DNA from: Akkermansia sp.
GTDB taxonomy: Bacteria; Verrucomicrobiota; Verrucomicrobiia; Verrucomicrobiales; Akkermansiaceae
Length of the DNA: 64,000 nt
Direction: 5' to 3'
Assembly: GCA_017435365.1 (NCBI GenBank)
Contig: JAFSFD010000023.1
Location: 1-64,000 of the forward strand
Part shown: positions 1 to 64,000 of the stretch, in pieces
Position numbering within the stretch: the first letter of the stretch is position 1
Layout of the letters: every line of letters starts with the position of its first letter
Translations under genes and position numbers: made by a program
Notes under the pieces: generated by a model
What the model saw: only the letters and a program-made list of their open reading frames with translations
What the model was told of the DNA's origin: nothing
Database searches by the model: none

Positions 1-16
1 ATTGATGTTTGTCGTT

Positions 17-85
17 GTCGGGGCACGGGACTTCAGTCCCGAAATAACGGTGCTTCCAATCGGGACTGAAGTCCCGTGCTCCGAC
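17..85. repeat. REPIN-like inverted pair of palindromes
   Basis: Two 25-nt arms, 17-41 and 61-85, are inverted copies of each other with one mismatch and a 19-nt spacer. Each arm holds its own near-perfect palindrome, CGGGACTTCAGTCCCG: a 7-bp stem around a 2-nt centre. Two REP-like hairpins facing each other across a short spacer is the REPIN layout. It lies just downstream of the hprK operon, whose last gene ends at 177. The rest of 86-176 shows nothing else, apart from a weak outer inverted repeat (1-8 with 134-141). No other copy was seen in this window. Confidence 0.6.
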
Positions 86-176
86 AGAGTTCCCCCACAA
101 ATTCCAATTTGTTACCCCTCCAGTACGTATAACACATCAATTTTTAATTGCCGCGTCCATAATTGCCGAAGGAATA

Positions 177-1061
177 TCAAGGTAACGGAACCGGGCTTGC
201 TGCTTCGAGGATACCCGTGAGTATGAACTCAGAAAGCGGGAATTCCTTATGCTTTCTGTAGGTATGGAGCAACGGGTCGTGTTTCCAGCTACGGTCTGTC
301 GGGGAAAGGCGTAATTGTTTCAGCGCCTGAGTCTCGCTGGTTTGCAGCGCAGAATTATACTGGACGGCATCTGCCCGCTGAGCCTGGCGGAAGCATTCGG
401 ACGAAGCTTTGTAATACCCGAGTTCGCGCAGGATGAGGCCGAGCAGGTAGTGGGTTTCCAGTTCCGCTGGCTGCAGCAGCACTGCTTTTCTGGCTAATGG
501 GGCAGCGGTGTCCCAGTGGCCGGCCCGGCAGCACTCCACCGCCTGTTCGAAGAATGGATTGCCAGCGGGCGGGGTTACTTTTTCCTGGTAAGTGACACGG
601 TGTGGGCACAAGTCTTTGCATATGTCGTGGCAAAGACTGTCGAAATCAGCCACGTCGCCTTCTGAGCTCTGCCTGTATTCGGCGGCATAAAAGCATTGGG
701 CTGCCCCCTTCCGGCAGAGCTGGATACCGACAGAAAGCTCAGTCTCCCGCTCATCTGCTTCCACTGCGTATTCACCGGGATTGCGGGTCCGGGAGTGCTC
801 ACGGACATTGTTCAGAGTCAGCAGGTATTCCCCGTCCGGCTTAATGGTATAGAAGCCTGTTTCGTTCAATGCATCGGAAAGCTTTCGGCTGAGCTGGCGA
901 GCCGTTACGCTATGACCGTCATGCTGAATGCTCAGCGTGCTGCCCTTGGTCAGACCTGTGCGGGAGGGTAGCAGGCAGCTCATCTGAATTCGGGTGCTGC
1001 ATGAAACAAGCAGTATCTGCAACAGCAGGACGCAGAGAAACAGAGACACGGAACGGGCCAT
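177..1061 (-). CDS. Putative lipoprotein with C-terminal TPR-like repeats
   Basis: 294 residues. The N-terminus is a lipoprotein signal: a hydrophobic stretch followed by the lipobox LVSC with Cys21. Residues about 35-160 form an unrecognised domain. Residues about 170-235 resemble a tetratricopeptide pair (FEQAVECCRAGHWDTAA, then LLGLILRELGYYKASSECF). The gene starts 15 nt after rluD and is probably the last gene of the hprK operon. It is likely anchored in the periplasm or outer membrane. I do not recognise a specific family, and no function is assigned. Confidence 0.75.
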   Translation of the reverse strand: MARSVSLFLCVLLLQILLVSCSTRIQMSCLLPSRTGLTKGSTLSIQHDGHSVTARQLSRKLSDALNETGFYTIKPDGEYLLTLNNVREHSRTRNPGEYAVEADERETELSVGIQLCRKGAAQCFYAAEYRQSSEGDVADFDSLCHDICKDLCPHRVTYQEKVTPPAGNPFFEQAVECCRAGHWDTAAPLARKAVLLQPAELETHYLLGLILRELGYYKASSECFRQAQRADAVQYNSALQTSETQALKQLRLSPTDRSWKHDPLLHTYRKHKEFPLSEFILTGILEAASPVPLP

Positions 1062-1076
1062 GTTATTTGAACCTAT

Positions 1077-2015
1077 TCAGTTGGTGCGCACTTCTTCCCA
1101 TTCGGGCAGCTCGTGGCCGATGAGCCAAGGGGTGTACTCTGCCGGGATGGGGGATTGGATGGCGATGCGGCGGCCATCCTCCGGGTGGTTGAAGGCGAGG
1201 CGCCAGGCGTGCAGCATGAGGCGGCCGGGCCTGGCCTTCTGCCGCTGGGGGTGGGCATAGATGGGGTCGCCGATGAGGGGGTGGCCCAGGTGCAGCATGT
1301 GGACGCGTATCTGGTGGGTGCGGCCGGTGTGCAGGGTGCACATGACGAGCGAGGAATCAGTGGCGGCATCGTAGTGCAGCACCTCCCAGTCGGTGATGGC
1401 GGGTTTGCCGCTGCCGGGGTTCACCACGGCCATTTTGAGGCGGTTGACCGGGTGGCGGCCAATGTTGGTGAAGACGGTACCTTTTTGTTCCTTCGGGCAG
1501 CCCTGGACAACGGCGAGGTAGATTTTGCCGGTATCGCGCTCGGCAAACTGGGTGGTGAGGGAGAGGTGGGCCTGGTCGTTCTTGGCGACCACGATGCAGC
1601 CGCTGGTGTCCTTATCGAGCCGGTGGACGATGCCGGGGCGCTCCACGCCGCCTATGCCGGATAAATCGCCGCAGTGGAAGAGCACGGCGTTCACGAGGGT
1701 GCCATCCGGGTTGCCGGCGGCGGGGTGCACTACCATGCCGCTTTCCTTATCGATGACGATGACGTGCTTATCCTCGAAGAGCACGGAGATGGGGATATCC
1801 TGCGGCTGGGCTTCGGCAGGTTCGGGCTCGGGGATGTTCACCTCGATGCGCATGTTGCGCTCCACCGGGGTTTTGGCCTTGGTGGATTTGCCGTTCACGG
1901 TGATTTCACCTTCCTTGATAAGGGCCTGGATGCGGGCTCGGGATAGCTCCGGCAGCTGGGCGGCCAGGTACTGGTCCAGCCGGGTGCCGAGCTGGTCTTC
2001 GACGATGATGAGCAT
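1077..2015 (-). CDS. rluD: RluA/RluD-family 23S rRNA pseudouridine synthase
   Basis: 312 residues, the usual length for RluD. An S4 RNA-binding domain (about 10-75) precedes the catalytic domain. The signature HRLDKDTSG, about residues 131-139, contains the catalytic Asp. HTGRTHQIRVH near 230 is the second family motif. The enzyme isomerises uridines in 23S rRNA; in E. coli RluD these lie in helix 69. It starts 2 nt from the stop of the Nif3-like gene, so the two are co-transcribed. RluC/RluA specificity cannot be excluded by eye. Confidence 0.9.
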   Translation of the reverse strand: MLIIVEDQLGTRLDQYLAAQLPELSRARIQALIKEGEITVNGKSTKAKTPVERNMRIEVNIPEPEPAEAQPQDIPISVLFEDKHVIVIDKESGMVVHPAAGNPDGTLVNAVLFHCGDLSGIGGVERPGIVHRLDKDTSGCIVVAKNDQAHLSLTTQFAERDTGKIYLAVVQGCPKEQKGTVFTNIGRHPVNRLKMAVVNPGSGKPAITDWEVLHYDAATDSSLVMCTLHTGRTHQIRVHMLHLGHPLIGDPIYAHPQRQKARPGRLMLHAWRLAFNHPEDGRRIAIQSPIPAEYTPWLIGHELPEWEEVRTN

Positions 2016-2017
2016 GG

Positions 2018-2779
2018 TTACATGCCGGTGGGGTTATCGATGAACACGGTGGGCAGACCGAAGCGGTCGGCCAGCAGCTCGCCCAAGGCTTTCACACCGA
2101 AGGTTTCGGTGGCGTAGTGCCCGGCAAAGAGGATGTTGATGCCCATATCGCGCGCGGCGTTGCTCACCCAGTGGTTTTCCTCGCCGGTGAGGTAGGTGCC
2201 GTAGCCCTTGGCGTGCATCTGGTAAATCTCCTCACCGCCGCCGCCGCTGCACAGCGCAATGCGCCCGGCGGGCAGGGCGGCATCGTGCACCACGCCGGTG
2301 ACCGCGGAGCCGGTGATTTCGGCGTACTTTGCCCGCAGCTCACCCACGGTGCCGGGGAAGATGCCGGAGAGGCCGATGAGGGTGCCGTGGTAATCTACCT
2401 CCGGCTGCACTTCGGTGAGACCCAGGGCTTTGGCAATGCCGGCGTTGTTGCCGAGCTGCGGGTGCAGGTCCAGGGGCAGGTGGGCGGAGTAGATGGCCAG
2501 GTTATTGTTCAGACAGGAAACGAGCTTCTGTTTCCACCAGCCTTTGACGGCTTGCAGGCCGCACCAGTAGATGCCGTGGTGCAGCACCAGCAGGTCGGCT
2601 CCGGCGGCAATGGCATCATCGATGCTCTTCTGCGAGCCATCCACCGCCAGGGCCACTTTGGTCACGGTGCCGTCATTCTCCACCTGCAGGCCGTTCATGG
2701 CTACGGAGGCATCGCGTATTTCGGCGATGCGCAGGGTGGAATCCAGCAGGGAAACGATTTCAGAAAGGGGGGTGCTCAT
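2018..2779 (-). CDS. Nif3-like dinuclear metal-centre protein (YbgI/DUF34 family)
   Basis: 253 residues, the typical length of the short Nif3 form. Metal-ligand motifs are present: HHGIYW near residue 67 and FAGHYATE near 219, as in YbgI. The glycine-rich CSGGGGEEIY segment is also typical. The family is often annotated as GTP cyclohydrolase I type 2, but that activity is poorly supported in bacteria, so only the fold is assigned. It lies between hprK and rluD with gaps of 2-7 nt, in one operon. Confidence 0.88.
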   Translation of the reverse strand: MSTPLSEIVSLLDSTLRIAEIRDASVAMNGLQVENDGTVTKVALAVDGSQKSIDDAIAAGADLLVLHHGIYWCGLQAVKGWWKQKLVSCLNNNLAIYSAHLPLDLHPQLGNNAGIAKALGLTEVQPEVDYHGTLIGLSGIFPGTVGELRAKYAEITGSAVTGVVHDAALPAGRIALCSGGGGEEIYQMHAKGYGTYLTGEENHWVSNAARDMGINILFAGHYATETFGVKALGELLADRFGLPTVFIDNPTGM

Positions 2780-2786
2780 GGTGTGA

Positions 2787-3761
2787 CTATTCGGCGTTGC
2801 CGGGGTAGACGGTTCGGTTGGCGATTTCCTTGTTCAGGCGCTTGTTGAATTCGCTGGCCATATCGTAGCCGCTGTCGCGCAGGTAGCGCCCCAGGGCAGC
2901 CACTTCCACGAGTCGGCACATATCGCGGCCCGGGGCCACGGGCAGGTTGAGGTGCTCCACCTCCACGCCGAGGATGTTGATATACTTGCGCTCCAGCCCG
3001 AGACGCTCCAGCTCGGTCATTTCACCGCTGAAGAGGTTGATGACGAGGTCGATGCGCTTTTCCTTGCGGTAGGCTTTCAGGCCGAAGAGGTTGGTTACGT
3101 TGATGATGCCCAGCCCGCGGATTTCGATGAAGCCGCTGCTCAGCGGGGGAGCGGAGGCAATGAGGTCGCCACCCAGATTGCGGATGCGCACCATGTCGTC
3201 TGCCACCAGGGAGGAGCCGCGCTCCACCAGGCCGAGGGAAATCTCGCTCTTGCCCACGCCGCCCTTGCCGGTGATGAGCACGCCCACGCCGCGCACGTCG
3301 ACCATGCAGGCGTGCATGGTGGTGCTGTCTGCAAACTCGTTTTCGAGGATGTAGGTGGCGCGGTTCACGAAATCCATGGTGAGCAGCGCCGTGCGGAACA
3401 CACAGAGGTTGTAGCGGTCAGCAATGGCCAGCACATCCGCCGGCACATCCACCCCGCGGGCAAAGATGAGGCAGGGGGCATCCAGGCTGCAGATGTGGTC
3501 CAGGCGTTCCTCTCGCTCGGCCTGGGTCATGGTGCCCAGGTAGGCCATCTCTGCCGCGCCGAAGACCTGGATGCGCTCGTGGGCAAAGTAGCCGAAGTAG
3601 CCGGCCAGTGCCAGGCCCGGGCGGTTGAATGCTGCCTGCACGATGGGGCGGGACATACCCAGCGGGGTGTTCAGCAGCTGCATTTCCAGGGTGCTGCGGT
3701 AGGTTTCATAGAAACGGGATACCGGAACCTGCTCTACTTTGCGGACTATGGGCTTCTTCAT
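2787..3761 (-). CDS. hprK: HPr kinase/phosphorylase
   Basis: 324 residues, close to the family length of about 310-320. The N-terminal domain is followed by the kinase core with Walker A GKGGVGKSE, the conserved upstream His (TTMHACMVDV) and LVADDMVRIR. Family enzymes phosphorylate or dephosphorylate HPr on a serine. No HPr, EI or PTS gene lies in this window, so its partner is encoded elsewhere or the role differs, as proposed for Gram-negative HprK outside carbon uptake. The start lies 9 nt after a good -10 box, so the mRNA is probably leaderless. It is the first gene of an operon running to 177. Confidence 0.9.
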   Translation of the reverse strand: MKKPIVRKVEQVPVSRFYETYRSTLEMQLLNTPLGMSRPIVQAAFNRPGLALAGYFGYFAHERIQVFGAAEMAYLGTMTQAEREERLDHICSLDAPCLIFARGVDVPADVLAIADRYNLCVFRTALLTMDFVNRATYILENEFADSTTMHACMVDVRGVGVLITGKGGVGKSEISLGLVERGSSLVADDMVRIRNLGGDLIASAPPLSSGFIEIRGLGIINVTNLFGLKAYRKEKRIDLVINLFSGEMTELERLGLERKYINILGVEVEHLNLPVAPGRDMCRLVEVAALGRYLRDSGYDMASEFNKRLNKEIANRTVYPGNAE

Positions 3762-3770
3762 CTGCCGCCT

Positions 3771-3799
3771 ATTCTACATGAAGGCTCGCGGCGGGTCAA
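3771..3799 (-). promoter_or_regulatory. Promoter of hprK operon
   Basis: On the minus strand: -35 TTGACC (3794-3799), 17-nt spacer, -10 TAGAAT (3771-3776). Only 9 nt separate the -10 from the hprK ATG. Confidence 0.65.
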
Positions 3800-3812
3800 G
3801 GGATTTTAGCCC

Positions 3813-3841
3813 TTGTGCAATGGGCGGAAATGTGTTAGCAT
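3813..3841 (+). promoter_or_regulatory. Promoter of the O-acyltransferase gene
   Basis: -35 TTGTGC (3813-3818), 17-nt spacer, -10 TAGCAT (3836-3841). It is 11 nt before the ATG at 3853 and diverges from the hprK promoter. Its position argues for the 3853 start over an upstream in-frame start at 3739. Confidence 0.5.
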
Positions 3842-3852
3842 GCGGCGCTCTC

Positions 3853-5844
3853 ATGCAAAACGTCTCTCATGCTCACCAATCGTTCCTGCCGCATATCAAC
3901 GGTCTGCGGGCCCTGGCTATTCTGGCTGTGCTTCTGTATCATCTGGATGCAGAGCTCTGCCCCTGTGGTTATTTCGGTGTGGATGTATTTCTGCTCATCA
4001 CCGGTTTCCTGATGTTCCGCTCCGAGTTGAGCGAAGAAAAACTGCCCGGGCTGCGCTATGGCGCCTACCTGAACCGCAAGGTGTGGCGGCTGGCTCCGCC
4101 CGTGCTGGCCGTGGGGCTTCCGCTAGTGCTGGCGGGGGCTGTGGTGCTGCAACCGGATTTGTACAAGGTGATGCTGGGCACCTTTGCCGCGGCCTGTGCC
4201 GGGGTGAGCAATGAGTATGTGGCGCACAGCGGCGATTATTTCAGCCCCGCCACGCAGGATAACCCGCTGATGCACCTGTGGTATGTGGGGCTCACGGTGC
4301 AGCTCTACCTGCTGCTGCCGCTGGTGGCGAGGCTGTGTGGGCACTGGCGGCATGCGGTGTTTGCCCTGCTGGCGGTGGCTTCTGCGGGGCTCTACTTTTT
4401 CCTGCAATATGGGGATGAATGGGACTCGGTGCTGCCGCTGGTCACGGTGCTGCTGGAGATTTTTCCGCCGTATTACAGCCTGGCAACGCGCCTGTGGGAG
4501 CCGCTGCTGGCTGCCCTGGTTCTGGTGGCACCGCTGCCGCGCCGTGAGTGGGTGCGTGCGGGGCTGGCCTTGTTGGGTGCGGTGCTGCTGATTCTCCCGG
4601 CCTGGTGGTGCGAGACGGGCTCTCCCATGGTGCTGCCCGCGCTGCTGGGGGCGGCCCTGCTGCTGCGCTATGGGGCGCATGGCCCGGTGGGCCCTTTGCT
4701 GAACTGGCGCCCGCTGCAGCAGATTGGCGCGGTTTCCTTTTCCCTGTACCTGGTGCACTGGCCGGTGATGGCGCTCTGGCGCTATGCTACCTTTGATGAC
4801 GTGGGTGTTTCGGACAAGGTGGGCATGGTGGTGCTCTCCTTCCTGCTGGCGTGGGGACTCTGGCGGCTGGTGGAATCGCGCTGTGGCGGCTGGGGCAGGG
4901 GGCTGCGTTTTGCCGGTGCCGTGGCGGTGCTGGCTCTTGCTCTGCCGGGTGGCGTGAGCCAGTGGGTATACTCTGATGCGGCTTTGCAGAAGGCTCTGCC
5001 CAATGCCATTGATGAGGAGGAAATGCAGTTCTCTCACTATATCCTGACGGGCCGCGCCAAGGCTGCCGATTTGAACGGCTTTCCGAGCCGAGCCTTCCAG
5101 CATGTGCCGCTGGTGGCCGGGAATGATGTGGCCGAGCCTGTGAGCTTTTTTCTGATGGGCGACAGCCACGCCTGGCACCTGCACTACGGGCTGGATAAAC
5201 TGCTGCGCGAACGCGGCGGCATGCGCGGCATGTATCTGAATAACTCCTGCGTGCCGGCCTGGAACTGCTTTATGGAGCTGCAAGGCGGCAACGCCCGCTG
5301 GAACCGCCAGCGCGGGGAACTGCTGCTGGCCTGGCTGGAGCGGCAGAAACACATCCGCACCGTGGTGATTTCCTGCTACTGGCACTTGCGCTTCTCCGCC
5401 GGCAGCATGCGCGATTGGAACCTGCGCCGCATCCCGACGGCGGATATCCGCCGCCACATGGAGGAGGGCCTGCGCGAGACCTGCCGCCGTCTGAAAGCAA
5501 TGGGCAAGCAGGTGCTGGTGCTGCGCGATAATCCTTTCCACCCCCGCAGCACCAACCATGTGAACCGCTACCTGAGGCGCGACCTGCTGGGCCTGGAATA
5601 CGAGCTCCCCCTGCAGACGCTGGAGCAGTACGCTGATGCAACCGCCACGGAGGAACCTTTCATGCAGAGCCTAGAGCGAATGAATCTGGCCACCGTGGTG
5701 GATATTTCACCCGCGCTGGAGGTGCAGGGAACCTACCCGCTGCGGATAGACGGCAGGTTCCTGTACCGCGATACGAACCACCTGAGCCGCTTTGGTTCCC
5801 TGCGTGTGGCAGAGCTTCTCCTGCCGCTGCTGCACAAATCGTAG
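3853..5844 (+). CDS. OafA-like membrane acyltransferase with C-terminal SGNH domain
   Basis: 663 residues from the chosen ATG. The N-terminal acyltransferase-3 domain (about 1-370) begins with INGLRALAILAVLLYH and YFGVDVFLLITGF, the family signature, and has about ten membrane segments. The C-terminal soluble domain (about 400-660) carries the SGNH block I motif MGDSHAWH and a late DTNHLSRFG, matching the SGNH Asp-His pair. This architecture O-acetylates surface polysaccharides such as O-antigen or peptidoglycan-linked glycans. An in-frame start at 3739 would overlap hprK and its promoter and is rejected. It appears monocistronic and converges on the next gene. Confidence 0.88.
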   Translation: MQNVSHAHQSFLPHINGLRALAILAVLLYHLDAELCPCGYFGVDVFLLITGFLMFRSELSEEKLPGLRYGAYLNRKVWRLAPPVLAVGLPLVLAGAVVLQPDLYKVMLGTFAAACAGVSNEYVAHSGDYFSPATQDNPLMHLWYVGLTVQLYLLLPLVARLCGHWRHAVFALLAVASAGLYFFLQYGDEWDSVLPLVTVLLEIFPPYYSLATRLWEPLLAALVLVAPLPRREWVRAGLALLGAVLLILPAWWCETGSPMVLPALLGAALLLRYGAHGPVGPLLNWRPLQQIGAVSFSLYLVHWPVMALWRYATFDDVGVSDKVGMVVLSFLLAWGLWRLVESRCGGWGRGLRFAGAVAVLALALPGGVSQWVYSDAALQKALPNAIDEEEMQFSHYILTGRAKAADLNGFPSRAFQHVPLVAGNDVAEPVSFFLMGDSHAWHLHYGLDKLLRERGGMRGMYLNNSCVPAWNCFMELQGGNARWNRQRGELLLAWLERQKHIRTVVISCYWHLRFSAGSMRDWNLRRIPTADIRRHMEEGLRETCRRLKAMGKQVLVLRDNPFHPRSTNHVNRYLRRDLLGLEYELPLQTLEQYADATATEEPFMQSLERMNLATVVDISPALEVQGTYPLRIDGRFLYRDTNHLSRFGSLRVAELLLPLLHKS

Positions 5845-5882
5845 CTCTGGCACTTCAGCCCTCAATCACGAATCCCCCCGGC

Positions 5883-8339
5883 TCAGAACGGCAGGATATC
5901 CTGGTTGACAAAGTTGGTCTGGCGGATGTATTCCGCCCAGTTGCTGAATTGTTCGCGTTTGGCTGGTTCGGCTTCCTCTTTGTTCCACTCGGCGATGTGG
6001 TCGGCCATGTCCGCCGCTTCGGAGTATCGCTTCAGATACAGCAGCTGCATGACGGCTCCGGAACCGGCGCTGTACAGTATGTGCCAGTCTGCTTTTGACG
6101 GTTGCTCACCCATGGCAGGTTTCATGCTGAGAACTTCCTCGTAATCACGCAGGGCGGCTTCGTAGCGGCCATCGCGTGCGCAGAGGGTGGCGTGGTGCAG
6201 CAACACCCGGTGGCGCCACCAGGTCGGCAGCGAGGTGTCGCTCAGAGAGCGACCCACGATTTCAATGGCTTCATTGCGGCCTTCTGCTGTGCCCAGAAGT
6301 GCCTTGTTATTGGCCATCACGGCATTGGCCAGTGATTTGTCCTCCGGGCGCATATCCGGGTGCTGGCGCATGATGCGCACCAGAATGTGCTCAGACTCCT
6401 CATGATGCCCGAGCCGCAGCAGCACTGCGGCATGGCGGATGCCGGCTTTGATGGCCAGTTCTTCGCTACGCTCTGCGCATGTGGCATAGTAAGCCGCAGC
6501 GCGTTGGAGCGATTCCTGAGTAGCGATGAACTCGGATTCTCGCGCAGCCATGTAGCGGGCGCGTTCCGCGAAATCGCTCTTGGGGTATTTGCGTAAGAAT
6601 GTATTGATGGTATGAAGGGCCTGAACATGCAGCCCCTGAGTGGATTGCAGACTGGCGAGGTGCAGGGTGAGCACAGCGAGCACGCGGGGAGAGCGTACTT
6701 TTCTGGCGGCCTGTTGAATGACCTCTATGGCTTTCAGGGTGGCTGTGGCGCCATCATCTTTGCCGGCAAGCCGCTTGATGGCCTCCTCCTGCAGGGCGAA
6801 GAAGCGCAACTGGCGCTCCTCCGTCAGTTCGGTGAGATGCTTTTCAATATTACTTTGGTTCAGCAGTTCCCGGGTAGAAGCCGGATTTTGCTCCAGGTGC
6901 AGGTAGGCCTGGTCCATTTCCAAATCTGCCTGCAGCTGGCGATTGGGAGCCTGCCGGGTTTTCAGATGGTCAATATCGGCCTGAGCCCTGGCCGGGTTCT
7001 TATCCAGCCAGAAGGCGATGCGGGTCAGCAGCAGGGAATAGTGCTGTTCTTCAGAAATATCCGGTGCGTTGATGACAGCTTCCTGCGTGGCTTCATCCCC
7101 GGTAATCAGAGAGCAGATGAGCGCATTGCTCAGTGCCGGGCCCCGCAGGGAATCGGGGGCTGTGCGTGCGCATTCCAGATAGCTGCGGGCGGTTGAAACG
7201 GCATCCGGGCTGTGCAGCTGCGTTTCATAGAACCGCTTGAACACATCGTCCCGTTGAATCATTCCCAGGTAGAGCAGCGCCTCGTGCGTCTGTTCCCGCT
7301 CCAGGAACCAGCGGGTCTGCTCCAGCAGAATGGTGCGGGTAGCCGGTTCATGGGGACAGGTGGCGGCTGCCGTGTTGGCACAGGAAACATCCGGCGGGGT
7401 CTCAAGGGAGCCCTCCGGGGTCAGCAGATGCTGCTGGATAAGCAGCGCAATGGAGGCCCGGCGCGATTTGAGCGGCTCTGCCATCCATTCCTTCAGTTTT
7501 CTGCCGGCGTATTCACTGGTTCTGAAGGCATCGCGCTCATGCAGACGGCGGAAGGCTTCTTCCAGCAGGGGCGATTCAGGATGCGAGGAAATGAAATGCA
7601 GCAGGGTTTCTTCTCCCTTGCCATCATCGTAGCTGGTGGTGTTCTGCTCATCATTCCCGCCGATGATGGGGAGGTTGGAAATGCCGTGCCCGGGCCGGGG
7701 CGTATCTGTCTTCCGGGCTTCGGCTCCCTCTTTGGCATAGTATACTTCCGAGAGGGAGAGACGCGCGCGTTGCCGCATAATCAGCGGGAGGGAACGGTCG
7801 TTTTCCAGGGCCCGGCATAGGTCAATCGCTTTGTCGAACTCCCCCCGGAGCCGGAGATTATCTATCTCCAGCAGCCGGAGCAGGGGCTGCAATCCGGGTT
7901 GGGACTGCGCCAGCTGGCGGAGCCTTTCCAGGGCTGAATTATCCTGGCTGAGGGGCTGGCGCAACCAGTATTCTGCAAGGGCTGCCGTGGCAAGCGTGGC
8001 GATTTCCTTGTTCTCACTGGTGACCATGGGCGTGGCAATTACCGCAAAATCCACACTGTTGTTCTTCCAGGCGCAATAGAGCAGGCCTTTGGCCGCATAG
8101 GGATATAGAGCGTGGTCGGCTGGCACGTGGTGGAGGGCAACGGCGGCCTCCTGCAGACGCCCCAGGTCAATGAGGGCGCGTCCTCTCCAGTAGGCCGCTT
8201 CTATGGAGGAATCGCCCTGCAAGGCGTCCAGTGCATCAGCCGGGCGCCCCTCTCTCAGGAGGGTGCCGGCTCGCTGGGTATCTGCCAAGGCAGATGCACT
8301 GGCCAGGAAGAAGAGGAGCAGGAGAGAGTGCGGCTTCAT
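5883..8339 (-). CDS. Large periplasmic TPR-repeat protein
   Basis: 818 residues. A Sec signal peptide is visible (about 1-19, ending SALAD). The rest is almost entirely helical repeats of TPR type, for example GRPADALDALQGD, YEAALRDYEEVLSMKP and RAAAYYATCAERSEE. No catalytic motif was seen. It lies 15 nt after the M23 peptidase gene and is the last member of the pgsA operon. A scaffold or envelope-assembly role is inferred from TPR content and export; the specific function is unknown. Confidence 0.8.
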   Translation of the reverse strand: MKPHSLLLLFFLASASALADTQRAGTLLREGRPADALDALQGDSSIEAAYWRGRALIDLGRLQEAAVALHHVPADHALYPYAAKGLLYCAWKNNSVDFAVIATPMVTSENKEIATLATAALAEYWLRQPLSQDNSALERLRQLAQSQPGLQPLLRLLEIDNLRLRGEFDKAIDLCRALENDRSLPLIMRQRARLSLSEVYYAKEGAEARKTDTPRPGHGISNLPIIGGNDEQNTTSYDDGKGEETLLHFISSHPESPLLEEAFRRLHERDAFRTSEYAGRKLKEWMAEPLKSRRASIALLIQQHLLTPEGSLETPPDVSCANTAAATCPHEPATRTILLEQTRWFLEREQTHEALLYLGMIQRDDVFKRFYETQLHSPDAVSTARSYLECARTAPDSLRGPALSNALICSLITGDEATQEAVINAPDISEEQHYSLLLTRIAFWLDKNPARAQADIDHLKTRQAPNRQLQADLEMDQAYLHLEQNPASTRELLNQSNIEKHLTELTEERQLRFFALQEEAIKRLAGKDDGATATLKAIEVIQQAARKVRSPRVLAVLTLHLASLQSTQGLHVQALHTINTFLRKYPKSDFAERARYMAARESEFIATQESLQRAAAYYATCAERSEELAIKAGIRHAAVLLRLGHHEESEHILVRIMRQHPDMRPEDKSLANAVMANNKALLGTAEGRNEAIEIVGRSLSDTSLPTWWRHRVLLHHATLCARDGRYEAALRDYEEVLSMKPAMGEQPSKADWHILYSAGSGAVMQLLYLKRYSEAADMADHIAEWNKEEAEPAKREQFSNWAEYIRQTNFVNQDILPF

Positions 8340-8354
8340 GTGCGTGTGTGAAAA

Positions 8355-9416
8355 TCAGAGTGCTTCCGTTGAGGTCTGGGGAGGATATATGCCTTCCATC
8401 CAGAGGAATTGAGTGATATACCAGAGCCCGGATCGGGTGAGTGCGGCGTTTGCGCTGTTGTGTTTGACGCGGTTCACCGTGCAGTTCTGCTGCACCGTGG
8501 GCATGGGGCGGCAGGATATTATGTAGGGCTGCTCCACCGTGCGGTCTGCCGGGTACACGCCGATGGGAACCCCCTCTGCGGTAAAGGCAATTTCGAGGGA
8601 ACGGGGGCGCCTGGAATCTGTGCGGCTGCCCTTGTACAGGAAGGGATGGCGGCGTATGATATCCATGGGAACGCAGGGAACCGCCACGCGGTAATGCTCT
8701 TTCAGGGTGGCAAAATAGGCAGAAACGGAGAAGGGGGCCCCATTCCGGCAGGCCATGAGCACGTGGGTCGGGTTGAACCCTGCCAGATTCATGCCATTGA
8801 AGCAGCCATGCTTGTTTTCCCCCGTGTAAAAATCGGCAAAGCGGCTGTTAATCATGAGCCCGATTTCCAGGTGCAGGTGGGCACGCACCTTGTTGAGCCC
8901 CACGCCGCTGTAGCCGAGCCGCCCGATGACATCGGAGGTGTTGAGCTTCTGACCCACGCGGCATTCTACTGAGGCGAGGTGGGCATACAGGGAATAGATG
9001 GTGCCTTCCGGCACCTGGTGTGCCACGACCACGTAGCGGCCGTAGTTGCTGTGGCGGGGATTAGCGCTGGCATGCACCACTTTGCCGGGGGCGATGGGGC
9101 GCACATCGTCCTGGGGCTCGCCGCGGGCATCGCGGTAGATGGGCTTGACATCTATGCCTTCGTGGAAGCGGCTGTACATCACCGCTGCGCCGGGGCTGGG
9201 GCGGAACGGGTTGCGCACCATGCCGTAGGTGCCTGCCTGCCAGGGCCGGCTCTTCACCCCTTCAAAGACGCGGTCTACATATACGTAGTAGTCATCTCCG
9301 CCGGTGGTGTACAGTGTTGTGTTATCCGTCGGCAGGCGGTACACCAGATCCTGCTGCTGGGCCCAGGCTGCGGTGCAGAGGAAGGCAAAAGCTGCTATGA
9401 ACCGGAGTAGGGTCAC
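8355..9416 (-). CDS. Secreted M23-family metallopeptidase (lysostaphin-like fold)
   Basis: 353 residues with a signal peptide (about 1-19, ending AWAQ). The peptidase domain spans about 60-190. The zinc motifs are visible: HEGID (the H-x3-D pair) and HLHLE (the H-x-H motif). The Asp, His pair and second His of the M23 site are therefore intact, predicting a peptidoglycan endopeptidase. The C-terminal half (about 200-353) is unrecognised. The start overlaps the stop of the upstream lipoprotein gene by 4 nt (ATGA), so translation is probably coupled. Confidence 0.85.
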   Translation of the reverse strand: MTLLRFIAAFAFLCTAAWAQQQDLVYRLPTDNTTLYTTGGDDYYVYVDRVFEGVKSRPWQAGTYGMVRNPFRPSPGAAVMYSRFHEGIDVKPIYRDARGEPQDDVRPIAPGKVVHASANPRHSNYGRYVVVAHQVPEGTIYSLYAHLASVECRVGQKLNTSDVIGRLGYSGVGLNKVRAHLHLEIGLMINSRFADFYTGENKHGCFNGMNLAGFNPTHVLMACRNGAPFSVSAYFATLKEHYRVAVPCVPMDIIRRHPFLYKGSRTDSRRPRSLEIAFTAEGVPIGVYPADRTVEQPYIISCRPMPTVQQNCTVNRVKHNSANAALTRSGLWYITQFLWMEGIYPPQTSTEAL

Positions 9417-9994
9417 TGCTTCTTGTTGCGTATGGATGAAGAATAGAGTTCGGGAATGATGCGGCCGTGCTCATCCTTGGTCGGGGCTGCTTCCTTCGGC
9501 AGCTCGGGCTTCGGGCGCGGGTCGTCATCCAGATAGCGCTTTTCCTCTATTTCCGGGTCAACGGCTTCAAGCGTTTCGCTGATGCGGCGGAGGTCATACC
9601 CATTCAGCCCGCCCCAGATGATAAGCTGGCCATCGTTAATTCCCTGGTCAATCAGCAGCGGGTCAAAGGCAAGTCCGTCGATGACGGGCAGAATGTGCTT
9701 GCCCAGGTTCTGCTGCGTCTCGGTATACAGGCGCAGGCGGTACTCCTTAGGCGTGTAGAGCACCATGCCGTATGAGCCGTCATCTGCCATGAATGATTTG
9801 AATTTTTCAAAGTGCTTCAGGCTCATGATGGGCATGCGGTTGTACATGCGGCCGTTGTAGCGCACGTTGAATGCCGCGCCTGCTTCCGGATTGGAGGATT
9901 CAGTCAGGAAATAGGCTTTGTATTGTTTTTGCTGGCAGCTGCCGAGAAGTACGGCCCCGGCCGCGAAGCAAAGGGTAAGAAGAGCTTTGTTCAT
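9413..9994 (-). CDS. Hypothetical lipoprotein
   Basis: 193 residues. Lipoprotein signal with lipobox LLGSC and Cys20. The mature part is mixed alpha/beta (VLYTPKEYRLRLYTETQQN, QLIIWGGLNGYDL) with a charged proline-containing C-terminal tail (about 150-193). It sits between pgsA (21-nt gap) and the M23 peptidase (4-nt overlap). That placement suggests an envelope function linked to the peptidase. The family is not recognised. Confidence 0.75.
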   Translation of the reverse strand: MNKALLTLCFAAGAVLLGSCQQKQYKAYFLTESSNPEAGAAFNVRYNGRMYNRMPIMSLKHFEKFKSFMADDGSYGMVLYTPKEYRLRLYTETQQNLGKHILPVIDGLAFDPLLIDQGINDGQLIIWGGLNGYDLRRISETLEAVDPEIEEKRYLDDDPRPKPELPKEAAPTKDEHGRIIPELYSSSIRNKKQ

Positions 9995-10015
9995 AGTGGG
10001 GAAATGGGGATGAAA

Positions 10016-10642
10016 TCAGCCTTTCAGCAAGTGGCGGCTGTGGATGCAGTAGTTTGCGCCACTCCACAGGGTGAGGATGACGCTGAGCCACAGGGTAAGC
10101 TCGCGGAACCACCAGCCCGTTTCTCCGATGCTCAGAGAACGCAAGGGCTCGAACAGGTTTCCGCCATAGGCCAGCTGCGTCATGCAGGCGATGCAGTAGG
10201 TCAGCTGCGCCGCCGTTTTCCACTTGCCCAGGCGGTCTGCCGCAATGACTGTCCCCTGTGCCACGGCTAACTGGCGCAGCCCGGTGACCAGAAACTCACG
10301 GAAAATAATGACGATGGATACCCAGAACGGGCAGACCCCGACTGCGGTGAGATAGATGAACGCTGCGCTCACCAGAATCTTATCGGCCAGCGGGTCTATG
10401 AGTTTGCCGAAACTGGTTACCAGATTGTACTTGCGGGCCAGATAACCATCAAAGAAATCCGTAATGGCGGCTACCACGAAGGCCCAGAGTGCAATGCAGG
10501 CCGTCATGGAGATGGGCTGGAACCAGCCGCCGGTCACTTCGTTGATGTAAGGAGAAACACCGCCATCTATAGCCAGCGCCACGGTGTAGACGATGACGAG
10601 GATGATGCGGGAAAGTGTGATGGTGTTCGGCAGATTTAACAT
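10016..10642 (-). CDS. pgsA: CDP-diacylglycerol-glycerol-3-phosphate 3-phosphatidyltransferase
   Basis: 208 residues with four or five hydrophobic segments. The full CDP-alcohol phosphatidyltransferase motif is present: DFFDGYLAR, eight residues, then GKLIDPLAD, giving all four Asp and both Gly. The enzyme makes phosphatidylglycerophosphate in the inner membrane. The segment SFGKLIDPLADKIL is typical of PgsA rather than PssA. It is the first gene of a four-gene minus-strand operon. An AGGAG lies 6 nt before the ATG, an apparent Shine-Dalgarno sequence. Confidence 0.9.
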   Translation of the reverse strand: MLNLPNTITLSRIILVIVYTVALAIDGGVSPYINEVTGGWFQPISMTACIALWAFVVAAITDFFDGYLARKYNLVTSFGKLIDPLADKILVSAAFIYLTAVGVCPFWVSIVIIFREFLVTGLRQLAVAQGTVIAADRLGKWKTAAQLTYCIACMTQLAYGGNLFEPLRSLSIGETGWWFRELTLWLSVILTLWSGANYCIHSRHLLKG

Positions 10643-10654
10643 TGTATCTCCTGT

Positions 10655-10683
10655 TTTATATCCCGCCGCGCGCCAACTTGCAA
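10655..10683 (-). promoter_or_regulatory. Promoter of pgsA operon
   Basis: On the minus strand: -35 TTGCAA (10678-10683), 17-nt spacer, -10 TATAAA (10655-10660), 12 nt before the ATG. Confidence 0.65.
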
Positions 10684-10738
10684 GCAGAAATCAAGCCTGT
10701 ATGCCAAAAATGGGCATATTTTCTGACAGATTCTTTGC

Positions 10739-10766
10739 TTGAATCCGCAACTGTTTCTGCTATACT
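10739..10766 (+). promoter_or_regulatory. Promoter of the 10774 operon
   Basis: -35 TTGAAT (10739-10744), 16-nt spacer, -10 TATACT (10761-10766). The ATG follows after 7 nt, so the transcript is probably leaderless. It diverges from the pgsA promoter. Confidence 0.6.
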
Positions 10767-10773
10767 TGCCCGC

Positions 10774-11505
10774 ATGAACGGTTTTCGTGCCACAATTCTC
10801 GTGCTTCTGGTTCTTACAGTGGGACTCATGTTCTACGCTTTCACGGTGCTGCTGCCTGCCCGTGAGAATCAGTACCAGATGTATCAGACTCAGTTGAAAA
10901 TCAACGAGTATGAGAAGCGTCAGATGGAGCACGATGCCCGCATGGCCCGCCTGGGTGCTGATGCAGATTCGCCGGAGGTTGCTGCGGCCCGCGCCGCTGC
11001 CGAGGCCGAGGCCAGAAAGAACGAAGCGGACCTGAATGCCGCAGAGGAGAGCAGCGTGATTGCCTCTGCCAAGCGGCGCCAGGAGATTGAGGAGGCCGCA
11101 ACTGCCGCAGAAGATGCAGCAAAGCCATCGCCCCTGGGGGCCGTGACCGCCTATCTGGATGACTGCGCCGTGCTGCTGTTCAAGGCGGAAGGCTCCATGC
11201 CGGTGAATGAAGGTCTGCTCATCGCTGTGCGCCGCGATGACTATATAGTGTGCGAAGCCACGGTGGATGGCCGCGATGAGGAGTCCGGTCAGTTCACGGC
11301 TGCTGTGAAGCAGGTCAACTTCGGCGGTGTGAAGGACCCCGTGGCGGAGGAAAATCGCATACCCCGCCCCGGTGATGTGGTGATTGTCTCGCCCTTCCTG
11401 AGCAGCCGCGACCTGCGCCTGGAGAGCTACACGCCGCCCACCACGCCCGCCGAAGAACCGCAGCCTGTGCCTGAGATAGAGGCCGTGCTCACCCCTGTTC
11501 CCTGA
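10774..11505 (+). CDS. Single-pass membrane protein with coiled coil and C-terminal beta domain
   Basis: 243 residues from the ATG next to the -10 box. An earlier in-frame start at 10642 would place pgsA promoter sequence inside the gene. Residues about 7-27 form a membrane helix. Residues about 30-115 are Ala/Glu/Arg-rich coiled coil. Residues about 128-225 form a small beta-rich domain (MPVNEGLLIAVRRDDYIVCE ... PRPGDVVIVSPF). That last domain resembles one in the lipoprotein at 23890-24552. The layout recalls MreC-like anchored proteins, but MreC itself is not supported. Function unknown. Confidence 0.75.
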   Translation: MNGFRATILVLLVLTVGLMFYAFTVLLPARENQYQMYQTQLKINEYEKRQMEHDARMARLGADADSPEVAAARAAAEAEARKNEADLNAAEESSVIASAKRRQEIEEAATAAEDAAKPSPLGAVTAYLDDCAVLLFKAEGSMPVNEGLLIAVRRDDYIVCEATVDGRDEESGQFTAAVKQVNFGGVKDPVAEENRIPRPGDVVIVSPFLSSRDLRLESYTPPTTPAEEPQPVPEIEAVLTPVP

Positions 11506-11532
11506 TAAGTATCTTTCCCTGTATCGTTTGCC

Positions 11533-12456
11533 ATGAGCGCCCTGTTCGACCGCATCCCGAGCTTCTCCTTCGAGTTCTTCCCGCCGAAGACTCCGGAGGG
11601 GGCAGCGTCTCTGCTGGAAACGGTCGTGACACTGCAGGAGTTCAACCCCAGCTTTGTGAGTGTTACTTACGGTGCCGGTGGCAGTTCGCGAGGGCTTACC
11701 CGCTCTGTGGTGCATGATATGCAGAGCCGTGGCATCCCCACGGTGCCGCATCTCACCTGCGTGGGACACACCGAGGCCGAGATTGAGGAAATCCTGCATG
11801 GCTACATCAGCGCCGGTGCCCGCGCCATCATGGCACTGCGTGGCGACCCTCCCCGCAACGTTCCCTATGACCCTGCGCAGGATGCCTTCCGCCATGCGGC
11901 CGATCTGGTGCGTTTCATCCGCAACTGGGAGGAACGCCAGCGTCTCCCCTACCACCTTTCCATCGGCGTGGCCGGCTTCCCCGAGGGACACCCGGATTCC
12001 CGCAACCGACTGAGGGAGATGGATTTCCTGAAAGCCAAGGTGGATGAAGGCGCAGACTATATCTGCACCCAGTTGTTCTTTGATAATCACGCCTTCTTTG
12101 ATTTCCGTGACCGCTGCCGCATCATGGATATCAATGTGCCGATTATCGCCGGTATCATGCCCGTGACCTCCATTTCCAGCATGAACCGCATGGCTGAACT
12201 CTCTGCCGGTACCAATTTCCCAGCCCGCCTGCTCAAGGCCATGCTCCGTGCCGGTGGGGATAAATCCTCCATCGAGCGTATCGGTATCAACTACGCCAGC
12301 AACCAGTGCAGCGAGCTGCTGGATGCCGATGTGGAGGGCATTCATTTCTACACCCTGAACAAGTCAAAGGCCACGCTGGAGATATACCACAACCTTGGCT
12401 TCAATAATTATTTCGACCTGGAGCGACTCCGCATCCTGAACAAAGTTTACAGATAA
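11533..12456 (+). CDS. metF: 5,10-methylenetetrahydrofolate reductase
   Basis: 307 residues, the length of bacterial MetF (about 296). The TIM-barrel family signatures are present: FSFEFFPPKT at the N-terminus with the catalytic Glu, VSVTYGAGGS, HLTCVGH and IMALRGDPP. It reduces methylene-THF to methyl-THF for methionine synthesis using FAD. It follows the upstream gene by 27 nt and precedes the YfgM-like gene by 11 nt, consistent with one transcript. No SAM riboswitch or Met-box was recognised upstream. Confidence 0.93.
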   Translation: MSALFDRIPSFSFEFFPPKTPEGAASLLETVVTLQEFNPSFVSVTYGAGGSSRGLTRSVVHDMQSRGIPTVPHLTCVGHTEAEIEEILHGYISAGARAIMALRGDPPRNVPYDPAQDAFRHAADLVRFIRNWEERQRLPYHLSIGVAGFPEGHPDSRNRLREMDFLKAKVDEGADYICTQLFFDNHAFFDFRDRCRIMDINVPIIAGIMPVTSISSMNRMAELSAGTNFPARLLKAMLRAGGDKSSIERIGINYASNQCSELLDADVEGIHFYTLNKSKATLEIYHNLGFNNYFDLERLRILNKVYR

Positions 12457-12467
12457 ACCACTATACC

Positions 12468-13283
12468 ATGGATAACAACAGCAAGACCAACGAGGACACA
12501 CTGCCGCTTTCTCCGGAGGAAATCAAGGCAATCGGTGAGATTGCCATCGGCCCGTCCAGGCACGAACAGTTCCTCAACGCCCACTATAAGAAGCTCATGT
12601 GGGGCGGTATCACACTCGGTGTTGTGGCCGGTGGTATCATTGCCTTCTTCTCCCACCGCAACGATATGCGCCACGAGGCTGCTGCCCAGGTGGTGCAGGC
12701 CATGAAGATTACAGCTCCCGGTGAAGGGATTGCCAGCGCCGATGAGTACGATGCCGCCGCCATTCAGACGCTGCAGCAGAGCTATGGTAACACCCCCTCC
12801 GCAGTGACCGCTGAGCTCATGAACGGCCTTTCCCTGCTTGCCAAGGGAGATGAAGCCGGCATTGCCGCGCTGGAAAAGGCGGCTGCCAGTGATGCCCCGG
12901 TGCCCCTGCGCGCCCGTGCACTGGCGGCTCTGGCCACCTATGAACTGCAGCAGAACAAGGACTCTGCCCCCACCTGGACCCGCATCACCCAGATGGAAGC
13001 CAACCCGTATTCCGCGCTGGCTTACCTGATGCTGGGTGACCTGGCCAAGACCAAGGGAGACAAGGACGCTGCCCGCAACTGGTACGAGCAGTGCAAGGCC
13101 AAGTGCCCCACCAGCGCCCTGGTGGCCGATAAGACGGTGGAGCTCCGGCTCACTCTGCTGGATGTGGATGCCCCCAAGCCGGTGGAGCCGATTGCTCAGC
13201 CGCAGCAGCCCGCCTCCCCGCTGGATAACCCTTTTGGAGAGGTTCCGGAGGTGCAGAGTGTGGAATTTAACCCCGGCGTCTGA
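12468..13283 (+). CDS. YfgM-like membrane-anchored TPR protein
   Basis: 271 residues. A cytosolic N-terminus of about 42 residues is followed by one membrane helix (about 43-62, WGGITLGVVAGGIIAFF). A periplasmic helical-repeat region follows (about 65-240), then a proline-rich tail. The topology and the start of the repeat match the YfgM/TPR-21 family, whose E. coli member is a SecYEG-associated chaperone-like protein. Sequence support is by architecture only. It lies 11 nt after metF and 13 nt before the next gene. Confidence 0.6.
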   Translation: MDNNSKTNEDTLPLSPEEIKAIGEIAIGPSRHEQFLNAHYKKLMWGGITLGVVAGGIIAFFSHRNDMRHEAAAQVVQAMKITAPGEGIASADEYDAAAIQTLQQSYGNTPSAVTAELMNGLSLLAKGDEAGIAALEKAAASDAPVPLRARALAALATYELQQNKDSAPTWTRITQMEANPYSALAYLMLGDLAKTKGDKDAARNWYEQCKAKCPTSALVADKTVELRLTLLDVDAPKPVEPIAQPQQPASPLDNPFGEVPEVQSVEFNPGV

Positions 13284-13296
13284 TTTTATCTGAATC

Positions 13297-14121
13297 ATGG
13301 GACTTTATCAGGACAATTTTACCGGTCTTTCTGAGCTGGAGCGTCTGGCTGCCATGGCTCATGACCCGGTGCGCGTACACGAAATCGGCACGGACCAGTG
13401 GCCGCTCACCATGATGGCCTGCGGGCTCATGGCCAGCAATGATGAGGAAAAACTGGAGGAAAACTTCGATATCTACGATATTTTTGCCTCCAAGACCACC
13501 GTGGCCGCCCGCAAGAGCAGCCTGATTCAGCTCTCCCGCTTCATTACCGGTCGCAAGGGCGAAGGGTGGAAATCCCTCATCCCCTATGCCACCAATGAAC
13601 CGGATGAATCCCTGAGCCGCAAGGCCGCCACCTATGTGCTCACCCTGGCCCAGCCCGGCCCCACCGAGCACCTGGCCGGTGTGCAGGAACTGGTGACCCG
13701 CCTGGTGCGCGATGAGTTTACTCCCACCACGCTGCTCGATGCCGTGCTCAGCCTGGCCGATATGCGTGTGCTGCCGCTCCTGAAGCCGCTTCTGGAGGTG
13801 TCGGACGACCGCATGGAGGAACTGCTCGACACACTGGAAACCACTCCCAACCGCCTCAGCTGCACCTTTGTGCTGCAGGCTCTGGAGACCCACCCCTCAC
13901 TGGCGCAGGAAGCTGCCGATGCGCTGAGCCGCATGGCGCCGCTTGCTCCCGTCATTCTCGACCTTGCCCTTCCCATCCCCACCTGGGCATTCGAGAAACC
14001 CACTCCCCAGCCGCTCCACGGCTGGACCCCGGCTGAATACTTCGCCCGCATGCTCCCGGAGCTGCAACCTGCCTTAGATGCAGACCAGCTGCAGGAAGTG
14101 CGCGAAGCCTTCAAAGCCTGA
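13297..14121 (+). CDS. Cytoplasmic helical-repeat (HEAT-like) protein, unknown function
   Basis: 274 residues with no signal peptide or membrane segment. Residues about 60-215 are a run of paired helices of HEAT/ARM character (LDAVLSLADMRVLPLLKPLL, LSRMAPLAPVILDLA). The C-terminus is predicted globular (WTPAEYFARMLPEL). It follows the YfgM-like gene by 13 nt and precedes tRNA-Arg by 15 nt. I do not recognise a named family. Confidence 0.7.
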   Translation: MGLYQDNFTGLSELERLAAMAHDPVRVHEIGTDQWPLTMMACGLMASNDEEKLEENFDIYDIFASKTTVAARKSSLIQLSRFITGRKGEGWKSLIPYATNEPDESLSRKAATYVLTLAQPGPTEHLAGVQELVTRLVRDEFTPTTLLDAVLSLADMRVLPLLKPLLEVSDDRMEELLDTLETTPNRLSCTFVLQALETHPSLAQEAADALSRMAPLAPVILDLALPIPTWAFEKPTPQPLHGWTPAEYFARMLPELQPALDADQLQEVREAFKA

Positions 14122-14136
14122 TACGCAAACAGACCT

Positions 14137-14208
14137 GGCCCCGTAGTTCAATGGATAGAACGGCCCTCTCCTAAAGGGCAGATATGGGTTCGATCCCCGT
14201 CGGGGCTG
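14137..14208 (+). tRNA. tRNA-Arg (anticodon CCT)
   Basis: 72 nt folding as a full cloverleaf. The acceptor GGCCCCG pairs with CGGGGCT (one G-T), D stem is GTTC/GAAC, anticodon stem GCCCT/AGGGC, and T stem ATGGG/CCCGT with loop TTCGATC. The anticodon loop CTCCTAA gives CCT at 14170-14172, reading AGG. The discriminator is G and CCA is not encoded. The stretch 14209-14434 holds no gene, repeat of the tRNA end, or integrase. Confidence 0.93.
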
Positions 14209-14399
14209 TTTGCTTGTTTTGCGCTGACAATAGCCCCCCATCAGCGGGGCAGAGTTCACAGCGGCTCCGCATGACGGACGCCATTCTCTGCGTGCTAATG
14301 AGGTATCAGACGTGAGATTAGCTGCTTTTAATTCATTTGTCAAGAATGAAGAGAATCGGATTGTGCGAAATACAACACTCTAATAACAGCAGAAAATTG

Positions 14400-14428
14400 T
14401 TGAAATTTTAGGGAATCAGGGGTAGCTT
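14400..14428 (+). promoter_or_regulatory. Promoter of the acyl-ACP thioesterase gene
   Basis: -35 TTGAAA (14400-14405), 17-nt spacer, -10 TAGCTT (14423-14428), 6 nt before the ATG at 14435. The region upstream is AT-rich. Confidence 0.45.
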
Positions 14429-14434
14429 ATTTTC

Positions 14435-15142
14435 ATGTTTCAACTATCCCGCACAGTGTGTGCCAGCATGACGGACAGGCATGGAAGCCTGAAATTGTTT
14501 TCTGCTATTCAGATGATGCAGGACTGTTCGGAGTACTGGAAGGAATCAGAGCCCGATTTCAGGAAGTGCCTGGAAGAGAATGGGGCTGCGCAGCTTCTGG
14601 TATTTCGGCAGGTGGAGATATTGCGCGTGCCGCGGTTGTATGAGAAGCTGACCTGCAGCACTTCAGTATTTGACTGCAAGGGAGCCAATGGTTTTCGAAA
14701 CACTATCATATCGGACGAGGCCGGGAATCCGTGTTATATAAGCTGGAGCCAGGGGGCTTTTGTGAATGCCACTAACGGGCGTCTGTTGCGTGTGCCGGCA
14801 GAGGTGATTGCGCGGTTGCGGTTATCGCCCCGTTATGAGATGAATTACCGTTCCCGAAAAATTGAGCTTCCGGACGGGAACCGCGTCCCCCTGCCTCCGG
14901 TTCCTGTTCAGCACAATGATATTGACTATAACCAGCACGTCAATAATGCACAGTATATCCGCATGGCGCTGGAGTATGTGCAGGAGGATTTTGAAATAGC
15001 CTCGATGCGCGTGGAATATAAGCGCCCGGTGCGTTATGGCGCTTCATTGCAGCCTTGCCTTATCGAGCATCCGGATGCGCTCTATGTCCTGCTGTCTGAG
15101 GCGGATAAGGTGTGTTGCATCATCGAATTCCTGCGCTCCTGA
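14435..15142 (+). CDS. Acyl-ACP thioesterase (FatA/FatB-type hotdog protein)
   Basis: 235 residues forming two hotdog repeats. The C-terminal repeat carries HNDIDYNQHVNNAQYI near residues 167-182, the Asn/His signature of bacterial and plant acyl-ACP thioesterases. The enzyme releases free fatty acids from ACP in the cytoplasm. It stands alone between tRNA-Arg and the convergent serA, with a strong hairpin after its stop. Substrate chain length cannot be read from sequence. Confidence 0.85.
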   Translation: MFQLSRTVCASMTDRHGSLKLFSAIQMMQDCSEYWKESEPDFRKCLEENGAAQLLVFRQVEILRVPRLYEKLTCSTSVFDCKGANGFRNTIISDEAGNPCYISWSQGAFVNATNGRLLRVPAEVIARLRLSPRYEMNYRSRKIELPDGNRVPLPPVPVQHNDIDYNQHVNNAQYIRMALEYVQEDFEIASMRVEYKRPVRYGASLQPCLIEHPDALYVLLSEADKVCCIIEFLRS

Positions 15143-15147
15143 ATGAA

Positions 15148-15182
15148 AACTCCCCCCCCATGTTGCGCATGGGGGGGGAGTT
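15148..15182. terminator. Bidirectional-looking terminator between thioesterase and serA
   Basis: A perfect 15-bp stem (15148-15162 with 15168-15182) with a 5-nt loop, including a run of eight C paired with eight G. On the minus strand a T-rich stretch (GTTTTC) follows, so it fits best as the serA terminator. It also separates the two converging genes. Confidence 0.75.
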
Positions 15183-15201
15183 GCAGGAAACCGGCACCTC
15201 T

Positions 15202-16770
15202 TTACATGGAGAGGGAGAAAGCAAGCTTGGCCGAGATGGTCTTGGCGATGGCTTGCAGCTGGTCATCAGAGATGGGCATGTTGGTCTTGATGACTGCGAG
15301 GGAGTCACCGCTCTTGTAGTCAGTGGGGGCCACGATGTTCTCGATGTTGATGCCGGCCAGGGAGAGCGCCTGACCAATGGCTGCGACCACACCGGGGCGG
15401 TCCGCATAGCGCAGTACGATGGTATTACCGGCCAGGGAAGCATACAGATGGTCAAACTCCTCGATGCGGGAGACAACCGGGGTGCCATCCACTACCATGC
15501 CACGCACGCTGCTCTTGATCTGCTGGCCGTCAATTTCCATGTAGATATTGATGGTGAGGGCGTCGTCATATTGGCGGTCGTCTTTGGGCTCCAGTGCTTT
15601 GTACACGATGCCGTGCTCGCGGAAGGAGGTCTCGGCCGCTGCAGGCATGAGACCCTGCTCAGCTCCGGGAACAATGCCCTGGAGAATCCACGGGGTGAAC
15701 CACTTGCGGAAGGAGCGCAGGTTGTTGTAGAAGGTGCATTCCACCTTGCGGATGGGTTTGCAGCCGCCGACCTGGTAGCAGAGCTTGCCGAGCATGGCGG
15801 CCAGCTGCAGCTGGGCCGGCGCCAGGTTGGCCGGGCGCTCGGCATTGATGACGCAGGAGGTATCGCCATGGGCGAAGTAGTCCGTCATCTGCTGGGCGGC
15901 CTTCATGGCTGCGTTCTTGTTGGCTTCCTTTGTGTTGGCTCCCAGGTGCGGCAGCAGCAGGTCGGCCACATCGGCGCTGGGCTGCATGGCTGCGGTGTCC
16001 TTGGGGTGCACATCGGTGCAGTAGATGATGTTCTTGCCGGCAGCCTTGGCGGCGCGGATGGCATCCTCATCCACCACGCCATAGCGGGAGCAGTTGATGA
16101 GCATGGCGCCGTCCTTCATCTTGCTGATGAGTTCGGCGTTGATAAGGTTGCGGGTGGCGGGGCCGCCGGGCACATGCAGGGAGATGATGTCTGCCTCAGA
16201 GAAGATTTCATCAACCTCGGTGGGAGTAGCGCCGATGTTGAGGGCGCGCTGTCTGGAGAGGAAGTGGTCGTAACCCAGCACCTTGCACTCGAAGCCCTGA
16301 AGGCGCTTGACCAGCAGGCGCCCGATGTTGCCCAGCCCCAGGATACCCACGGTCTTGCCGGTGAGTTCGCGGCCCATGTATTTCTTCTTGTTCCATTCAC
16401 CGGCGCGTGTGGTGTTATCTGCCGGCACTACAAATCGGTAGGCTGCCAGAATCATGGCCACTACTTCTTCTGCCACGGCGTTGGAGTTGGCGCCGGGGGT
16501 GTTCATCACGTCAATTTCCTTGGTGCGGGCGTAGACGTAATCGATGTTGTCATAGCCGGCTCCGGCGCGGATGACGCACTTGAGGGAGGGGAGGGCATCG
16601 ATGATGGCCTGGGTCACCTTCTCTGAGCGCACGATGAGGCCTGCGGCGTCCGGGTTGGCGGCCACAAGTTCCTCGATGGGGGTGGAGTCGTCCTGCACGA
16701 CATCGTAGCCGGCGGCGCTCAGGTTGGCTGCGGCGGCTTTATCAAGCTTGGTGGGAATCAGAATTTTCAT
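15202..16770 (-). CDS. serA: D-3-phosphoglycerate dehydrogenase, long form with ACT domain
   Basis: 522 residues, the long SerA form. Substrate and NAD domains (1-310) include the Rossmann motif GLGNIGR (145-151), Arg229 in NCSRYG and His275 in PHLGANT. The usual catalytic Glu of the DVFxxEP motif is Asp258 here (DVHPKDT). An intervening domain (about 315-445) and a C-terminal ACT domain (about 450-522) suggest serine feedback. It catalyses the first step of serine synthesis. The gene follows the DUF1015 gene by 23 nt, a pairing seen in other bacteria. Confidence 0.9.
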   Translation of the reverse strand: MKILIPTKLDKAAAANLSAAGYDVVQDDSTPIEELVAANPDAAGLIVRSEKVTQAIIDALPSLKCVIRAGAGYDNIDYVYARTKEIDVMNTPGANSNAVAEEVVAMILAAYRFVVPADNTTRAGEWNKKKYMGRELTGKTVGILGLGNIGRLLVKRLQGFECKVLGYDHFLSRQRALNIGATPTEVDEIFSEADIISLHVPGGPATRNLINAELISKMKDGAMLINCSRYGVVDEDAIRAAKAAGKNIIYCTDVHPKDTAAMQPSADVADLLLPHLGANTKEANKNAAMKAAQQMTDYFAHGDTSCVINAERPANLAPAQLQLAAMLGKLCYQVGGCKPIRKVECTFYNNLRSFRKWFTPWILQGIVPGAEQGLMPAAAETSFREHGIVYKALEPKDDRQYDDALTINIYMEIDGQQIKSSVRGMVVDGTPVVSRIEEFDHLYASLAGNTIVLRYADRPGVVAAIGQALSLAGINIENIVAPTDYKSGDSLAVIKTNMPISDDQLQAIAKTISAKLAFSLSM

Positions 16771-16793
16771 ATATGATGAGACGGATTGTTAAG

Positions 16794-18038
16794 TTAGCGT
16801 TCGATTTCGTGGGCGAAGAGACCACTGCGCAGTTTCGGTTCAAACCAGGTGGATTTGGGCGGCATGATTTCGCCGCTGTCGGCCACGTTGAAGAGGTCAT
16901 CCATGGTGACGGGGTAGAGCGAGAATACTACGCCGGTGGCGCCGGCGCGTGTTTCGAGCTCATCCAGCCCACGGATGCCGCCCACGAAGTCGATGCGTTC
17001 GCTGGTGCGGGGGTCGGTGATGCCGAGCACCGGTGCCAGCAGGTTGCTCTGGAGGATGGCGCAGTCCAGGCTTTCGATGGGGTGGCTGGCGTTGAAGGTG
17101 CCTTCCTTGGCGGTGATGCTGTACCACTTGCCGCCCAGGAACATGCCGAATTCGTGTTTGGCACGTGGGGCATGCGGTTTGCCTGGGGTGGCGGGGGCTA
17201 CGGTGAACTTTTCCGAGATGGCGGTCAGGTATTGCTCAGCCGTCATGCCGTTCAGATCGAGCACCACGCGGTTGTAGTCCATGATGAAGAGGTCTTCATC
17301 GCAGAAAGTAACGGCCATGAGGTAGTTGAACTCTTCTTCGCCGGTGTAGTCCGGGTGCTCGGCGCGGCGCTTGGCTGAAACAGCGGCACTGGAAGCGGTG
17401 CGGTGGTGGCCGTCTGCAATGTAGAGCACCGGTACCTCCTCGAATCCCTGGCGGATGGCTGCAATGGCATCATCATCCGTGACCGGCCAGAGCAGGTGGG
17501 TCACGCCATCATCGCTGGTGAACTCGTATTCCGGCTTGTGGAACTTAATCCACTCGCGGATGGTGGTGGAAATGCCTTCGTGTTTGCGGTAGGCCAGGAA
17601 TACCGGCTCCGTCTGGGTGGAGCAGGTGTCAAAGTGGTTGATGCGGTCGAGCTCCTTTTCCTTGCGGGTGAGCTCGTGTTTCTTGATGGTGCCGTTCTGG
17701 TATTCATCCACGCTGGCGCAGCCTACGATACCGGTCTGCACGCGGCCCCACATCATCTGGCGGTAGATGTAGTAGCAGGGTTTCTCCTCGCGCAGGAGAA
17801 AGCCCTTGCGCAGGAAATCCTGCAGGTTTTCTGCGCTCTTCTCGTAAGTGACGGCATCGTGAATCTCTGCCTCGCTGGTGTCAATGTCGGCGCGGCAGAT
17901 GTGCAGGTATGAGGAGGCGTTGCCTGCGGCCATGGCGCAGGCTTCTTCGTGGTTCATAACGTCGTACGGCAGGCAGGAAACCTGTTCTGCGTACTGCTTC
18001 GGGGGGCGTATTGCGGCAAACGGTCTGATGGTAGCCAT
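16794..18038 (-). CDS. DUF1015 family protein
   Basis: 414 residues, the full family length. The family start (IRPFAAIRPP, then CLPYDVMNHEEA) is clear, as are YIADGHHRTASSAA and the C-terminal half. DUF1015 proteins are soluble, often adjacent to serA, and functionally undefined; several carry annotation as serine-metabolism related. The HHR segment resembles a catalytic or phosphate-binding motif, but no reaction is assigned. It lies 33 nt after the secreted-protein gene upstream, with a possible weak TATACA box in that gap. Confidence 0.88.
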   Translation of the reverse strand: MATIRPFAAIRPPKQYAEQVSCLPYDVMNHEEACAMAAGNASSYLHICRADIDTSEAEIHDAVTYEKSAENLQDFLRKGFLLREEKPCYYIYRQMMWGRVQTGIVGCASVDEYQNGTIKKHELTRKEKELDRINHFDTCSTQTEPVFLAYRKHEGISTTIREWIKFHKPEYEFTSDDGVTHLLWPVTDDDAIAAIRQGFEEVPVLYIADGHHRTASSAAVSAKRRAEHPDYTGEEEFNYLMAVTFCDEDLFIMDYNRVVLDLNGMTAEQYLTAISEKFTVAPATPGKPHAPRAKHEFGMFLGGKWYSITAKEGTFNASHPIESLDCAILQSNLLAPVLGITDPRTSERIDFVGGIRGLDELETRAGATGVVFSLYPVTMDDLFNVADSGEIMPPKSTWFEPKLRSGLFAHEIER

Positions 18039-18071
18039 TGTGTTAGGTTGTATATTAAGTAGTGTTGAAAA

Positions 18072-18518
18072 TCAGGGTTGTGCTATCTGGGCAATGCGAA
18101 CCAGTGCAGCAGGCAGGTTGCGGGAGCCGTAATATTCCGCTGCCGCTATGCGGCCTGCCTGGGCTTCGATAGCTTGGTTAATGCGGCGGATGGCCGGCAG
18201 GAAACGCTCTTCATAGGCTGCGACCTCAGGTTCGCTGAGTGGTGGAAGGTTGGCAAAGGACTGTGACCAGAGCCGCAGTTCTTCGTTGAGCTTCATCAGT
18301 TTCGGTACTGCGGCCTCTGCTGTGTCGTTGTCAGTCACTTCAGCCATGCTCTGGTACAGCTGCTGCAGCAGGAGCATGCCCGTGATGATGCGCTGCTGGG
18401 ATTCCGGCAGCTGGGCGATGGCTTGTTGCACAGATTCATTCTCTGTTGTCACCACCTGGGTCTGGGCAGGGCAGAGCGGTGCCAGCATGAGCGCGGGAAG
18501 TATGGTGCTTATCTTCAT
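18072..18518 (-). CDS. Small secreted helical protein (tandem paralogue B)
   Basis: 148 residues with a Sec signal (about 1-18, ending CPAQ). The mature protein is helical. Its segment with AAVPKLMKLNEEL ... LPPLSEPEVAAYEERFLP matches the pattern of the adjacent upstream gene (QAAPQLKAALPAI ... MPRLTPTQNQLVRTRYG). The two are probably diverged tandem duplicates. The start overlaps the upstream stop by 4 nt. Family not recognised; location predicted periplasmic. Confidence 0.7.
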   Translation of the reverse strand: MKISTILPALMLAPLCPAQTQVVTTENESVQQAIAQLPESQQRIITGMLLLQQLYQSMAEVTDNDTAEAAVPKLMKLNEELRLWSQSFANLPPLSEPEVAAYEERFLPAIRRINQAIEAQAGRIAAAEYYGSRNLPAALVRIAQIAQP

Positions 18519-18931
18519 CGTTCAATCATCAGGCACATGAGGTGGAATACTTCTGCAAACCCGGCGGACTGGTAGCAGCGCTCTGCCTTTAACCTGCTTA
18601 TCTGCTCGTACATGCCGGCCCATTCTTCGCGCATGCGGCGCCCGTAGCGGGTGCGCACCAGCTGGTTCTGCGTAGGGGTCAGCCTCGGCATGTTGTGCAG
18701 CAATTCCCGCGCCTCGTAAATGGCGGGCAGGGCTGCTTTGAGCTGCGGGGCGGCCTGGGTGGCTGTTTCTGTGTCCTGCGCTTTTTGCAGGAGGGGAACC
18801 AGCTTGCCGGGCAGGGCGGTGTAGGTGTCAAACGCCTGCTGCACGGCAGCGGGCAGCTCTGCGGCCGGAGCTGCCCACACTGCGGGAACCGTCAGGCAAA
18901 GTGCGCTAAAGCTGAAAAGCTTCATGCTCAA
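18515..18931 (-). CDS. Small secreted helical protein (tandem paralogue A)
   Basis: 138 residues with a Sec signal (about 1-20, ending VWAA). The mature part is all-helical and resembles the next gene downstream over about 80 residues. It lies 11 nt after the large coiled-coil gene and overlaps the following gene by 4 nt. An envelope role together with the two neighbours is inferred from linkage only. Confidence 0.7.
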   Translation of the reverse strand: MSMKLFSFSALCLTVPAVWAAPAAELPAAVQQAFDTYTALPGKLVPLLQKAQDTETATQAAPQLKAALPAIYEARELLHNMPRLTPTQNQLVRTRYGRRMREEWAGMYEQISRLKAERCYQSAGFAEVFHLMCLMIER

Positions 18932-18942
18932 CGGTAAGATGG

Positions 18943-20502
18943 TTACTTCTGCTCAGCCGGTTTTTCTGCGGCCGGAGCTGCCGCCGGAGCTGCTGCCGGC
19001 TTTGCAGGAGCAGCCGGCTTCTTCTCCGGTTCCACCTCCATGGTGTTGTCGCCGGTATCGGCATCGAGCTCACGCTGCACCGCCGAGGTGGCGCTGTCAA
19101 TCTGGGCTTCGGCACTGTTCGTCACGCGATCCAGCGCGGCAGTGGCCCGCTCCAGGGAGCGCTTCAGATTGTTGTAGCTGCGCAGGCGGGTCTGGATTTC
19201 TTTCTGCGTGGCCTTGTATTGTTCCATGATGGGGGTGCGGTAGTCATTCGGCAGCAGGTACACCTTCAGTCGCATGATGACGGGGTATACCGGATCTTCG
19301 CGCAGCATCTGTTCAGCGCCTTCCAGGTTGCCGGTGACCATGGACATACGCACCTTGTCCATGTTCTCCCAGAACTGGGTGAGCAGCGCCGGCACGGTGC
19401 CTACCTCGTCATCCAGCGGGCGGTCTTCGTTGCGGCGGATGGCGTCTTTCACCTTGTTCACGCTGATGGAAAGCATCTTGAGGTTGCGGCTCGGCGGCAC
19501 AAACCAGACGCTGGCAATATCATCGCCATCTTCCTTGAGCTTGGCAGCGATGAATTCGTACTCCTCATTATCCTGCCGGCTGCGCAGGGAGCGCTTCTCA
19601 CCGTTGAGGCGCTTGCGAGCATTTTCCTCCTTGGTTTGCATGTTGGTCCACTTCTTCTGGAGGGCGTGCAGGGTTTTCACATACCACTCATAGGCCTGTT
19701 TGTATTCAGGGATGCCCTGGTAGCGTTCGCGCATGATTTCGAACTTGTCAAGACCGGCAACCTTTCGGCGGCCTTTCTTTTCCTTCATGTCAATCTTCAT
19801 TGCTTTGTAGGCAGCTTCGCCATCGCGCACGTACTGGTCGCGCTGGCTGCCTGTCACTTTGTCAAAGGAGAAATCCGCGGCACCTGCCTTGTTGAATTCA
19901 TCCTGGAGTTTGGCTACCTCCAGTGCGCGCTTGTCCATATCCTCCAGCTGGCTGGTCACGCGGCGCTTCACCTGGGCCACCTGGCTCTGCAGGGCACGGC
20001 TGGGTTTGGAAATTTTACCCATCAGGTTTTCCATGTTGGCAAGTTTTTCGCGCAGGCGCAGGGTTGCATCCTTAGCCTTTGCTTCATCCGCGCGTTGAAC
20101 CACGTTGCCGTCTGCGATGGGCTCCTGCGGCTGTTCTCCCGCTGCTTCGGGGGTGCTGCCGGCTTCGGCGGGTTTCTGCTCAGCCGCTGCCGGTGCGTCT
20201 GTGGCGGGGGCTGCCGGAGCCGGGGCTTCACCTGCCTTGGCCGGCTCTTCTTCCGCCTTGGCCGGTTCTTTTTCCTTCACCACCTCACGCATCATGATGA
20301 TGCTCTTGGTCGGTACTTGCTTGGTGACGGTTTTACCGGACTTGTCCGTGCCGCGGAACTTGGTGGAGCTGCTGCTCTTGTAGATGACGGTGCAGTCCGT
20401 GAAGCGCTCGGCAGAGGTGAGGGTGATGGTGTAAAGCTGCGCCGCCTGGGCAAACGAGGCTCCCAAGGCCAGAAGTGTAAGCAGGAGGGTTGATTTCTTC
20501 AT
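18943..20502 (-). CDS. Secreted coiled-coil protein with Ala/Glu/Pro-rich linker
   Basis: 519 residues. Sec signal about 1-20 (cut near AQA). A short beta-like N-terminal domain (about 22-70, RFTDCTVIYKSSSSTKFRG) leads to an Ala/Glu/Pro linker (about 75-135). A long charged helical region follows (about 145-460) and an Ala/Pro/Lys tail ends the protein. No enzyme motif seen. It is the first gene of the run ending at serA, with its own promoter. A structural envelope role is a guess. Confidence 0.75.
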   Translation of the reverse strand: MKKSTLLLTLLALGASFAQAAQLYTITLTSAERFTDCTVIYKSSSSTKFRGTDKSGKTVTKQVPTKSIIMMREVVKEKEPAKAEEEPAKAGEAPAPAAPATDAPAAAEQKPAEAGSTPEAAGEQPQEPIADGNVVQRADEAKAKDATLRLREKLANMENLMGKISKPSRALQSQVAQVKRRVTSQLEDMDKRALEVAKLQDEFNKAGAADFSFDKVTGSQRDQYVRDGEAAYKAMKIDMKEKKGRRKVAGLDKFEIMRERYQGIPEYKQAYEWYVKTLHALQKKWTNMQTKEENARKRLNGEKRSLRSRQDNEEYEFIAAKLKEDGDDIASVWFVPPSRNLKMLSISVNKVKDAIRRNEDRPLDDEVGTVPALLTQFWENMDKVRMSMVTGNLEGAEQMLREDPVYPVIMRLKVYLLPNDYRTPIMEQYKATQKEIQTRLRSYNNLKRSLERATAALDRVTNSAEAQIDSATSAVQRELDADTGDNTMEVEPEKKPAAPAKPAAAPAAAPAAEKPAEQK

Positions 20503-20535
20503 GTCTAGGATGGGGAAAATGATATTTCAATCGTT

Positions 20536-20564
20536 ACTCTACCATATTGCGCCCGTGCTTGCAA
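20536..20564 (-). promoter_or_regulatory. Promoter upstream of the 18943-20502 gene
   Basis: On the minus strand: -35 TTGCAA (20559-20564), 17-nt spacer, -10 TAGAGT (20536-20541). The leader is about 25-30 nt. Confidence 0.6.
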
Positions 20565-20605
20565 ACCTCAAATCGTTCATTGACGGGAAAAGTCTGGAAT
20601 TTGGA

Positions 20606-20639
20606 GCAAAAAAGAGCGCTTCCCGGTTGTGGAAGCGCT
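20606..20639 (-). terminator. Rho-independent terminator of pyrD
   Basis: A 9-bp stem (20615-20623 with 20631-20639) with a 7-nt loop. On the minus strand it is followed by a six-T run (20608-20613 on the plus strand is all A). Confidence 0.75.
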
Positions 20640-20663
20640 GGAAGAAGCCGGAGCCGGCATGAT

Positions 20664-21707
20664 TTAAGCCGGGCACTGCTCGCGTATTGCCTGGGCGGCG
20701 GCTTGTACCAGGGGCGGTCCGTTGTAGATGAAACCGCTGTAAAGCTGCACCAGGGAGGCACCTGCCTTGATTTTGTTCACAGCGTCCTCGGCGGTGGTGA
20801 TGCCGCCCACGCCGATGATGGGGAGGCTCCCGTTGAGCTCCTGGGCAAAGGCAGCCAGGGTTTCATTGGCGCGGTTGTAAAGCGGTTTGCCGGACATGCC
20901 GCCACTCTGTGAGGCGTGTGGGGAGTCTTCCACGCCGATGCGGGTGGTGGTGGTGTTGGAGCAGATGAGGCCATCCAGCTGGCAATCCTGGAATACATGG
21001 GCCAGGTCGCGAATCTGCGCTTCGCTCATATCCGGGGAAACCTTCATGACGAGCGGCACATAGCGGCCGGTATCGCTCGAAAGGTTTGCCTGTTCACTCT
21101 TCATGAGGGAGAGCAGGTCTGCTGCGCTGTCGGCCTTGGCCAGGTCCTGCAGGTTCGGCACATTCGGGCAGGAGAAGTTGATGGCTACGTAATCTGCCAC
21201 ATCCCATACTGCACGCAGGCAGGCCAGGTAATCCTGGTGAGCTTCGGCATTGGGGGTGACCTTGTTCTTGCTGATATTCACACCGAGCACGCCGTTGAAG
21301 CGGCGGGTGCGGCGGATGTTCTCCACGCCTTCATCCACGCCGGGGTTGTTGATGCCCATGTGGTTGATGATGGCCTGCTGCGGAATGCAGCGGAAGAGGC
21401 GGGGCTTGGGATTACCCGGCTGCGGGCGGGGGGTGAGGGTGCCTACCTCCACGAAACCGAAGCCCAGGTGCCCGAAAGCAGCCACGGTGTTGGCTTCCTT
21501 ATCCATGCCGGCAGCCAGCCCCACCCGGTTCGGGAACTTCAGGCCCATGACCGTCACGGGGTCATTCACCGGTTTGGAGCCCGTCAGGGCGGGCAGCAGG
21601 CGCAGGCGCTCGGCGGTGCGCAGACCTGCAAGGGTGAGTTTGTGTGCTGTTTCCGGATCCATGCAGAACAGCATCTTCTTGGCAAGATTGTAGAGATAGG
21701 GGGACAC
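20664..21707 (-). CDS. pyrD: Dihydroorotate dehydrogenase, class 2 scaffold with class 1-type Cys
   Basis: 347 residues from a GTG. The N-terminal helical extension (LAKKMLFCMDPETAHKLTL) and GTLTPRPQPGNPKPRLFR mark a class 2, quinone-linked, membrane-associated enzyme. FMN-site motifs LAAGMDKEA, IIGVGGI and YSGFIYNGPPL are intact. The catalytic position reads NFSCPN with Cys180 (21168-21170), where E. coli has Ser175. Cys is the class 1 residue. The electron acceptor is presumably menaquinone (menA is present). The promoter lies about 65 nt upstream, with a hairpin in the leader. Confidence 0.92.
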   Translation of the reverse strand: MSPYLYNLAKKMLFCMDPETAHKLTLAGLRTAERLRLLPALTGSKPVNDPVTVMGLKFPNRVGLAAGMDKEANTVAAFGHLGFGFVEVGTLTPRPQPGNPKPRLFRCIPQQAIINHMGINNPGVDEGVENIRRTRRFNGVLGVNISKNKVTPNAEAHQDYLACLRAVWDVADYVAINFSCPNVPNLQDLAKADSAADLLSLMKSEQANLSSDTGRYVPLVMKVSPDMSEAQIRDLAHVFQDCQLDGLICSNTTTTRIGVEDSPHASQSGGMSGKPLYNRANETLAAFAQELNGSLPIIGVGGITTAEDAVNKIKAGASLVQLYSGFIYNGPPLVQAAAQAIREQCPA

Positions 21708-21733
21708 GTATCAGTTTGGTTGGTTGAGTCTGG

Positions 21734-21754
21734 TATCTGCCCACAGGGCAGATA
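21734..21754 (-). promoter_or_regulatory. Perfect 9-bp hairpin in the pyrD leader
   Basis: TATCTGCCC (21734-21742) and GGGCAGATA (21746-21754) pair around ACA. It lies between the pyrD promoter and the GTG start, about 26 nt before the start. It could be an operator or an RNA control element; no T-tract follows, so it is not a simple attenuator. Confidence 0.4.
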
Positions 21755-21771
21755 TTCCGCAGCTGCGCGTT

Positions 21772-21799
21772 ATTGTACGCGAAACCCGCACGATTGCAA
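21772..21799 (-). promoter_or_regulatory. Promoter of pyrD
   Basis: On the minus strand: -35 TTGCAA (21794-21799), 16-nt spacer, -10 TACAAT (21772-21777). The predicted leader is about 58 nt. Confidence 0.6.
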
Positions 21800-21894
21800 C
21801 CTTTTTTATCGCTCTTCCTGAGAAATTGTATGGGCGCTGCACGCCGGGGCTCCGGCGTGATTCCGGAAGCTGGCAGCAGCTTCAGCCCCCGGGG

Positions 21895-22926
21895 CTACAT
21901 TTTGAATGTCTTGTTGTAGTTCTCCAGGAACCAGTCGGCAAAGAGGGGGATGGCTTCTTCATAGTCCCACACGGGGGAGTAGGCCAGCTCTCGCTCCAGT
22001 TTGGAGGTGTCGGCATACATTTCCTCACGCTCGCCTACCACCAGCGGGGTGGCGGGATCCAGCACCACGGTGGCGTTGCTGCTCAGGGAATATTCCAGCG
22101 ACTGGATGAAGGAAAGGAAGGAAACGGGTTTGCCACGGCCCACGTTGTACAGGGCGTATGGCACGCCGCTGATGCTGAATGGCTGGTTGTCCAGCGCGGC
22201 ATCTGTGCCTTCCAGCAGGTCCTCAATATAGGTGAAATCGCGGATGATGTGGCCGTTGTTCATCACGCGGATTTCGGCTCCCTTCATGATGCGGTGGGCC
22301 AGCTGCATGGGAATGGAATCCGGGCGGGCCCAGGGGCCGTACACGCTGAACAGGCGGAATACCGTCACCGGAATGCCGTATGCCTTGGCGTACGAGTAGC
22401 AGATGAGCTCCGCCGAACGCTTCGAAGCAGCATACATATTCAGCGGTGTGTCCACATGGTCCTCTTCTTTGAGCGGGGAATTGGCCAGTGCGCTGTACAC
22501 GCAGGAGCTGGAGGAGTAGAAGAAATGCTGCACGCCCTGCTGGCGGGCGGCTTCCAGCATGTTGATGGTGCCGGTCACGTTCGTTTCATAGAACTCTGCC
22601 GGGTTCATGCGGGCCTTTGTGGCTCCGGTCAGAGCCGCCAGGTGCATAATCACATCGAAGCCTTCCTCCCGGCACAGCTTGCCGATGGCGTCGCGGTCCA
22701 GCACGTCCATGCGCACGAAACGCAGCCCGTTCTTGCCGGTCTGCATCTCACCAGTGGCGGCAGCTGCGGGCTCCAGCCCCAGCAGGGAAAGGCGGATTTT
22801 CTTGATGGTCAGGTCTTTGTTGTCGCAAAGGTTATCAATGCCAACGATTTCGTGCCCACCTTCTGCAAGGTGGTTTGTGATGTGATAGCCAATGAAGCCG
22901 GCCGCGCCAGTGACGAGTATTTTCAT
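21895..22926 (-). CDS. NAD-dependent sugar epimerase, UDP-glucuronate 4-epimerase-like
   Basis: 343 residues, an extended short-chain dehydrogenase. The N-terminal NAD motif is GAAGFIG. The catalytic Ser/Tyr/Lys are in SSSSCVYSA and YAASK. GPWARPDSIP and IIRDFTYIEDL are the pattern of UDP-glucuronate or UDP-galacturonate epimerases (CapI/LpsL type). It would interconvert UDP-sugars for surface glycans. It is flanked by genes on the same strand but has its own promoter. Exact substrate is uncertain. Confidence 0.85.
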   Translation of the reverse strand: MKILVTGAAGFIGYHITNHLAEGGHEIVGIDNLCDNKDLTIKKIRLSLLGLEPAAAATGEMQTGKNGLRFVRMDVLDRDAIGKLCREEGFDVIMHLAALTGATKARMNPAEFYETNVTGTINMLEAARQQGVQHFFYSSSSCVYSALANSPLKEEDHVDTPLNMYAASKRSAELICYSYAKAYGIPVTVFRLFSVYGPWARPDSIPMQLAHRIMKGAEIRVMNNGHIIRDFTYIEDLLEGTDAALDNQPFSISGVPYALYNVGRGKPVSFLSFIQSLEYSLSSNATVVLDPATPLVVGEREEMYADTSKLERELAYSPVWDYEEAIPLFADWFLENYNKTFKM

Positions 22927-22964
22927 GTGGTGTAGAGAGAGTTAGTGTGTAAAATGTTACTGTT

Positions 22965-22993
22965 ATAGTATCCGAAAAGTATTAAAATTGCAA
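22965..22993 (-). promoter_or_regulatory. Promoter of the epimerase gene
   Basis: On the minus strand: -35 TTGCAA (22988-22993), 17-nt spacer, -10 TACTAT (22965-22970). The leader is about 30 nt and AT-rich. Confidence 0.55.
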
Positions 22994-23001
22994 TCTTAAT
23001 T

Positions 23002-23871
23002 TTACTCTTCTTCAACGACCTGGGTAACAGAACCGATGGCGGGGCATGAGAACTCCACCACGTCGCCGGGCTTCAGGTACTGCGGGGGATTCATCCCCAG
23101 GGCCACACCGCCGGGAGTGCCGGTGGATACCACGTCACCGGGATTCAGCGTCATGAACTGCGAGACGTAGGCCACCAGCTGAGCCACAGGCATGATGAGC
23201 TGGGAGGTATTGGCCTTCTGGCGCACTTCGCCGTTCACTTTCAGTTCGAGCTCCAGATTATCCGGGTCGGGGATTTCGTCCCTGGTCACGAACACCGGGC
23301 CAAAGGGGGCAAAGGTATCATAGCTTTTGCCTTTGGTCCACTGGCCGCCATGCTCCAGCTGGTAACTACGCTCGGAATAGTCGCACATGAGGGTGTAACC
23401 CACGATGGCGCGGCGGGCCTCAGCCTCGGTGGCGCGGTGCAGGGTGTCGCCGATGATGACAGCCAGCTCTACTTCGTAATCCAGTCTGGTGGCGCCCTGC
23501 GGGTTCAGCACGTAGGATAAATCGGAGGAAATCGCAGAGGTTGCCTTCAGGAAAAGCGATGGCTCGGTGGGAGTATCGCCGCTGAATTCCCTGGCGTGGT
23601 CGGCATAGCACTTGCCCAGGCAGGCCAGGGTGCAGGGCTGCACATGCAGCGCACTGGAAATCGCCAGCCCCTGCATGTCCACAGGCACGCCATCTGCTGC
23701 GCCTTTGGAAATCCAGGTTTCAATCTCCTTGCGGAGCTTCTTGCCGCCGGGCAGCATGGCTGCCCACAGCTGCTCATCCTGAGCGGTCACATCGATAAAG
23801 CATTGGCGCTTCGGCACCCAGAGTCCGATTGTGCTTTCGCCTTCCTCGTCTACGTAGTATTGAAGTCTCAT
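23002..23871 (-). CDS. Fumarylacetoacetate hydrolase family protein
   Basis: 289 residues. The FAH catalytic domain (about 75-285) shows the metal-binding LDYEVELAVIIG, CDYSERSYQ, GKSYDTFAPFGP and DVVSTGTPGGVALG. The family covers acylpyruvate hydrolases, oxaloacetate tautomerases and decarboxylases and hydratases of 2-oxo acids. No aromatic-degradation cluster surrounds it, so a housekeeping oxaloacetate or acylpyruvate role is more likely. It lies 18 nt after the lipoprotein gene in one transcript. Confidence 0.88.
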   Translation of the reverse strand: MRLQYYVDEEGESTIGLWVPKRQCFIDVTAQDEQLWAAMLPGGKKLRKEIETWISKGAADGVPVDMQGLAISSALHVQPCTLACLGKCYADHAREFSGDTPTEPSLFLKATSAISSDLSYVLNPQGATRLDYEVELAVIIGDTLHRATEAEARRAIVGYTLMCDYSERSYQLEHGGQWTKGKSYDTFAPFGPVFVTRDEIPDPDNLELELKVNGEVRQKANTSQLIMPVAQLVAYVSQFMTLNPGDVVSTGTPGGVALGMNPPQYLKPGDVVEFSCPAIGSVTQVVEEE

Positions 23872-23889
23872 ATCAATAAGGGAAAAAGG

Positions 23890-24552
23890 TTACATGGAAT
23901 CCCAGTCGCTGATGTTGTCCGGGATGTCGTCAAAACGTCCGCGCGGCGTGATTTCCGGCACAGCCGGGGCCACAGGTTCTTCCTCCGGCAGCACAGTCGT
24001 CTCACCGGCGGTAATGTCGTCATCATCTTCCGGCAGCACGGTGGCGGGCTCAGGGCCTGAGGGTTCGCTTGTGGCAGCTTCCATCTTTTCCCTGATGGCC
24101 GGCGGGGTGTAGCCCACGTCAATTTCAGTTCCGGTCAAGGTGAAGGGCTCCGGTTCCTCTTCTTCGATGGGGGCAGCGGCAATGCTGCGGTATTGGAAGA
24201 CGCGGTCACCTTTCATGACCACGCCGGCGCGGATATCAGCCGCGATGATATTGTTGCGGGCATGCTGGGCGGAGGAAACGATGAGGTTGCCCACGCGGTC
24301 GGCCGAGCCGTCTGCCGGGTGGGTGATGAGAACCGTGCCTTCCCTGGGCATGGGGCCGATAATGCGGAGCAGGGCAAACTTGTCCGCGGAGAAAACCTGG
24401 TGCACAGCCCCCAGGTGCAGCGGCGGGGGAATTTCCGGCGTTGCTTCTTCCTTGGGAGCCTCATTATTCTGCTGTTGAAACAGCTGGGTGCAGGCCGAGA
24501 GGGAAAGAACGCAGCCCAGTGCCGGCAGAAAGATGGAAAGGTATCGCCTCAT
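23890..24552 (-). CDS. Lipoprotein with small beta domain and acidic Pro-rich tail
   Basis: 220 residues. Lipobox LSAC with Cys21. Residues about 45-125 form a compact beta-rich domain (GPMPREGTVLITHPADG ... GVVMKGDRVFQY), similar in pattern to the C-terminal domain of the membrane protein at 10774-11505. The rest is Glu/Pro-rich and probably disordered. The ATG is 6 nt after the -10 box. It precedes the FAH-family gene in one operon. Function unknown. Confidence 0.75.
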   Translation of the reverse strand: MRRYLSIFLPALGCVLSLSACTQLFQQQNNEAPKEEATPEIPPPLHLGAVHQVFSADKFALLRIIGPMPREGTVLITHPADGSADRVGNLIVSSAQHARNNIIAADIRAGVVMKGDRVFQYRSIAAAPIEEEEPEPFTLTGTEIDVGYTPPAIREKMEAATSEPSGPEPATVLPEDDDDITAGETTVLPEEEPVAPAVPEITPRGRFDDIPDNISDWDSM

Positions 24553-24558
24553 GCCGTA

Positions 24559-24588
24559 ATGTTAGCATATCCGCACGCGCAGAGTCAA
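24559..24588 (-). promoter_or_regulatory. Promoter of the lipoprotein-FAH operon
   Basis: On the minus strand: -35 TTGACT (24583-24588), 18-nt spacer, -10 TAACAT (24559-24564), 6 nt before the ATG. Confidence 0.6.
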
Positions 24589-24602
24589 GAAGCAAGATAT
24601 TC

Positions 24603-24631
24603 TTGCAATGAGAGGCAAAGGATGATAGAAT
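24603..24631 (+). promoter_or_regulatory. Promoter of the rppH-like operon
   Basis: -35 TTGCAA (24603-24608), 17-nt spacer, -10 TAGAAT (24626-24631). It diverges from the lipoprotein promoter. The leader is about 24 nt with no clear Shine-Dalgarno. Confidence 0.65.
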
Positions 24632-24661
24632 GCGCCCGTACACACACCAGATATATTCCCT

Positions 24662-25132
24662 ATGCCCGGTACCTCTGAACTCTACCGCCCGAATGCAGCC
24701 ATCATCTACCAGCGAGCCGATGGCCGCGTGCTTCTCTGCGAGCGTGTGAAACCCGCCGGAGCCTGGCAGTTTCCGCAAGGCGGTATCAAGAAGGGAGAGT
24801 CTGCCATGGATGCAGCCTGCCGCGAGGGGATGGAAGAGACCGGATTCCGCCCGAATGAATACGAGGTGGTGGCTGCCCGCGGGCCGTACCGCTACAACTA
24901 TCCTCCCAAGGAGCGCGAACGCGTGCTCCGCAAGCGGGGGATTCCCTATGCCGGGCAGGAGCAGCACTACTTCCTCTGCCTCATGCACAGCGACCAGGCC
25001 GAACCCTGGCTGGATAACAAGGAGTTCCGCGATTATAAGTGGGTGATGCCCGCCGAGGTGGATCTGGGCTCCCTGCCGGATTTCAAGCGCCCTGTCTACG
25101 AACAGGTACTGCGCGACTTCTTTAATGTGTGA
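24662..25132 (+). CDS. rppH: Nudix hydrolase, RppH-like
   Basis: 156 residues, the length of RppH. The Nudix box GGIKKGESAMDAACREGMEE is complete with the REGMEE core. The N-terminal YRPNAAIIYQ, the WQFPQGG segment and QEQHYFLCL match RppH, which removes pyrophosphate from mRNA 5' ends, or the related dinucleoside polyphosphate hydrolases. It overlaps trmO by one base (TGATG). mRNA decapping is the likely role. Confidence 0.85.
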   Translation: MPGTSELYRPNAAIIYQRADGRVLLCERVKPAGAWQFPQGGIKKGESAMDAACREGMEETGFRPNEYEVVAARGPYRYNYPPKERERVLRKRGIPYAGQEQHYFLCLMHSDQAEPWLDNKEFRDYKWVMPAEVDLGSLPDFKRPVYEQVLRDFFNV

Positions 25133-25791
25133 TGCAGCCCATTGCGTACATCCGCAGCCCCTTCGCTGAAAAATTCGGAGTCCCGCGCCAGGGGAATCTG
25201 GCTCCGCATGTCATCAGCGAGATTGTGTTTGAGCCGGAGTTCCGGAATGAGGACTGCGTGCGCGGGCTGGAAAACTTCTCGCATATCTGGCTCATCTGGC
25301 AGTTTCACTGCAATGGCCGCGACTGGCACCCCACGGTGCGCCCTCCCCGGCTGGGTGGCAATACCCGCCTGGGGGTGTTTGCCACGCGTTCGCCCTTCCG
25401 CCCGAATGGCCTGGGTCTTTCGGTGGTGAAGGTCGTATCGATTGAGCCGGGGCCGGTGATTCGCGTTTCCGGGGCCGATATGGTGGATGGCACACCCATT
25501 TACGATATCAAGCCCTATGTGCCGTATTCGGATGCCATATCGGATGCCGCAGCCGGGTTTACGGAAACTCCCTGGGAGCCGCTCCGCGTGCAGCTGCCGG
25601 AGAAATTACCCGCCGGGGCCACGCCGGATTGGTGCGCCGCGCTGCAGGAGACCCTGGCGCAGGACCCCCGACCGGCCTACCAGCAGGATGCGCAGCGCAT
25701 CTACCACCTCATCCTCAAACCATTCGAGGTTCACTTCCGGGTGGAATCCGGTTGTGCCATCGTGACCGCTATCACGCCGTATGAATGCTGA
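25132..25791 (+). CDS. trmO: tRNA (N6-threonylcarbamoyladenosine) methyltransferase TrmO
   Basis: 219 residues. The N-terminal TsaA/TrmO beta-barrel domain shows IAYIRSPF, NFSHIWLIWQFH, RLGVFATRSPFRPNGLGLS and VDGTPIYDIKPY, all family signatures. The enzyme N6-methylates t6A37 in tRNA-Thr using SAM. The ATG at 25132 overlaps the previous stop; a GTG at 25129 is possible but less natural. The next gene starts inside this one by 11 nt. Confidence 0.9.
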   Translation: MQPIAYIRSPFAEKFGVPRQGNLAPHVISEIVFEPEFRNEDCVRGLENFSHIWLIWQFHCNGRDWHPTVRPPRLGGNTRLGVFATRSPFRPNGLGLSVVKVVSIEPGPVIRVSGADMVDGTPIYDIKPYVPYSDAISDAAAGFTETPWEPLRVQLPEKLPAGATPDWCAALQETLAQDPRPAYQQDAQRIYHLILKPFEVHFRVESGCAIVTAITPYEC

Positions 25792-26839
25792 ATGGGCAGG
25801 GGAGTTTGAGCGCCGTTTCCGCGAGGGACTCGTGGGCGGGGCTTCTGTCTCCGTCTGGCAGCATGGGCAGGAACTCCTCTCCCTGAGCGCGGGCGATGGG
25901 TGGACTCCGGATACGCTCGTGCCGGTCTTTTCTGCGACCAAGCCGGCCTCGGCGCTCTGCCTGCTGCTGGCGCTGCATGATTGCTGCCGCAGCCCTGAGC
26001 TGGAGGTAGGGGATATCTGGCCGGCGTTTCCGGCGCCTCGCTGCACGGTGGGTCAGTTGCTTTCGCACCAGTGCGGGCTGGCGGCACTGGCCGAGCCAGC
26101 CCCCCTGGAGGAGCTGGATGCCTGCCGCGCCGCTATTGAACGCAGCACCCCCGCCTGGCTCCCGCCGCAGCACGGCTACCACCCGCAGACTTTCGGCCCG
26201 CTGGTGGATATCCTGATGCTTGAGCTTACCGGGATGCGCGTGCGCGAGTTCTGGGAGCAGCGCATCCGCTACCCCCTGGGGCTGGATTTTTACATAGGCC
26301 TGCCAGAGAGTGAGTTTCACCGCGTCTCCCCGCTGCAAGCCCCGCGCATCCGCCCCGGTTACATGCAGCAGGACGCGTTTTACAAACAGTATTTCGATGC
26401 CGGGTCTGATGTTTACCGTGCATTCCACAGCATAGCGGGCTATGGCACGCCGCGCGAAATGAGCACCCCCGCTGCCTGGCAATGCGGCAGCCCTGCCAAG
26501 GGCGGCGTGGCCAGTGCGCATGGCCTGGCGCAGTTCTACCAGTGTATTCTTACTGATTTCATCCCGGCTGATGTGCGCGAGTGGTTGGCCACTCCGCAAT
26601 GCAGTGGCTGGGATAACACCCTGCAGCAGCCCACTGCCTTCACCTGCGGTGCTATGTGCGAGCCTGCGCACCTTTTCCCCGGCTGCGGTTTCGGTCATGC
26701 CGGTGCGGGGGGCAGCCATGCATTCTGCTCACCCGCCAGCGGTATTTCCTTTGCCTATGTCATGAATCGCATGGAGCTCGGCAATCTTCCCGGTGCTCGT
26801 GTTGAATGCCTGCTGGCGCTCCTGCCCGCAATGGAATGA
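25781..26839 (+). CDS. Serine hydrolase of the beta-lactamase/transpeptidase fold
   Basis: 352 residues without a signal peptide. The SxxK motif is SATK with Ser51 and Lys54. LLSHQCGLA near residue 90 matches the class C and esterase pattern. The Tyr motif is probably HGYHPQT, and a late GFGHAGAGGSHAFC equals the HTG/HxG region. Members act as esterases, peptidases or remote PBPs. The lack of a signal argues for a cytosolic esterase-like enzyme over a beta-lactamase. It is the last gene of the rppH-trmO operon and overlaps trmO by 11 nt. Confidence 0.78.
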   Translation: MNAEWAGEFERRFREGLVGGASVSVWQHGQELLSLSAGDGWTPDTLVPVFSATKPASALCLLLALHDCCRSPELEVGDIWPAFPAPRCTVGQLLSHQCGLAALAEPAPLEELDACRAAIERSTPAWLPPQHGYHPQTFGPLVDILMLELTGMRVREFWEQRIRYPLGLDFYIGLPESEFHRVSPLQAPRIRPGYMQQDAFYKQYFDAGSDVYRAFHSIAGYGTPREMSTPAAWQCGSPAKGGVASAHGLAQFYQCILTDFIPADVREWLATPQCSGWDNTLQQPTAFTCGAMCEPAHLFPGCGFGHAGAGGSHAFCSPASGISFAYVMNRMELGNLPGARVECLLALLPAME

Positions 26840-26866
26840 AGTTCAGCTGCATCCGGCTCTGACCGT

Positions 26867-27880
26867 TTACTGGTAGATATCCAGACCGAGTTTCTGCATG
26901 TCAGTGAGCGAGACGGCACAGGGGTCCGGGGCCACCCAGTGGCCGGGTTCGAGCTCGCGTGGCGTGAGGTCCATGCCCACGGTGGCATCCAGATAGGGGT
27001 GGTTGATGCGGCGTCCGAAGGCGCTGCCGGGCGGCGGGTCGATGGGGGAGGGAACATCCCCCGGCAGAATCGGGGTGCGCTGCTTGATGGTGGGATCCGG
27101 AATCGGGATGGCTGAGAGCAGGGCGCGGGTGTAGGCGTGGCAGGGGTGGTCGTAGAGCCGGTCGGCATCTGCCATTTCCACTATCTTGCCCATGTACATG
27201 ACCGCCACGCGGTCGGAAATGTGGCGCACTACGGATAAGTCGTGCGAGATGAAAAGGTAGGAAAGATTGAGTTCCTGCTGCAGATTGAGCAGCAGATTGA
27301 GCACCTGGCTCTGTACGGAAACATCCAATGCGCTCACCGGTTCATCCAGCACCAGCAGTTTCGGGCCCATGGCCAGTGCGCGTGCAATGCCGATGCGCTG
27401 GCGCTGGCCACCGGAGAATTCGTGCGGGAATTTTTCCAGAGCGGAGGAGGGCAGCCCCACCAGGTCCAGCAGTGCGGCCACGCGGCGCCGGCGGCTGGCG
27501 CTGGTGCCCAGCCCATGAATCTCCAGCGGTTCGGAGATGATGTGGCGCACGGTCATTCGCGGGTTCAGTGAGCCTGCAGGGTCCTGGAAAACCATCTGCA
27601 CCTTGCGCCGCAGACTGCGCAGGCGCCACTGTGCGCGGTGGGTCACATCGTGCCGCATGAAACGAATCGTGCCGGAAGTCGGCTCCAGCAGGCGCACAAT
27701 ACAGCGCCCGATGGTGCTCTTGCCGCATCCGCTCTCGCCCACCAGCCCCAGGGTTTCGCCCGGCGCAATGCTCAGCGAGACATCATCCACTGCTTTCAGC
27801 GTGCCAATCCGCCGCCCGAATACTCCGCCACGCACCGGAAAGTGCATGCAAAGTTTTGATATTTCCAGAATATTCTCCAT
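26867..27880 (-). CDS. oppF: Peptide ABC transporter ATPase, OppF/DppF type
   Basis: 337 residues. Walker A GESGCGKST, signature EFSGGQRQRIGIARAL, Walker B LLVLDEPVSALD and the H-loop are intact. The C-terminal oligopeptide-transporter extension (HPCHAYTRALLSAIPIPDP ... GSAFGRRINHP) places it with OppF/DppF. No permease, OppD or binding-protein gene adjoins it. Notably, the usual cysteine-rich C-terminal segment reads GRRINHPYLD. Its partners must be encoded elsewhere. Confidence 0.9.
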   Translation of the reverse strand: MENILEISKLCMHFPVRGGVFGRRIGTLKAVDDVSLSIAPGETLGLVGESGCGKSTIGRCIVRLLEPTSGTIRFMRHDVTHRAQWRLRSLRRKVQMVFQDPAGSLNPRMTVRHIISEPLEIHGLGTSASRRRRVAALLDLVGLPSSALEKFPHEFSGGQRQRIGIARALAMGPKLLVLDEPVSALDVSVQSQVLNLLLNLQQELNLSYLFISHDLSVVRHISDRVAVMYMGKIVEMADADRLYDHPCHAYTRALLSAIPIPDPTIKQRTPILPGDVPSPIDPPPGSAFGRRINHPYLDATVGMDLTPRELEPGHWVAPDPCAVSLTDMQKLGLDIYQ

Positions 27881-27901
27881 GGTTCGTGCGGATTCCCCAG
27901 C

Positions 27902-27930
27902 ACTTTAGCATCTTCTGCCCCCTTTGGCAA
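27902..27930 (-). promoter_or_regulatory. Promoter of oppF
   Basis: On the minus strand: -35 TTGCCA (27925-27930), 17-nt spacer, -10 TAAAGT (27902-27907). Leader about 15 nt. Confidence 0.55.
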
Positions 27931-28012
27931 GCCTATACCCCCTGTTCGCAGGAAAGACTCGTCAGAAAGTTCGTGTCATGAACAATCGAACGGGGTGGCC
28001 CTGCGAATTTTC

Positions 28013-28041
28013 TTGCATTCTGCGGCGGGCTGTCGTAGAGT
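28013..28041 (+). promoter_or_regulatory. Promoter of the small membrane protein gene
   Basis: -35 TTGCAT (28013-28018), 17-nt spacer, -10 TAGAGT (28036-28041), 13 nt before the ATG at 28055. It favours that ATG over an upstream in-frame one at 27995. Confidence 0.5.
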
Positions 28042-28054
28042 TGAGGCTGATACC

Positions 28055-28333
28055 ATGCCCGTTGTTTTCACTATATTCGGATTCTGCATCTGCAGCTTCA
28101 CATCTGCCTGCCTGGGACGGCAGCGGCAGGGCATGTGGTTTTATCTGGCGGCGGTGATGCTGGGCTTGCCCGTGGCTGCAGGGTGCGCTGTGGCCGGCTG
28201 GCAGGTATATGGCTGGTGCGGCGGCTTGTGGATGGGGGTGTGCGCCCTGCTGGTGGTGCTGTTTCTGCGGGCGTTCTGCGTGTTCTGGATGCGCATGTGC
28301 CGACGCCTGAATATCTGGATTCACCGCAGGTGA
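28055..28333 (+). CDS. Small integral membrane protein, unknown function
   Basis: 92 residues from the ATG after the promoter. Three hydrophobic segments are visible (about 1-18, 28-50 and 54-76), followed by a basic tail RRLNIWIHRR. It is rich in Cys and Trp. The last 13 nt overlap the 3' end of the convergent yjdF-like gene. The family is not recognised; the promoter and hydrophobicity support a real gene. Confidence 0.55.
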   Translation: MPVVFTIFGFCICSFTSACLGRQRQGMWFYLAAVMLGLPVAAGCAVAGWQVYGWCGGLWMGVCALLVVLFLRAFCVFWMRMCRRLNIWIHRR

Positions 28334-28917
28334 AGCCGGCGGTTCCGAATGTAGAAGATGATGGCTGCGAGCATGCCGCCGAGGGTGTCGAGCAGCATGT
28401 CCTTGTGTGCATCCCACTCATCCCCCTGGGAGCCCAGGAAGGCCTGGCCGGCGCTGCCGCCATCGATTTCGGCGTATATCCACTCCACCAGTTCCCACAG
28501 CCCGGCCAGTGCCAGAATGAAAACCAGGCTGAACCATGCCGCTGTGGGGATGCTGTTCACCATGCGGCGTTTCCAGAGCAATTCGGCGATGGCGATTCCG
28601 CCCAGTCCTACGGCAAAGTGAGCAACGCGGTCATAGTGGTTGCGCTCGAAGCCGAATAAATCGGTGATGCGGCTGAAGGGCACAAACTCAAAGGTATAGT
28701 GCGCGCCTACTATCTGCATGGCGCACCAGATGCTCATGCACACGTAGGCGGTGTTCGAAAAGCGGAACTGCCGGAACGTACATACGAGAGCCCCCACCAG
28801 TAGGAAAACGGAGCTCATTTCCGTCCACCAGACCTGCACATCATGCGGGCCGATGCCGGACCATATGGTCAGTGCTGCCAGTAGAGCGAGCAGGATGTGG
28901 GGGAGGTGCCGGTTCAT
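28321..28917 (-). CDS. YjdF-like inner membrane protein (DUF2238)
   Basis: 198 residues with about six membrane segments. DUF2238 signatures are HYDRVAHFAVG, LAGLWELVEWIYAE and GDEWDAHKDMLLDTLGG. The family includes E. coli YjdF, of unknown biochemical function. The start overlaps the stop of the lipoprotein gene by 4 nt (ATGA). It is the last gene of the pyrC-menA operon. Confidence 0.88.
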   Translation of the reverse strand: MNRHLPHILLALLAALTIWSGIGPHDVQVWWTEMSSVFLLVGALVCTFRQFRFSNTAYVCMSIWCAMQIVGAHYTFEFVPFSRITDLFGFERNHYDRVAHFAVGLGGIAIAELLWKRRMVNSIPTAAWFSLVFILALAGLWELVEWIYAEIDGGSAGQAFLGSQGDEWDAHKDMLLDTLGGMLAAIIFYIRNRRLHLR

Positions 28918-29378
28918 TCGTCGTCCTCGTCTTCGGTTGTTTCTTCGTCTTCCGGTTCATATTCCGGTTTTACCGGGGTATGCAGGCGGATGAAATTGCG
29001 GATTTCTTCGAACTTTTCCGGGCTGATGATATAATCAGTCACCCCCTGGTCCATATCGGTGATGAGGACATCATCAAGATCCCGCTCAATGTGGTAGTAA
29101 TACTCTTTTTCGCCACTGCGGCAGATGCCAATGGTGGGCTGAGTGTCCTGGAAGGTGCTGATGACATCTGCTGAATCGAAGAAATTGCGGTCTCTGGTCC
29201 GGGGTTTGTACACGTTTTCCGGGGTGGGAATGTCAGCCATCATCTCTTCAAATTGGAGAATGGCCTCTTCATCCTCAATCATGAGGCTTTCCCCTTCATC
29301 AAAGGGGTCGAGGATGAGCTGGTTCTGAGTGCAGCTGTACAGGGTCAGGGAGAGCAAGAGGGAGAGCACGCGTTTCAT
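28914..29378 (-). CDS. Hypothetical acidic lipoprotein
   Basis: 154 residues. Lipobox LYSC with Cys16. The mature part is acidic and ends in a strongly acidic Glu/Asp tail (about 138-154). A mid region (EKEYYYHIERDLDDVLITD) may form a small alpha/beta domain. It lies 17 nt after menA and overlaps the yjdF-like gene by 4 nt. Family and function unknown. Confidence 0.7.
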   Translation of the reverse strand: MKRVLSLLLSLTLYSCTQNQLILDPFDEGESLMIEDEEAILQFEEMMADIPTPENVYKPRTRDRNFFDSADVISTFQDTQPTIGICRSGEKEYYYHIERDLDDVLITDMDQGVTDYIISPEKFEEIRNFIRLHTPVKPEYEPEDEETTEDEDDE

Positions 29379-29395
29379 GGCAGAGAGGAAAATAA

Positions 29396-30304
29396 TCAGA
29401 TGGTGAGAGCCAGCAGGAAAAGAGCCATGTGCAGGGAGGAGAGCCCCAGCAGCATGTTCATCTTCTTATTGGCCGGCATGGTGTGCAGCTTCAGCAGGAT
29501 GAACCCGCCCACCACGATGGCGGCCAGCCAGACCAGATTCCACTGGAAGCCGGGCAGGAAAAAAGCAGTCTGCTTCAGCGTGACATAGGGCGCAATGAGG
29601 AAGGCAGAGGCCAGGCCGCGGGCTCGTTTGTCGCCCAGTCGCACAGCGAGCGTGCGTTTGCCGGTGGTGGCGTCTTCCTTGCGGTCGCGGATGTTGTTCA
29701 CCTCAATAAGCAGGCAGGAGAGCAACCCGCACTGAATGCCCAGCACAAAGGCCCCGGCGTAGATTTCTTCATAGCCGGGCTGCCAGCCAATCTGCACAAA
29801 TACAGTGCCGGCCACCGCCACCAGACCGAAGAAAAGCAGCACGAAAAGCTCGCCCAGCCCGTGGTAGGCCAGTGGCCAGGGTCCGCCGGTGTAGCCATAG
29901 GCAAAGAACAGGCTCGGGATGCCGATGAGCAGCACCGGCCAGCCCTGCGCCAGGATGAGCGGCAGGCCGAATGCCGAGGCTGCCACCAGGAAGAAACAGC
30001 CCCAAAGCTTGACGGTCAGCGGCTTCATATCGCCGCTGGCGGTGATGCGGCGAGGCCCCTGCCGCTTGTCCGTATCAGCGTTTTTGGTGGCATCAATCGC
30101 ATCGTTGAAGAAATTGCAGGCAATCTGGATGCAGGCGCAGCTCAGCGCGGTGAAGGCGGCCAGCCACCAGTCGAGGCGAATACCGGTTTCGGGGAAATGC
30201 TGTTGGAATTTCCAGACGATGAGGCAACCGGCCCAAACGGCCACGAAGCCGGCGGGGAGGGTTTTCGGCCTGGCTGCCAGGATAATGGAACGGAGTTTAT
30301 TCAT
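29396..30304 (-). CDS. menA: 1,4-dihydroxy-2-naphthoate polyprenyltransferase
   Basis: 302 residues with about eight membrane helices. The UbiA-superfamily Asp motifs are present: NFFNDAID near residue 68 and NNIRDRKED near 195. RPKTLPAGFVAVWAGC and TGKRTLAVRLGDKRA point to MenA rather than UbiA. It attaches the isoprenoid chain in menaquinone synthesis at the inner membrane. It lies 11 nt after the DUF3820 gene. Confidence 0.92.
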   Translation of the reverse strand: MNKLRSIILAARPKTLPAGFVAVWAGCLIVWKFQQHFPETGIRLDWWLAAFTALSCACIQIACNFFNDAIDATKNADTDKRQGPRRITASGDMKPLTVKLWGCFFLVAASAFGLPLILAQGWPVLLIGIPSLFFAYGYTGGPWPLAYHGLGELFVLLFFGLVAVAGTVFVQIGWQPGYEEIYAGAFVLGIQCGLLSCLLIEVNNIRDRKEDATTGKRTLAVRLGDKRARGLASAFLIAPYVTLKQTAFFLPGFQWNLVWLAAIVVGGFILLKLHTMPANKKMNMLLGLSSLHMALFLLALTI

Positions 30305-30315
30305 ATGGAAAGGTT

Positions 30316-30609
30316 TTATTTGCGGGGGAAATGGCGGCGGCCACCGGCAGCCGTGCGGAAGGGGGTGAAGAGATTATCCAGCCCGCTGTTCTTGATGAGG
30401 AGAGTCTGCTCCATCAGGCGACCCAGCTTGCCCTTGGGCCAGCCGCGCTGCCAGAACCAGTCCAGATATTCCGTGGGCAGGTCCATGAGCGGACAGCCTT
30501 CCGGCGGGTAATTCTTCGGGCCGTACATGCCGTAGGGCATGTGAGTGGATGCTATGTCTGCGAGCAACTGCCGCAGGTCATCAGCCGTGGGTATGGGGGC
30601 TTCTTCCAT
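30316..30609 (-). CDS. DUF3820 family small protein
   Basis: 97 residues. The domain core MPYGMYGPKN ... LMDLPTEYLDWFWQRGWPKG then KLGRLMEQTLLIKNSGLD is the DUF3820 pattern; family members are about 70-90 residues and occur across bacteria. Function unknown. The start shares its last base with the pyrC stop, so it is translationally coupled to pyrC, and menA follows after 11 nt. Confidence 0.85.
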   Translation of the reverse strand: MEEAPIPTADDLRQLLADIASTHMPYGMYGPKNYPPEGCPLMDLPTEYLDWFWQRGWPKGKLGRLMEQTLLIKNSGLDNLFTPFRTAAGGRRHFPRK

Positions 30610-31616
30610 CAGCGGACGACACTCCAGCCAATGCTCTCACCGGCATACATCGGCACTACTTCCTGACCGTAGCTGCGGTATGCCGCCGGCACGCTCATGG
30701 GGGTATTGCGCAGGGTGATTTGTTTCTGCACCGGCGCGAGCCCGTACCACTTGCAGGCGTTGTCGCTCACAAAGGCCTGCAGGTTTTCCAGTGCACCGTG
30801 GGTGGCAAAGATTTCCGCAAGCTTGGGCAGGGCCACCGGGCCGGTGAATACGCCGGCAGCGCAGCCGCAGGCTTCTTTCCTGCAGCGCGGGTGGGGTGCG
30901 GAGTCTGAGCCGAAGAACAGGCGCGGGTGCCCGCTCAGTGCGGCCTGGAGCAGGGCATCGCGGTCCTCTGGGCGCTTGGCGATAGGCTTGCAGAAAAGGT
31001 GCGGACGCAGGGCGCCGCCCGCTACATCGTCCAGCGTGATGATAAGGTGCTGCAGCGTGACTGTGGCGCAGATATTCGGGAATTCATCCAGCAGCTTCAG
31101 CGCGGCGGCGGTGGTGATATGCTCCATGCTGAGCTTGAGCTTCGGGTACCTGGTGGCCAGGTGGCGGTACACGGCCAGGAATTCCTGCTCGCGGTCCATC
31201 ACAAAGCCGTGGCTTTCGCCATGCACCAGCAGGGGGATGCCCAGCTCCTCCATGAGGTGCAGTGTGGTATCGGCCTGGGCCATGTCGGAGACGCCACCCT
31301 CGCTGTTGGTGGTGATGCCGGCGGGGTAGAGCTTGAAGCCGAAGAAGCCGGGAGTCTCCCTGGCTGCCAGCAGCTCCTTTTCCCCCAGCGCGGTGAAGAA
31401 CAGGGTCATGTAAGGCGTGAACGCAGCCCCGTCCAGCGCCGCCTCGATGCGTTCAGCATAGCCCTGCATCATCTCCGGTGTGGTCACCGGCGGAACCAGG
31501 TTCGGCATAATCACGGCTCCGGCAAAATCGGCAGAGAGCGGCGCGGTCAGCTTCAGCATGTCGCCATCGCGCAGGTGCAGGTGCATATCCAGCGGGGAAT
31601 TGAGCGTTATCTCCAT
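30609..31616 (-). CDS. pyrC: Dihydroorotase, PyrC type
   Basis: 335 residues, the length of class II PyrC (E. coli 348). Metal ligands are all visible: MHLHLRDG, the carboxylated Lys in [21 protein letters not shown] and GSDSAPHP. It cyclises carbamoyl-aspartate to dihydroorotate. The ATG at 31616 was chosen because a promoter ends 7 nt upstream; longer in-frame starts would run through the birA terminator. First gene of an operon with DUF3820, menA and two envelope proteins. Confidence 0.95.
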
Positions 31617-31623
31617 GGCGCGC

Positions 31624-31652
31624 ATTCTAACACAGCTCCCCGCATTTTTCAA
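31624..31652 (-). promoter_or_regulatory. Promoter of the pyrC-menA operon
   Basis: On the minus strand: -35 TTGAAA (31647-31652), 17-nt spacer, -10 TAGAAT (31624-31629), 7 nt before the ATG. Probably leaderless. Confidence 0.7.
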
Positions 31653-31661
31653 GCGCAGGAT

Positions 31662-31689
31662 AAAAGAAAACCCCGCAGGGGTGCGGGGT
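31662..31689 (-). terminator. Rho-independent terminator of birA
   Basis: An 8-bp stem ACCCCGCA/TGCGGGGT (31670-31677 with 31682-31689) with a 4-nt loop, followed on the minus strand by TTTCTTTTA. It ends birA just before the pyrC promoter. Confidence 0.7.
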
Positions 31690-31716
31690 CGGGGTGAGAG
31701 GTGGGGCTTCTGAAAA

Positions 31717-32442
31717 TCAGATAAGTTCTTTGAGACGGTTGACGGTGATGCCGGGAACCACGTAGCGTGTGCCATCGGCCCTGGCCAGGATGGGGGAACC
31801 ATCGAAGTCCACGCCGATGAAGCGGCCCACGTGGCGCTCCTTATCCGTAATAGCTACCACGGGGAGGGATTCACCCCAGGCTGTGCCGAGGATGGGCAGA
31901 ATGCTGTCAACCCCGCTTTCCACGAAATACTCGAACATTTCGGCCAGGGTATCGCCCAGGAGGGTGCGGAGTTTCTTGATTGAAGGGCAGGCGGGGAGAA
32001 TCTCGCAGAGACGGGTGACGGGGTCAGCGGCCTGAGCTCGGATTTCGTTGATATCGTTGAACATGTTGATGCCCACGCCGATGGAGGCCATGCTGGCGGA
32101 CGGGCGCTCCACGAGAATGCCGGCAAGCTTGGATTTGCCCACCAGCACATCATTGGGCCAGCGCAGGCGCAGCCCCTTGATGTTATATTCCTTCAGCGTC
32201 TCGATGACGGCGGCACCGGCTACCAGGGGGAGCACGCCCCAGTGGCGGTTGAGCTTGGAATCAATCGGCAGGTTGTAGGTAGCCCAGAGCCCCCCGGTGT
32301 TGCCGAACCAGGCGCGGTTGAAGCGTCCTCGCCCACGCGTCTGCCGCTGGGTGGTTACAACGGTCCATGCCGGCAATTTACGAGCCACATTGAAGGTGGA
32401 TTCGCATTCCTCAACTTCCTTTACTGTCCATTTTGCGCTCAC
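31717..32442 (-). CDS. birA: Biotin-[acetyl-CoA carboxylase] ligase, short form
   Basis: 241 residues, without the N-terminal DNA-binding domain, so not a repressor. The biotinyl-AMP motif is [10 protein letters not shown], and the catalytic region [19 protein letters not shown] is intact. It charges the BCCP subunit of acetyl-CoA carboxylase with biotin. The start is a GTG, 6 nt after a TAGAAT -10 box, so it may be a leaderless GTG transcript. No ATG near the start gives a better fit. Confidence 0.92.
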
Positions 32443-32448
32443 GTCTGC

Positions 32449-32477
32449 ATTCTACACCACAAGTGGAGCTAAGTCTA
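32449..32477 (-). promoter_or_regulatory. Promoter of birA
   Basis: On the minus strand: -35 TAGACT (32472-32477), 17-nt spacer, -10 TAGAAT (32449-32454), 6 nt before the GTG. The divergent region 32478-32584 holds no gene. Confidence 0.5.
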
Positions 32478-32584
32478 CCCCCTAACACGTGATTTTTTAA
32501 GAAAATTTCGAGTTTTGTGGCATGCTCCCGGTGATAGTCCCGCGTACGCGCGCCAAAAAGTTAGGGGGATGCCCTACTTTGCAA

Positions 32585-32613
32585 TTGCGGAAACAGGTAA
32601 GCTCTGGTATAGT
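32585..32613 (+). promoter_or_regulatory. Promoter of the 32626 operon
   Basis: -35 TTGCGG (32585-32590), 17-nt spacer, -10 TATAGT (32608-32613), 12 nt before the ATG at 32626. It rules out the longer in-frame start at 32515. Confidence 0.65.
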
Positions 32614-32625
32614 GTGCGCGTTGTT

Positions 32626-33735
32626 ATGAAAGGCCATGGAACCAGACGCTTCCTGATGTGCATCGCGCTCGTTGCTGCGGTGTGGGGTGGCGTGTCTACC
32701 TGGTTCTATGTGAATGATTTAGTGCAGCCGGTGCTCACGCCGATGAATCAGTCGTACGTGGGGTATGCCAATGTGCCTCGCAAGGCTCCGGGGCTGCGTA
32801 TGGAGCCCTTTACCTTCAAGGGGTGGGATGGCGGCGAGGTGCAGGCCGTGATTGCGGTGAAGGATGGTGAGGAATCCTCCCGGCAGCTCAGCGTCATCGG
32901 TGATTTGATGAATGCCCCGGTGGAGCGCCTGCACCAGATTGACTACGTGCTGGTCTGCGTGGACTGGGATCATGGTATCCGTTCGGCCCTGCCTGTGGCA
33001 GAATCGCTCACGGCGGCGGGGCTCACCTGTGTGCTCTGGGAGCCGAGGGGCAAGGATGACCGCCGCCAGTATTGCACGCATGGGCTGAAGGAGTGCCGCG
33101 ATGTGCCGCTGCTGCTGAATGCAGTGACGGCCCGCTCCGGCAAGAGCGACCCGGTTTTTGCAGCTGTGGGGCAGGGATACGGCGCAGGGCTTCTGCTGCA
33201 GGCTGCCGCCACGGAACCCCGCATCCGCGGGCTGGTTTCGATTGATGCCTTTGCTTCACTGCGGCAATCGGTGGAGCGCACGATGCCGGAAGGGATGCTC
33301 CGGCCGGTGGTGATGTGGCTCATGGACCAGCGCATCCGCCGCACGGCAGGGATGGAGAGTTTTGATGTGGCTCCGGTGGAGCAGGCTGCGGATATGGATC
33401 GCAATGTGCCGGTGCTGGTGGTGAATCTGGCCCAGGACAGCCCGGTGTGCAATTTCAAGGATGCACTGACGATATACCGCCGCTTGCGCAGCGACCAGCG
33501 GGATGTGTGGACCCTGCGCTCCGAAAATGACCCGGTGGGTGCCACGCACCGCGAGATGACGGTTGGCCGCGGCCGCCGCGGCGAGGCAATTCAAGTTGGC
33601 CTGTTGCAGGATGAGGACAGCGCCATGAGCTCTATCCTGCACTGGATAAATGACCGCGTTGTGGATGCGGTGGAGGCACCCCGAGTGACCGACCCCGCAC
33701 GCCCCGACCTCACTTCTTCCCATATACGACTTTGA
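32626..33735 (+). CDS. Membrane-anchored alpha/beta-hydrolase-like protein
   Basis: 369 residues. An N-terminal membrane anchor (about 8-28, FLMCIALVAAVWGGVSTWFY) is followed by an alpha/beta hydrolase domain. The nucleophile-elbow position reads AVGQGYGAG rather than GxSxG, so Ser is replaced by Gln or Gly. The Asp and His region (LVVNLAQDSPVCNF, NDPVGATHREM) looks partly kept. A catalytically altered or inactive hydrolase is possible. Its stop overlaps the TTG start of the OmpA-domain gene. Confidence 0.72.
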   Translation: MKGHGTRRFLMCIALVAAVWGGVSTWFYVNDLVQPVLTPMNQSYVGYANVPRKAPGLRMEPFTFKGWDGGEVQAVIAVKDGEESSRQLSVIGDLMNAPVERLHQIDYVLVCVDWDHGIRSALPVAESLTAAGLTCVLWEPRGKDDRRQYCTHGLKECRDVPLLLNAVTARSGKSDPVFAAVGQGYGAGLLLQAAATEPRIRGLVSIDAFASLRQSVERTMPEGMLRPVVMWLMDQRIRRTAGMESFDVAPVEQAADMDRNVPVLVVNLAQDSPVCNFKDALTIYRRLRSDQRDVWTLRSENDPVGATHREMTVGRGRRGEAIQVGLLQDEDSAMSSILHWINDRVVDAVEAPRVTDPARPDLTSSHIRL

Positions 33736-35033
33736 GCAAGAACCCGGCAGAACTGAATCCCTATACTGACATCGACCGCGCCTTGAATATTCCCAGGCGC
33801 GTAGGTAATCGCCGCCGCAATGGCTATGAGCTGACGAGGCAGCGCGACATGGTGCCCATCGCCATGGGTGCCGCTACGGCAGCGGTGGTGGTGCATGCCA
33901 TGCTCTGGGTGTATTTCCCCTCCTTATCGGTGCTGGGCCTTGGCAAGCTGGTGGATGTGCCGGCTGAGGTGAAGGATCTGGAGACCGTGCGTGTGGTCGT
34001 GAAAGAACCACCCAAGGAGGAGAAGATAGAAGAAGCCCCGGAGCAGGAAATCGTGGAGCAGCAGCCTCAGGAAATCGAGGAAATCAAGCATGAACCGGAG
34101 GAAATCGATATTCTGGATGTGGATGTGCCTGAGCTGGTGATGGCTCCCGGCCCCACGGAGCTGGCGGTATCGGAGCCGGTGTATGCCGCCGAGGAAGAGA
34201 CCCCGGTGAGTGAAATGCCGCCGGCGCAGCTGGATTTGAATGCCTTGCAGACCAAGGATTTGACGGAAGAGGCACTGGCCATTCCTGAACCCACGCCGGT
34301 GAACAGCAACGAGGTGGTGGCTGCCGCTACTGCCCAGACCGAAGTGCTGGAAGATGCTTCTTCCCTGATGGAGCAGGATTTGCGCAAGGCTGCCAGTGAG
34401 GCCGGCAACTCCAACCTGCCCAGCGATACCCGCAGCCTGGCCCAGCTCATGGGCGAGGAGCACCTGGGCTCCGGCTCCGGTGTGGCGCGTCTGGGGGCGG
34501 ATGTGCTTTTCGGATTCAATGAGTGCCAGCTGAAGAATTCTGCCCGCATCACAATGCTGCAACTGGCTGCCCTCATTCAGAAGAACCCGCACACATATTT
34601 TGTGATTGAAGGGCACACTGACAGCGTGGGTGGCGCGGCATATAACGCGCTTCTCGGTCTGCAGCGAGCTGCTGCCGTGCGCGCCTGGCTGGTGGGCAAT
34701 GGGGTGCCGGTGGAAAATGTGTATGTGCGCTCCTGCGGCAGCTCCATGCCGCTGGCTCCGACCACGGGCGACCGCGACCAGCAGAAGCTGAACCGCCGCG
34801 TGGAAATCCACATGCGCGCCGGTGGTGAGGAATTGCCTGCCGGTGCCTGCGATTATAAGTATAATGTAGACCTGACCACGAAAATCAGCCAGCAGCTGGC
34901 CAAGGGGGTGAAAGTGCCGGAAACGCCCGCTTTCCGTCTCCCCGTGGGGGCCACACGCGAACAGCGCGCTGCAGCAGAGGCTGCTCGCAAGAAAGCAGAG
35001 CAGAACAGGAAGAAGGGCAGAAATGGTCGTTGA
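33732..35033 (+). CDS. Inner-membrane OmpA-domain protein with TonB-like N-terminus
   Basis: 433 residues from a TTG whose last two bases are shared with the previous stop. The cytosolic N-terminus is short and basic. One membrane helix follows (about 41-62) with His55 and Ser66, at the 11-residue spacing of the TonB/TolA SHLS signature. An acidic Glu/Pro linker spans about 85-155. The OmpA-like peptidoglycan-binding domain (about 255-365) shows FGFNECQLK, IEGHTDSVGGAAYN and LNRRVEIHM. The tail is basic. An energised link between inner membrane and cell wall is inferred. Confidence 0.8.
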   Translation: MSKNPAELNPYTDIDRALNIPRRVGNRRRNGYELTRQRDMVPIAMGAATAAVVVHAMLWVYFPSLSVLGLGKLVDVPAEVKDLETVRVVVKEPPKEEKIEEAPEQEIVEQQPQEIEEIKHEPEEIDILDVDVPELVMAPGPTELAVSEPVYAAEEETPVSEMPPAQLDLNALQTKDLTEEALAIPEPTPVNSNEVVAAATAQTEVLEDASSLMEQDLRKAASEAGNSNLPSDTRSLAQLMGEEHLGSGSGVARLGADVLFGFNECQLKNSARITMLQLAALIQKNPHTYFVIEGHTDSVGGAAYNALLGLQRAAAVRAWLVGNGVPVENVYVRSCGSSMPLAPTTGDRDQQKLNRRVEIHMRAGGEELPAGACDYKYNVDLTTKISQQLAKGVKVPETPAFRLPVGATREQRAAAEAARKKAEQNRKKGRNGR

Positions 35034-35868
35034 GGAAGGTCAGGTGCTGCCCGGCCGGGCCTTGCCTTTCTGCGGAAACTGCCGCTGGCTGATTTCGCTG
35101 GACTATGATGAGACGCTGCGCACGCATGACCCGGCGCAGCCGGTGCCTGCGGCCTTTTATGAACTGATGCGCGCGTGGCGACCGCTGGGCGTGCGCTGGG
35201 GTATCAATACCGGGCGCACCTTGCCGTACCTCTGCGGGGAGCTTCTGCCCACGGCTCCCTTTCTGCCGGATTTTATCTGCACTTGCGAGCGTTATGCTTA
35301 TGTGGCTCAGGAGGATGGCGCACTGCACCCCCTGCGCGAGCACAACGCCCGCTGCCTGGCTCACAATATGCAGGTGCTCGAGCTGGTTCGCCCGCTCCTG
35401 CATGAGCAGCTCCGCGCGCTCCGCAGCGCCAGCCCGCAGTTGCAGTGGATTGTGGCTCCCACCGACCCGCTCTCTGTGGAAGCTGCGGACTCCGCCACCA
35501 TGGACAGCATCATGGATTTCCTGAATCCCTTTGTGGCCGGCCTTGAGGGAGTTTCCGCCCAGCGGGCCGGGCGTTACATGCGCCTGGCCGATGCCCGCTA
35601 CTGCAAGGGCACCGCCCTGCAGACCGTGGCTCACGAATGGAAGGTGCCCCCGCAGAACTGGGTCATGCTGGGCGATGGCCACAATGACCTGCACGCCTTC
35701 CGCCTGTTTCCTGCTGCTTTCTGCGGGGCTCCCTCTACCGCCCACCCGGAGGTGCTGGCCTGGATGCATGCGCAGGGTAAATATGTTTCCTCCACCCCCG
35801 GTGTGATGGAAATCCTGCACGCATGGTATGACCGTACCATGACAGAATGTAAACAAAATCCGTCTTAA
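35023..35868 (+). CDS. HAD-superfamily hydrolase (type IIB, sucrose-phosphatase-like)
   Basis: 281 residues. Motif I SLDYDETL has the two Asp of HAD phosphatases (residues 26 and 28). Motif IV GDGHNDLHAF is complete. The cap domain (about 90-190) fits the Cof/sucrose-phosphatase class. It overlaps the OmpA-domain gene by 11 nt, so it belongs to that operon. The substrate is unknown; a sugar phosphate is likely. Confidence 0.82.
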   Translation: MVVEEGQVLPGRALPFCGNCRWLISLDYDETLRTHDPAQPVPAAFYELMRAWRPLGVRWGINTGRTLPYLCGELLPTAPFLPDFICTCERYAYVAQEDGALHPLREHNARCLAHNMQVLELVRPLLHEQLRALRSASPQLQWIVAPTDPLSVEAADSATMDSIMDFLNPFVAGLEGVSAQRAGRYMRLADARYCKGTALQTVAHEWKVPPQNWVMLGDGHNDLHAFRLFPAAFCGAPSTAHPEVLAWMHAQGKYVSSTPGVMEILHAWYDRTMTECKQNPS

Positions 35869-35882
35869 AATTCGCTTTCGAC

Positions 35883-35912
35883 TTGACTTTTCGGGCAAAT
35901 GATAGTTTTATA
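35883..35912 (+). promoter_or_regulatory. Promoter of the small ribosomal-type gene
   Basis: -35 TTGACT (35883-35888), 18-nt spacer, -10 TTTATA (35907-35912). The 5' leader is about 65 nt, longer than usual in this window. Confidence 0.5.
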
Positions 35913-35984
35913 TTTCCCCGTTAGCCCCCAGGGCAACCGACAATTCTCCCAATCGAGAAAACCACAAACGACACATAAATCATT

Positions 35985-36089
35985 ATGGGATCGCTTAAGA
36001 AGAGACGTAAGGCCAAGATTAACAAGCACAAGCGCAGCAAGCGCATGCGCCAGAACCGCCACAAGAAGCGTTTGCGTTACAAGTCCTAA
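35985..36089 (+). CDS. 34-residue AURKAIP1/COX24-like small ribosomal protein
   Basis: A very short gene: 34 residues, 20 of them Lys, Arg or His. It begins MGSLKKRRKAKINKHKRSKR and ends RLRYKS. The basic KKRRKAKINKHKRSKRMRQN block is that of the AURKAIP1/COX24 family, which includes mycobacterial bS22 and mitochondrial mS38 at the decoding centre. The gene has its own promoter and a strong terminator at 36133-36170, supporting real expression. Ribosomal association is inferred from the family. Confidence 0.85.
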   Translation: MGSLKKRRKAKINKHKRSKRMRQNRHKKRLRYKS

Positions 36090-36132
36090 GCTGCGCGCTT
36101 AGGCCACGTCCGCAAGCGACGCTGTTCTTTTC

Positions 36133-36170
36133 ACGGCACTGTTTCCCACCGGATTCAGTGCCGTTTTTTT
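36133..36170 (+). terminator. Rho-independent terminator after the 34-residue gene
   Basis: A 9-bp stem ACGGCACTG/CAGTGCCGT (36133-36141 with 36156-36164) with a 14-nt loop, followed by seven T. Confidence 0.85.
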
Positions 36171-36200
36171 ATTGATTACGAAGCGTTTAGATGCGTACAC

Positions 36201-36229
36201 TTGCCAAATTGATATTCCTTTGGTATAAT
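36201..36229 (+). promoter_or_regulatory. Promoter of trkH operon
   Basis: -35 TTGCCA (36201-36206), 17-nt spacer, consensus -10 TATAAT (36224-36229). The GTG start follows after 8 nt. Confidence 0.75.
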
Positions 36230-36237
36230 GATCGCAC

Positions 36238-38028
36238 GTGAGACCTCAGACTCAAAAGGAACACCGCCACAGGGTGCTGGAATTGCCGGAGATACTGTCC
36301 GGGCTGCTGGTGCTTTTCGTGGTGCTGTGGGAGGCCTGTTTTGAGGGTGTGGCCAATTCGCCAGCCTACCGGGAAGCCTTTGTGGATGGCACTTACCTGT
36401 TGTTGTGCGGTCTGGTGTGGTTCAACACGCTGGTGGTGATTCTGCATCTGGTGAGTGAATGGGTGCGCTACGGGGTGCCGGGGCGCTTCCTGTGGGTGCA
36501 GTTGCTGGTGGGCATCGTGGCTTCGGCGGTTATCTACGGATGTGTATGGGAGATTTTCGGGCGCTGGGCCTTTCTGGCAAGTCTGGTGTGCAGTTTCCTG
36601 CTGGGGGGCTTTTCCCTCGGCACGCTGGGCAACATCATTCTGGCCCGCCGCTCAAATCCGGTGAACAATGGCAGCCGCTGGTCACCGGCGGTGCGCTTCT
36701 TCACCTATATGGTGGGTCTGGTGCTGCTCAGTACGCTTCTGCTGCTGACGCCCGGCGCCACGAATACCCCGATTTCCCTGGTAGATGCGTTTTTCACCTG
36801 TGCATCGGCCACTTCGATAACCGGCCTCACCTCTGTGGATGTGGCCTCGACCTTCACCCCGCTGGGTAAACTGGTGCTGCTGCTGGATATCCAGATTGGC
36901 GCCATCGGCGTGATGACTTTTTCCTATTTTGTGCTCATGATGGTGGGCAAGCGCCTGGCGGTGCGCGATAGTATGTCTGTTTCCGGCATGCTGGACCAGC
37001 AGGGGGTGAATGTGGTGCCATCGCTGTTGCGGGCTGTATTCTTTGTGACCCTGCTGGCGGAGGCAGTGGGCGCCGTGAGCCTGTATTATCTCTGGAAGGA
37101 CATGCCCGGCTTCCCGCAGGAGGATTTGTGGGGCTATGCGGTTTTTCATGCTGTTTCTGCGTTCTGCAATGCGGGTATCAATATTTTCCCGAGCGGAATG
37201 GAGCAGGTGGGGGTGGCAAATTGCAAGATGGTGCAGCTGGTCATGATGCTGCTGGTGCTGGCGGGTACGGTGGGCTTCGGTGTATATCTGGAGGGACTGA
37301 CTCGCCTGAAGAATAAGCTGGCCGGCAAGCGCAGCGCCCTGCGCTGGAGTACAAACTCCTGGCTGGTAATCCGGGTGATGCTGATTGTGATGCTGGTGGG
37401 CACGGTGGGCCTCACCCTGCTGGCTGCTTTTGAGCCTTCTGCCCACCAGGCTCATGGCACGTTCAACCTCTGGGAGTCTCTGTGGAATGCGGTGGGACGC
37501 TCGGCCGGGTTTTCACTCAGCGACATCGGCGAATACGGCCCGGTTTACCAGCTTTTCCTGGCTTTTCTGATGTTTGTGGGTGGCAACCCCGCCGGTACAG
37601 GCGGCGGTGTGTATGCACCGGTGTTTGCGCTGTGCCTGCTGGAGGTATACCGTGTGTTGCAAGGCAAGCAGGACCTGGAGCTGCACAACCGCCGCATAGC
37701 CCGCAACACCGTGGAGCGAGCCATGGCCACAGTGGTGCTTTCCATTTTCTGGATTGTATTCACTACGCTGCTGCTTATGCTGCTGGAGCCGGCTGTGGCG
37801 CAGCAGCCGCAGGGGGTGGTGAAGCTGCTCTTCATGGAGGTGAGTGCCTACACCACCACCGGTTTTGACCTGGGCGCCCTGAATCAGATTTCGTCTGTTT
37901 CCAAGTTGCTCGTATCGCTCAACATGCTGTTCGGGCGCGTGGGCATGTTCACCTTCATGCTTATCTTCATCCGCCAGAAGGAACCTAACCCCATCCGCCT
38001 GCCGGAAACTCGTTTACCCCTCAACTGA
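36238..38028 (+). CDS. trkH: TrkH/KtrB-family potassium transporter
   Basis: 596 residues, somewhat longer than TrkH (about 483) because of extra N-terminal membrane segments (about 15-135). The four pore loops are visible as SATSITGLTS, HAVSAFCNAGIN, NAVGRSAGFS and VSAYTTTGFDLG, each with the filter Gly. The start is GTG right after a consensus promoter; no downstream ATG fits. With the following trkA it forms a K+ uptake system in the inner membrane. Confidence 0.92.
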   Translation: MRPQTQKEHRHRVLELPEILSGLLVLFVVLWEACFEGVANSPAYREAFVDGTYLLLCGLVWFNTLVVILHLVSEWVRYGVPGRFLWVQLLVGIVASAVIYGCVWEIFGRWAFLASLVCSFLLGGFSLGTLGNIILARRSNPVNNGSRWSPAVRFFTYMVGLVLLSTLLLLTPGATNTPISLVDAFFTCASATSITGLTSVDVASTFTPLGKLVLLLDIQIGAIGVMTFSYFVLMMVGKRLAVRDSMSVSGMLDQQGVNVVPSLLRAVFFVTLLAEAVGAVSLYYLWKDMPGFPQEDLWGYAVFHAVSAFCNAGINIFPSGMEQVGVANCKMVQLVMMLLVLAGTVGFGVYLEGLTRLKNKLAGKRSALRWSTNSWLVIRVMLIVMLVGTVGLTLLAAFEPSAHQAHGTFNLWESLWNAVGRSAGFSLSDIGEYGPVYQLFLAFLMFVGGNPAGTGGGVYAPVFALCLLEVYRVLQGKQDLELHNRRIARNTVERAMATVVLSIFWIVFTTLLLMLLEPAVAQQPQGVVKLLFMEVSAYTTTGFDLGALNQISSVSKLLVSLNMLFGRVGMFTFMLIFIRQKEPNPIRLPETRLPLN

Positions 38029-38037
38029 TAAATTGTT

Positions 38038-38751
38038 ATGAAATTCGTTATTATCGGTATTGGTCAGTTCGGCCGCGCCCTGGCTCTGCATCTGGCAGAT
38101 TTAGGCTTTGAAGTCACCATCCTGGACGAGCGCGAATCCATCATCACTGAGTTGAAGGACCGTGTGACGTATGCTCTGGTGGGCGATGCCACGGATATCC
38201 GCGTGCTGCGCCAGCTGGAACTGGTTGGCGAGGATACCTATGTGATTGTGGCCGTGGGTGAGCAGTTTGAGCGAAACCTCCTCATTACTGCCCAATTGAA
38301 GGAGCTGGGAGCCACAAACCTGATGACCCGCAGTGTGAACGAATTGCATGGCAAACTGCTCAAGCTCATCGGCGTGAATGACCTTATCCGTGTGGAGGAT
38401 GTGGCCGCCCGCCAGCTGGCTGCCCGCTTCACGAATGAGGGTATGATGCGCCTGCGCCGCATGGATGCCACTCACTCCCTGGCCGATGTTCGCCTGCCGG
38501 AGGAATGGGTGGGCCGCAAGCTTATGGATGTGGGACTGCGCTCGGAGTTCCGCCTGAACCTGCTGACGGTGAGACGCGGCAAGGTGAAGGAGAACCCGAC
38601 CCCGGACGATGTGCTTTCCGAGCCCGAGCAGCCGGTCATTGATATGCCGGATGCCTCCCTGGAGTTTCAGCTGGGCGATGTGCTGGTGGTGTTCGGCAAG
38701 GACGGTGACTTGCAGCGTTTTGTGGAAAAATTTGACTTGCAGGGGGAATGA
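38038..38751 (+). CDS. trkA: TrkA/KtrA-type K+ channel regulatory subunit
   Basis: 237 residues: one RCK domain pair, as in KtrA. The Rossmann motif GIGQFGRALA is near the N-terminus, and GDATDIRVLRQL follows. The RCK_C domain (about 130-220) ends in LQFQLGDVLVVFGKDGDL-like strands. It gates the TrkH partner in response to nucleotides. The gene is 9 nt after trkH and overlaps the HAD gene by 4 nt. Confidence 0.92.
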   Translation: MKFVIIGIGQFGRALALHLADLGFEVTILDERESIITELKDRVTYALVGDATDIRVLRQLELVGEDTYVIVAVGEQFERNLLITAQLKELGATNLMTRSVNELHGKLLKLIGVNDLIRVEDVAARQLAARFTNEGMMRLRRMDATHSLADVRLPEEWVGRKLMDVGLRSEFRLNLLTVRRGKVKENPTPDDVLSEPEQPVIDMPDASLEFQLGDVLVVFGKDGDLQRFVEKFDLQGE

Positions 38752-39374
38752 GCGCGCGCGTGACACTGCCGGAGAAACGATACGCCGGCTACATTTTTGA
38801 CCTGGACGGTACGCTGGTGGACAGCATGCCGGTGCATTACAAAGCCTGGCGCTGGGCGCTGCGGGAGCATGGTGCCCCGCAGCACGTTTTCCGGTGGGAG
38901 GAGTTTGTGGCTCACGGCGGTATGGCCGCACCGGATATCGTGGCCGACCTGAATGCGACATACGGCCTGAGCATGGAGCCCGAGACCGTGGCGGATGACA
39001 AACGCAACCGCTATGCCTGGCTCCTGCAGAATGAAACGCTGCCTGTTATCCCGGAGACGGTCAATCTCGTGCGCCGGCTCAAAGAGCAGGGGATTCCCTA
39101 CGCCATCGGCACCGGCAGCATGCCCTCCGGTGCCACGGATACCCTGGAATCGGCCGGTGTGGCAGATTTATTTCCTATCATGGTGACTCCGGCGGATGTG
39201 CCGCCGGGATTCGGTAAACCCAGACCGGATATTTTCCTGCTGTGCGCTGAACGCATGGGGGTGAATCCACGCGAATGCGTGGTGTTTGAAGATGCCGAAC
39301 CCGGTATCCAGGCTGCCATGGTCGGTGGAATGGACTACGTGCGCGTGGGCGAATGCCCGCCGGTGCGCGATTAA
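38748..39374 (+). CDS. HAD-superfamily phosphatase, beta-phosphoglucomutase-like
   Basis: 208 residues. Motif I FDLDGTLVDSMPVHYKAW is that of subfamily IA phosphatases and beta-phosphoglucomutase. The motif II/III positions (GTGSMPSG; GKPRPDIFL) and motif IV VFEDAEPGIQAA are intact. It probably removes phosphate from a sugar phosphate or acts as mutase. It is the third gene of the trkH operon (4-nt overlap) and its last 4 nt overlap the convergent gene. Confidence 0.85.
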   Translation: MSARVTLPEKRYAGYIFDLDGTLVDSMPVHYKAWRWALREHGAPQHVFRWEEFVAHGGMAAPDIVADLNATYGLSMEPETVADDKRNRYAWLLQNETLPVIPETVNLVRRLKEQGIPYAIGTGSMPSGATDTLESAGVADLFPIMVTPADVPPGFGKPRPDIFLLCAERMGVNPRECVVFEDAEPGIQAAMVGGMDYVRVGECPPVRD

Positions 39375-40183
39375 TCGTGAATCCCACAGCGGCGCACGCA
39401 CTCTTCCCAGGTGGTGGGGGCTTGCATGAGCTCGGTGAGCCAGGGCTCATCCGGCAGCTTGTGGGCGCGGTTGAATGCCGCCGGACGGGTGATGCGCGTG
39501 AAGAGCACGCGTTTCATGGCGCTTTTCGGGATGCGGCGCAGCCCGTAGCCTGCGGGCTGTCCCTCCCGCGCCTTGTGCGATGACCACACGCAGGCTGTGT
39601 CGCCCTCGTCCTTGACCAGTATGACCAGGTGCCCCCGCTCCCGGCCGCCTATGTGCTCGTTCCACCAGATTTTCAGAACATCGGATGGCCGGGCCTGCTT
39701 CCAATCGGTGAAATTGACGCCGGCGCCCAGCCGGTGAACCAGCAGGGCAAAGCCGGGGCCGTTTGCGTTTGCGTACCCCCAGGGACCCTCTCCGTCCTTG
39801 ACCAGGCGTGGCATGAGCGCCTGCCAGGCTGCGGGGGAAATGGCCCGGTAACGGTTCTGCGTTTCCCAGTGTAACAATGCAGAGAGTGTGGCCACCCACA
39901 CCGCCGATGAGCAGAACGATGGGCGCGCAACCATCGGGTTGAAAAGCGGTCGCTTCCGGCGCGCGTCCCAGGTGAAGGAATCTACCAGCGCCTGCTTGGC
40001 TCTGTCGTCCGTGCTGTAGCCACCCGGGCCGATGCGCTGCATGGACATGATGGCCCCCTGCATGCTTTTCCACCACGGATAGGCGGCTCGTGCACCGGTG
40101 ACGCTACGGTGCCTGAGTTGCTGTGCTTCAGTCATCGGGGCGCAGCAGAGCAGAAGAAGTAGTGCCAGAGATAGAAAACGCAT
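39371..40183 (-). CDS. Secreted protein, possible NlpC/P60-like cysteine hydrolase
   Basis: 270 residues from the ATG at 40183, which gives a clean signal peptide (about 1-20, ending TEAQ); a longer in-frame start at 40222 would bury it. FCSSAVWVATLSALL and the later RERGHLVILVKDEGD suggest a Cys and His placed as in papain-like NlpC/P60 or CHAP hydrolases. This is a pattern guess; no family match can be claimed. The gene converges on the trkH operon. Confidence 0.6.
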   Translation of the reverse strand: MRFLSLALLLLLCCAPMTEAQQLRHRSVTGARAAYPWWKSMQGAIMSMQRIGPGGYSTDDRAKQALVDSFTWDARRKRPLFNPMVARPSFCSSAVWVATLSALLHWETQNRYRAISPAAWQALMPRLVKDGEGPWGYANANGPGFALLVHRLGAGVNFTDWKQARPSDVLKIWWNEHIGGRERGHLVILVKDEGDTACVWSSHKAREGQPAGYGLRRIPKSAMKRVLFTRITRPAAFNRAHKLPDEPWLTELMQAPTTWEECVRRCGIHD

Positions 40184-40195
40184 GTGGTAGCAGAG

Positions 40196-40222
40196 TCTAT
40201 AACACCGGGCAATGGATGGCAA
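40196..40222 (-). promoter_or_regulatory. Possible promoter of the 39371-40183 gene
   Basis: On the minus strand: -35 TTGCCA (40217-40222), 15-nt spacer, -10 TATAGA (40196-40201), 12 nt before the ATG. The spacer is short; TTGCTT with 19 nt is the alternative. Confidence 0.35.
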
Positions 40223-40273
40223 GCAAAATATCCTACAGGATGAAGAGCCTTTAATGTTATAGTCTAATTATGC

Positions 40274-40301
40274 TTGACTTTCAGCTTTCGTTTGCTATGA
40301 T
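40274..40301 (+). promoter_or_regulatory. Promoter of the 40309 gene
   Basis: -35 TTGACT (40274-40279), 16-nt spacer, -10 TATGAT (40296-40301), 7 nt before the ATG, so probably leaderless. Confidence 0.65.
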
Positions 40302-40308
40302 GCACGCC

Positions 40309-41253
40309 ATGAAAAAGACCCTGCTCCTGCTTTCAGTGCTGGCCCCAGCCGCCTGTGCTTCTGAATGGTTTGATTCGCTGGTGGATGATACATCCGCAGT
40401 TGCGTGGAACCTTTATAGCGATTGGCATCATAAGCTGCCGGAGAGCGGGTTGTTCCCCAGCTTCTTCTCTTTTGAGACGGTTTCCAATATGGGCGAACGC
40501 CATGGCGGCTCCACGCTCAGCTGGCAGAAGCTGGGGCTGTGCGTGCCTCTTGCCGACCCCCGAAAATCCGGCGGCAAGGATTGGATGTTCAATGCATCTG
40601 CCAATGCAGAGCTGACCTTCATGGATGCAGATGGTGAGTTTGATTTGCGCCGGAACGAGCTCTATAATTTTTCCCTGCCGGTGACCGCCATCATTCCCCG
40701 CGATAACGGGAATATGATGATTTTTGCCATCGCGCCCGCTCTCGCCACGGATTTTGTACACCGCGCTCACAGTTTTCATGTGAACCTCCTGTTCTCGTAC
40801 AGCGTGCAGCATAGTGAAACATTCACCTATTCCGTGGGTATCGGCCATTCGCCGGATGCCACCATCATGGGCTTCATGCCCGTGTTCTCTTTCGACTGGA
40901 AGATGTCGCCCGAGTGGACGATGCATCTGAGTGGCCTGAATTACAGCATCACGCGCAATATGGGCCAGGGTCTTGAGCTGGGCGCCTTCGTGGATGGCGC
41001 GGGTGGTTCCTGGGCGGTGAGCACGCCGAGCGGCACGCGCATGCTGCGCGTCCGCTCCCTGGTGGCAGGCCTGAAGGCCGCCTACGATTTCTCCAAGCCC
41101 GGTGAAACAAAGAGGCTGGCCATACTTTGCGTAGGCAGCACCCTGATAACCACAGCTGATATTCTGCGCTACAATTCCGACATGGATCGGGTGAAGGGCC
41201 ACCACTATCATCCCGGGTTGTATGTGTCTGCCGCGGTGGACTTCCGTTTCTGA
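40309..41253 (+). CDS. Exported protein with beta-barrel features, unknown function
   Basis: 314 residues. Signal peptide about 1-17 (LLSVLAPAACA). The mature part has alternating polar and hydrophobic strands (FSLPVTAIIP, FHVNLLFSYSVQHS, YVSAAVDFRF) and ends in Phe, features of outer-membrane barrels. The ATG was chosen because the -10 ends 7 nt upstream; an in-frame ATG at 40270 overlaps the -35. It converges on the lipocalin gene 11 nt away. No named family recognised. Confidence 0.68.
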   Translation: MKKTLLLLSVLAPAACASEWFDSLVDDTSAVAWNLYSDWHHKLPESGLFPSFFSFETVSNMGERHGGSTLSWQKLGLCVPLADPRKSGGKDWMFNASANAELTFMDADGEFDLRRNELYNFSLPVTAIIPRDNGNMMIFAIAPALATDFVHRAHSFHVNLLFSYSVQHSETFTYSVGIGHSPDATIMGFMPVFSFDWKMSPEWTMHLSGLNYSITRNMGQGLELGAFVDGAGGSWAVSTPSGTRMLRVRSLVAGLKAAYDFSKPGETKRLAILCVGSTLITTADILRYNSDMDRVKGHHYHPGLYVSAAVDFRF

Positions 41254-41264
41254 CGGGAACCTGA

Positions 41265-41762
41265 CTATTGTCTGGTGAAGCGGAGCTTCGAGGTATCAAA
41301 GCCGCGGCGCTCCGCTTCCTGCTTCAATTTTCTGATGGTTTCAGGTTTCGGGTTGCGCTCCCGCGTGAGCAGCCAGAGGTAGTCTTCATCATCTCCGGAG
41401 ACCAGGGCCGCCTGATAATCCTTATCTACATACAGAATGTGATAAGGAGCTCCGAACCACCAGTAGGGCCATACGAATGAGACTTCCAGGATGCCGTCCT
41501 TGACGGGGAAAGCGCGGCCGGAGGCCTGTTTGAAATGCCCTGTTTCATTTCTGCCGCTGTTCATTACGTTGAGGCTGCCGTCCGGTCCTGGGGTGTAATC
41601 TGTATAGACCTGCTCCATTCCTTCTTCGAACCAGTTCTCGTATCTGGCTTGTTCATACCAGCGCCCCTGGTACCGGGTCAGAGAGACATTTGCCTGCGGT
41701 GTGGTATCGGCTGCGATACAGGTGCTGGCCAGAAGTATCAGAAGTGAATAAAAACTTTTCAT
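41265..41762 (-). CDS. Bacterial lipocalin, Blc-like
   Basis: 165 residues with a signal peptide (about 1-17, ending CIAAD). The lipocalin signature YQGRWYEQARYENWFEEG is the GxW motif near the N-terminus. DYLWLLTRERNPKPETI is the Blc C-terminal segment. The start ATG at 41762 gives the signal; a longer in-frame start lacks one. Blc homologues bind lysophospholipids and fatty acids at the outer membrane. The usual lipoprotein Cys is not obvious, so it may be soluble in the periplasm. Confidence 0.9.
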   Translation of the reverse strand: MKSFYSLLILLASTCIAADTTPQANVSLTRYQGRWYEQARYENWFEEGMEQVYTDYTPGPDGSLNVMNSGRNETGHFKQASGRAFPVKDGILEVSFVWPYWWFGAPYHILYVDKDYQAALVSGDDEDYLWLLTRERNPKPETIRKLKQEAERRGFDTSKLRFTRQ

Positions 41763-41840
41763 AACGCAGAGAGACGGAAAAACCTCTGTTCGTTGATAAA
41801 CTGTTGGCGGGAATAAGACACAAGCTGCTGATATTTGAAC

Positions 41841-41870
41841 TTGCACAAGCGGGCTGAAGCGTGCTATTCT
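41841..41870 (+). promoter_or_regulatory. Promoter of the bamD-lptE operon
   Basis: -35 TTGCAC (41841-41846), 18-nt spacer, -10 TATTCT (41865-41870), 9 nt before the ATG at 41880. Confidence 0.5.
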
Positions 41871-41879
41871 TTAGCTGAC

Positions 41880-42848
41880 ATGAGAAAATCGCTACTGTTA
41901 TCCCTTTGCGCGACATCTGCCTTGGTGCTGTCGATGTGTGAGTCTTTTGATGGACCTCCCCCCGTTGGGCAGGTGAAAGCTGTTGATCCGCAGGCCGATG
42001 CGCTGATGGTAGAGGCGAAGTCGTACCAGAAGGAAGGGAAGATGTCCAAGTCCCGGGGGCCGCTGAAGGAGATAGTTCGCTATCATTCCCTGGCTCCGAA
42101 TGCTCCCGAAGCACGCTTCCTGCTGGGTAAGGCCTACGAGGCAACGGAAGATTATCGTGATGCATTTAAGGAATACGGTAAGTTGATAGATCGTTACCCG
42201 CAGAGCGAATTGTATGCCGATGCGCTGAACCGCCAGCTCGCTATGGCCATGGATGCAGCCAGCGGGAAACTGACAGTACCTGTGTTCTGGGGAGCCTGGA
42301 ATACCTCGATGGAATCCGGCGTGGTGGTGAAGTGGCTCCGCGAGATAGTGGAAAAGGCTCCCTACAATGACATGGCCGCCACGGCTTCTTCCATTCTGGC
42401 GAAGTACCTGGTGGATCAGGATCGCCCGGAAGAGGCCCGCGTGGAGTACGCCCGCCTTGTGGAGAAATATCCGGACAGCCGCTATGCGCCGGATGCACAG
42501 TTGATGGTGGCGCAGCTCTGGGCCAGCAGCCACACGCGGGGAGATAATAATCTGGTTAATCTGAGCAATGCCCGAGAAGCATATGAGGAGTTCACCCTGC
42601 GTTTTCCGAATCATCCCGAGGCCAAGAAGGCTATGGGCGAAGCGTTGAATATGGACCGCCTCATGGTGCATCAGCAGCTGGAGGTGGGGCGTTATTACCT
42701 GGAGCGCTCCCGTGAATACACTTCCGCCATTTTCTGCTTTGAGGACGTAATCCGCCAGAAGAATATCAATCCGGAAGCTGCCAGGGAGGCAGAATCCTTA
42801 CTTGCAAAAGCAAAACAGGCCGCAGCTGCCGCTAAAGCTGAATCCTGA
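41880..42848 (+). CDS. bamD: Outer-membrane assembly lipoprotein BamD
   Basis: 322 residues, longer than E. coli BamD (245). Lipobox LSMC with Cys20. Five TPR-type repeats follow, such as FLLGKAYEATEDYRDAFKEY, RPEEARVEYARLVEKYPDSR and EYTSAIFCFEDVI. BamD is the essential TPR lipoprotein of the BAM complex that inserts barrels. The context with lptE supports an outer-membrane role. It is two nt upstream of lptE. A generic TPR lipoprotein is the alternative. Confidence 0.78.
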   Translation: MRKSLLLSLCATSALVLSMCESFDGPPPVGQVKAVDPQADALMVEAKSYQKEGKMSKSRGPLKEIVRYHSLAPNAPEARFLLGKAYEATEDYRDAFKEYGKLIDRYPQSELYADALNRQLAMAMDAASGKLTVPVFWGAWNTSMESGVVVKWLREIVEKAPYNDMAATASSILAKYLVDQDRPEEARVEYARLVEKYPDSRYAPDAQLMVAQLWASSHTRGDNNLVNLSNAREAYEEFTLRFPNHPEAKKAMGEALNMDRLMVHQQLEVGRYYLERSREYTSAIFCFEDVIRQKNINPEAAREAESLLAKAKQAAAAAKAES

Positions 42849-42850
42849 TT

Positions 42851-43360
42851 ATGAAGAAATCCCGAGTGTTATTAGTCGGATTGCTGGCTGCCCTGGTAAG
42901 CTCCTGCGGTTATCATCTGGGTGGGATGAAGCCCGACTATATGGAAAACATGAACACGTTCTGTGTCGAAGTGTTCGAGAATAATACGGTGCAGCCCAAT
43001 GTCGGCATGCTGATGACGACAGCCATGGCAAATGAGCTGCAGAGCGATGGTACTTACCGCATGGCTCCGCGTAACGAGGCCGATTTCATCCTGAAGGGAA
43101 CCGTGACACACATCACGCGCGAATCGCTCCGTACGAACACGGACGATACCTACGTCAGTAGCGAAATCGGGCTTGTTGTCCATGTGGATTATCAGATAAT
43201 TGAGCGAAAGAGCGGTAAGGTATTAAGGAAGAATGAAGCCAGTGCAACGGGCAGTTACTTCAACCAAGGCGTGAATACGGTTTCTGCCATGGACACGGCC
43301 TTGTCTTATGCAACCCGTCTCGTCGCTGAAGAGATCACGCTGAATCTGACGGCACCATGA
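42851..43360 (+). CDS. lptE: LPS-assembly lipoprotein LptE
   Basis: 169 residues. Lipobox VSSC with Cys19 followed by GYHLGG, the classic LptE/LptE-like (DUF4136-style) start. FCVEVFENNTVQPNVG and the strand-rich rest fit the fold. LptE plugs the LptD barrel to deliver LPS to the cell surface; an LptD-like gene lies at the window's right end. The stop overlaps the rsmI start by 4 nt. Confidence 0.85.
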   Translation: MKKSRVLLVGLLAALVSSCGYHLGGMKPDYMENMNTFCVEVFENNTVQPNVGMLMTTAMANELQSDGTYRMAPRNEADFILKGTVTHITRESLRTNTDDTYVSSEIGLVVHVDYQIIERKSGKVLRKNEASATGSYFNQGVNTVSAMDTALSYATRLVAEEITLNLTAP

Positions 43361-44046
43361 TTGAGTATCCCGTCAGCTTTGTCGGGCTGCCCATTGGAAA
43401 CCGGGAGGATATTACCCGGCGGGCGCTCGCCGTGCTGGAGTCGGTGGATTGCATCTGCTGCGAGGATACCCGCAACACCGGGCAGCTCCTGGCTCACTAC
43501 GGTATACGCAAGCCTCTGCTGAGCCTGCATGAGCACAATGAGATGCAGCGTGCGCCGGAGGTAGCCACACGTGCGCTGGCCGGTGAGTCTTTTGCCGTGG
43601 TCACAGATGCCGGCATGCCCGGCGTGAGCGACCCCGGCTACCGTCTCATTCAGGAGCTGAAGAGCCGGGGGGTTGCCTTCACGGTGCTTCCCGGGCCTTC
43701 AGCAGTGGTCACGGCGCTGGTGGGCTCAGGCCTGCCGAGTGATGCTTTCTTCTTCGGCGGCTTCCTGCCGGTGAAATCCGGACGCAAGGCCGCGCTGCTG
43801 AAAGCCGCAGTGGAAGCCAGCCACACAAGTATCTTCTATGAGTCACCATTCCGCATTGTGAAGACGGTGCAGGCCCTGGTGGAAATTGACCCGGAGGTGC
43901 CCATCTGCGTGGCGCGAGAACTCACCAAGGTTTTTGAAACGTATCACCGCGGCACGGCTTCTGCCGTGCTGGAGGAATTCAAGGCAAAACCGCCGAAGGG
44001 TGAAATGGTGGTGCTTATCGGCGGGCAGAATGCTCCGCGAGGCTGA
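43357..44046 (+). CDS. rsmI: 16S rRNA (cytidine(1402)-2'-O)-methyltransferase
   Basis: 229 residues. The tetrapyrrole-methylase-type SAM fold has FVGLPIGNREDITRRAL, EDTRNTGQLLAHY, VTDAGMPGVSDPGYRL and LPGPSAVVTAL, all RsmI signatures. ARELTKVFETYHRG closes the family match. It methylates C1402 in the decoding centre. The gene overlaps lptE by 4 nt in one operon with bamD. It is shorter than E. coli RsmI (286), lacking the C-terminal extension. Confidence 0.95.
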   Translation: MIEYPVSFVGLPIGNREDITRRALAVLESVDCICCEDTRNTGQLLAHYGIRKPLLSLHEHNEMQRAPEVATRALAGESFAVVTDAGMPGVSDPGYRLIQELKSRGVAFTVLPGPSAVVTALVGSGLPSDAFFFGGFLPVKSGRKAALLKAAVEASHTSIFYESPFRIVKTVQALVEIDPEVPICVARELTKVFETYHRGTASAVLEEFKAKPPKGEMVVLIGGQNAPRG

Positions 44047-44053
44047 CCCCGAT

Positions 44054-45112
44054 ATGACTACACGGCCGCTTAGTGTTCGCGAGCAAGCGATTCTTGATAA
44101 AGCACTGGATGCTGCGGAGCGCTTGCAGTGGTATGTCCGGCCGCGGTCGCTGTCCGGCCGTTGCGATGTCCGGAATGTTGCCCTGGTATCGGGGGTGAGT
44201 ATAATTTTTGCGGGGGTGTTCTGGCTTATGTTGCTGGGCGGCCAGGAAATCGAGCCGTTTGCGTGGTTTGCTGCCGGTTTTGTGGGGCTGATTGCGGCGG
44301 GAGTCATCCTGGGCTTGAATAGCAGCTTGTTCAATGCTTGTCACTCTGTGTACATGGTGACTGACAAGCGGGCACTGGTGCTGCGCCCTCGTTTTCCTTT
44401 CCTCGGCTTCAGGGTGCAGGCCTGGCCACTGGCCTCCAATATGATGGTGGAAGTGGTAGAGCGGAGTGATGGTAGCGGTGATATAGTGCTTGCGTATGAA
44501 AATACAGCACCGGATGTGGTGGGTAAACGTCCTCCTTTGGGGTTTTTGCACATTAATAACGTGAATGCAGTAGCGGAGGCCCTTGCCGCTGTCGCCGCTC
44601 CTTTTTCACCACGGACAGATGCCGAGCATGTGCGCTACATGAACTGGGCTGATCCTCAACAATCTGTGCGTAAGCCGGATAAATCATTGATGCTGGTGGC
44701 AGCGGTCATGGTGTTGATGGGCTGCGCGGCTTTCTATAGAAGTACCTATCTGCTGGAGAAGCCACTTTATTACCTGTTGCACGCCGAGCGCACGGCAGGG
44801 CGCGTGGTTGCGGCTCAGAAAAAGGAAAAAGACGCTTTTCTGCCTGTTTATGAATTCCGGACGGCGCAGGGCTCTGTCTTTCGCCAGAAGGTAGAAAATA
44901 CCGAATATTTTAATGAGCCACAGTTGGGATTGGAAACTACCATTCTGTATTTTGCCGATGCGCCGGAGCAGGCAATGGCCCTGTGTCCCAGGACGATGTT
45001 TGGAACCGGTGCTTTTCTTTCGTTCTGGGGACTCATGTTCATGACCGGTGGCTGTCTCGGGTTGCGCGCATACCGGCAGCAGATGAGGGCATGGAACAGC
45101 TTGCGTAAGTGA
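44054..45112 (+). CDS. DUF3592-containing membrane protein
   Basis: 352 residues from the ATG 8 nt after rsmI; an ATG at 44030 overlapping rsmI is possible. Two N-terminal membrane helices (about 40-85) are followed by a cytosolic domain that handles a PH-like fold (YMVTDKRALVLRPRFP). A second membrane span leads to GRVVAAQKKEKDAFLPVYEF, the DUF3592 pattern, and a last membrane helix. Function unknown. It is the last gene of the bamD operon. Confidence 0.7.
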   Translation: MTTRPLSVREQAILDKALDAAERLQWYVRPRSLSGRCDVRNVALVSGVSIIFAGVFWLMLLGGQEIEPFAWFAAGFVGLIAAGVILGLNSSLFNACHSVYMVTDKRALVLRPRFPFLGFRVQAWPLASNMMVEVVERSDGSGDIVLAYENTAPDVVGKRPPLGFLHINNVNAVAEALAAVAAPFSPRTDAEHVRYMNWADPQQSVRKPDKSLMLVAAVMVLMGCAAFYRSTYLLEKPLYYLLHAERTAGRVVAAQKKEKDAFLPVYEFRTAQGSVFRQKVENTEYFNEPQLGLETTILYFADAPEQAMALCPRTMFGTGAFLSFWGLMFMTGGCLGLRAYRQQMRAWNSLRK

Positions 45113-45114
45113 CG

Positions 45115-45153
45115 TAAATAAAACCGCCTTGCTCCGGTGGGGAACAAGGCGGT
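45115..45153 (-). terminator. Terminator of carA-purA
   Basis: A 9-bp stem ACCGCCTTG/CAAGGCGGT (45123-45131 with 45145-45153) with a 13-nt loop. On the minus strand it is followed by TTTATTTA. It may also serve the converging DUF3592 gene. Confidence 0.7.
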
Positions 45154-45178
45154 GAAAGAGCTCTGCGGTAACTCCGTA

Positions 45179-47589
<2,411 letters not shown>

Positions 47590-47609
47590 GTGTTAATTTA
47601 AGCCGTCGG

Positions 47610-47638
47610 ATTATAGCAAACCCGCGAGAGATTGGCAA
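47610..47638 (-). promoter_or_regulatory. Promoter of carA-purA
   Basis: On the minus strand: -35 TTGCCA (47633-47638), 17-nt spacer, consensus -10 TATAAT (47610-47615). The leader is about 13 nt, too short for an attenuator. Confidence 0.7.
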
Positions 47639-47730
47639 GGCAATAATCAAACAACTGAGCGAATTTATGCACGCGCGTACGTGCGCAAGCTGTGTGCTTC
47701 AGGAAAATTCGTCATTTTGTCTAAGTTGGC

Positions 47731-47760
47731 TTGATTTTTTGCATGCAATGTGCTTATAAT
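47731..47760 (+). promoter_or_regulatory. Promoter of the YqjD-like operon
   Basis: -35 TTGATT (47731-47736), 18-nt spacer, consensus -10 TATAAT (47755-47760). The leader is about 62 nt. The rest of 47639-47730 holds nothing recognised. Confidence 0.65.
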
Positions 47761-47828
47761 AATCTATCAGTAGAGAGCCGTCAGAGATACAGGCTCTGCA
47801 CAAGAACTTAACGTAAAATCTGAATACC

Positions 47829-48221
47829 ATGGAAAACGAAGAAATCAAAGACACAACAGCTCCCGCTCCGGCTCCTTCCACAGATGCTTGTGACCGCCTT
47901 GCAGCGGCTCGCCAGTATGCCAGCGAGCAGTATGAGAAGATTCGCCGCGCTGCGTCTGAGCAGATGGAGCATGTGCGTGAGTATGCCGACCATGCCCGGG
48001 CTCAGATTAACGAGGGTTGGGACAAGGCCCGCGTGCAGGTGAATGAAGGATGGGACAAGGCCCGTGTGCAGATGAATGAGGGCTGGGATAAGACCTGCTC
48101 TGCTGCCAAGGAGTACCACAAGGCCGGTGAGGCTTATGTGAAGGAGAATCCCACCGGCAGCATTCTCGGCGCTCTGGGTATCGGTGTTCTCGTAGGCCTG
48201 CTTCTCGGTTCCCGCCGCTAA
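47829..48221 (+). CDS. YqjD/ElaB-like (DUF883) membrane-anchored protein
   Basis: 130 residues. The amphipathic helical body (about 20-100) ends in a C-terminal membrane helix, ENPTGSILGALGIGVLVGLL, with a terminal SRR, the DUF883 layout. E. coli YqjD and ElaB are tail-anchored, ribosome-binding stationary-phase proteins. Residues 60-92 are three 11-residue repeats of the form xNEGWDKARVQ. The gene is first of a trio resembling E. coli yqjD-yqjE-yqjK. Confidence 0.75.
   Translation: MENEEIKDTTAPAPAPSTDACDRLAAARQYASEQYEKIRRAASEQMEHVREYADHARAQINEGWDKARVQVNEGWDKARVQMNEGWDKTCSAAKEYHKAGEAYVKENPTGSILGALGIGVLVGLLLGSRR
48006..48104 (+). repeat. Three 33-bp in-frame tandem repeats
   Basis: Units 48006-48038, 48039-48071 and 48072-48104 each encode xNEGWDKARVQ-type 11-mers; the last has diverged after NEGWDK. 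Eleven-residue periodicity is typical of amphipathic helices such as those of LEA proteins and apolipoproteins. Confidence 0.85.
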
Positions 48222-48249
48222 GGTTTCGGCTTTATGCCGCAGCTTTTCT

Positions 48250-48684
48250 ATGTTCTCACTTTTCAAAGGAAAAGGGCAGAAGTCGCAGCTTCGTGAGGAG
48301 GCAGTAGCCGCCATACAGCAAGCGAAGGGGGTAGCGCAGCGCGCCGTGGAACACACTGGCGCGCTGGGTGTGCTTCTGTCTGAAGAAATCAAGGAGTACA
48401 CGGCTCACCAGTTGCAACGTCTGGTTATGGTGGTGCTGGCGTGCGTACTTCTGTTGGGTGCGTATTTTGTTTTCTGTGCGCTGTCAGCCGTGGTGCTGAG
48501 CGCTTTCGTCGGCCTGCCGTGGGCTCTGGTTATCGTCTTCTTGCTGAATGTATTCACAGCGCTGGCCCTGCTGCTGCGAGTGAAGAAGATGGCCGGTAAA
48601 CAACTTGCACCTGCCACGGTGCATGAACTGAAAAACGATTGGCAATGTCTCAAATTACTTTGCAAGGAAAACAGCAAGCCCTGA
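48250..48684 (+). CDS. YqjE-like (phage holin 3-6 superfamily) membrane protein
   Basis: 144 residues. A basic and helical N-terminus (1-58) is followed by two adjacent membrane helices (about 61-83 and 90-107), then a cytosolic tail. This is the topology of the YqjE family, also called holin superfamily III. It lies 28 nt after the DUF883 gene and overlaps the next by 40 nt. The name holin is a family label; no lysis role is implied. Confidence 0.68.
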   Translation: MFSLFKGKGQKSQLREEAVAAIQQAKGVAQRAVEHTGALGVLLSEEIKEYTAHQLQRLVMVVLACVLLLGAYFVFCALSAVVLSAFVGLPWALVIVFLLNVFTALALLLRVKKMAGKQLAPATVHELKNDWQCLKLLCKENSKP

Positions 48685-49022
48685 TTCGGGTTGCGGAAAG
48701 TCGCGTAGCGATGCTGGATGCCGTGTCCTCCACCCGGGAACATGCTGCATTGTGCGTGAAGGCGTTGCCTGTTTCTCCGTCTACTGTCATGAAAATCGGG
48801 GCGGCGGCTGGAGCTGCTGCGTCTGTCCTGGGGGCTGTTTCCGGGCTGAAACGCAAGAAGCTGGCTGCTGAGAAAAAGGCAGCCAGACCCGCCTCGAATA
48901 CCGGCATGCTGGTGCAGCTTGCCATGCAGCTCGCCGCTCCCTTGTTGTTGCCGAAACTACAGCAGTTTCTGCATCAGAAAGGAGTGAGCCCATTTTCTTC
49001 TGATGCTTCCATCAATCTCTGA
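48645..49022 (+). CDS. YqjK-like small protein
   Basis: 125 residues from the ATG at 48645; an in-frame TTG at 48639 is less likely. The N-terminal part is charged and helical; a hydrophobic Ala/Gly stretch (about 48-63) and another (about 86-106) may contact the membrane. It overlaps the YqjE-like gene by 40 nt. The YqjK assignment rests mainly on position and size, like E. coli yqjD-yqjE-yqjK. A gene for a sugar nucleotidyltransferase follows after 2 nt. Confidence 0.5.
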   Translation: MSQITLQGKQQALIRVAESRVAMLDAVSSTREHAALCVKALPVSPSTVMKIGAAAGAAASVLGAVSGLKRKKLAAEKKAARPASNTGMLVQLAMQLAAPLLLPKLQQFLHQKGVSPFSSDASINL

Positions 49023-49024
49023 TT

Positions 49025-50179
49025 ATGAAAAAAGTTTTCGTTTCCGGTGCATTTAATGTTTTGCACGCCGGGCATATCCGATTTTTTGAAGATGCCCGCC
49101 AGTTGGGTGATTATCTGATTGTTTCCTATCCGCCTGCGGATTTGTTGTGGAAATTGTACGATAAGAAATCTGTTCTGGATGATAGCGATAAGAAAGCGGT
49201 CATCAGCGCCCTTTCCATGGTGGATGAAGTCATCGAGTCGACGGATGATGATGTTGCTCTGTCTTTCCGGTCTGCAGTTCAGGCTTGCTCACCGCAGGTT
49301 CTTGCGGTGACCACGGACGATGTACACATCGAGGCCAAGCGGCGTTTCTGCAAGGAACAGGGCATAGAGTTTGTGGTGCTGGAAAAGTCTCAGCCTCAGG
49401 AAGGCCAGACCACCAGCACCCAGGTGCTTTCCCGCGTGAAGGCCCCGCACCATGCGCCGCTGCGTGTTGATTTTGCGGGTGGCTGGCTGGATGTGCCGGA
49501 GAATGCCATCCCCGGTGAGTACATCGTCAACTGTTCGATATCTCCTACTGTGTCGCTCAAGGAATGGCTTTACCGCCAGGGTGCCGGTCTGGGCGGGAGT
49601 GGTGGCTGGAGCGTGCTGAATGGCTGGGATCCGGTAGCCTCAGAACTGGGGCTGGGTGTCGGCTGGCAGGACCCGGCAGTCATTGCTGAAACCGGTGCCT
49701 GTGTCTGGAAGTCAGGCCCCAAGCCTGTGTTGGATTTCAAGAATACCGGAGATTTTCTCAAGGGCTGCATGGCGGTGTACGATACCCGGGTGAAGCACTA
49801 TACACCTGGCTTTGCCGGTTATGAACGCTCTTTTGAGCGCATTGCCAAGGCTGGTCGCATTGCGCGCCTCGGTGTGCAGCAGCAGGATGTTGCTGTGCTC
49901 GCGGTCGGGGTGCAGATGAGTTATCAGCTGCAGTTGGAGGAGGGAATGCAGCCGCTCCCCGACATCGGCAATCAGCTGGCGCACAAGTACTGCGGCGGCG
50001 GGCATGGTGGTTATGCTCTCTATTTGTATGAAAACAAGGAGGAGCGCGATGCTGCTGTAGACTCATGCGAGGATATGTACCCGGTGGAGCCGTATTGCCG
50101 CACTTTCGGCAAGGATGAGCAAGTGCCCTGGGAACCCCGTTTCCTGGAGCGCCTGAAAAAGCGTGGTGTGATTAAATAA
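49025..50179 (+). CDS. Nucleotidyltransferase-GHMP kinase fusion
   Basis: 384 residues in two domains. Residues about 1-140 are a cytidylyltransferase-like fold with HAGH (14-17) and a second TTSTQVL signature near 130. Residues about 145-384 look like a GHMP kinase: APLRVDFAGGWLDVP at the start, GAGLGGSGGWS in place of the GLGSSxA loop, and KYCGGGHGGYALYLY near the end. That combination resembles the kinase part of fucokinase and heptokinase enzymes. The order (nucleotidyltransferase then kinase) and short kinase domain are unusual. A sugar-phosphate activating enzyme is inferred. Confidence 0.75.
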   Translation: MKKVFVSGAFNVLHAGHIRFFEDARQLGDYLIVSYPPADLLWKLYDKKSVLDDSDKKAVISALSMVDEVIESTDDDVALSFRSAVQACSPQVLAVTTDDVHIEAKRRFCKEQGIEFVVLEKSQPQEGQTTSTQVLSRVKAPHHAPLRVDFAGGWLDVPENAIPGEYIVNCSISPTVSLKEWLYRQGAGLGGSGGWSVLNGWDPVASELGLGVGWQDPAVIAETGACVWKSGPKPVLDFKNTGDFLKGCMAVYDTRVKHYTPGFAGYERSFERIAKAGRIARLGVQQQDVAVLAVGVQMSYQLQLEEGMQPLPDIGNQLAHKYCGGGHGGYALYLYENKEERDAAVDSCEDMYPVEPYCRTFGKDEQVPWEPRFLERLKKRGVIK

Positions 50180-50199
50180 AGTTTTTATCTCTCTTGAAT

Positions 50200-50619
50200 A
50201 TGGCAAAAGTTTTTGTTTCCGGTTGTTTTGACGTCTTGCACAGCGGGCATATCGCTTTCCTGGAGGAAGCCGCCAGCTATGGTGATGTGTATGTGTCTAT
50301 CGGTTCGGATGCCACCGTGATGGCTCTCAAGAACAGAAAGACCATGTACACGGAGGATGAGCGCAAGTATATGCTCGAAGCCATCCGCTTCGTGAAGAAG
50401 GTATACATTGGCCCCGATACGGGGAAGATTCTGGATTTTGCTCCTCTTCTGGATGAAGTGAAGCCGGATATCTTCTTTGTGAATTCGGATGGCACCAGTG
50501 ATGCCAAGAAGGAGTTTGTGGAATCCAAGGGAATCCGTTATGTGACGAGTTCCCGTATCCCGCATGCGAACCTCCCTGAGCGTTCCACGACCAGCATTCG
50601 TCAATCGATGGGTAAATGA
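50200..50619 (+). CDS. Adenylyl/cytidylyltransferase, RfaE/TagD-like
   Basis: 139 residues. The HxGH motif is LHSGH near residue 15, in VFVSGCFDVLHSGHIAFLEE, and the second signature TTSIRQ is at the end. It resembles the N-terminal domain of the preceding gene, so the two are paralogues. Family members transfer AMP or CMP to heptose-1-P, glycerol-3-P or ribitol-5-P. The ATG at 50200 is preferred over a TTG at 50194. It is 20 nt after the fusion gene and overlaps the cupin gene by 4 nt. Confidence 0.85.
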   Translation: MAKVFVSGCFDVLHSGHIAFLEEAASYGDVYVSIGSDATVMALKNRKTMYTEDERKYMLEAIRFVKKVYIGPDTGKILDFAPLLDEVKPDIFFVNSDGTSDAKKEFVESKGIRYVTSSRIPHANLPERSTTSIRQSMGK

Positions 50620-50990
50620 AGGAATCGCGGATAACATATCACGTGGGCGAGAAGGGAACCCGCCCGTGGGGGGAATGGCAGGTGCTGGATCTGCAGTCTC
50701 ATGTGGTGGTGAAGAAGCTGCTTGTTTATCCCGGCGGCCGTATCTCGCTGCAGCGGCACCAGCACCGTACGGAGCGCTGGATTGTCACGGAAGGCGTAGC
50801 CACCGTGCGCTGTGATAATAACATCATGCACCTGAATGTGGGTGAGTCTATCATGATTCCCTGCGGGAGCATCCACCGGCTCAGCAATCAGGGCACGGCA
50901 CCGGTGGCCCTCATCGAGGTGCAGATTGGCAACTACCTCTCAGAGGAGGACATTGAGCGATTTAATGACGACTACGGTCGGGTTGATTAA
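50616..50990 (+). CDS. Type II mannose-6-phosphate isomerase-like cupin
   Basis: 124 residues, a single cupin. RPWGEWQVL, GGRISLQRHQHRTERWIVTE, GSIHRLSNQG and IEVQIGNYLSEEDIERFNDD are those of the C-terminal isomerase domain of ManC/AlgA. Here it stands alone. Metal ligands (QRHQH, E, H) are intact. It would interconvert fructose-6-P and mannose-6-P or a related sugar phosphate, matching the adjacent sugar-activating enzymes. It overlaps the upstream gene by 4 nt. Confidence 0.88.
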   Translation: MKESRITYHVGEKGTRPWGEWQVLDLQSHVVVKKLLVYPGGRISLQRHQHRTERWIVTEGVATVRCDNNIMHLNVGESIMIPCGSIHRLSNQGTAPVALIEVQIGNYLSEEDIERFNDDYGRVD

Positions 50991-51007
50991 CAACTGAATT
51001 TATATAT

Positions 51008-51886
51008 ATGGACAGTTCTAAGCTTCATTCAGCCTGGGATCAGGTAGATGGTATTCTGGTTATCAATCTGGATACCAGCCGGGAACGAATGGATAAGTTC
51101 CTGAAGGATAACGAGGGCTCGCTGCCCTTGGACAAGGTTCACCGGCTCAGCGCAGTGCTGGGCAGAAACTTGCCAAGCTATGGCAAGGAACCCTGGTTTA
51201 CGGAACGCACGGCAGAACGCGCTTCCTACTGGGGTGGGGCGGGGGGATGCTCCTTGTCTCACGCCAAGGCTATTGCTACTGCAAAGGCAAATGGCTGGCG
51301 CAACGTGCTTATCATGGAGGACGACGTCATAACCGGTACTCACCCGGATGCCCTGGCCATGCTGGAATATGCCCTGAAGAATCTGACGGGTGATTACATG
51401 CTGTACCTGGGTTACAGCCGCCCGACTCCGTATGGCAGCAGTGTGCAGAAATCCGGCGAGCATGCCCTTTGGCAGGTGGAGGGGGTGCTCTCCACATTTG
51501 CCTACCTGGTGCCCGAGAGTATGTATGACCGCCTGCTGGAGCTTATGCCGACGGAGGAGAATATCTGGGAGTGGATGTCGATTCACCGCGCCATCGATAC
51601 CTTCTATAAGGATACCGCAGCCACCATGCCCGGGGTGAAGGTATATGCCATCCAGCCCGATCTCGTGGTGCATATTGATGGTGTGTCAGACGTGAGCGGC
51701 TCGGCTATCACCTATACGGACAAGTATGACAACACGCTGAAACCGCACAGCTATTCGACTCCCGCAGGTATTCTGCATGTGCTTGGCACCCCGTTTCGCA
51801 GATTGAAGGTGAAATTGAATGCCATCCGCACGCATCGCCGCGCCTTGAACGGGGGCCTGCCGGGCTTCCGTAAGCGCCGCAAATAG
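51008..51886 (+). CDS. Glycosyltransferase family 25 protein (LPS biosynthesis type)
   Basis: 292 residues. GT25 hallmarks are VINLDTSRERMDKF at the N-terminus, GCSLSHAKAIATA, and the DxD-like IMEDDVI. QPDLVVHIDGVSDVSG is a late family motif. The C-terminus is very basic (FRKRRK). It would add a sugar to LPS or another surface glycan. It follows the cupin gene by 17 nt and ends the apparent sugar-activation operon. Confidence 0.85.
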   Translation: MDSSKLHSAWDQVDGILVINLDTSRERMDKFLKDNEGSLPLDKVHRLSAVLGRNLPSYGKEPWFTERTAERASYWGGAGGCSLSHAKAIATAKANGWRNVLIMEDDVITGTHPDALAMLEYALKNLTGDYMLYLGYSRPTPYGSSVQKSGEHALWQVEGVLSTFAYLVPESMYDRLLELMPTEENIWEWMSIHRAIDTFYKDTAATMPGVKVYAIQPDLVVHIDGVSDVSGSAITYTDKYDNTLKPHSYSTPAGILHVLGTPFRRLKVKLNAIRTHRRALNGGLPGFRKRRK

Positions 51887-51937
51887 GCGAAAATTAAGAA
51901 AAATAAGACTTTTTTGCCCCGTTGGCATTGATTGTGC

Positions 51938-51966
51938 TTGAAAAAAGCGCCCGAAAGGGCGATATT
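51938..51966 (+). promoter_or_regulatory. Possible thrS promoter with embedded palindrome
   Basis: -35 TTGAAA (51938-51943), 17-nt spacer, -10 GATATT (51961-51966). The spacer and the first base of the -10 hold CGCCC-GAAA-GGGCG (51948-51961), a perfect palindrome with a GAAA loop. It may be an operator or a terminator hairpin for upstream genes; no T-run follows it on the plus strand. Confidence 0.4.
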
Positions 51967-51986
51967 AGGGGCTCACTTAATAAGAT

Positions 51987-53909
51987 ATGTCTGAACCGAA
52001 AGAACGCAAGACCCTGGAGGAACGCAACCAGGCAAGCGACCTGGAGCGCCTGCGCCATTCCTGTGCGCACGTGCTGGCCGCTGCCGTTTGCCGTATCTGG
52101 CCCCAGGCCCAGCTGGCCGCAGGTCCCGCCATTGAGAATGGCTTCTATTACGACATTGAACTTGACCACAACATTTCCACCGCCGAGTTTGAACTGATTG
52201 AGGCGGAAATGAAGAAAATCGTCAAGGAGAACCAGACTTTCGAACGAACTACCGTCACCCGCGATGAGGCCATGGCCCTGGCTCAGAGCGGTGAACTGGG
52301 CGCCGGCGGCCCCCGCGATGTCGCGTCCAAATTCAAGGTGGACCTGCTCAACCGCATCCCTGAGGGCGAGGAAATCTCCATCTTCCGCAACGGTGAGTTC
52401 ACCGACCTCTGCGCCGGTCCCCACGTGGGCCGCACCGGCAACTGCAAGGCTTTCAAGATTATGAGCGTGGCCTCCGCCTACTACATGGGCGACGCCAGCG
52501 GCCCCCGCCTGCAGCGCATCTACGGCACCTGCTTCCCGAACCGCACCCAGCTGGACGAGCACCTCGCCCGCCTGGAGGAAGCCAAGAAGCGCGACCACCG
52601 CCGCCTCGGCCGCGAGATGGGGCTCTTCACCATTGATGAGATGGTGGGGCAGGGCCTTGTGCTCTGGAAGCCGAAAGGCTCCATCATCCGCCGCGAGCTG
52701 CAGGACTTCATCACCGAGGAGCTCGACCGCATCGGCTACTCCCAGGTATTCACCCCCAACATCGGCAAGCTGGATCTCTACATGACCTCCGGCCACTGGG
52801 AGCACTACAAGGAAAGCCAGTTCCCGCCCATCCCCGACCCGGATGACTTCAAGCGCCTGCGCGATGAGAATGCCTCCTGCGCCGACCTCTTCAACGCGCT
52901 GGATACCCGCACCATCAGCGGCTTCATGCTCAAGCCCATGAACTGCCCGCACCACATCCGCATCTATGCGAATGATCCGCACTCCTACCGCGACCTGCCT
53001 GTGCGTCTGGCCGAGTTCGGCACCGTGTACCGCTGGGAGCAGAGCGGCGAGCTGGGCGGCATGACCCGCGTGCGCGGCTTCACTCAGGACGATGCGCACA
53101 TCTTCTGCCGCCCCGACCAGATCAAGGCGGAGGTGCAGCAGTGCATCGGCATCGTGAAGCACATCCTCGGTACCCTGCAGATGAATGATTTCCGCGTGCG
53201 CCTTTCCCTGCGCGACAAGGATTACTCTGACCCGAAGTATGTGGGCACCGTCGAGAACTGGAAGCTTTCCGAGCAGGCTCTCCGCGAGGTGCTCTCCGAG
53301 GAAGGGTTCGACTTCATCGAGGCTGAGAACGAGGCCGCATTCTACGGCCCGAAGATTGACTTTATTGTGCGCGACGTCATCGGCCGTGACTGGCAGCTGG
53401 GCACTGTGCAGGTGGACTATAACCTGCCGGAGCGGTTCGACCTCACCTACACCGGGGCCGATAACAAGCCGCACCGCCCGGTCATGATTCACCGCGCCCC
53501 CTTCGGCTCCATGGAGCGCTTCACCGGCCTGCTTATCGAGCACTTTGCCGGCAAGTTCCCCACCTGGCTCGCCCCCGAGCAGGTGCGCGTGCTCCCCATT
53601 TCCGACAAGGTGGCCGACTTTGCCGAGCAGCTCCGCGCCAAGCTTGCGAACAAGTTTATCCGCGTGAAGCTTGATGACGCTCCCGACAAGATTGGTGCCA
53701 AGATTCGCAACGCCCGCCTCGACCGCGTGCCCTATATGCTTGTGGTCGGCCAGCGCGAGGCCGAGGAAGGCAAGGTCTCCGTTCGCCACCGCGAGCTCGA
53801 CGTCGTCGGCACCATGGGGGTAGATGAATTCATCGAGGCCCTCGAACAGGAAATCAGCCAGCGTCTCATCCGGCCTGCGCTGCAACCCCAGGTAAAAGAA
53901 CAACAATAA
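51987..53909 (+). CDS. thrS: Threonyl-tRNA synthetase lacking the N-terminal TGS domain
   Basis: 640 residues. Only about 20 residues precede the editing domain, so the TGS domain of E. coli ThrRS is absent; length is made up by an insertion near residue 275-320 (PDPDDFKRLRDENASC). Zinc ligands are in KPMNCPHH, QDDAHIF and MIHRAPFG. Motif 2 is VYRWEQSGEL and motif 3 GSMERFTGLL. The editing site keeps one His of HxxxH (CAHVLAAA) and CAGPH. It precedes infC by 84 nt, a classic arrangement. Confidence 0.95.
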   Translation: MSEPKERKTLEERNQASDLERLRHSCAHVLAAAVCRIWPQAQLAAGPAIENGFYYDIELDHNISTAEFELIEAEMKKIVKENQTFERTTVTRDEAMALAQSGELGAGGPRDVASKFKVDLLNRIPEGEEISIFRNGEFTDLCAGPHVGRTGNCKAFKIMSVASAYYMGDASGPRLQRIYGTCFPNRTQLDEHLARLEEAKKRDHRRLGREMGLFTIDEMVGQGLVLWKPKGSIIRRELQDFITEELDRIGYSQVFTPNIGKLDLYMTSGHWEHYKESQFPPIPDPDDFKRLRDENASCADLFNALDTRTISGFMLKPMNCPHHIRIYANDPHSYRDLPVRLAEFGTVYRWEQSGELGGMTRVRGFTQDDAHIFCRPDQIKAEVQQCIGIVKHILGTLQMNDFRVRLSLRDKDYSDPKYVGTVENWKLSEQALREVLSEEGFDFIEAENEAAFYGPKIDFIVRDVIGRDWQLGTVQVDYNLPERFDLTYTGADNKPHRPVMIHRAPFGSMERFTGLLIEHFAGKFPTWLAPEQVRVLPISDKVADFAEQLRAKLANKFIRVKLDDAPDKIGAKIRNARLDRVPYMLVVGQREAEEGKVSVRHRELDVVGTMGVDEFIEALEQEISQRLIRPALQPQVKEQQ

Positions 53910-53993
53910 GAAAATCTCTCCGCCGCAGCAGGGGCCGGACCGTGTGCCACCCCGCTGCGGCAGAATCCCAGGACTAACCAACAACACACACAA

Positions 53994-54659
53994 GTGGCAG
54001 CCCCCCAGAAACCCAGTAAACCCGCCAATCGCCCCCAGCGCGGCGACAAAGGCGCCAGCAAAACACCGCAGATTCGCGTCAACGACCGTATCCGCGCACC
54101 GAAGGTACGAGTCGTCACCGCCAAGGGTGACCAGCTCGGCGTCATGGCCACCCGCGATGCTCTCGCCAAGGCCAAGGAAATCGGACTTGACCTCGTAGAG
54201 GTAGCCCCGAATGCAGACCCGCCCGTATGCCGGCTTATCGACTATGGTAAGTTCAAGTACATGCAGGCCAAACTGCAGAAGAATAACAAGTCCAAAGTGA
54301 CCAAGATGAAGGAAGTGAAACTCCGCGTCGGTACGGACGTCAATGACTACAACGTCAAGATGGCCCGCACGGAACAGTTCCTGGACCACGGTCACAAGGT
54401 GCGCTTCCAGCTTCGTTTCCGCAACCGCGAAAATGCTCACCGCGAACTGGGCCTGGATGTCATGGCCAAGGTAGTGGAGGACATGAAGACCATGGGCCAG
54501 GTGGATCAGCCCGCCAAGCTCGCCGGCAACACCGTCACCATGGTACTCGCCCCGCTGCCCGCCAATCAGCGTGTCAAGAAGTTCAAGAAGTACGAGGAGG
54601 CCGATTTCGACGCTGAGTCTGATGAATTCGATGCCACCGACGATGTGAGCGAGGAATAA
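53994..54659 (+). CDS. infC: Translation initiation factor IF-3
   Basis: 221 residues, longer than E. coli IF-3 (180) through N-terminal (1-27) and acidic C-terminal (about 200-221) tails. The core begins QIRVNDRIRAPKVRVVTAKG and holds LVEVAPNADPPVCRLIDYGK and MKEVKLRVGTDVNDYNVK. It selects the start codon and splits ribosomes. The start is a GTG; no ATG or ATT fits, so the rare AUU control seen in E. coli is not visible. A strong terminator follows. Confidence 0.95.
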   Translation: MAAPQKPSKPANRPQRGDKGASKTPQIRVNDRIRAPKVRVVTAKGDQLGVMATRDALAKAKEIGLDLVEVAPNADPPVCRLIDYGKFKYMQAKLQKNNKSKVTKMKEVKLRVGTDVNDYNVKMARTEQFLDHGHKVRFQLRFRNRENAHRELGLDVMAKVVEDMKTMGQVDQPAKLAGNTVTMVLAPLPANQRVKKFKKYEEADFDAESDEFDATDDVSEE

Positions 54660-54690
54660 TGCCGATTCCCGCCCTCGGGAACAACTTCCG

Positions 54691-54725
54691 GCCCTGCAAG
54701 TGAGCCCCACTTGCAGGGCGTTTTT
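54691..54725 (+). terminator. Rho-independent terminator of thrS-infC
   Basis: A perfect 12-bp stem (54691-54702 with 54708-54719) with a 5-nt loop, followed by GTTTTT. It overlaps the last two bases of the converging umuD gene. Confidence 0.9.
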
Positions 54726-55125
54726 ATGGGTGTAGGCTTTTGATGACGAACGTAACGACACCGAAGAACTCGGCTCCGCTGGCGGGTGTTATTTCGATGG
54801 GCTGGTAGGCCGGGTTTTCTGGGAGGAGCCGGACTTCCTTTTCGTGCATTTCCAAGCGTTTGACGGTAAATTCACCATTCAGCGCGGCGATGATGATGGC
54901 GCCGTTGGTCACGGTGACACTGCGGTCTACCACCAGGATATCCCCATCGTCAATGCCTGCGCCGGTCATGCTGTCGCCGCGGGCGCGAACAAAGTAGGTG
55001 GCCGCCGGGTGGCGCACGCAGAGCCGGTTCAAATCCAGGGTGCCATTTAACTCGCCGACTGCAGGTGAGGGAAAGCCCGCTGCCACACTTTCTGCAAAGA
55101 AGGGGATGTTGGATTCACCTGCCAT
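54724..55125 (-). CDS. umuD: SOS mutagenesis protein UmuD (orphan)
   Basis: 133 residues, close to E. coli UmuD (139). A cleavage site is at AAG-FPSPA (after Ala16); the catalytic Ser52 (GDSM) and Lys89 (FTVKR) are 37 apart, as in E. coli. Cleavage yields UmuD', a partner of the lesion-bypass polymerase UmuC. No umuC lies next to it. The ATG at 55125 is 6 nt after the -10 box; a longer in-frame start would include the promoter. Confidence 0.9.
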   Translation of the reverse strand: MAGESNIPFFAESVAAGFPSPAVGELNGTLDLNRLCVRHPAATYFVRARGDSMTGAGIDDGDILVVDRSVTVTNGAIIIAALNGEFTVKRLEMHEKEVRLLPENPAYQPIEITPASGAEFFGVVTFVIKSLHP

Positions 55126-55131
55126 GCGGCG

Positions 55132-55161
55132 ATTGTAGCATACCGGGGCTCCTGCATACAA
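55132..55161 (-). promoter_or_regulatory. umuD promoter overlapping a palindromic operator
   Basis: On the minus strand: -35 TTGTAT (55156-55161), 18-nt spacer, -10 TACAAT (55132-55137). The -35 sits in the perfect palindrome TGCAT-ACA-ATGCA (55153-55165), a good candidate for a repressor site such as that of LexA, although its sequence is not the E. coli SOS box. Confidence 0.55.
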
Positions 55162-55163
55162 TG

Positions 55164-55195
55164 CAAAAAAATGCCACCCGGAAAACGGGTGGCAT
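55164..55195 (-). terminator. Terminator of the 55221-56189 gene
   Basis: A perfect 10-bp stem (55171-55180 with 55186-55195) with loop GAAAA, followed on the minus strand by seven T. The umuD operator palindrome begins at once after it. Confidence 0.85.
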
Positions 55196-55220
55196 GAAAT
55201 GGGTGAGGCTCGCGGGGTGT

Positions 55221-56189
55221 TCAGAAGCTGTCGGCGGCATTCATGTGTCCCTCAGGGGTGGTGGGGGCCGGAGCGGGGGCCGGCGTGGTTTCCGGGGTGG
55301 GAATGGGAGTATCACCGGGCTGCACCACGGGATTGTTGTTGTGCTCGATGATGGTATCGTCATTCTCATCCTCTGCAGCTTCCTGGCGGGCCTGTTCCTC
55401 GCTGGTGGGGGCGGGGGCGGCGGCCGGGGCTGCAGGGGCAGGTGCTGCGGCCGGGGCGAGCGGCTGGCGGGTGACCGGGTCTACCTCCACACCATTGATA
55501 ATCATGCGGGTCTTAATCTGGCCGGTGGCGGGGTCGTACACGCGGCTGGTCTGAACCGTCTGCATCTGCGGGCCATTGGCGCCGCCTGTTGTGAAGGAAA
55601 AGGAGGAGCTGCTGCTGGAGTATTGCACACTGCCGACGGCTGCCGGCTGCTGAGCACCGGGAATGGGCAGGGGGGCAGGTGTGGCTGCGGGGGCTGCCGG
55701 CTGGGCATTGCGGCGGGCCAGGCGGGCGCACACGCGGATGGATTCGCCCTCCTGACCGGTGATGAGGTAGAGGTGGTCAACGCGCATGACTACTTCCTCA
55801 CCGGGCTGCAGGCTGGAAATGGTATCTACGTTTTCTGCGGGTTGGCCGGGCAGTTCCTTGTTCATGGCAATAGTGAACTGCATGCCGGGCACCAGCTGAC
55901 CATCGCCGATGCGGTTGAAACGACGGTAGGCCAGGTTGTTGATTACCTGGAATACGCCCACCTGCACGGTAGTGGGCTCGCTCTGGTCGACCCGCTGCAC
56001 GGCCAGATCTCGCAACCCGACAAAGCTGGCATTCACCGTGTTGGAGGCCATCAGGTCGCAGTTGCCACGCGCCTGCATGGGCATGAGTCCTGTGGGCATG
56101 GGGCGCAAGGCGGGGGCATTGTTTGCCAGCAGCATAGGAGTACTCATGGCCAGTGCCATGACCGAGCTAAGTGTGATGATTCTGCTCAT
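55221..56189 (-). CDS. Secreted Pro/Ala-rich protein with FlgT-like features
   Basis: 322 residues from the ATG at 56189 (a GTG at 56207 is possible). Signal peptide about 1-22, ending LLANN. The folded part spans about 25-160 (VNASFVGLRDLAVQRVDQSE, VVMRVDHLYLITGQEGESIR). A Ser-run SSSSSSFSF and long Pro/Ala stretches with PAPAPAP follow, then an acidic patch. This low-complexity half is likely disordered and periplasmic. The exact family is not recognised; FlgT-like is only a fold impression. Confidence 0.6.
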   Translation of the reverse strand: MSRIITLSSVMALAMSTPMLLANNAPALRPMPTGLMPMQARGNCDLMASNTVNASFVGLRDLAVQRVDQSEPTTVQVGVFQVINNLAYRRFNRIGDGQLVPGMQFTIAMNKELPGQPAENVDTISSLQPGEEVVMRVDHLYLITGQEGESIRVCARLARRNAQPAAPAATPAPLPIPGAQQPAAVGSVQYSSSSSSFSFTTGGANGPQMQTVQTSRVYDPATGQIKTRMIINGVEVDPVTRQPLAPAAAPAPAAPAAAPAPTSEEQARQEAAEDENDDTIIEHNNNPVVQPGDTPIPTPETTPAPAPAPTTPEGHMNAADSF

Positions 56190-56231
56190 GATTATACTTG
56201 TTGACACAAGAGGTACGCAGATTGTTCAGAT

Positions 56232-56259
56232 AATCTATCAGATTTCCTGCTTTTGTCAG
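56232..56259 (-). promoter_or_regulatory. Possible promoter of the 55221-56189 gene
   Basis: On the minus strand: -35 CTGACA (56254-56259), 16-nt spacer, -10 TAGATT (56232-56237). It overlaps the 3' end of the flavodoxin-fold gene. Confidence 0.4.
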
Positions 56260-56795
56260 CGACTCTGCTGCAGATGCTTGGCGAGCCGCTGGGCGTGCTG
56301 GCGGGCTTTTTCGGTGATTTCGGCCAGCAGCTGTGGGTCATTACGCATCTGGTAGGAAACCCCGCCGGTGCCGATGCTGCCGCCCCAGTTCATACCGGTG
56401 AACTGGCAGGTGGCCTTCAGGTTTCCGAAGAAATCTTCCCAGGGCAGTGCCTCGGCCGGGGCTCCGGTGGTGTAGGAAACGACCAGGGTTTTGCCCTTCA
56501 GCTTGTCGCCGGTGCTGCCGTGCGAGAATCCGTGCAGGAAGGTCTCCTCCATCCAGCGGTGCAGCAGAGAGGGCATGGAGAACCAGTACACAGGGAATTG
56601 CAGCACGATGACATCTGCCCACAGCAGTTTTTCCTGCTCGGCGGCGGCGTCAATCCTGAAATCCGGGTACAGGCGGTCCAGATACACGATGCGGCATGCC
56701 GGCAGAAGCTTTTCAATCTGCTCCAGTATGGTGACATTGGCTACGGAATCGCTGGTGGTGTTTGTGTGGCCGGAGATGATGAGGATATTTTTCAT
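56256..56795 (-). CDS. Flavodoxin-fold NAD(P)H:quinone oxidoreductase-like protein
   Basis: 179 residues. The start KNILIISGHTNTTSDSVAN holds the FMN-phosphate loop pattern of the MdaB/KefF/NQO family. ADVIVLQFPVYWFSMPSLLHRWMEE and LVVSYTTGAP are typical family blocks. It would reduce quinones or act as KefF-like regulator; no Kef channel lies nearby. Its promoter is strong and the gene is monocistronic. Confidence 0.85.
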   Translation of the reverse strand: MKNILIISGHTNTTSDSVANVTILEQIEKLLPACRIVYLDRLYPDFRIDAAAEQEKLLWADVIVLQFPVYWFSMPSLLHRWMEETFLHGFSHGSTGDKLKGKTLVVSYTTGAPAEALPWEDFFGNLKATCQFTGMNWGGSIGTGGVSYQMRNDPQLLAEITEKARQHAQRLAKHLQQSR

Positions 56796-56806
56796 GGTTG
56801 AGAGTA

Positions 56807-56834
56807 ATTATAGGGGAAGTGAGGAATAAATCAA
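56807..56834 (-). promoter_or_regulatory. Promoter of the flavodoxin-fold gene
   Basis: On the minus strand: -35 TTGATT (56829-56834), 16-nt spacer, consensus -10 TATAAT (56807-56812), 11 nt before the ATG. Confidence 0.65.
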
Positions 56835-56850
56835 GGCTGTTTTAGAATTG

Positions 56851-57636
56851 TTATAAATCGAGCTTGATTGATGAACCGGATGAAAACGAGTTAAGGCGCT
56901 CTCGAAGAGTTGATTTGAGGAAGTTGAAGGCGGGGTCGCCGGTGCAGTGAGCAGTGTAGTATAGGGTTTGAAATTGCGCCAGTGCATCAGCCACTGTGGG
57001 GAGCTTCTGCAGCGGTGTGCGCATGAGGTGGAAACCACCCACGAGGATATCCGGTCTGAAGTGGGCCGTGATGTTGAGGATGCCGCGGTGCGAGCAGCCG
57101 CTGAAGAGAACGCGCCTGCCGTTTTCCTCAATGAGGAGGTAGAGCTCGTGCCGGAAGTCATCAGGCACGTGGGTGTTGCCTCGCAGGGTGCTCATGCCGT
57201 TTGCCGGCGTGGGATATGCCTGCGGCACGGTGCCTGCGGTATGCAGGGTGATACCGGGGGCGAGCTCCGACACAGCAGCGGGCACGGGCAGGAAGCGCTC
57301 GTGCTCCGTCAGCTCTGCCGGCAGCCCGATATCCTTTCCCGCTGCGTTGAAATGCGGTTCTGCGGCATGCGGGCTTGCCCAGACCGGGCTATGTGGGTTG
57401 AGCTCCAGAAAGCGCAGCAGGCCACCGCCGTGGTCGTAGTGGCCGTGGGAGAGCACTGCGGCGTCGACCCTGCCGAGGTCGAGCCCCATGCGCGCGGCAT
57501 TCTCCGCAAAGGCGGGGCTGGCTCCGGCATCGAAGAGGATGCGGTGAGAGCCTGTTTCAATGAGCAGGCTGAGTCCGTGCTCAGCTACGAGCTCCGGGGC
57601 GGAGCTGGTATTTTCGATGAGGCAATGGATTTTCAT
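56851..57636 (-). CDS. MBL-fold metallo-hydrolase
   Basis: 261 residues. The metal motif is SHGHYDHGGG near residue 64, with later ligand positions in NTHVPDDF, FSGCSHRGILN and YTAHCTGDPAF. The N-terminal EHGLSLLIETGSHRILFDAG and the SGCSHRG segment match the family of dihydropterin/methanopterin-related MBL proteins. Substrate unknown. Its ATG overlaps the GNAT stop by 4 nt, so it is coupled to that gene. Confidence 0.85.
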   Translation of the reverse strand: MKIHCLIENTSSAPELVAEHGLSLLIETGSHRILFDAGASPAFAENAARMGLDLGRVDAAVLSHGHYDHGGGLLRFLELNPHSPVWASPHAAEPHFNAAGKDIGLPAELTEHERFLPVPAAVSELAPGITLHTAGTVPQAYPTPANGMSTLRGNTHVPDDFRHELYLLIEENGRRVLFSGCSHRGILNITAHFRPDILVGGFHLMRTPLQKLPTVADALAQFQTLYYTAHCTGDPAFNFLKSTLRERLNSFSSGSSIKLDL

Positions 57637-58064
57637 GGGACCCAGCGCATGTGAAGCTCTACGGCACCGGTTGCGGAATCGGTGCTGCGGGCGGTGATGG
57701 AAAAGCCGTGGTATTTGTAGAAATGCACAGAGTCGGCGTTGAGCTCGTACACGCGGAGGGTGAGTTCGCGGTGAAGCTGCTGGGCGCGGCGGAGCAGGGC
57801 GCTGCCATAGCCTTTCCCTTGCGCATCGGGATGCACAAAGAGGGCGGCTATGTGGCGCCCGAGCATGGAGATGAAGGCGCGGGGGCGGCCTGCGTCATCC
57901 TCCAGCACCAGGTTCTCGCTCTGCGGCAGGTATTCCTGCTCCATGCGGCTGCGGTTGGCGTACCAGTATCCGGCCGGGATGAAGGGGTGCGCCGGCAGGG
58001 TGGCCGCCAGCCATATATCGGCCAGCGGCGCGGCATCCCTGCTCTGGTAGGCGCGTATCAGCAC
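57633..58064 (-). CDS. GNAT acetyltransferase, YjaB/YiaC-like
   Basis: 143 residues. GNAT core: ALFVHPDAQGKGYGSALL (acetyl-CoA loop Q/GxGxG/A) and YELNADSVHFYKYHGF. The middle YWYANRSRMEQEYLPQSENL resembles YjaB. Acetylates an unknown amine. It abuts the GH84 stop codon directly and overlaps the MBL gene by 4 nt, so all three are co-transcribed. Confidence 0.85.
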   Translation of the reverse strand: MLIRAYQSRDAAPLADIWLAATLPAHPFIPAGYWYANRSRMEQEYLPQSENLVLEDDAGRPRAFISMLGRHIAALFVHPDAQGKGYGSALLRRAQQLHRELTLRVYELNADSVHFYKYHGFSITARSTDSATGAVELHMRWVP

Positions 58065-60917
58065 TTACTTGAAGATGACTTCGTTGAGGAAGCTGTGCTG
58101 CTTTTTCGGGTGGTGCAGCTTCACCTCGGTGGCTCCCGGATCCAGCTTGTAACGGCTCACATGTTCGCCTTCGCTGGTGAGAGTGGCACCGGAGACCTGG
58201 CACTGGATGTTACCTACGGTAATCAACTCCTGTGCTCCGGCGGGCACCGGCATGGTGACATCCAGTGCAGCCTTGCCGCAGAGGTAGGCTGTGGCGATAT
58301 CGCCATCGCTGATGCTGCGGGTATCGGTGTCGAAGGCATCTTCGGTGATGCCGATGTTGAAGATGGTGAGCTTCACCTCTTGCTCACTGTTGCCTGAATT
58401 GACCAGGTTCATGGCAGTGATTCGCTCGCGGGGCAACTGGTCCTTTTTCACGAAGATACGATGGTTCTTCACTTCAGCCTGTATCTGGTGCTCCTTGCCG
58501 GATTCCAGCGAGAGGGAAAGGTGCCCCCACTCTCCGATGTCTCCGTTTTCCAGATTCAGCTGTATCCACTCGGGAGCAATCGGGGTCGGAAGTCGCAGGG
58601 AGATGACGCCCTGCGGCTGAAGGCGGAATACTTCCATCACGCGGTTGATGCCGATTTCCGTATTGGTGGTATGGGCCGTCAGGTTGCAGCCCTCCACATT
58701 GGTGTCCACATAGGGGGGGAGTGAGCGGTTTACGGCAAACTCACAGATGGAGAGCCAATTCGGGCGCGGTGTCAGAATGCGGAATCGCACGTAGCGGGCG
58801 CGGAGCGGATTCTTCGAGAGGTCGACTACGGCCATGTTGCCATACTGGGGACTGCCCACCTGCTGCCAGGTGGCGCCATCGTCGGAGACTTCAAATATGC
58901 CGCAGTCGGGGTAATCCCGCTGGCGGGGGCCACCCATGACCATGCTGATGTTGTTGATGGAAACAGGCGAGCCGTGATCCAGGCAGTACCACTGGTCCTT
59001 TTTCTGGAATCCGTTGTTGGACCAGAATGTATTGGTGCGTCCGTCCTTGATTTTGGCGGCATCCTCATTCGGGTTGCCGCAGGAGGCGGTGAACCTGGCT
59101 TCCGGGCGTTTCTGCCCGGAAAGCTCGGCATACACGCGGGCATTCAGGTAGGAGAAGGCTGCATTTAACACCGGGGTCATGGCGTAGGCCGCCACTTCCA
59201 CATCGTCCACCATGCGCACACCGCTGCCGGACCACTCGCTGCGCAGGGTGGAGCGCATGTCGTAGAGCGCCTTCACCGTGTCGAAGAAGTAGTGGAAGAG
59301 GTATTCGTCCTTGGTGGCAAAGGCGGTCATGACGGAGGCTCCGGCCACCCCGCAGAGTTCGAATTGGTCGAGCCAGGGGCGGATTTCCTGGCAGAGCCCG
59401 GCCACGGGGTTGCTGGTGTGTTTGAGTTCGCGGGCCGCGCTTACCATGCGGTCGAACTCCAGCTGCAGCAACTGCCCGGCTTTCATATCCGGTTTATCGG
59501 CGGCGATGCTGTCGATGAACGCCTGGGCGGTGGGGGCGATATCGACCGATTCTTCGCGGAAATAGCCGTGGACATTCGGCAGCAGGTAGGAATTGTGGTC
59601 GCAGAATACCTTCATGGCTTCGCGGTGGCGCGGATAAAGGCGGCGCAGACCTGCTTCCCAGGTTGTGACTGATTCGAAATCATCAATATTCCAGGTATAG
59701 TTGGCCACACCGAAAAGACCGACCTTGCTGGCCTCAGCGTGTTCCATCGGGTTAGCCACAAAGCCGCTCATCTGCTCCTTCATTTCCGGGGCGGTGTCCA
59801 GCCCGTAGGTGCGGCCCATGGAAAGGCGGCTGCGTTTGAAGTCGTTGCAGGGCCAGTTCCACCAGATGAACGTGGGGCGCTGCACGCGCTCATTCACCCA
59901 CTTCTGCCCCGGGAGGGTGATATCGTGCACCACGGTGTCGCCTGTCCACATCACGGGGATGCTTTTATCCAGCCCGGAACCGAGGGTGCGCAGGAATTTA
60001 TCATTTGTCCAGCCGCGGTTGTAGCCCGTGGGACACATGATGAGGGTCTGGTTCACATCCGGATGCTTGCGGATGAAGTTTTCCAGAATGTAGTTCGTGA
60101 GCTGCACCTGGCGCTCAGCCTTGCCGATTTCGCCGCTGGAGTCATCTACCAGCACGCCGAAATCCCGCACCCCAAGGTCGTACATCTGCTTCAGCTTGGT
60201 GCAAAGTGCGTCCAGCTGGTTGCGGCCGCCGTTTTCCTGCCAGCGCACGGTGTTGGCAGGGTGAATCGCCCAGACAAAACGCACATAATTGCGGTGCGCA
60301 TATGCAATGAGGTCTTTCAATTCTGCGGCTTTTTCCTGGGGGTAGGGTTTGTAGCAGCCCTTGCCGTGGTGGTAGGGGTCGTCTTTCGGGGCGTAGATGT
60401 AGGTGTTCATCTTGTTGCGCCCCATGAAGCGGAAGATGGAGCAGCGGGATTCAAAGCTCCACGGTGCGCCGTAGTAGCCCTCCACCACACCGCGGGAGGG
60501 AAGGTCCGGCCAGTCTACCAGAATACCCATGGGCAGCTCGCCCAGCTGGGTTACCTCGCGCAGGCTTTTATCCGCAAATACGTCGTTATGCGCTATCGTG
60601 GCATCCTGCACATTGTAAAGCATCTGGATGATGGATTGCCGGGCATAGTAGCGCCCGGTCTCATCATTTGCGTAGATGGTGAGCTTGCCTGGTGTGATAT
60701 CGATGGCGTAGCCTTCCGGGACGTTGGGCAGGCGCTCCCATAGCCCTCCCTTACTTTCTGCGGTGCGCATGAGTATCTGCACCTCTTTCACCCGGGTGGT
60801 GACAGAGCGCATGCCGTTGTGCTGCGGCTGGGGATAAATGACTACCGCTTCGGCAGGCAGAAGCGAGAACAATGCGCAGGAGAGCGCGCAGAGTGCGGAT
60901 TTGAAATGCAGTTTCAT
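58065..60917 (-). CDS. Secreted GH84 beta-N-acetylglucosaminidase with F5/8 C (CBM32-like) domain
   Basis: 950 residues. Signal peptide about 1-24. The N-terminal GH84 accessory domain (about 25-135) leads to the catalytic barrel, which starts RGVVEGYYGAPW (142-153) and contains the catalytic Asp pair Asp258-Asp259 in VLVDDSSGEI. YTWNIDDFES is the late family motif. An F5/8 type C domain follows (about 610-740; KIKDGRTNTFWSNNG, PVSINNISMVMGG, ARYVRFRI). It removes terminal beta-GlcNAc from host glycans such as mucin, using the substrate's acetamido group. First gene of a GH84-GNAT-MBL operon. Confidence 0.93.
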   Translation of the reverse strand: MKLHFKSALCALSCALFSLLPAEAVVIYPQPQHNGMRSVTTRVKEVQILMRTAESKGGLWERLPNVPEGYAIDITPGKLTIYANDETGRYYARQSIIQMLYNVQDATIAHNDVFADKSLREVTQLGELPMGILVDWPDLPSRGVVEGYYGAPWSFESRCSIFRFMGRNKMNTYIYAPKDDPYHHGKGCYKPYPQEKAAELKDLIAYAHRNYVRFVWAIHPANTVRWQENGGRNQLDALCTKLKQMYDLGVRDFGVLVDDSSGEIGKAERQVQLTNYILENFIRKHPDVNQTLIMCPTGYNRGWTNDKFLRTLGSGLDKSIPVMWTGDTVVHDITLPGQKWVNERVQRPTFIWWNWPCNDFKRSRLSMGRTYGLDTAPEMKEQMSGFVANPMEHAEASKVGLFGVANYTWNIDDFESVTTWEAGLRRLYPRHREAMKVFCDHNSYLLPNVHGYFREESVDIAPTAQAFIDSIAADKPDMKAGQLLQLEFDRMVSAARELKHTSNPVAGLCQEIRPWLDQFELCGVAGASVMTAFATKDEYLFHYFFDTVKALYDMRSTLRSEWSGSGVRMVDDVEVAAYAMTPVLNAAFSYLNARVYAELSGQKRPEARFTASCGNPNEDAAKIKDGRTNTFWSNNGFQKKDQWYCLDHGSPVSINNISMVMGGPRQRDYPDCGIFEVSDDGATWQQVGSPQYGNMAVVDLSKNPLRARYVRFRILTPRPNWLSICEFAVNRSLPPYVDTNVEGCNLTAHTTNTEIGINRVMEVFRLQPQGVISLRLPTPIAPEWIQLNLENGDIGEWGHLSLSLESGKEHQIQAEVKNHRIFVKKDQLPRERITAMNLVNSGNSEQEVKLTIFNIGITEDAFDTDTRSISDGDIATAYLCGKAALDVTMPVPAGAQELITVGNIQCQVSGATLTSEGEHVSRYKLDPGATEVKLHHPKKQHSFLNEVIFK

Positions 60918-60935
60918 GGCGTCTGTATCAGTTCA

Positions 60936-60955
60936 AATGGAGCTGTTCCTCCATT
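60936..60955 (-). promoter_or_regulatory. Leader hairpin before GH84 gene
   Basis: AATGGAG and CTCCATT (60936-60942 with 60949-60955) pair around a 6-nt loop in the 5' leader. On the mRNA the GGAG it contains is sequestered, but it is 20 nt from the start codon, so the effect on translation is uncertain. Confidence 0.3.
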
Positions 60956-60963
60956 AATCACTC

Positions 60964-60992
60964 ATTCTACGCCGAAACGTGTCTGGTTTCAA
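60964..60992 (-). promoter_or_regulatory. Promoter of GH84 operon
   Basis: On the minus strand: -35 TTGAAA (60987-60992), 17-nt spacer, -10 TAGAAT (60964-60969). The leader is about 40 nt, one of the longer ones here. Confidence 0.65.
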
Positions 60993-61001
60993 GCAAAAAT
61001 A

Positions 61002-61571
61002 TTATGCTTTTCCAAAATATCGACGTGCCATGCGCTGCACGGCTTCATCCAGCTCGGCTGCGCGGGACGCGAAATCCTCTGCTGTCCACCAGGCCAGGGC
61101 GTCGGATTCATCTGAAACGATAAACTCTTCGTGCGGGGCTCGCAGCAGGTAGCGCACATCGTAGTGGTAGTGCTCAGGCTCTCCCCTGGCCGGTCGTGCC
61201 GGGATGCGGTGGATATCGATATCAAAAATCTCCGGGGATACGGGCTGAATGCCCTGGATGCCGCTTTCTTCCTCTGCTTCGCGCAGCGCCACGCGCAGTG
61301 TGTCCGGCTCACCATCGGCGTGGCCACCGGTCTGCATCCAGCGCTGCAGCTTGTGGTGCAGGGTGAGCAAGGCTTTGTCTCCTGCCGGGTTGATGAGCCA
61401 GGCTGACCCCGTCATGTGGCCTTCTGCATGGGTGCGTTCAAAGCAATCCGGTGTGTCGGCGATGAAACGCTGCATCCTGTCGGCTGTATCGTGCTGTTCA
61501 GGGTGCTTTTCGGCAAATATCTGCAGCGCTTTGCACAAATTTGCCCGCAAATTGTTCGGAATGGTGGCCAT
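61002..61571 (-). CDS. Nudix hydrolase
   Basis: 189 residues. The Nudix box GGHADGEPDTLRVALREAEE with following ESG is complete. An N-terminal extension (1-50) precedes the fold. No specificity motif is recognised; family members of this length hydrolyse nucleotide-sugars, dNTPs or isopentenyl-PP. The ATG is 9 nt after the -10 box. It is monocistronic. Confidence 0.88.
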   Translation of the reverse strand: MATIPNNLRANLCKALQIFAEKHPEQHDTADRMQRFIADTPDCFERTHAEGHMTGSAWLINPAGDKALLTLHHKLQRWMQTGGHADGEPDTLRVALREAEEESGIQGIQPVSPEIFDIDIHRIPARPARGEPEHYHYDVRYLLRAPHEEFIVSDESDALAWWTAEDFASRAAELDEAVQRMARRYFGKA

Positions 61572-61580
61572 GTGCCCTTC

Positions 61581-61608
61581 ATTTTACCCGCTTTTGGCTC
61601 GAAATCAA
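61581..61608 (-). promoter_or_regulatory. Promoter of the Nudix gene
   Basis: On the minus strand: -35 TTGATT (61603-61608), 16-nt spacer, -10 TAAAAT (61581-61586), 9 nt before the ATG. Confidence 0.6.
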
Positions 61609-61649
61609 GTCATACCTATTAAAAAAAGATTGTAAAGAAAAGTTTAGTA

Positions 61650-61679
61650 TTGGCAATAGGTTGGGAAATGTGATAGTAT
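61650..61679 (+). promoter_or_regulatory. Possible promoter of the small lipoprotein genes
   Basis: -35 TTGGCA (61650-61655), 18-nt spacer, -10 TAGTAT (61674-61679). Leader about 50 nt. An alternative -10 is GATAGT (61672-61677). Confidence 0.45.
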
Positions 61680-61735
61680 AAGTCAGGCGGGGTAGGTAGG
61701 TGCCATGGGGTGTGTCCGGCAGCCGCGTGAAAATT

Positions 61736-61891
61736 ATGAAAGAAGTAATTCAGAACGTGGTGATGCGCAGTGCGCAGCTGGGGCTCATACTGGTGTGCAT
61801 GACTTGTCTCACCTCATGCAGCACGATTACCGGATTGGCAGGTTTTCTTATCGCACTTCCGTTCCGGCTGATAAACGCCATTATACCATAA
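61736..61891 (+). CDS. 51-residue lipoprotein
   Basis: 51 residues from the ATG at 61736. Lipobox LTSC with Cys27 after a hydrophobic segment, then a short hydrophobic tail (TGLAGFLIALPFRLINAIIP). The signal region is unusually long (26 residues) and includes charged start MKEVIQNVV. It lies 21 nt before the polycationic lipoprotein gene, probably in one transcript. Function unknown. Confidence 0.6.
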   Translation: MKEVIQNVVMRSAQLGLILVCMTCLTSCSTITGLAGFLIALPFRLINAIIP

Positions 61892-61912
61892 AGCTTTCCA
61901 TACTTTTTCATT

Positions 61913-62356
61913 ATGTCCAGCACTCGTCAGTTCATACTTTGCCTGGTGGCTATGGCAGCTTGTCTTCTGACTGCCTGCCAGAGCGGCCGGGGAATAAAGT
62001 ACCATAACTTCCCGGATGCGGTCACCAACATCAATCAGGTGGATCCCGCATACCGTAAGTATTTTGCCGACCAGCAGGGTCGCAATTACAGCGCCGATGA
62101 CCAGCGCAAGGCACTGGCCGCCGCTATTCGCACCTCCCGCACTCCGGTTCCCGCCTATGTGCCGCGTTCCGCCATGGCTTCCTCGAAGAAGAGCATCCGC
62201 CGCCGTTCCTCAGTGCGCAGCAGTCGCTATGCTTCCTTGAAGCGTGGCAAGTCTGTGAAACGCCGCCGCGCAGTGGCCAGGAAACGCACCAGTGTTCGCA
62301 GCCGGCGTGCTGTGGCCAAGCGCAAGACCACCACTCGCCGCCGCCGCCGCGGTTAA
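61913..62356 (+). CDS. Lipoprotein with histone-like polycationic tail
   Basis: 147 residues. Lipobox LTAC with Cys22. Residues about 25-90 are ordinary (FPDAVTNINQVDPAYRKYF, SADDQRKALAAAIRTSRTPV). Residues about 91-147 are very rich in Arg, Lys and Ser with repeated RRAVAKRK/RRAVARKR blocks and end TTTRRRRRG. Such tails are known from histone H1-like and nucleoid proteins, but here a lipoprotein signal precedes it, so the tail would lie at a membrane. A strong terminator follows. Binding to LPS or another polyanion is an inference. Confidence 0.75.
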   Translation: MSSTRQFILCLVAMAACLLTACQSGRGIKYHNFPDAVTNINQVDPAYRKYFADQQGRNYSADDQRKALAAAIRTSRTPVPAYVPRSAMASSKKSIRRRSSVRSSRYASLKRGKSVKRRRAVARKRTSVRSRRAVAKRKTTTRRRRRG

Positions 62357-62381
62357 ATACCCGGTGCCAAAGAACTTTTAC

Positions 62382-62417
62382 ATGCCTGGTTCCGTGAGGG
62401 AATCGGGCATTTTTTTT
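62382..62417 (+). terminator. Rho-independent terminator after the small lipoprotein genes
   Basis: A 12-bp stem with two G-T pairs (62382-62393 with 62399-62410) and a 5-nt loop, followed by a run of T (62410-62417). Confidence 0.85.
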
Positions 62418-62468
62418 GCTCTTCTGGTGAGACGAGCCTGCCAGGTGTATTCTGTTCCGCCTGCGTAT

Positions 62469-62506
62469 TAAAAAAAGAGCGGCAAGAAGGAAATCCTTGC
62501 CGCTCC
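62469..62506 (-). terminator. Rho-independent terminator of the LptD-like gene
   Basis: A 10-bp stem GAGCGGCAAG/CTTGCCGCTC (62478-62487 with 62497-62506) with a 9-nt loop, followed on the minus strand by seven T. Confidence 0.85.
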
Positions 62507-62526
62507 TGAAGATGGATGCTCCGGTT

Positions 62527-64000
62527 TTACATCAGGTCAATGGGAAGGGCCGTTCCTGTTTCGCCCAGAGTGAATGAGATGCCGAAGCCTTGCTCCTTCT
62601 TGCCGCCATTGTCACGCAGGAATACCGTGGCGCCGATGTACCAGGCGCCGGCGTGGCGGAAGAGTGAGTATTGCTGGATGGGGAAGCGCCCCTCGTTTTC
62701 TTCGTAATACAGCTTTACGGAGAATGTGTATTTTTCGCTGAGACGAATATTGGTGCGTACGTGGAACTGGCCGGAATTTTCCAGAATGGGGTGATCCTTG
62801 ATGGAGCGATACGAGAAGTAGGTTTCAAGCCATTCTGCGGGAATGATGCGAGTGCCGATGCTGTATTGCCAGAAGCCCTCGCCGTTTTTAATGGTGGGAG
62901 TCTGGGTAGTCAGATAAAAATCAAAGCGCTGGGACGGACTGAAATTGACGATGTTGTACAGGCTGGAGAAATCGTATTCCGAATTAGGGTTGTCTGCGTT
63001 ATAGTCGCAGAACATATTCCAGGTGAGGAACCTGATGGATTCACCGTCAACGCGGGATGTCAGGGTGTTCCTCATGCCGAGGCGCCAGATGTTCCAATTG
63101 CCCCAGCCATCGATACCTGCGAAACCGCAGAGGTCGAGCGGAACGGGGCTTGTGGTGCTGCCGCTCATGGTGCTTGACCACATATCAATCTGGGGAACGT
63201 AGTCGTTCGAAGAGGATATGCTGCCGCGGGAATAGTTTGCGTAGGGCTGAATGATATGGGTGAGCCCCTGAAGACCGAAATTCTTGTACTGGAAATTGGG
63301 GTACGTGTTGTGGAATTTGAGATTGAAATCGCAGCCAAGATAGCCTAGGAACCGGTTATCAGAACCTATACCGCCCACATCATAGTACCCCGTGTAGGCG
63401 CCGCCTGCTTTGGGGGTAATATTGAGGAATTTGAAGGCTGTGAGATTCGTGGTGAATTCGTGCGTAGTGTTGACTCGGAAATAGCTTTCAGTGTTCAGCA
63501 GCCGGGAGTAATACTCCTTCATTTCCTCATCTTTGACATGATCCAGCCGAGCTTCGAATTCCTTTCTGTTCTCCGTGGGCAGATACTGCCGCATGATACA
63601 GGCACTGTTATTCGTTTCGTAATTGATGCCCGTGTTGCCGATGGCGGTGCGCACTCGGTAGAACGAGGCTTCGAGGCGCTCGTCTGTCACATAATAGTCG
63701 TTCGGTGCAAAGCGTGTGTAAATCATGCTTTGCGTTGTATCTGTGGTGCGCACAACGCGGACGGTGTTGTCCGGCTTGTCATTGTTGCGGCTGATATCGG
63801 GCAGGAAGTCGCGGAGCATGTATCGGTCGCTCACGACGTTTACGTTGGTGGCGAGCTGCCATTTGGCGTGAGGATCGCCGCCCGGTTCCAGCTTCCACAG
63901 CGTTTTCAGACTGAAATAATAGCGTTTGTCGTCAATCGGGAGTCGTTCGCCGTCAATCGGGTTGATGGAAGAGTCCCGGTCATCGGCAAAATAGGAAGTA
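62527..64000 (-). CDS. lptD: LptD-like outer-membrane barrel (5' end beyond the window)
   Basis: Partial: the frame stays open through 64000, so the N-terminus is outside. The visible 491 codons are beta-strand rich with many Tyr/Phe (KRYYFSLKTLWKLEP, FRVNTTHEFTTNLTAFKFLN). GLTHIIQPYANYS matches the LptD signature before the last barrel strands, and WRLGMRNTLTSR continues it. LptD with LptE (lptE at 42851) inserts LPS into the outer leaflet. A different large outer-membrane barrel is the alternative. Confidence 0.72.
   Translation of the reverse strand, partial: TSYFADDRDSSINPIDGERLPIDDKRYYFSLKTLWKLEPGGDPHAKWQLATNVNVVSDRYMLRDFLPDISRNNDKPDNTVRVVRTTDTTQSMIYTRFAPNDYYVTDERLEASFYRVRTAIGNTGINYETNNSACIMRQYLPTENRKEFEARLDHVKDEEMKEYYSRLLNTESYFRVNTTHEFTTNLTAFKFLNITPKAGGAYTGYYDVGGIGSDNRFLGYLGCDFNLKFHNTYPNFQYKNFGLQGLTHIIQPYANYSRGSISSSNDYVPQIDMWSSTMSGSTTSPVPLDLCGFAGIDGWGNWNIWRLGMRNTLTSRVDGESIRFLTWNMFCDYNADNPNSEYDFSSLYNIVNFSPSQRFDFYLTTQTPTIKNGEGFWQYSIGTRIIPAEWLETYFSYRSIKDHPILENSGQFHVRTNIRLSEKYTFSVKLYYEENEGRFPIQQYSLFRHAGAWYIGATVFLRDNGGKKEQGFGISFTLGETGTALPIDLM

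Follow-up and report, generated by a model that had tools for sequence, protein, structure and literature searches.

The Braun lipoprotein (Lpp, PF04728) is a small lipoprotein whose basic C-terminus tethers the outer membrane to the cell wall. In Neisseria, the surface lipoprotein NHBA binds heparin and heparan sulfate through a tract rich in Arg (PMC5079597). NHBA begins with a disordered region, has its Arg tract in the centre and ends in a beta-barrel domain (PMC6104945). The mycobacterial protein HBHA binds the same two polymers through C-terminal Lys-rich repeats that differ between species; it is built from a hydrophobic domain, a coiled coil and Lys/Ala/Pro repeats, and is not described as a lipoprotein (PMC3293801). 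A further example is RcsF of E. coli, a surface lipoprotein whose positive charges are required for the sensing of LPS (PMC4942254). In RcsF the charged residues are five Arg/Lys within a short surface segment at the N-terminus, and the C-terminal domain is periplasmic. A polycationic binding segment on a lipoprotein is a known kind of arrangement, and is not in itself evidence for a new kind of system.

Here we describe an Akkermansia gene for a predicted lipoprotein with a long cationic tail. The gene lies in a window of 64,000 nucleotides, which is the whole stretch of DNA that was analysed, from a genome of 2.5 Mb. The original prediction described a clear lipobox (LTAC, Cys22), about 55 Arg/Lys-rich residues ending in RRRRRG, a preceding lipoprotein of 51 residues and a strong terminator at the end of the gene. 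Each of these can be found in the window, and the features of the locus are as follows.

61650..61679, + strand: probable promoter of the two-gene unit, TTGGCA-N18-TAGTAT with an extended -10 TG (consensus scan)
61736..61891, + strand: small lipoprotein gene, 51 aa, lipobox LTSC (Cys28), mature part of 24 aa, CSTITGLAGFLIALPFRLINAIIP
61913-62356, + strand: polycationic lipoprotein ORF, 147 aa, ATG start
61913..61975, + strand: predicted signal peptide and lipobox, residues 1-21 (LTA, then C); hydrophobic segment and lipobox kept in 43/43 homologues
61976..62149, + strand: mature core, Cys22 to Val79, two short predicted helices (residues 45-54 and 61-75); 17 invariant columns (n=43), pooled dN/dS ~0.05, AlphaFold2 helices at low to moderate confidence
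62150..62353, + strand: predicted disordered polycationic tail, residues 80-147, 29 K/R and 0 D/E; K+R 31-50% in 43/43, dN/dS ~0.23, pLDDT mostly ~50
62382..62418, + strand: intrinsic terminator closing the unit in the window's clade, 12-pair stem (62382-62410) and T-run, -19.7 kcal/mol

The protein resembles each of the systems above in part. Like NHBA, it is a lipoprotein, by prediction, with an Arg-rich tract of the kind that binds anionic polymers (PMC5079597). It differs from NHBA in its predicted layout, a short helical core followed by a terminal cationic tail, and no sequence homology and no Pfam or PDB match connects the two; the helices are followed by predicted disorder. As in HBHA, the cationic repeats lie at the C-terminus and differ from species to species (PMC3293801), but HBHA lacks a described lipid anchor and no homology was found. 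The likeness to RcsF is that of a lipoprotein with a positively charged segment, which in RcsF senses LPS (PMC4942254), whereas the charge of the Akkermansia protein is C-terminal and far larger. PF04728 has no match in the window's genome, and the family's proteins end in R, G or H, without the conserved terminal Lys by which Lpp can be linked covalently. The Lys/Arg/Ala/Ser/Thr composition is common to histone H1-like and HC2 tails, which differ from the Akkermansia protein in that the latter is a predicted exported lipoprotein without a family match.

The lipobox Cys is invariant in all 43 aligned homologues, across divergent signal sequences, and purifying selection on the core is strong. 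The ORF is thus a real gene and not a chance reading frame. The N-termini of the family follow the SPase II lipoprotein pattern, in which the n- and h-regions precede a lipobox with an invariant Cys; in the window's protein this is LTAC, with Cys22 after a hydrophobic N-terminus. Export and lipidation of the protein are thus supported by the sequence comparison, and so, to the same extent, is the earlier suggestion of a membrane anchor outside the cytosol. The residue after the Cys is Q in 40 of the homologues and S in the other 3. The lack of Asp at position +2 and the Gln after the Cys make the outer membrane the probable destination, by a sorting rule which is that of the E. coli Lol system and may not hold in Akkermansia.

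The region between the lipobox and the tail had been called a normal domain. A conserved core does exist, with the motif QVDPaYxxYFxxQ...DQRkA kept in the 43 aligned members and with invariant columns at C22, D35, V37, Q42, V43, D44, P45, Y47, F51, Q54, Q64, R65, A67, A71, T74, T77 and V79. However, this core has just ~58 residues and two short predicted helices, and does not look like a typical globular domain. AlphaFold2 predicts the two helices and then a disordered tail, at low confidence (mean pLDDT of 64 and 55 for two models).

The tail stands out within the window. Its best 55-residue stretch has a net charge of +28, against +15 for the runner-up among 59 greedy ORFs, and on inspection the runner-up is unconvincing as a gene. 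With the charge background taken from the window only, at 10% K+R, the binomial chance of 29 K/R in 68 residues is 2.5e-12; the tail of the least striking family member gives a p of 3e-5. Across the 43 members the tail varies from 42 to 93 residues in length, and the Arg share of K+R ranges from 0.2 to 1.0, while K+R stays within the limits given above. Repeat duplication alters the tail in some members. The pooled dN/dS values of core and tail (21 pairs) differ about as listed, and Lys-to-Arg exchanges in either direction make up 44 of the 148 changes at tail K/R positions, a share of 0.30 versus 0.15 for neutral single mutations; the nominal p is 5e-6, which overstates the significance since the pairs share ancestry. 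The consistently high K+R content, the contrast in dN/dS between core and tail, and exchanges at twice the neutral share indicate that the charge of the tail, more than its sequence, is under selection. The original prediction had proposed a comparison of homologues for just this distinction, and the answer is that the charge persists although sequence, length and the Arg/Lys ratio all change. To judge from these alignments, the protein offers a clear example from nature of a disordered arm, presumably secreted and used for binding, that is kept for its charge and not for its sequence.

Of 76 Akkermansia genomes searched, 50 match a profile of the family, with E-values of 1e-22 or better; the 190 genomes searched at the level of the order and the 388 at that of the phylum gave no match outside Akkermansia. 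Complete Akkermansia genomes of 2.7-3.5 Mb, which we infer to be the A. muciniphila group, have no match to the profile. Where the records of carriers are named, they are metagenome-assembled genomes from the gut of ruminants, deer, horse and rabbit, plus a few others. No match beyond chance was obtained to Pfam, NCBIfam, PHROG or PDB. The family appears to be real and uncharacterised and, among the genomes searched, restricted to animal-gut relatives within Akkermansia. Close relatives of a medically interesting gut bacterium carry it, while that bacterium itself appears to be without it. A phage origin was rejected, as phages and viral contigs gave no match. Two further candidates were rejected. 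Two of the 43 members match the heavy-metal/CpxP-like hairpin PF13801 with an E of 0.01, which is no more than chance would yield over the scans made, and a second, weak profile match throughout the genus (e.g. G000:C66:43021) is antisense to a gene that we take to be nuoD.

A small lipoprotein gene lies immediately 5' of the polycationic lipoprotein gene in 41 of 43 loci, with a gap of -10 to +33 nt, and in 16 of the 43 the two genes share a 4-nt ATGA overlap. This supports the suggestion that the upstream lipoprotein is a partner. The small lipoproteins have a mature part of ~19-25 aa with an LP motif, of which the Pro is invariant, as is the Cys (alignment A2), and the family scans gave no match for them beyond chance. 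The promoter-like site 5' of the small gene is probably a promoter: TTGGCA ... TANNAT is kept in aligned upstream regions of the window's clade and the rabbit clade, which are distant from each other, and TTGGCAN{15,19}TANNAT has a single match in the window, where 0.47 are expected. The small gene is present without the polycationic one in G086, G089, G001, G031 and G003, and the reverse holds at the loci L035 and L036. Even the divergent members in G082 and G088 retain the gene pair and the cationic tail. Among genomes without the pair, the search of the genus for the small gene returned small lipoproteins with the pattern SCNTIGGxGxDV (L145, L146, L147), which we named entericidin-like by eye.

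In 28 of the 50 carrier genomes a third gene, for a multi-pass membrane protein, lies directly 3' on the same strand, and at the loci read it starts 3 to 68 bases past the lipoprotein stop. The terminator of the window's clade is absent at this place in most relatives with the third gene. The membrane protein has 380-490 aa (L047, L049, L053, L038 and 25 further loci), and is reduced to about its second half, 215-250 aa, in the rabbit clade. One of these proteins has a weak match to PF09925 (DUF2157; E 7.9e-5, 22.8 bits against a cut-off of 32.4), and two others have none. The window's own genome has no match to the DUF2157-like gene, which appears to have been lost by its clade, so the polycationic lipoprotein does not need this protein.

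In a quick rpoB tree of 28 genomes the pattern of carriers requires two changes. It fits one gain and one loss of the family, with the loss in the clade of G086, G001, G003, G031 and G083, where the small lipoprotein gene is mostly retained. The early-branching G089 (L143, G089:C15:3000-7000) has its small lipoprotein gene immediately 5' of the DUF2157-like gene, and the polycationic one that separates them elsewhere is missing. Either G089 has lost the polycationic gene, or this gene was added to a two-gene unit that existed before it. It is possible that the gene order of G089 is the ancestral one.

The protein probably holds some negatively charged polymer, in the envelope or on the cell surface. 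We tentatively favour the explanation that this polymer belongs to the cell's own envelope, as LPS or peptidoglycan do, and that the protein is a lipid-anchored electrostatic arm for it, although we would place this slightly below an even chance. The polycationic lipoprotein and its tiny hydrophobic partner would be made from one transcript. The former would be exported and probably sit in the outer membrane, with its short, nearly invariant helical core beside the membrane, perhaps at a protein partner. The disordered tail of 40-90 residues would act as the arm, holding LPS or peptidoglycan, and its grip may stabilise the envelope or report on it. The coupling of the genes to those of envelope proteins fits an envelope role better than a host-directed one. 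RcsF, which depends on positive charges to sense LPS (PMC4942254), is a precedent, and the weak likeness of the third gene's product to DUF2157, a domain present in LiaF (PMC11237479), also speaks for it. On the other side, OmpA-like peptidoglycan-binding domains number ~2 per genome across the genus, with or without the polycationic lipoprotein, and the A. muciniphila-type genomes without the family imply that such an arm is not a general need of Akkermansia envelopes. Furthermore, glucosamine without the acetyl group, which makes it cationic, is reported from the peptidoglycan of A. muciniphila (PMC10688800). This would slightly weaken peptidoglycan as the ligand if the same holds in the carrier species, though A. 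muciniphila itself appears to lack the family. If the arm does bind LPS or the wall, it would brace or sense the envelope in a manner unlike the Lpp- and OmpA-type tethers. A more specific version, which we regard as doubtful, is a genus-specific module of three parts: an acylated hydrophobic peptide of ~24 residues, a lipoprotein whose ligand-binding part is selected for net positive charge, with Arg and Lys freely exchanged, and the DUF2157-like membrane protein. Together these might sense or brace an anionic envelope layer in Akkermansia of the herbivore gut.

The serious rival to an arm on the cell's own envelope is adhesion to host glycans. Here the lipoprotein would be flipped to the surface, where the tail binds sulfated or sialylated mucin, glycosaminoglycans or extracellular DNA. 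NHBA (PMC5079597) and HBHA (PMC3293801) set the precedent for binding of this sort, herbivore and rabbit gut is the source of the carriers, and the repeat duplications that alter the tail in some members agree with it too. We nevertheless consider it unlikely. The domain scans found no known surface-export signal or carbohydrate-binding domain, the A. muciniphila-type genomes, which live in mucus, have no copy, and the genes that share its operon encode a 24-aa lipoprotein and, in relatives, also a membrane protein. The Arg tract of NHBA is also insufficient for binding by itself (PMC5079597). If mucin were the ligand after all, the family would mark a difference of herbivore Akkermansia from A. 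muciniphila.

A further proposal turns the arm into a sensor or regulator of envelope stress: lying on LPS or peptidoglycan, it would be displaced, e.g. by cationic peptides, and signal through the core and, in some relatives, through the DUF2157-like protein. RcsF detects LPS through positive charges (PMC4942254), conservation is much stronger in the core than in the tail, and 28 of the 50 genomes have the three genes in a row, yet no sensor kinase or regulator was found at the locus and we think this improbable. DUF2157 does occur in LiaF of the Lia envelope-stress operon (PMC11237479), but the match is below the cut-off, and the window's clade has no such membrane protein, while the rabbit clade keeps about its second half.

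Tandem small lipoproteins with coupled translation also suggest a toxin-antidote or lysis pair, with the small protein as an entericidin-like or lysis-protein-like toxin and the polycationic lipoprotein as its antidote. The small protein has a weak match to spanins (E 0.021), and 1 of 43 homologues matches Lysis_col (E 0.03), but with so many scans both E-values are what chance would give. The genomes and loci named above, in which one of the two genes is present alone, show that the pairing is not obligate, and no entericidin family match was found; we judge such a pair very improbable. As for the histone-like character in the original prediction, the composition does recall histone H1-like tails, but a cytosolic DNA-binding protein whose N-terminus merely resembles a lipobox is hardly credible given the invariant Cys after divergent signal sequences, the lipobox of the partner and the lack of any DNA-binding family match in Pfam or NCBIfam.

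The wider neighbourhood contains three further genes, all on the minus strand. Convergent with the lipoprotein gene is an 813-aa, full-length gene (62527-64000, continuing to contig position 64968; L183:2528-4969) that from its sequence we take to be lptD; its C-terminal part has no significant Pfam match. A link to LPS assembly, for instance as an LptE-like partner, was rejected, since the gene is convergent, no lptD is found around the polycationic lipoprotein in relatives and the lipoprotein has no Pfam match. Upstream, a NUDIX gene (61002-61571) is kept in several clades (L031-L039, L149 and others), apparently including G003, where the polycationic lipoprotein is absent. Beyond it lies a gene for a GH84 beta-N-acetylglucosaminidase with an F5/8 type C domain (58065-60917), a plausible enzyme of mucin or other host glycans.
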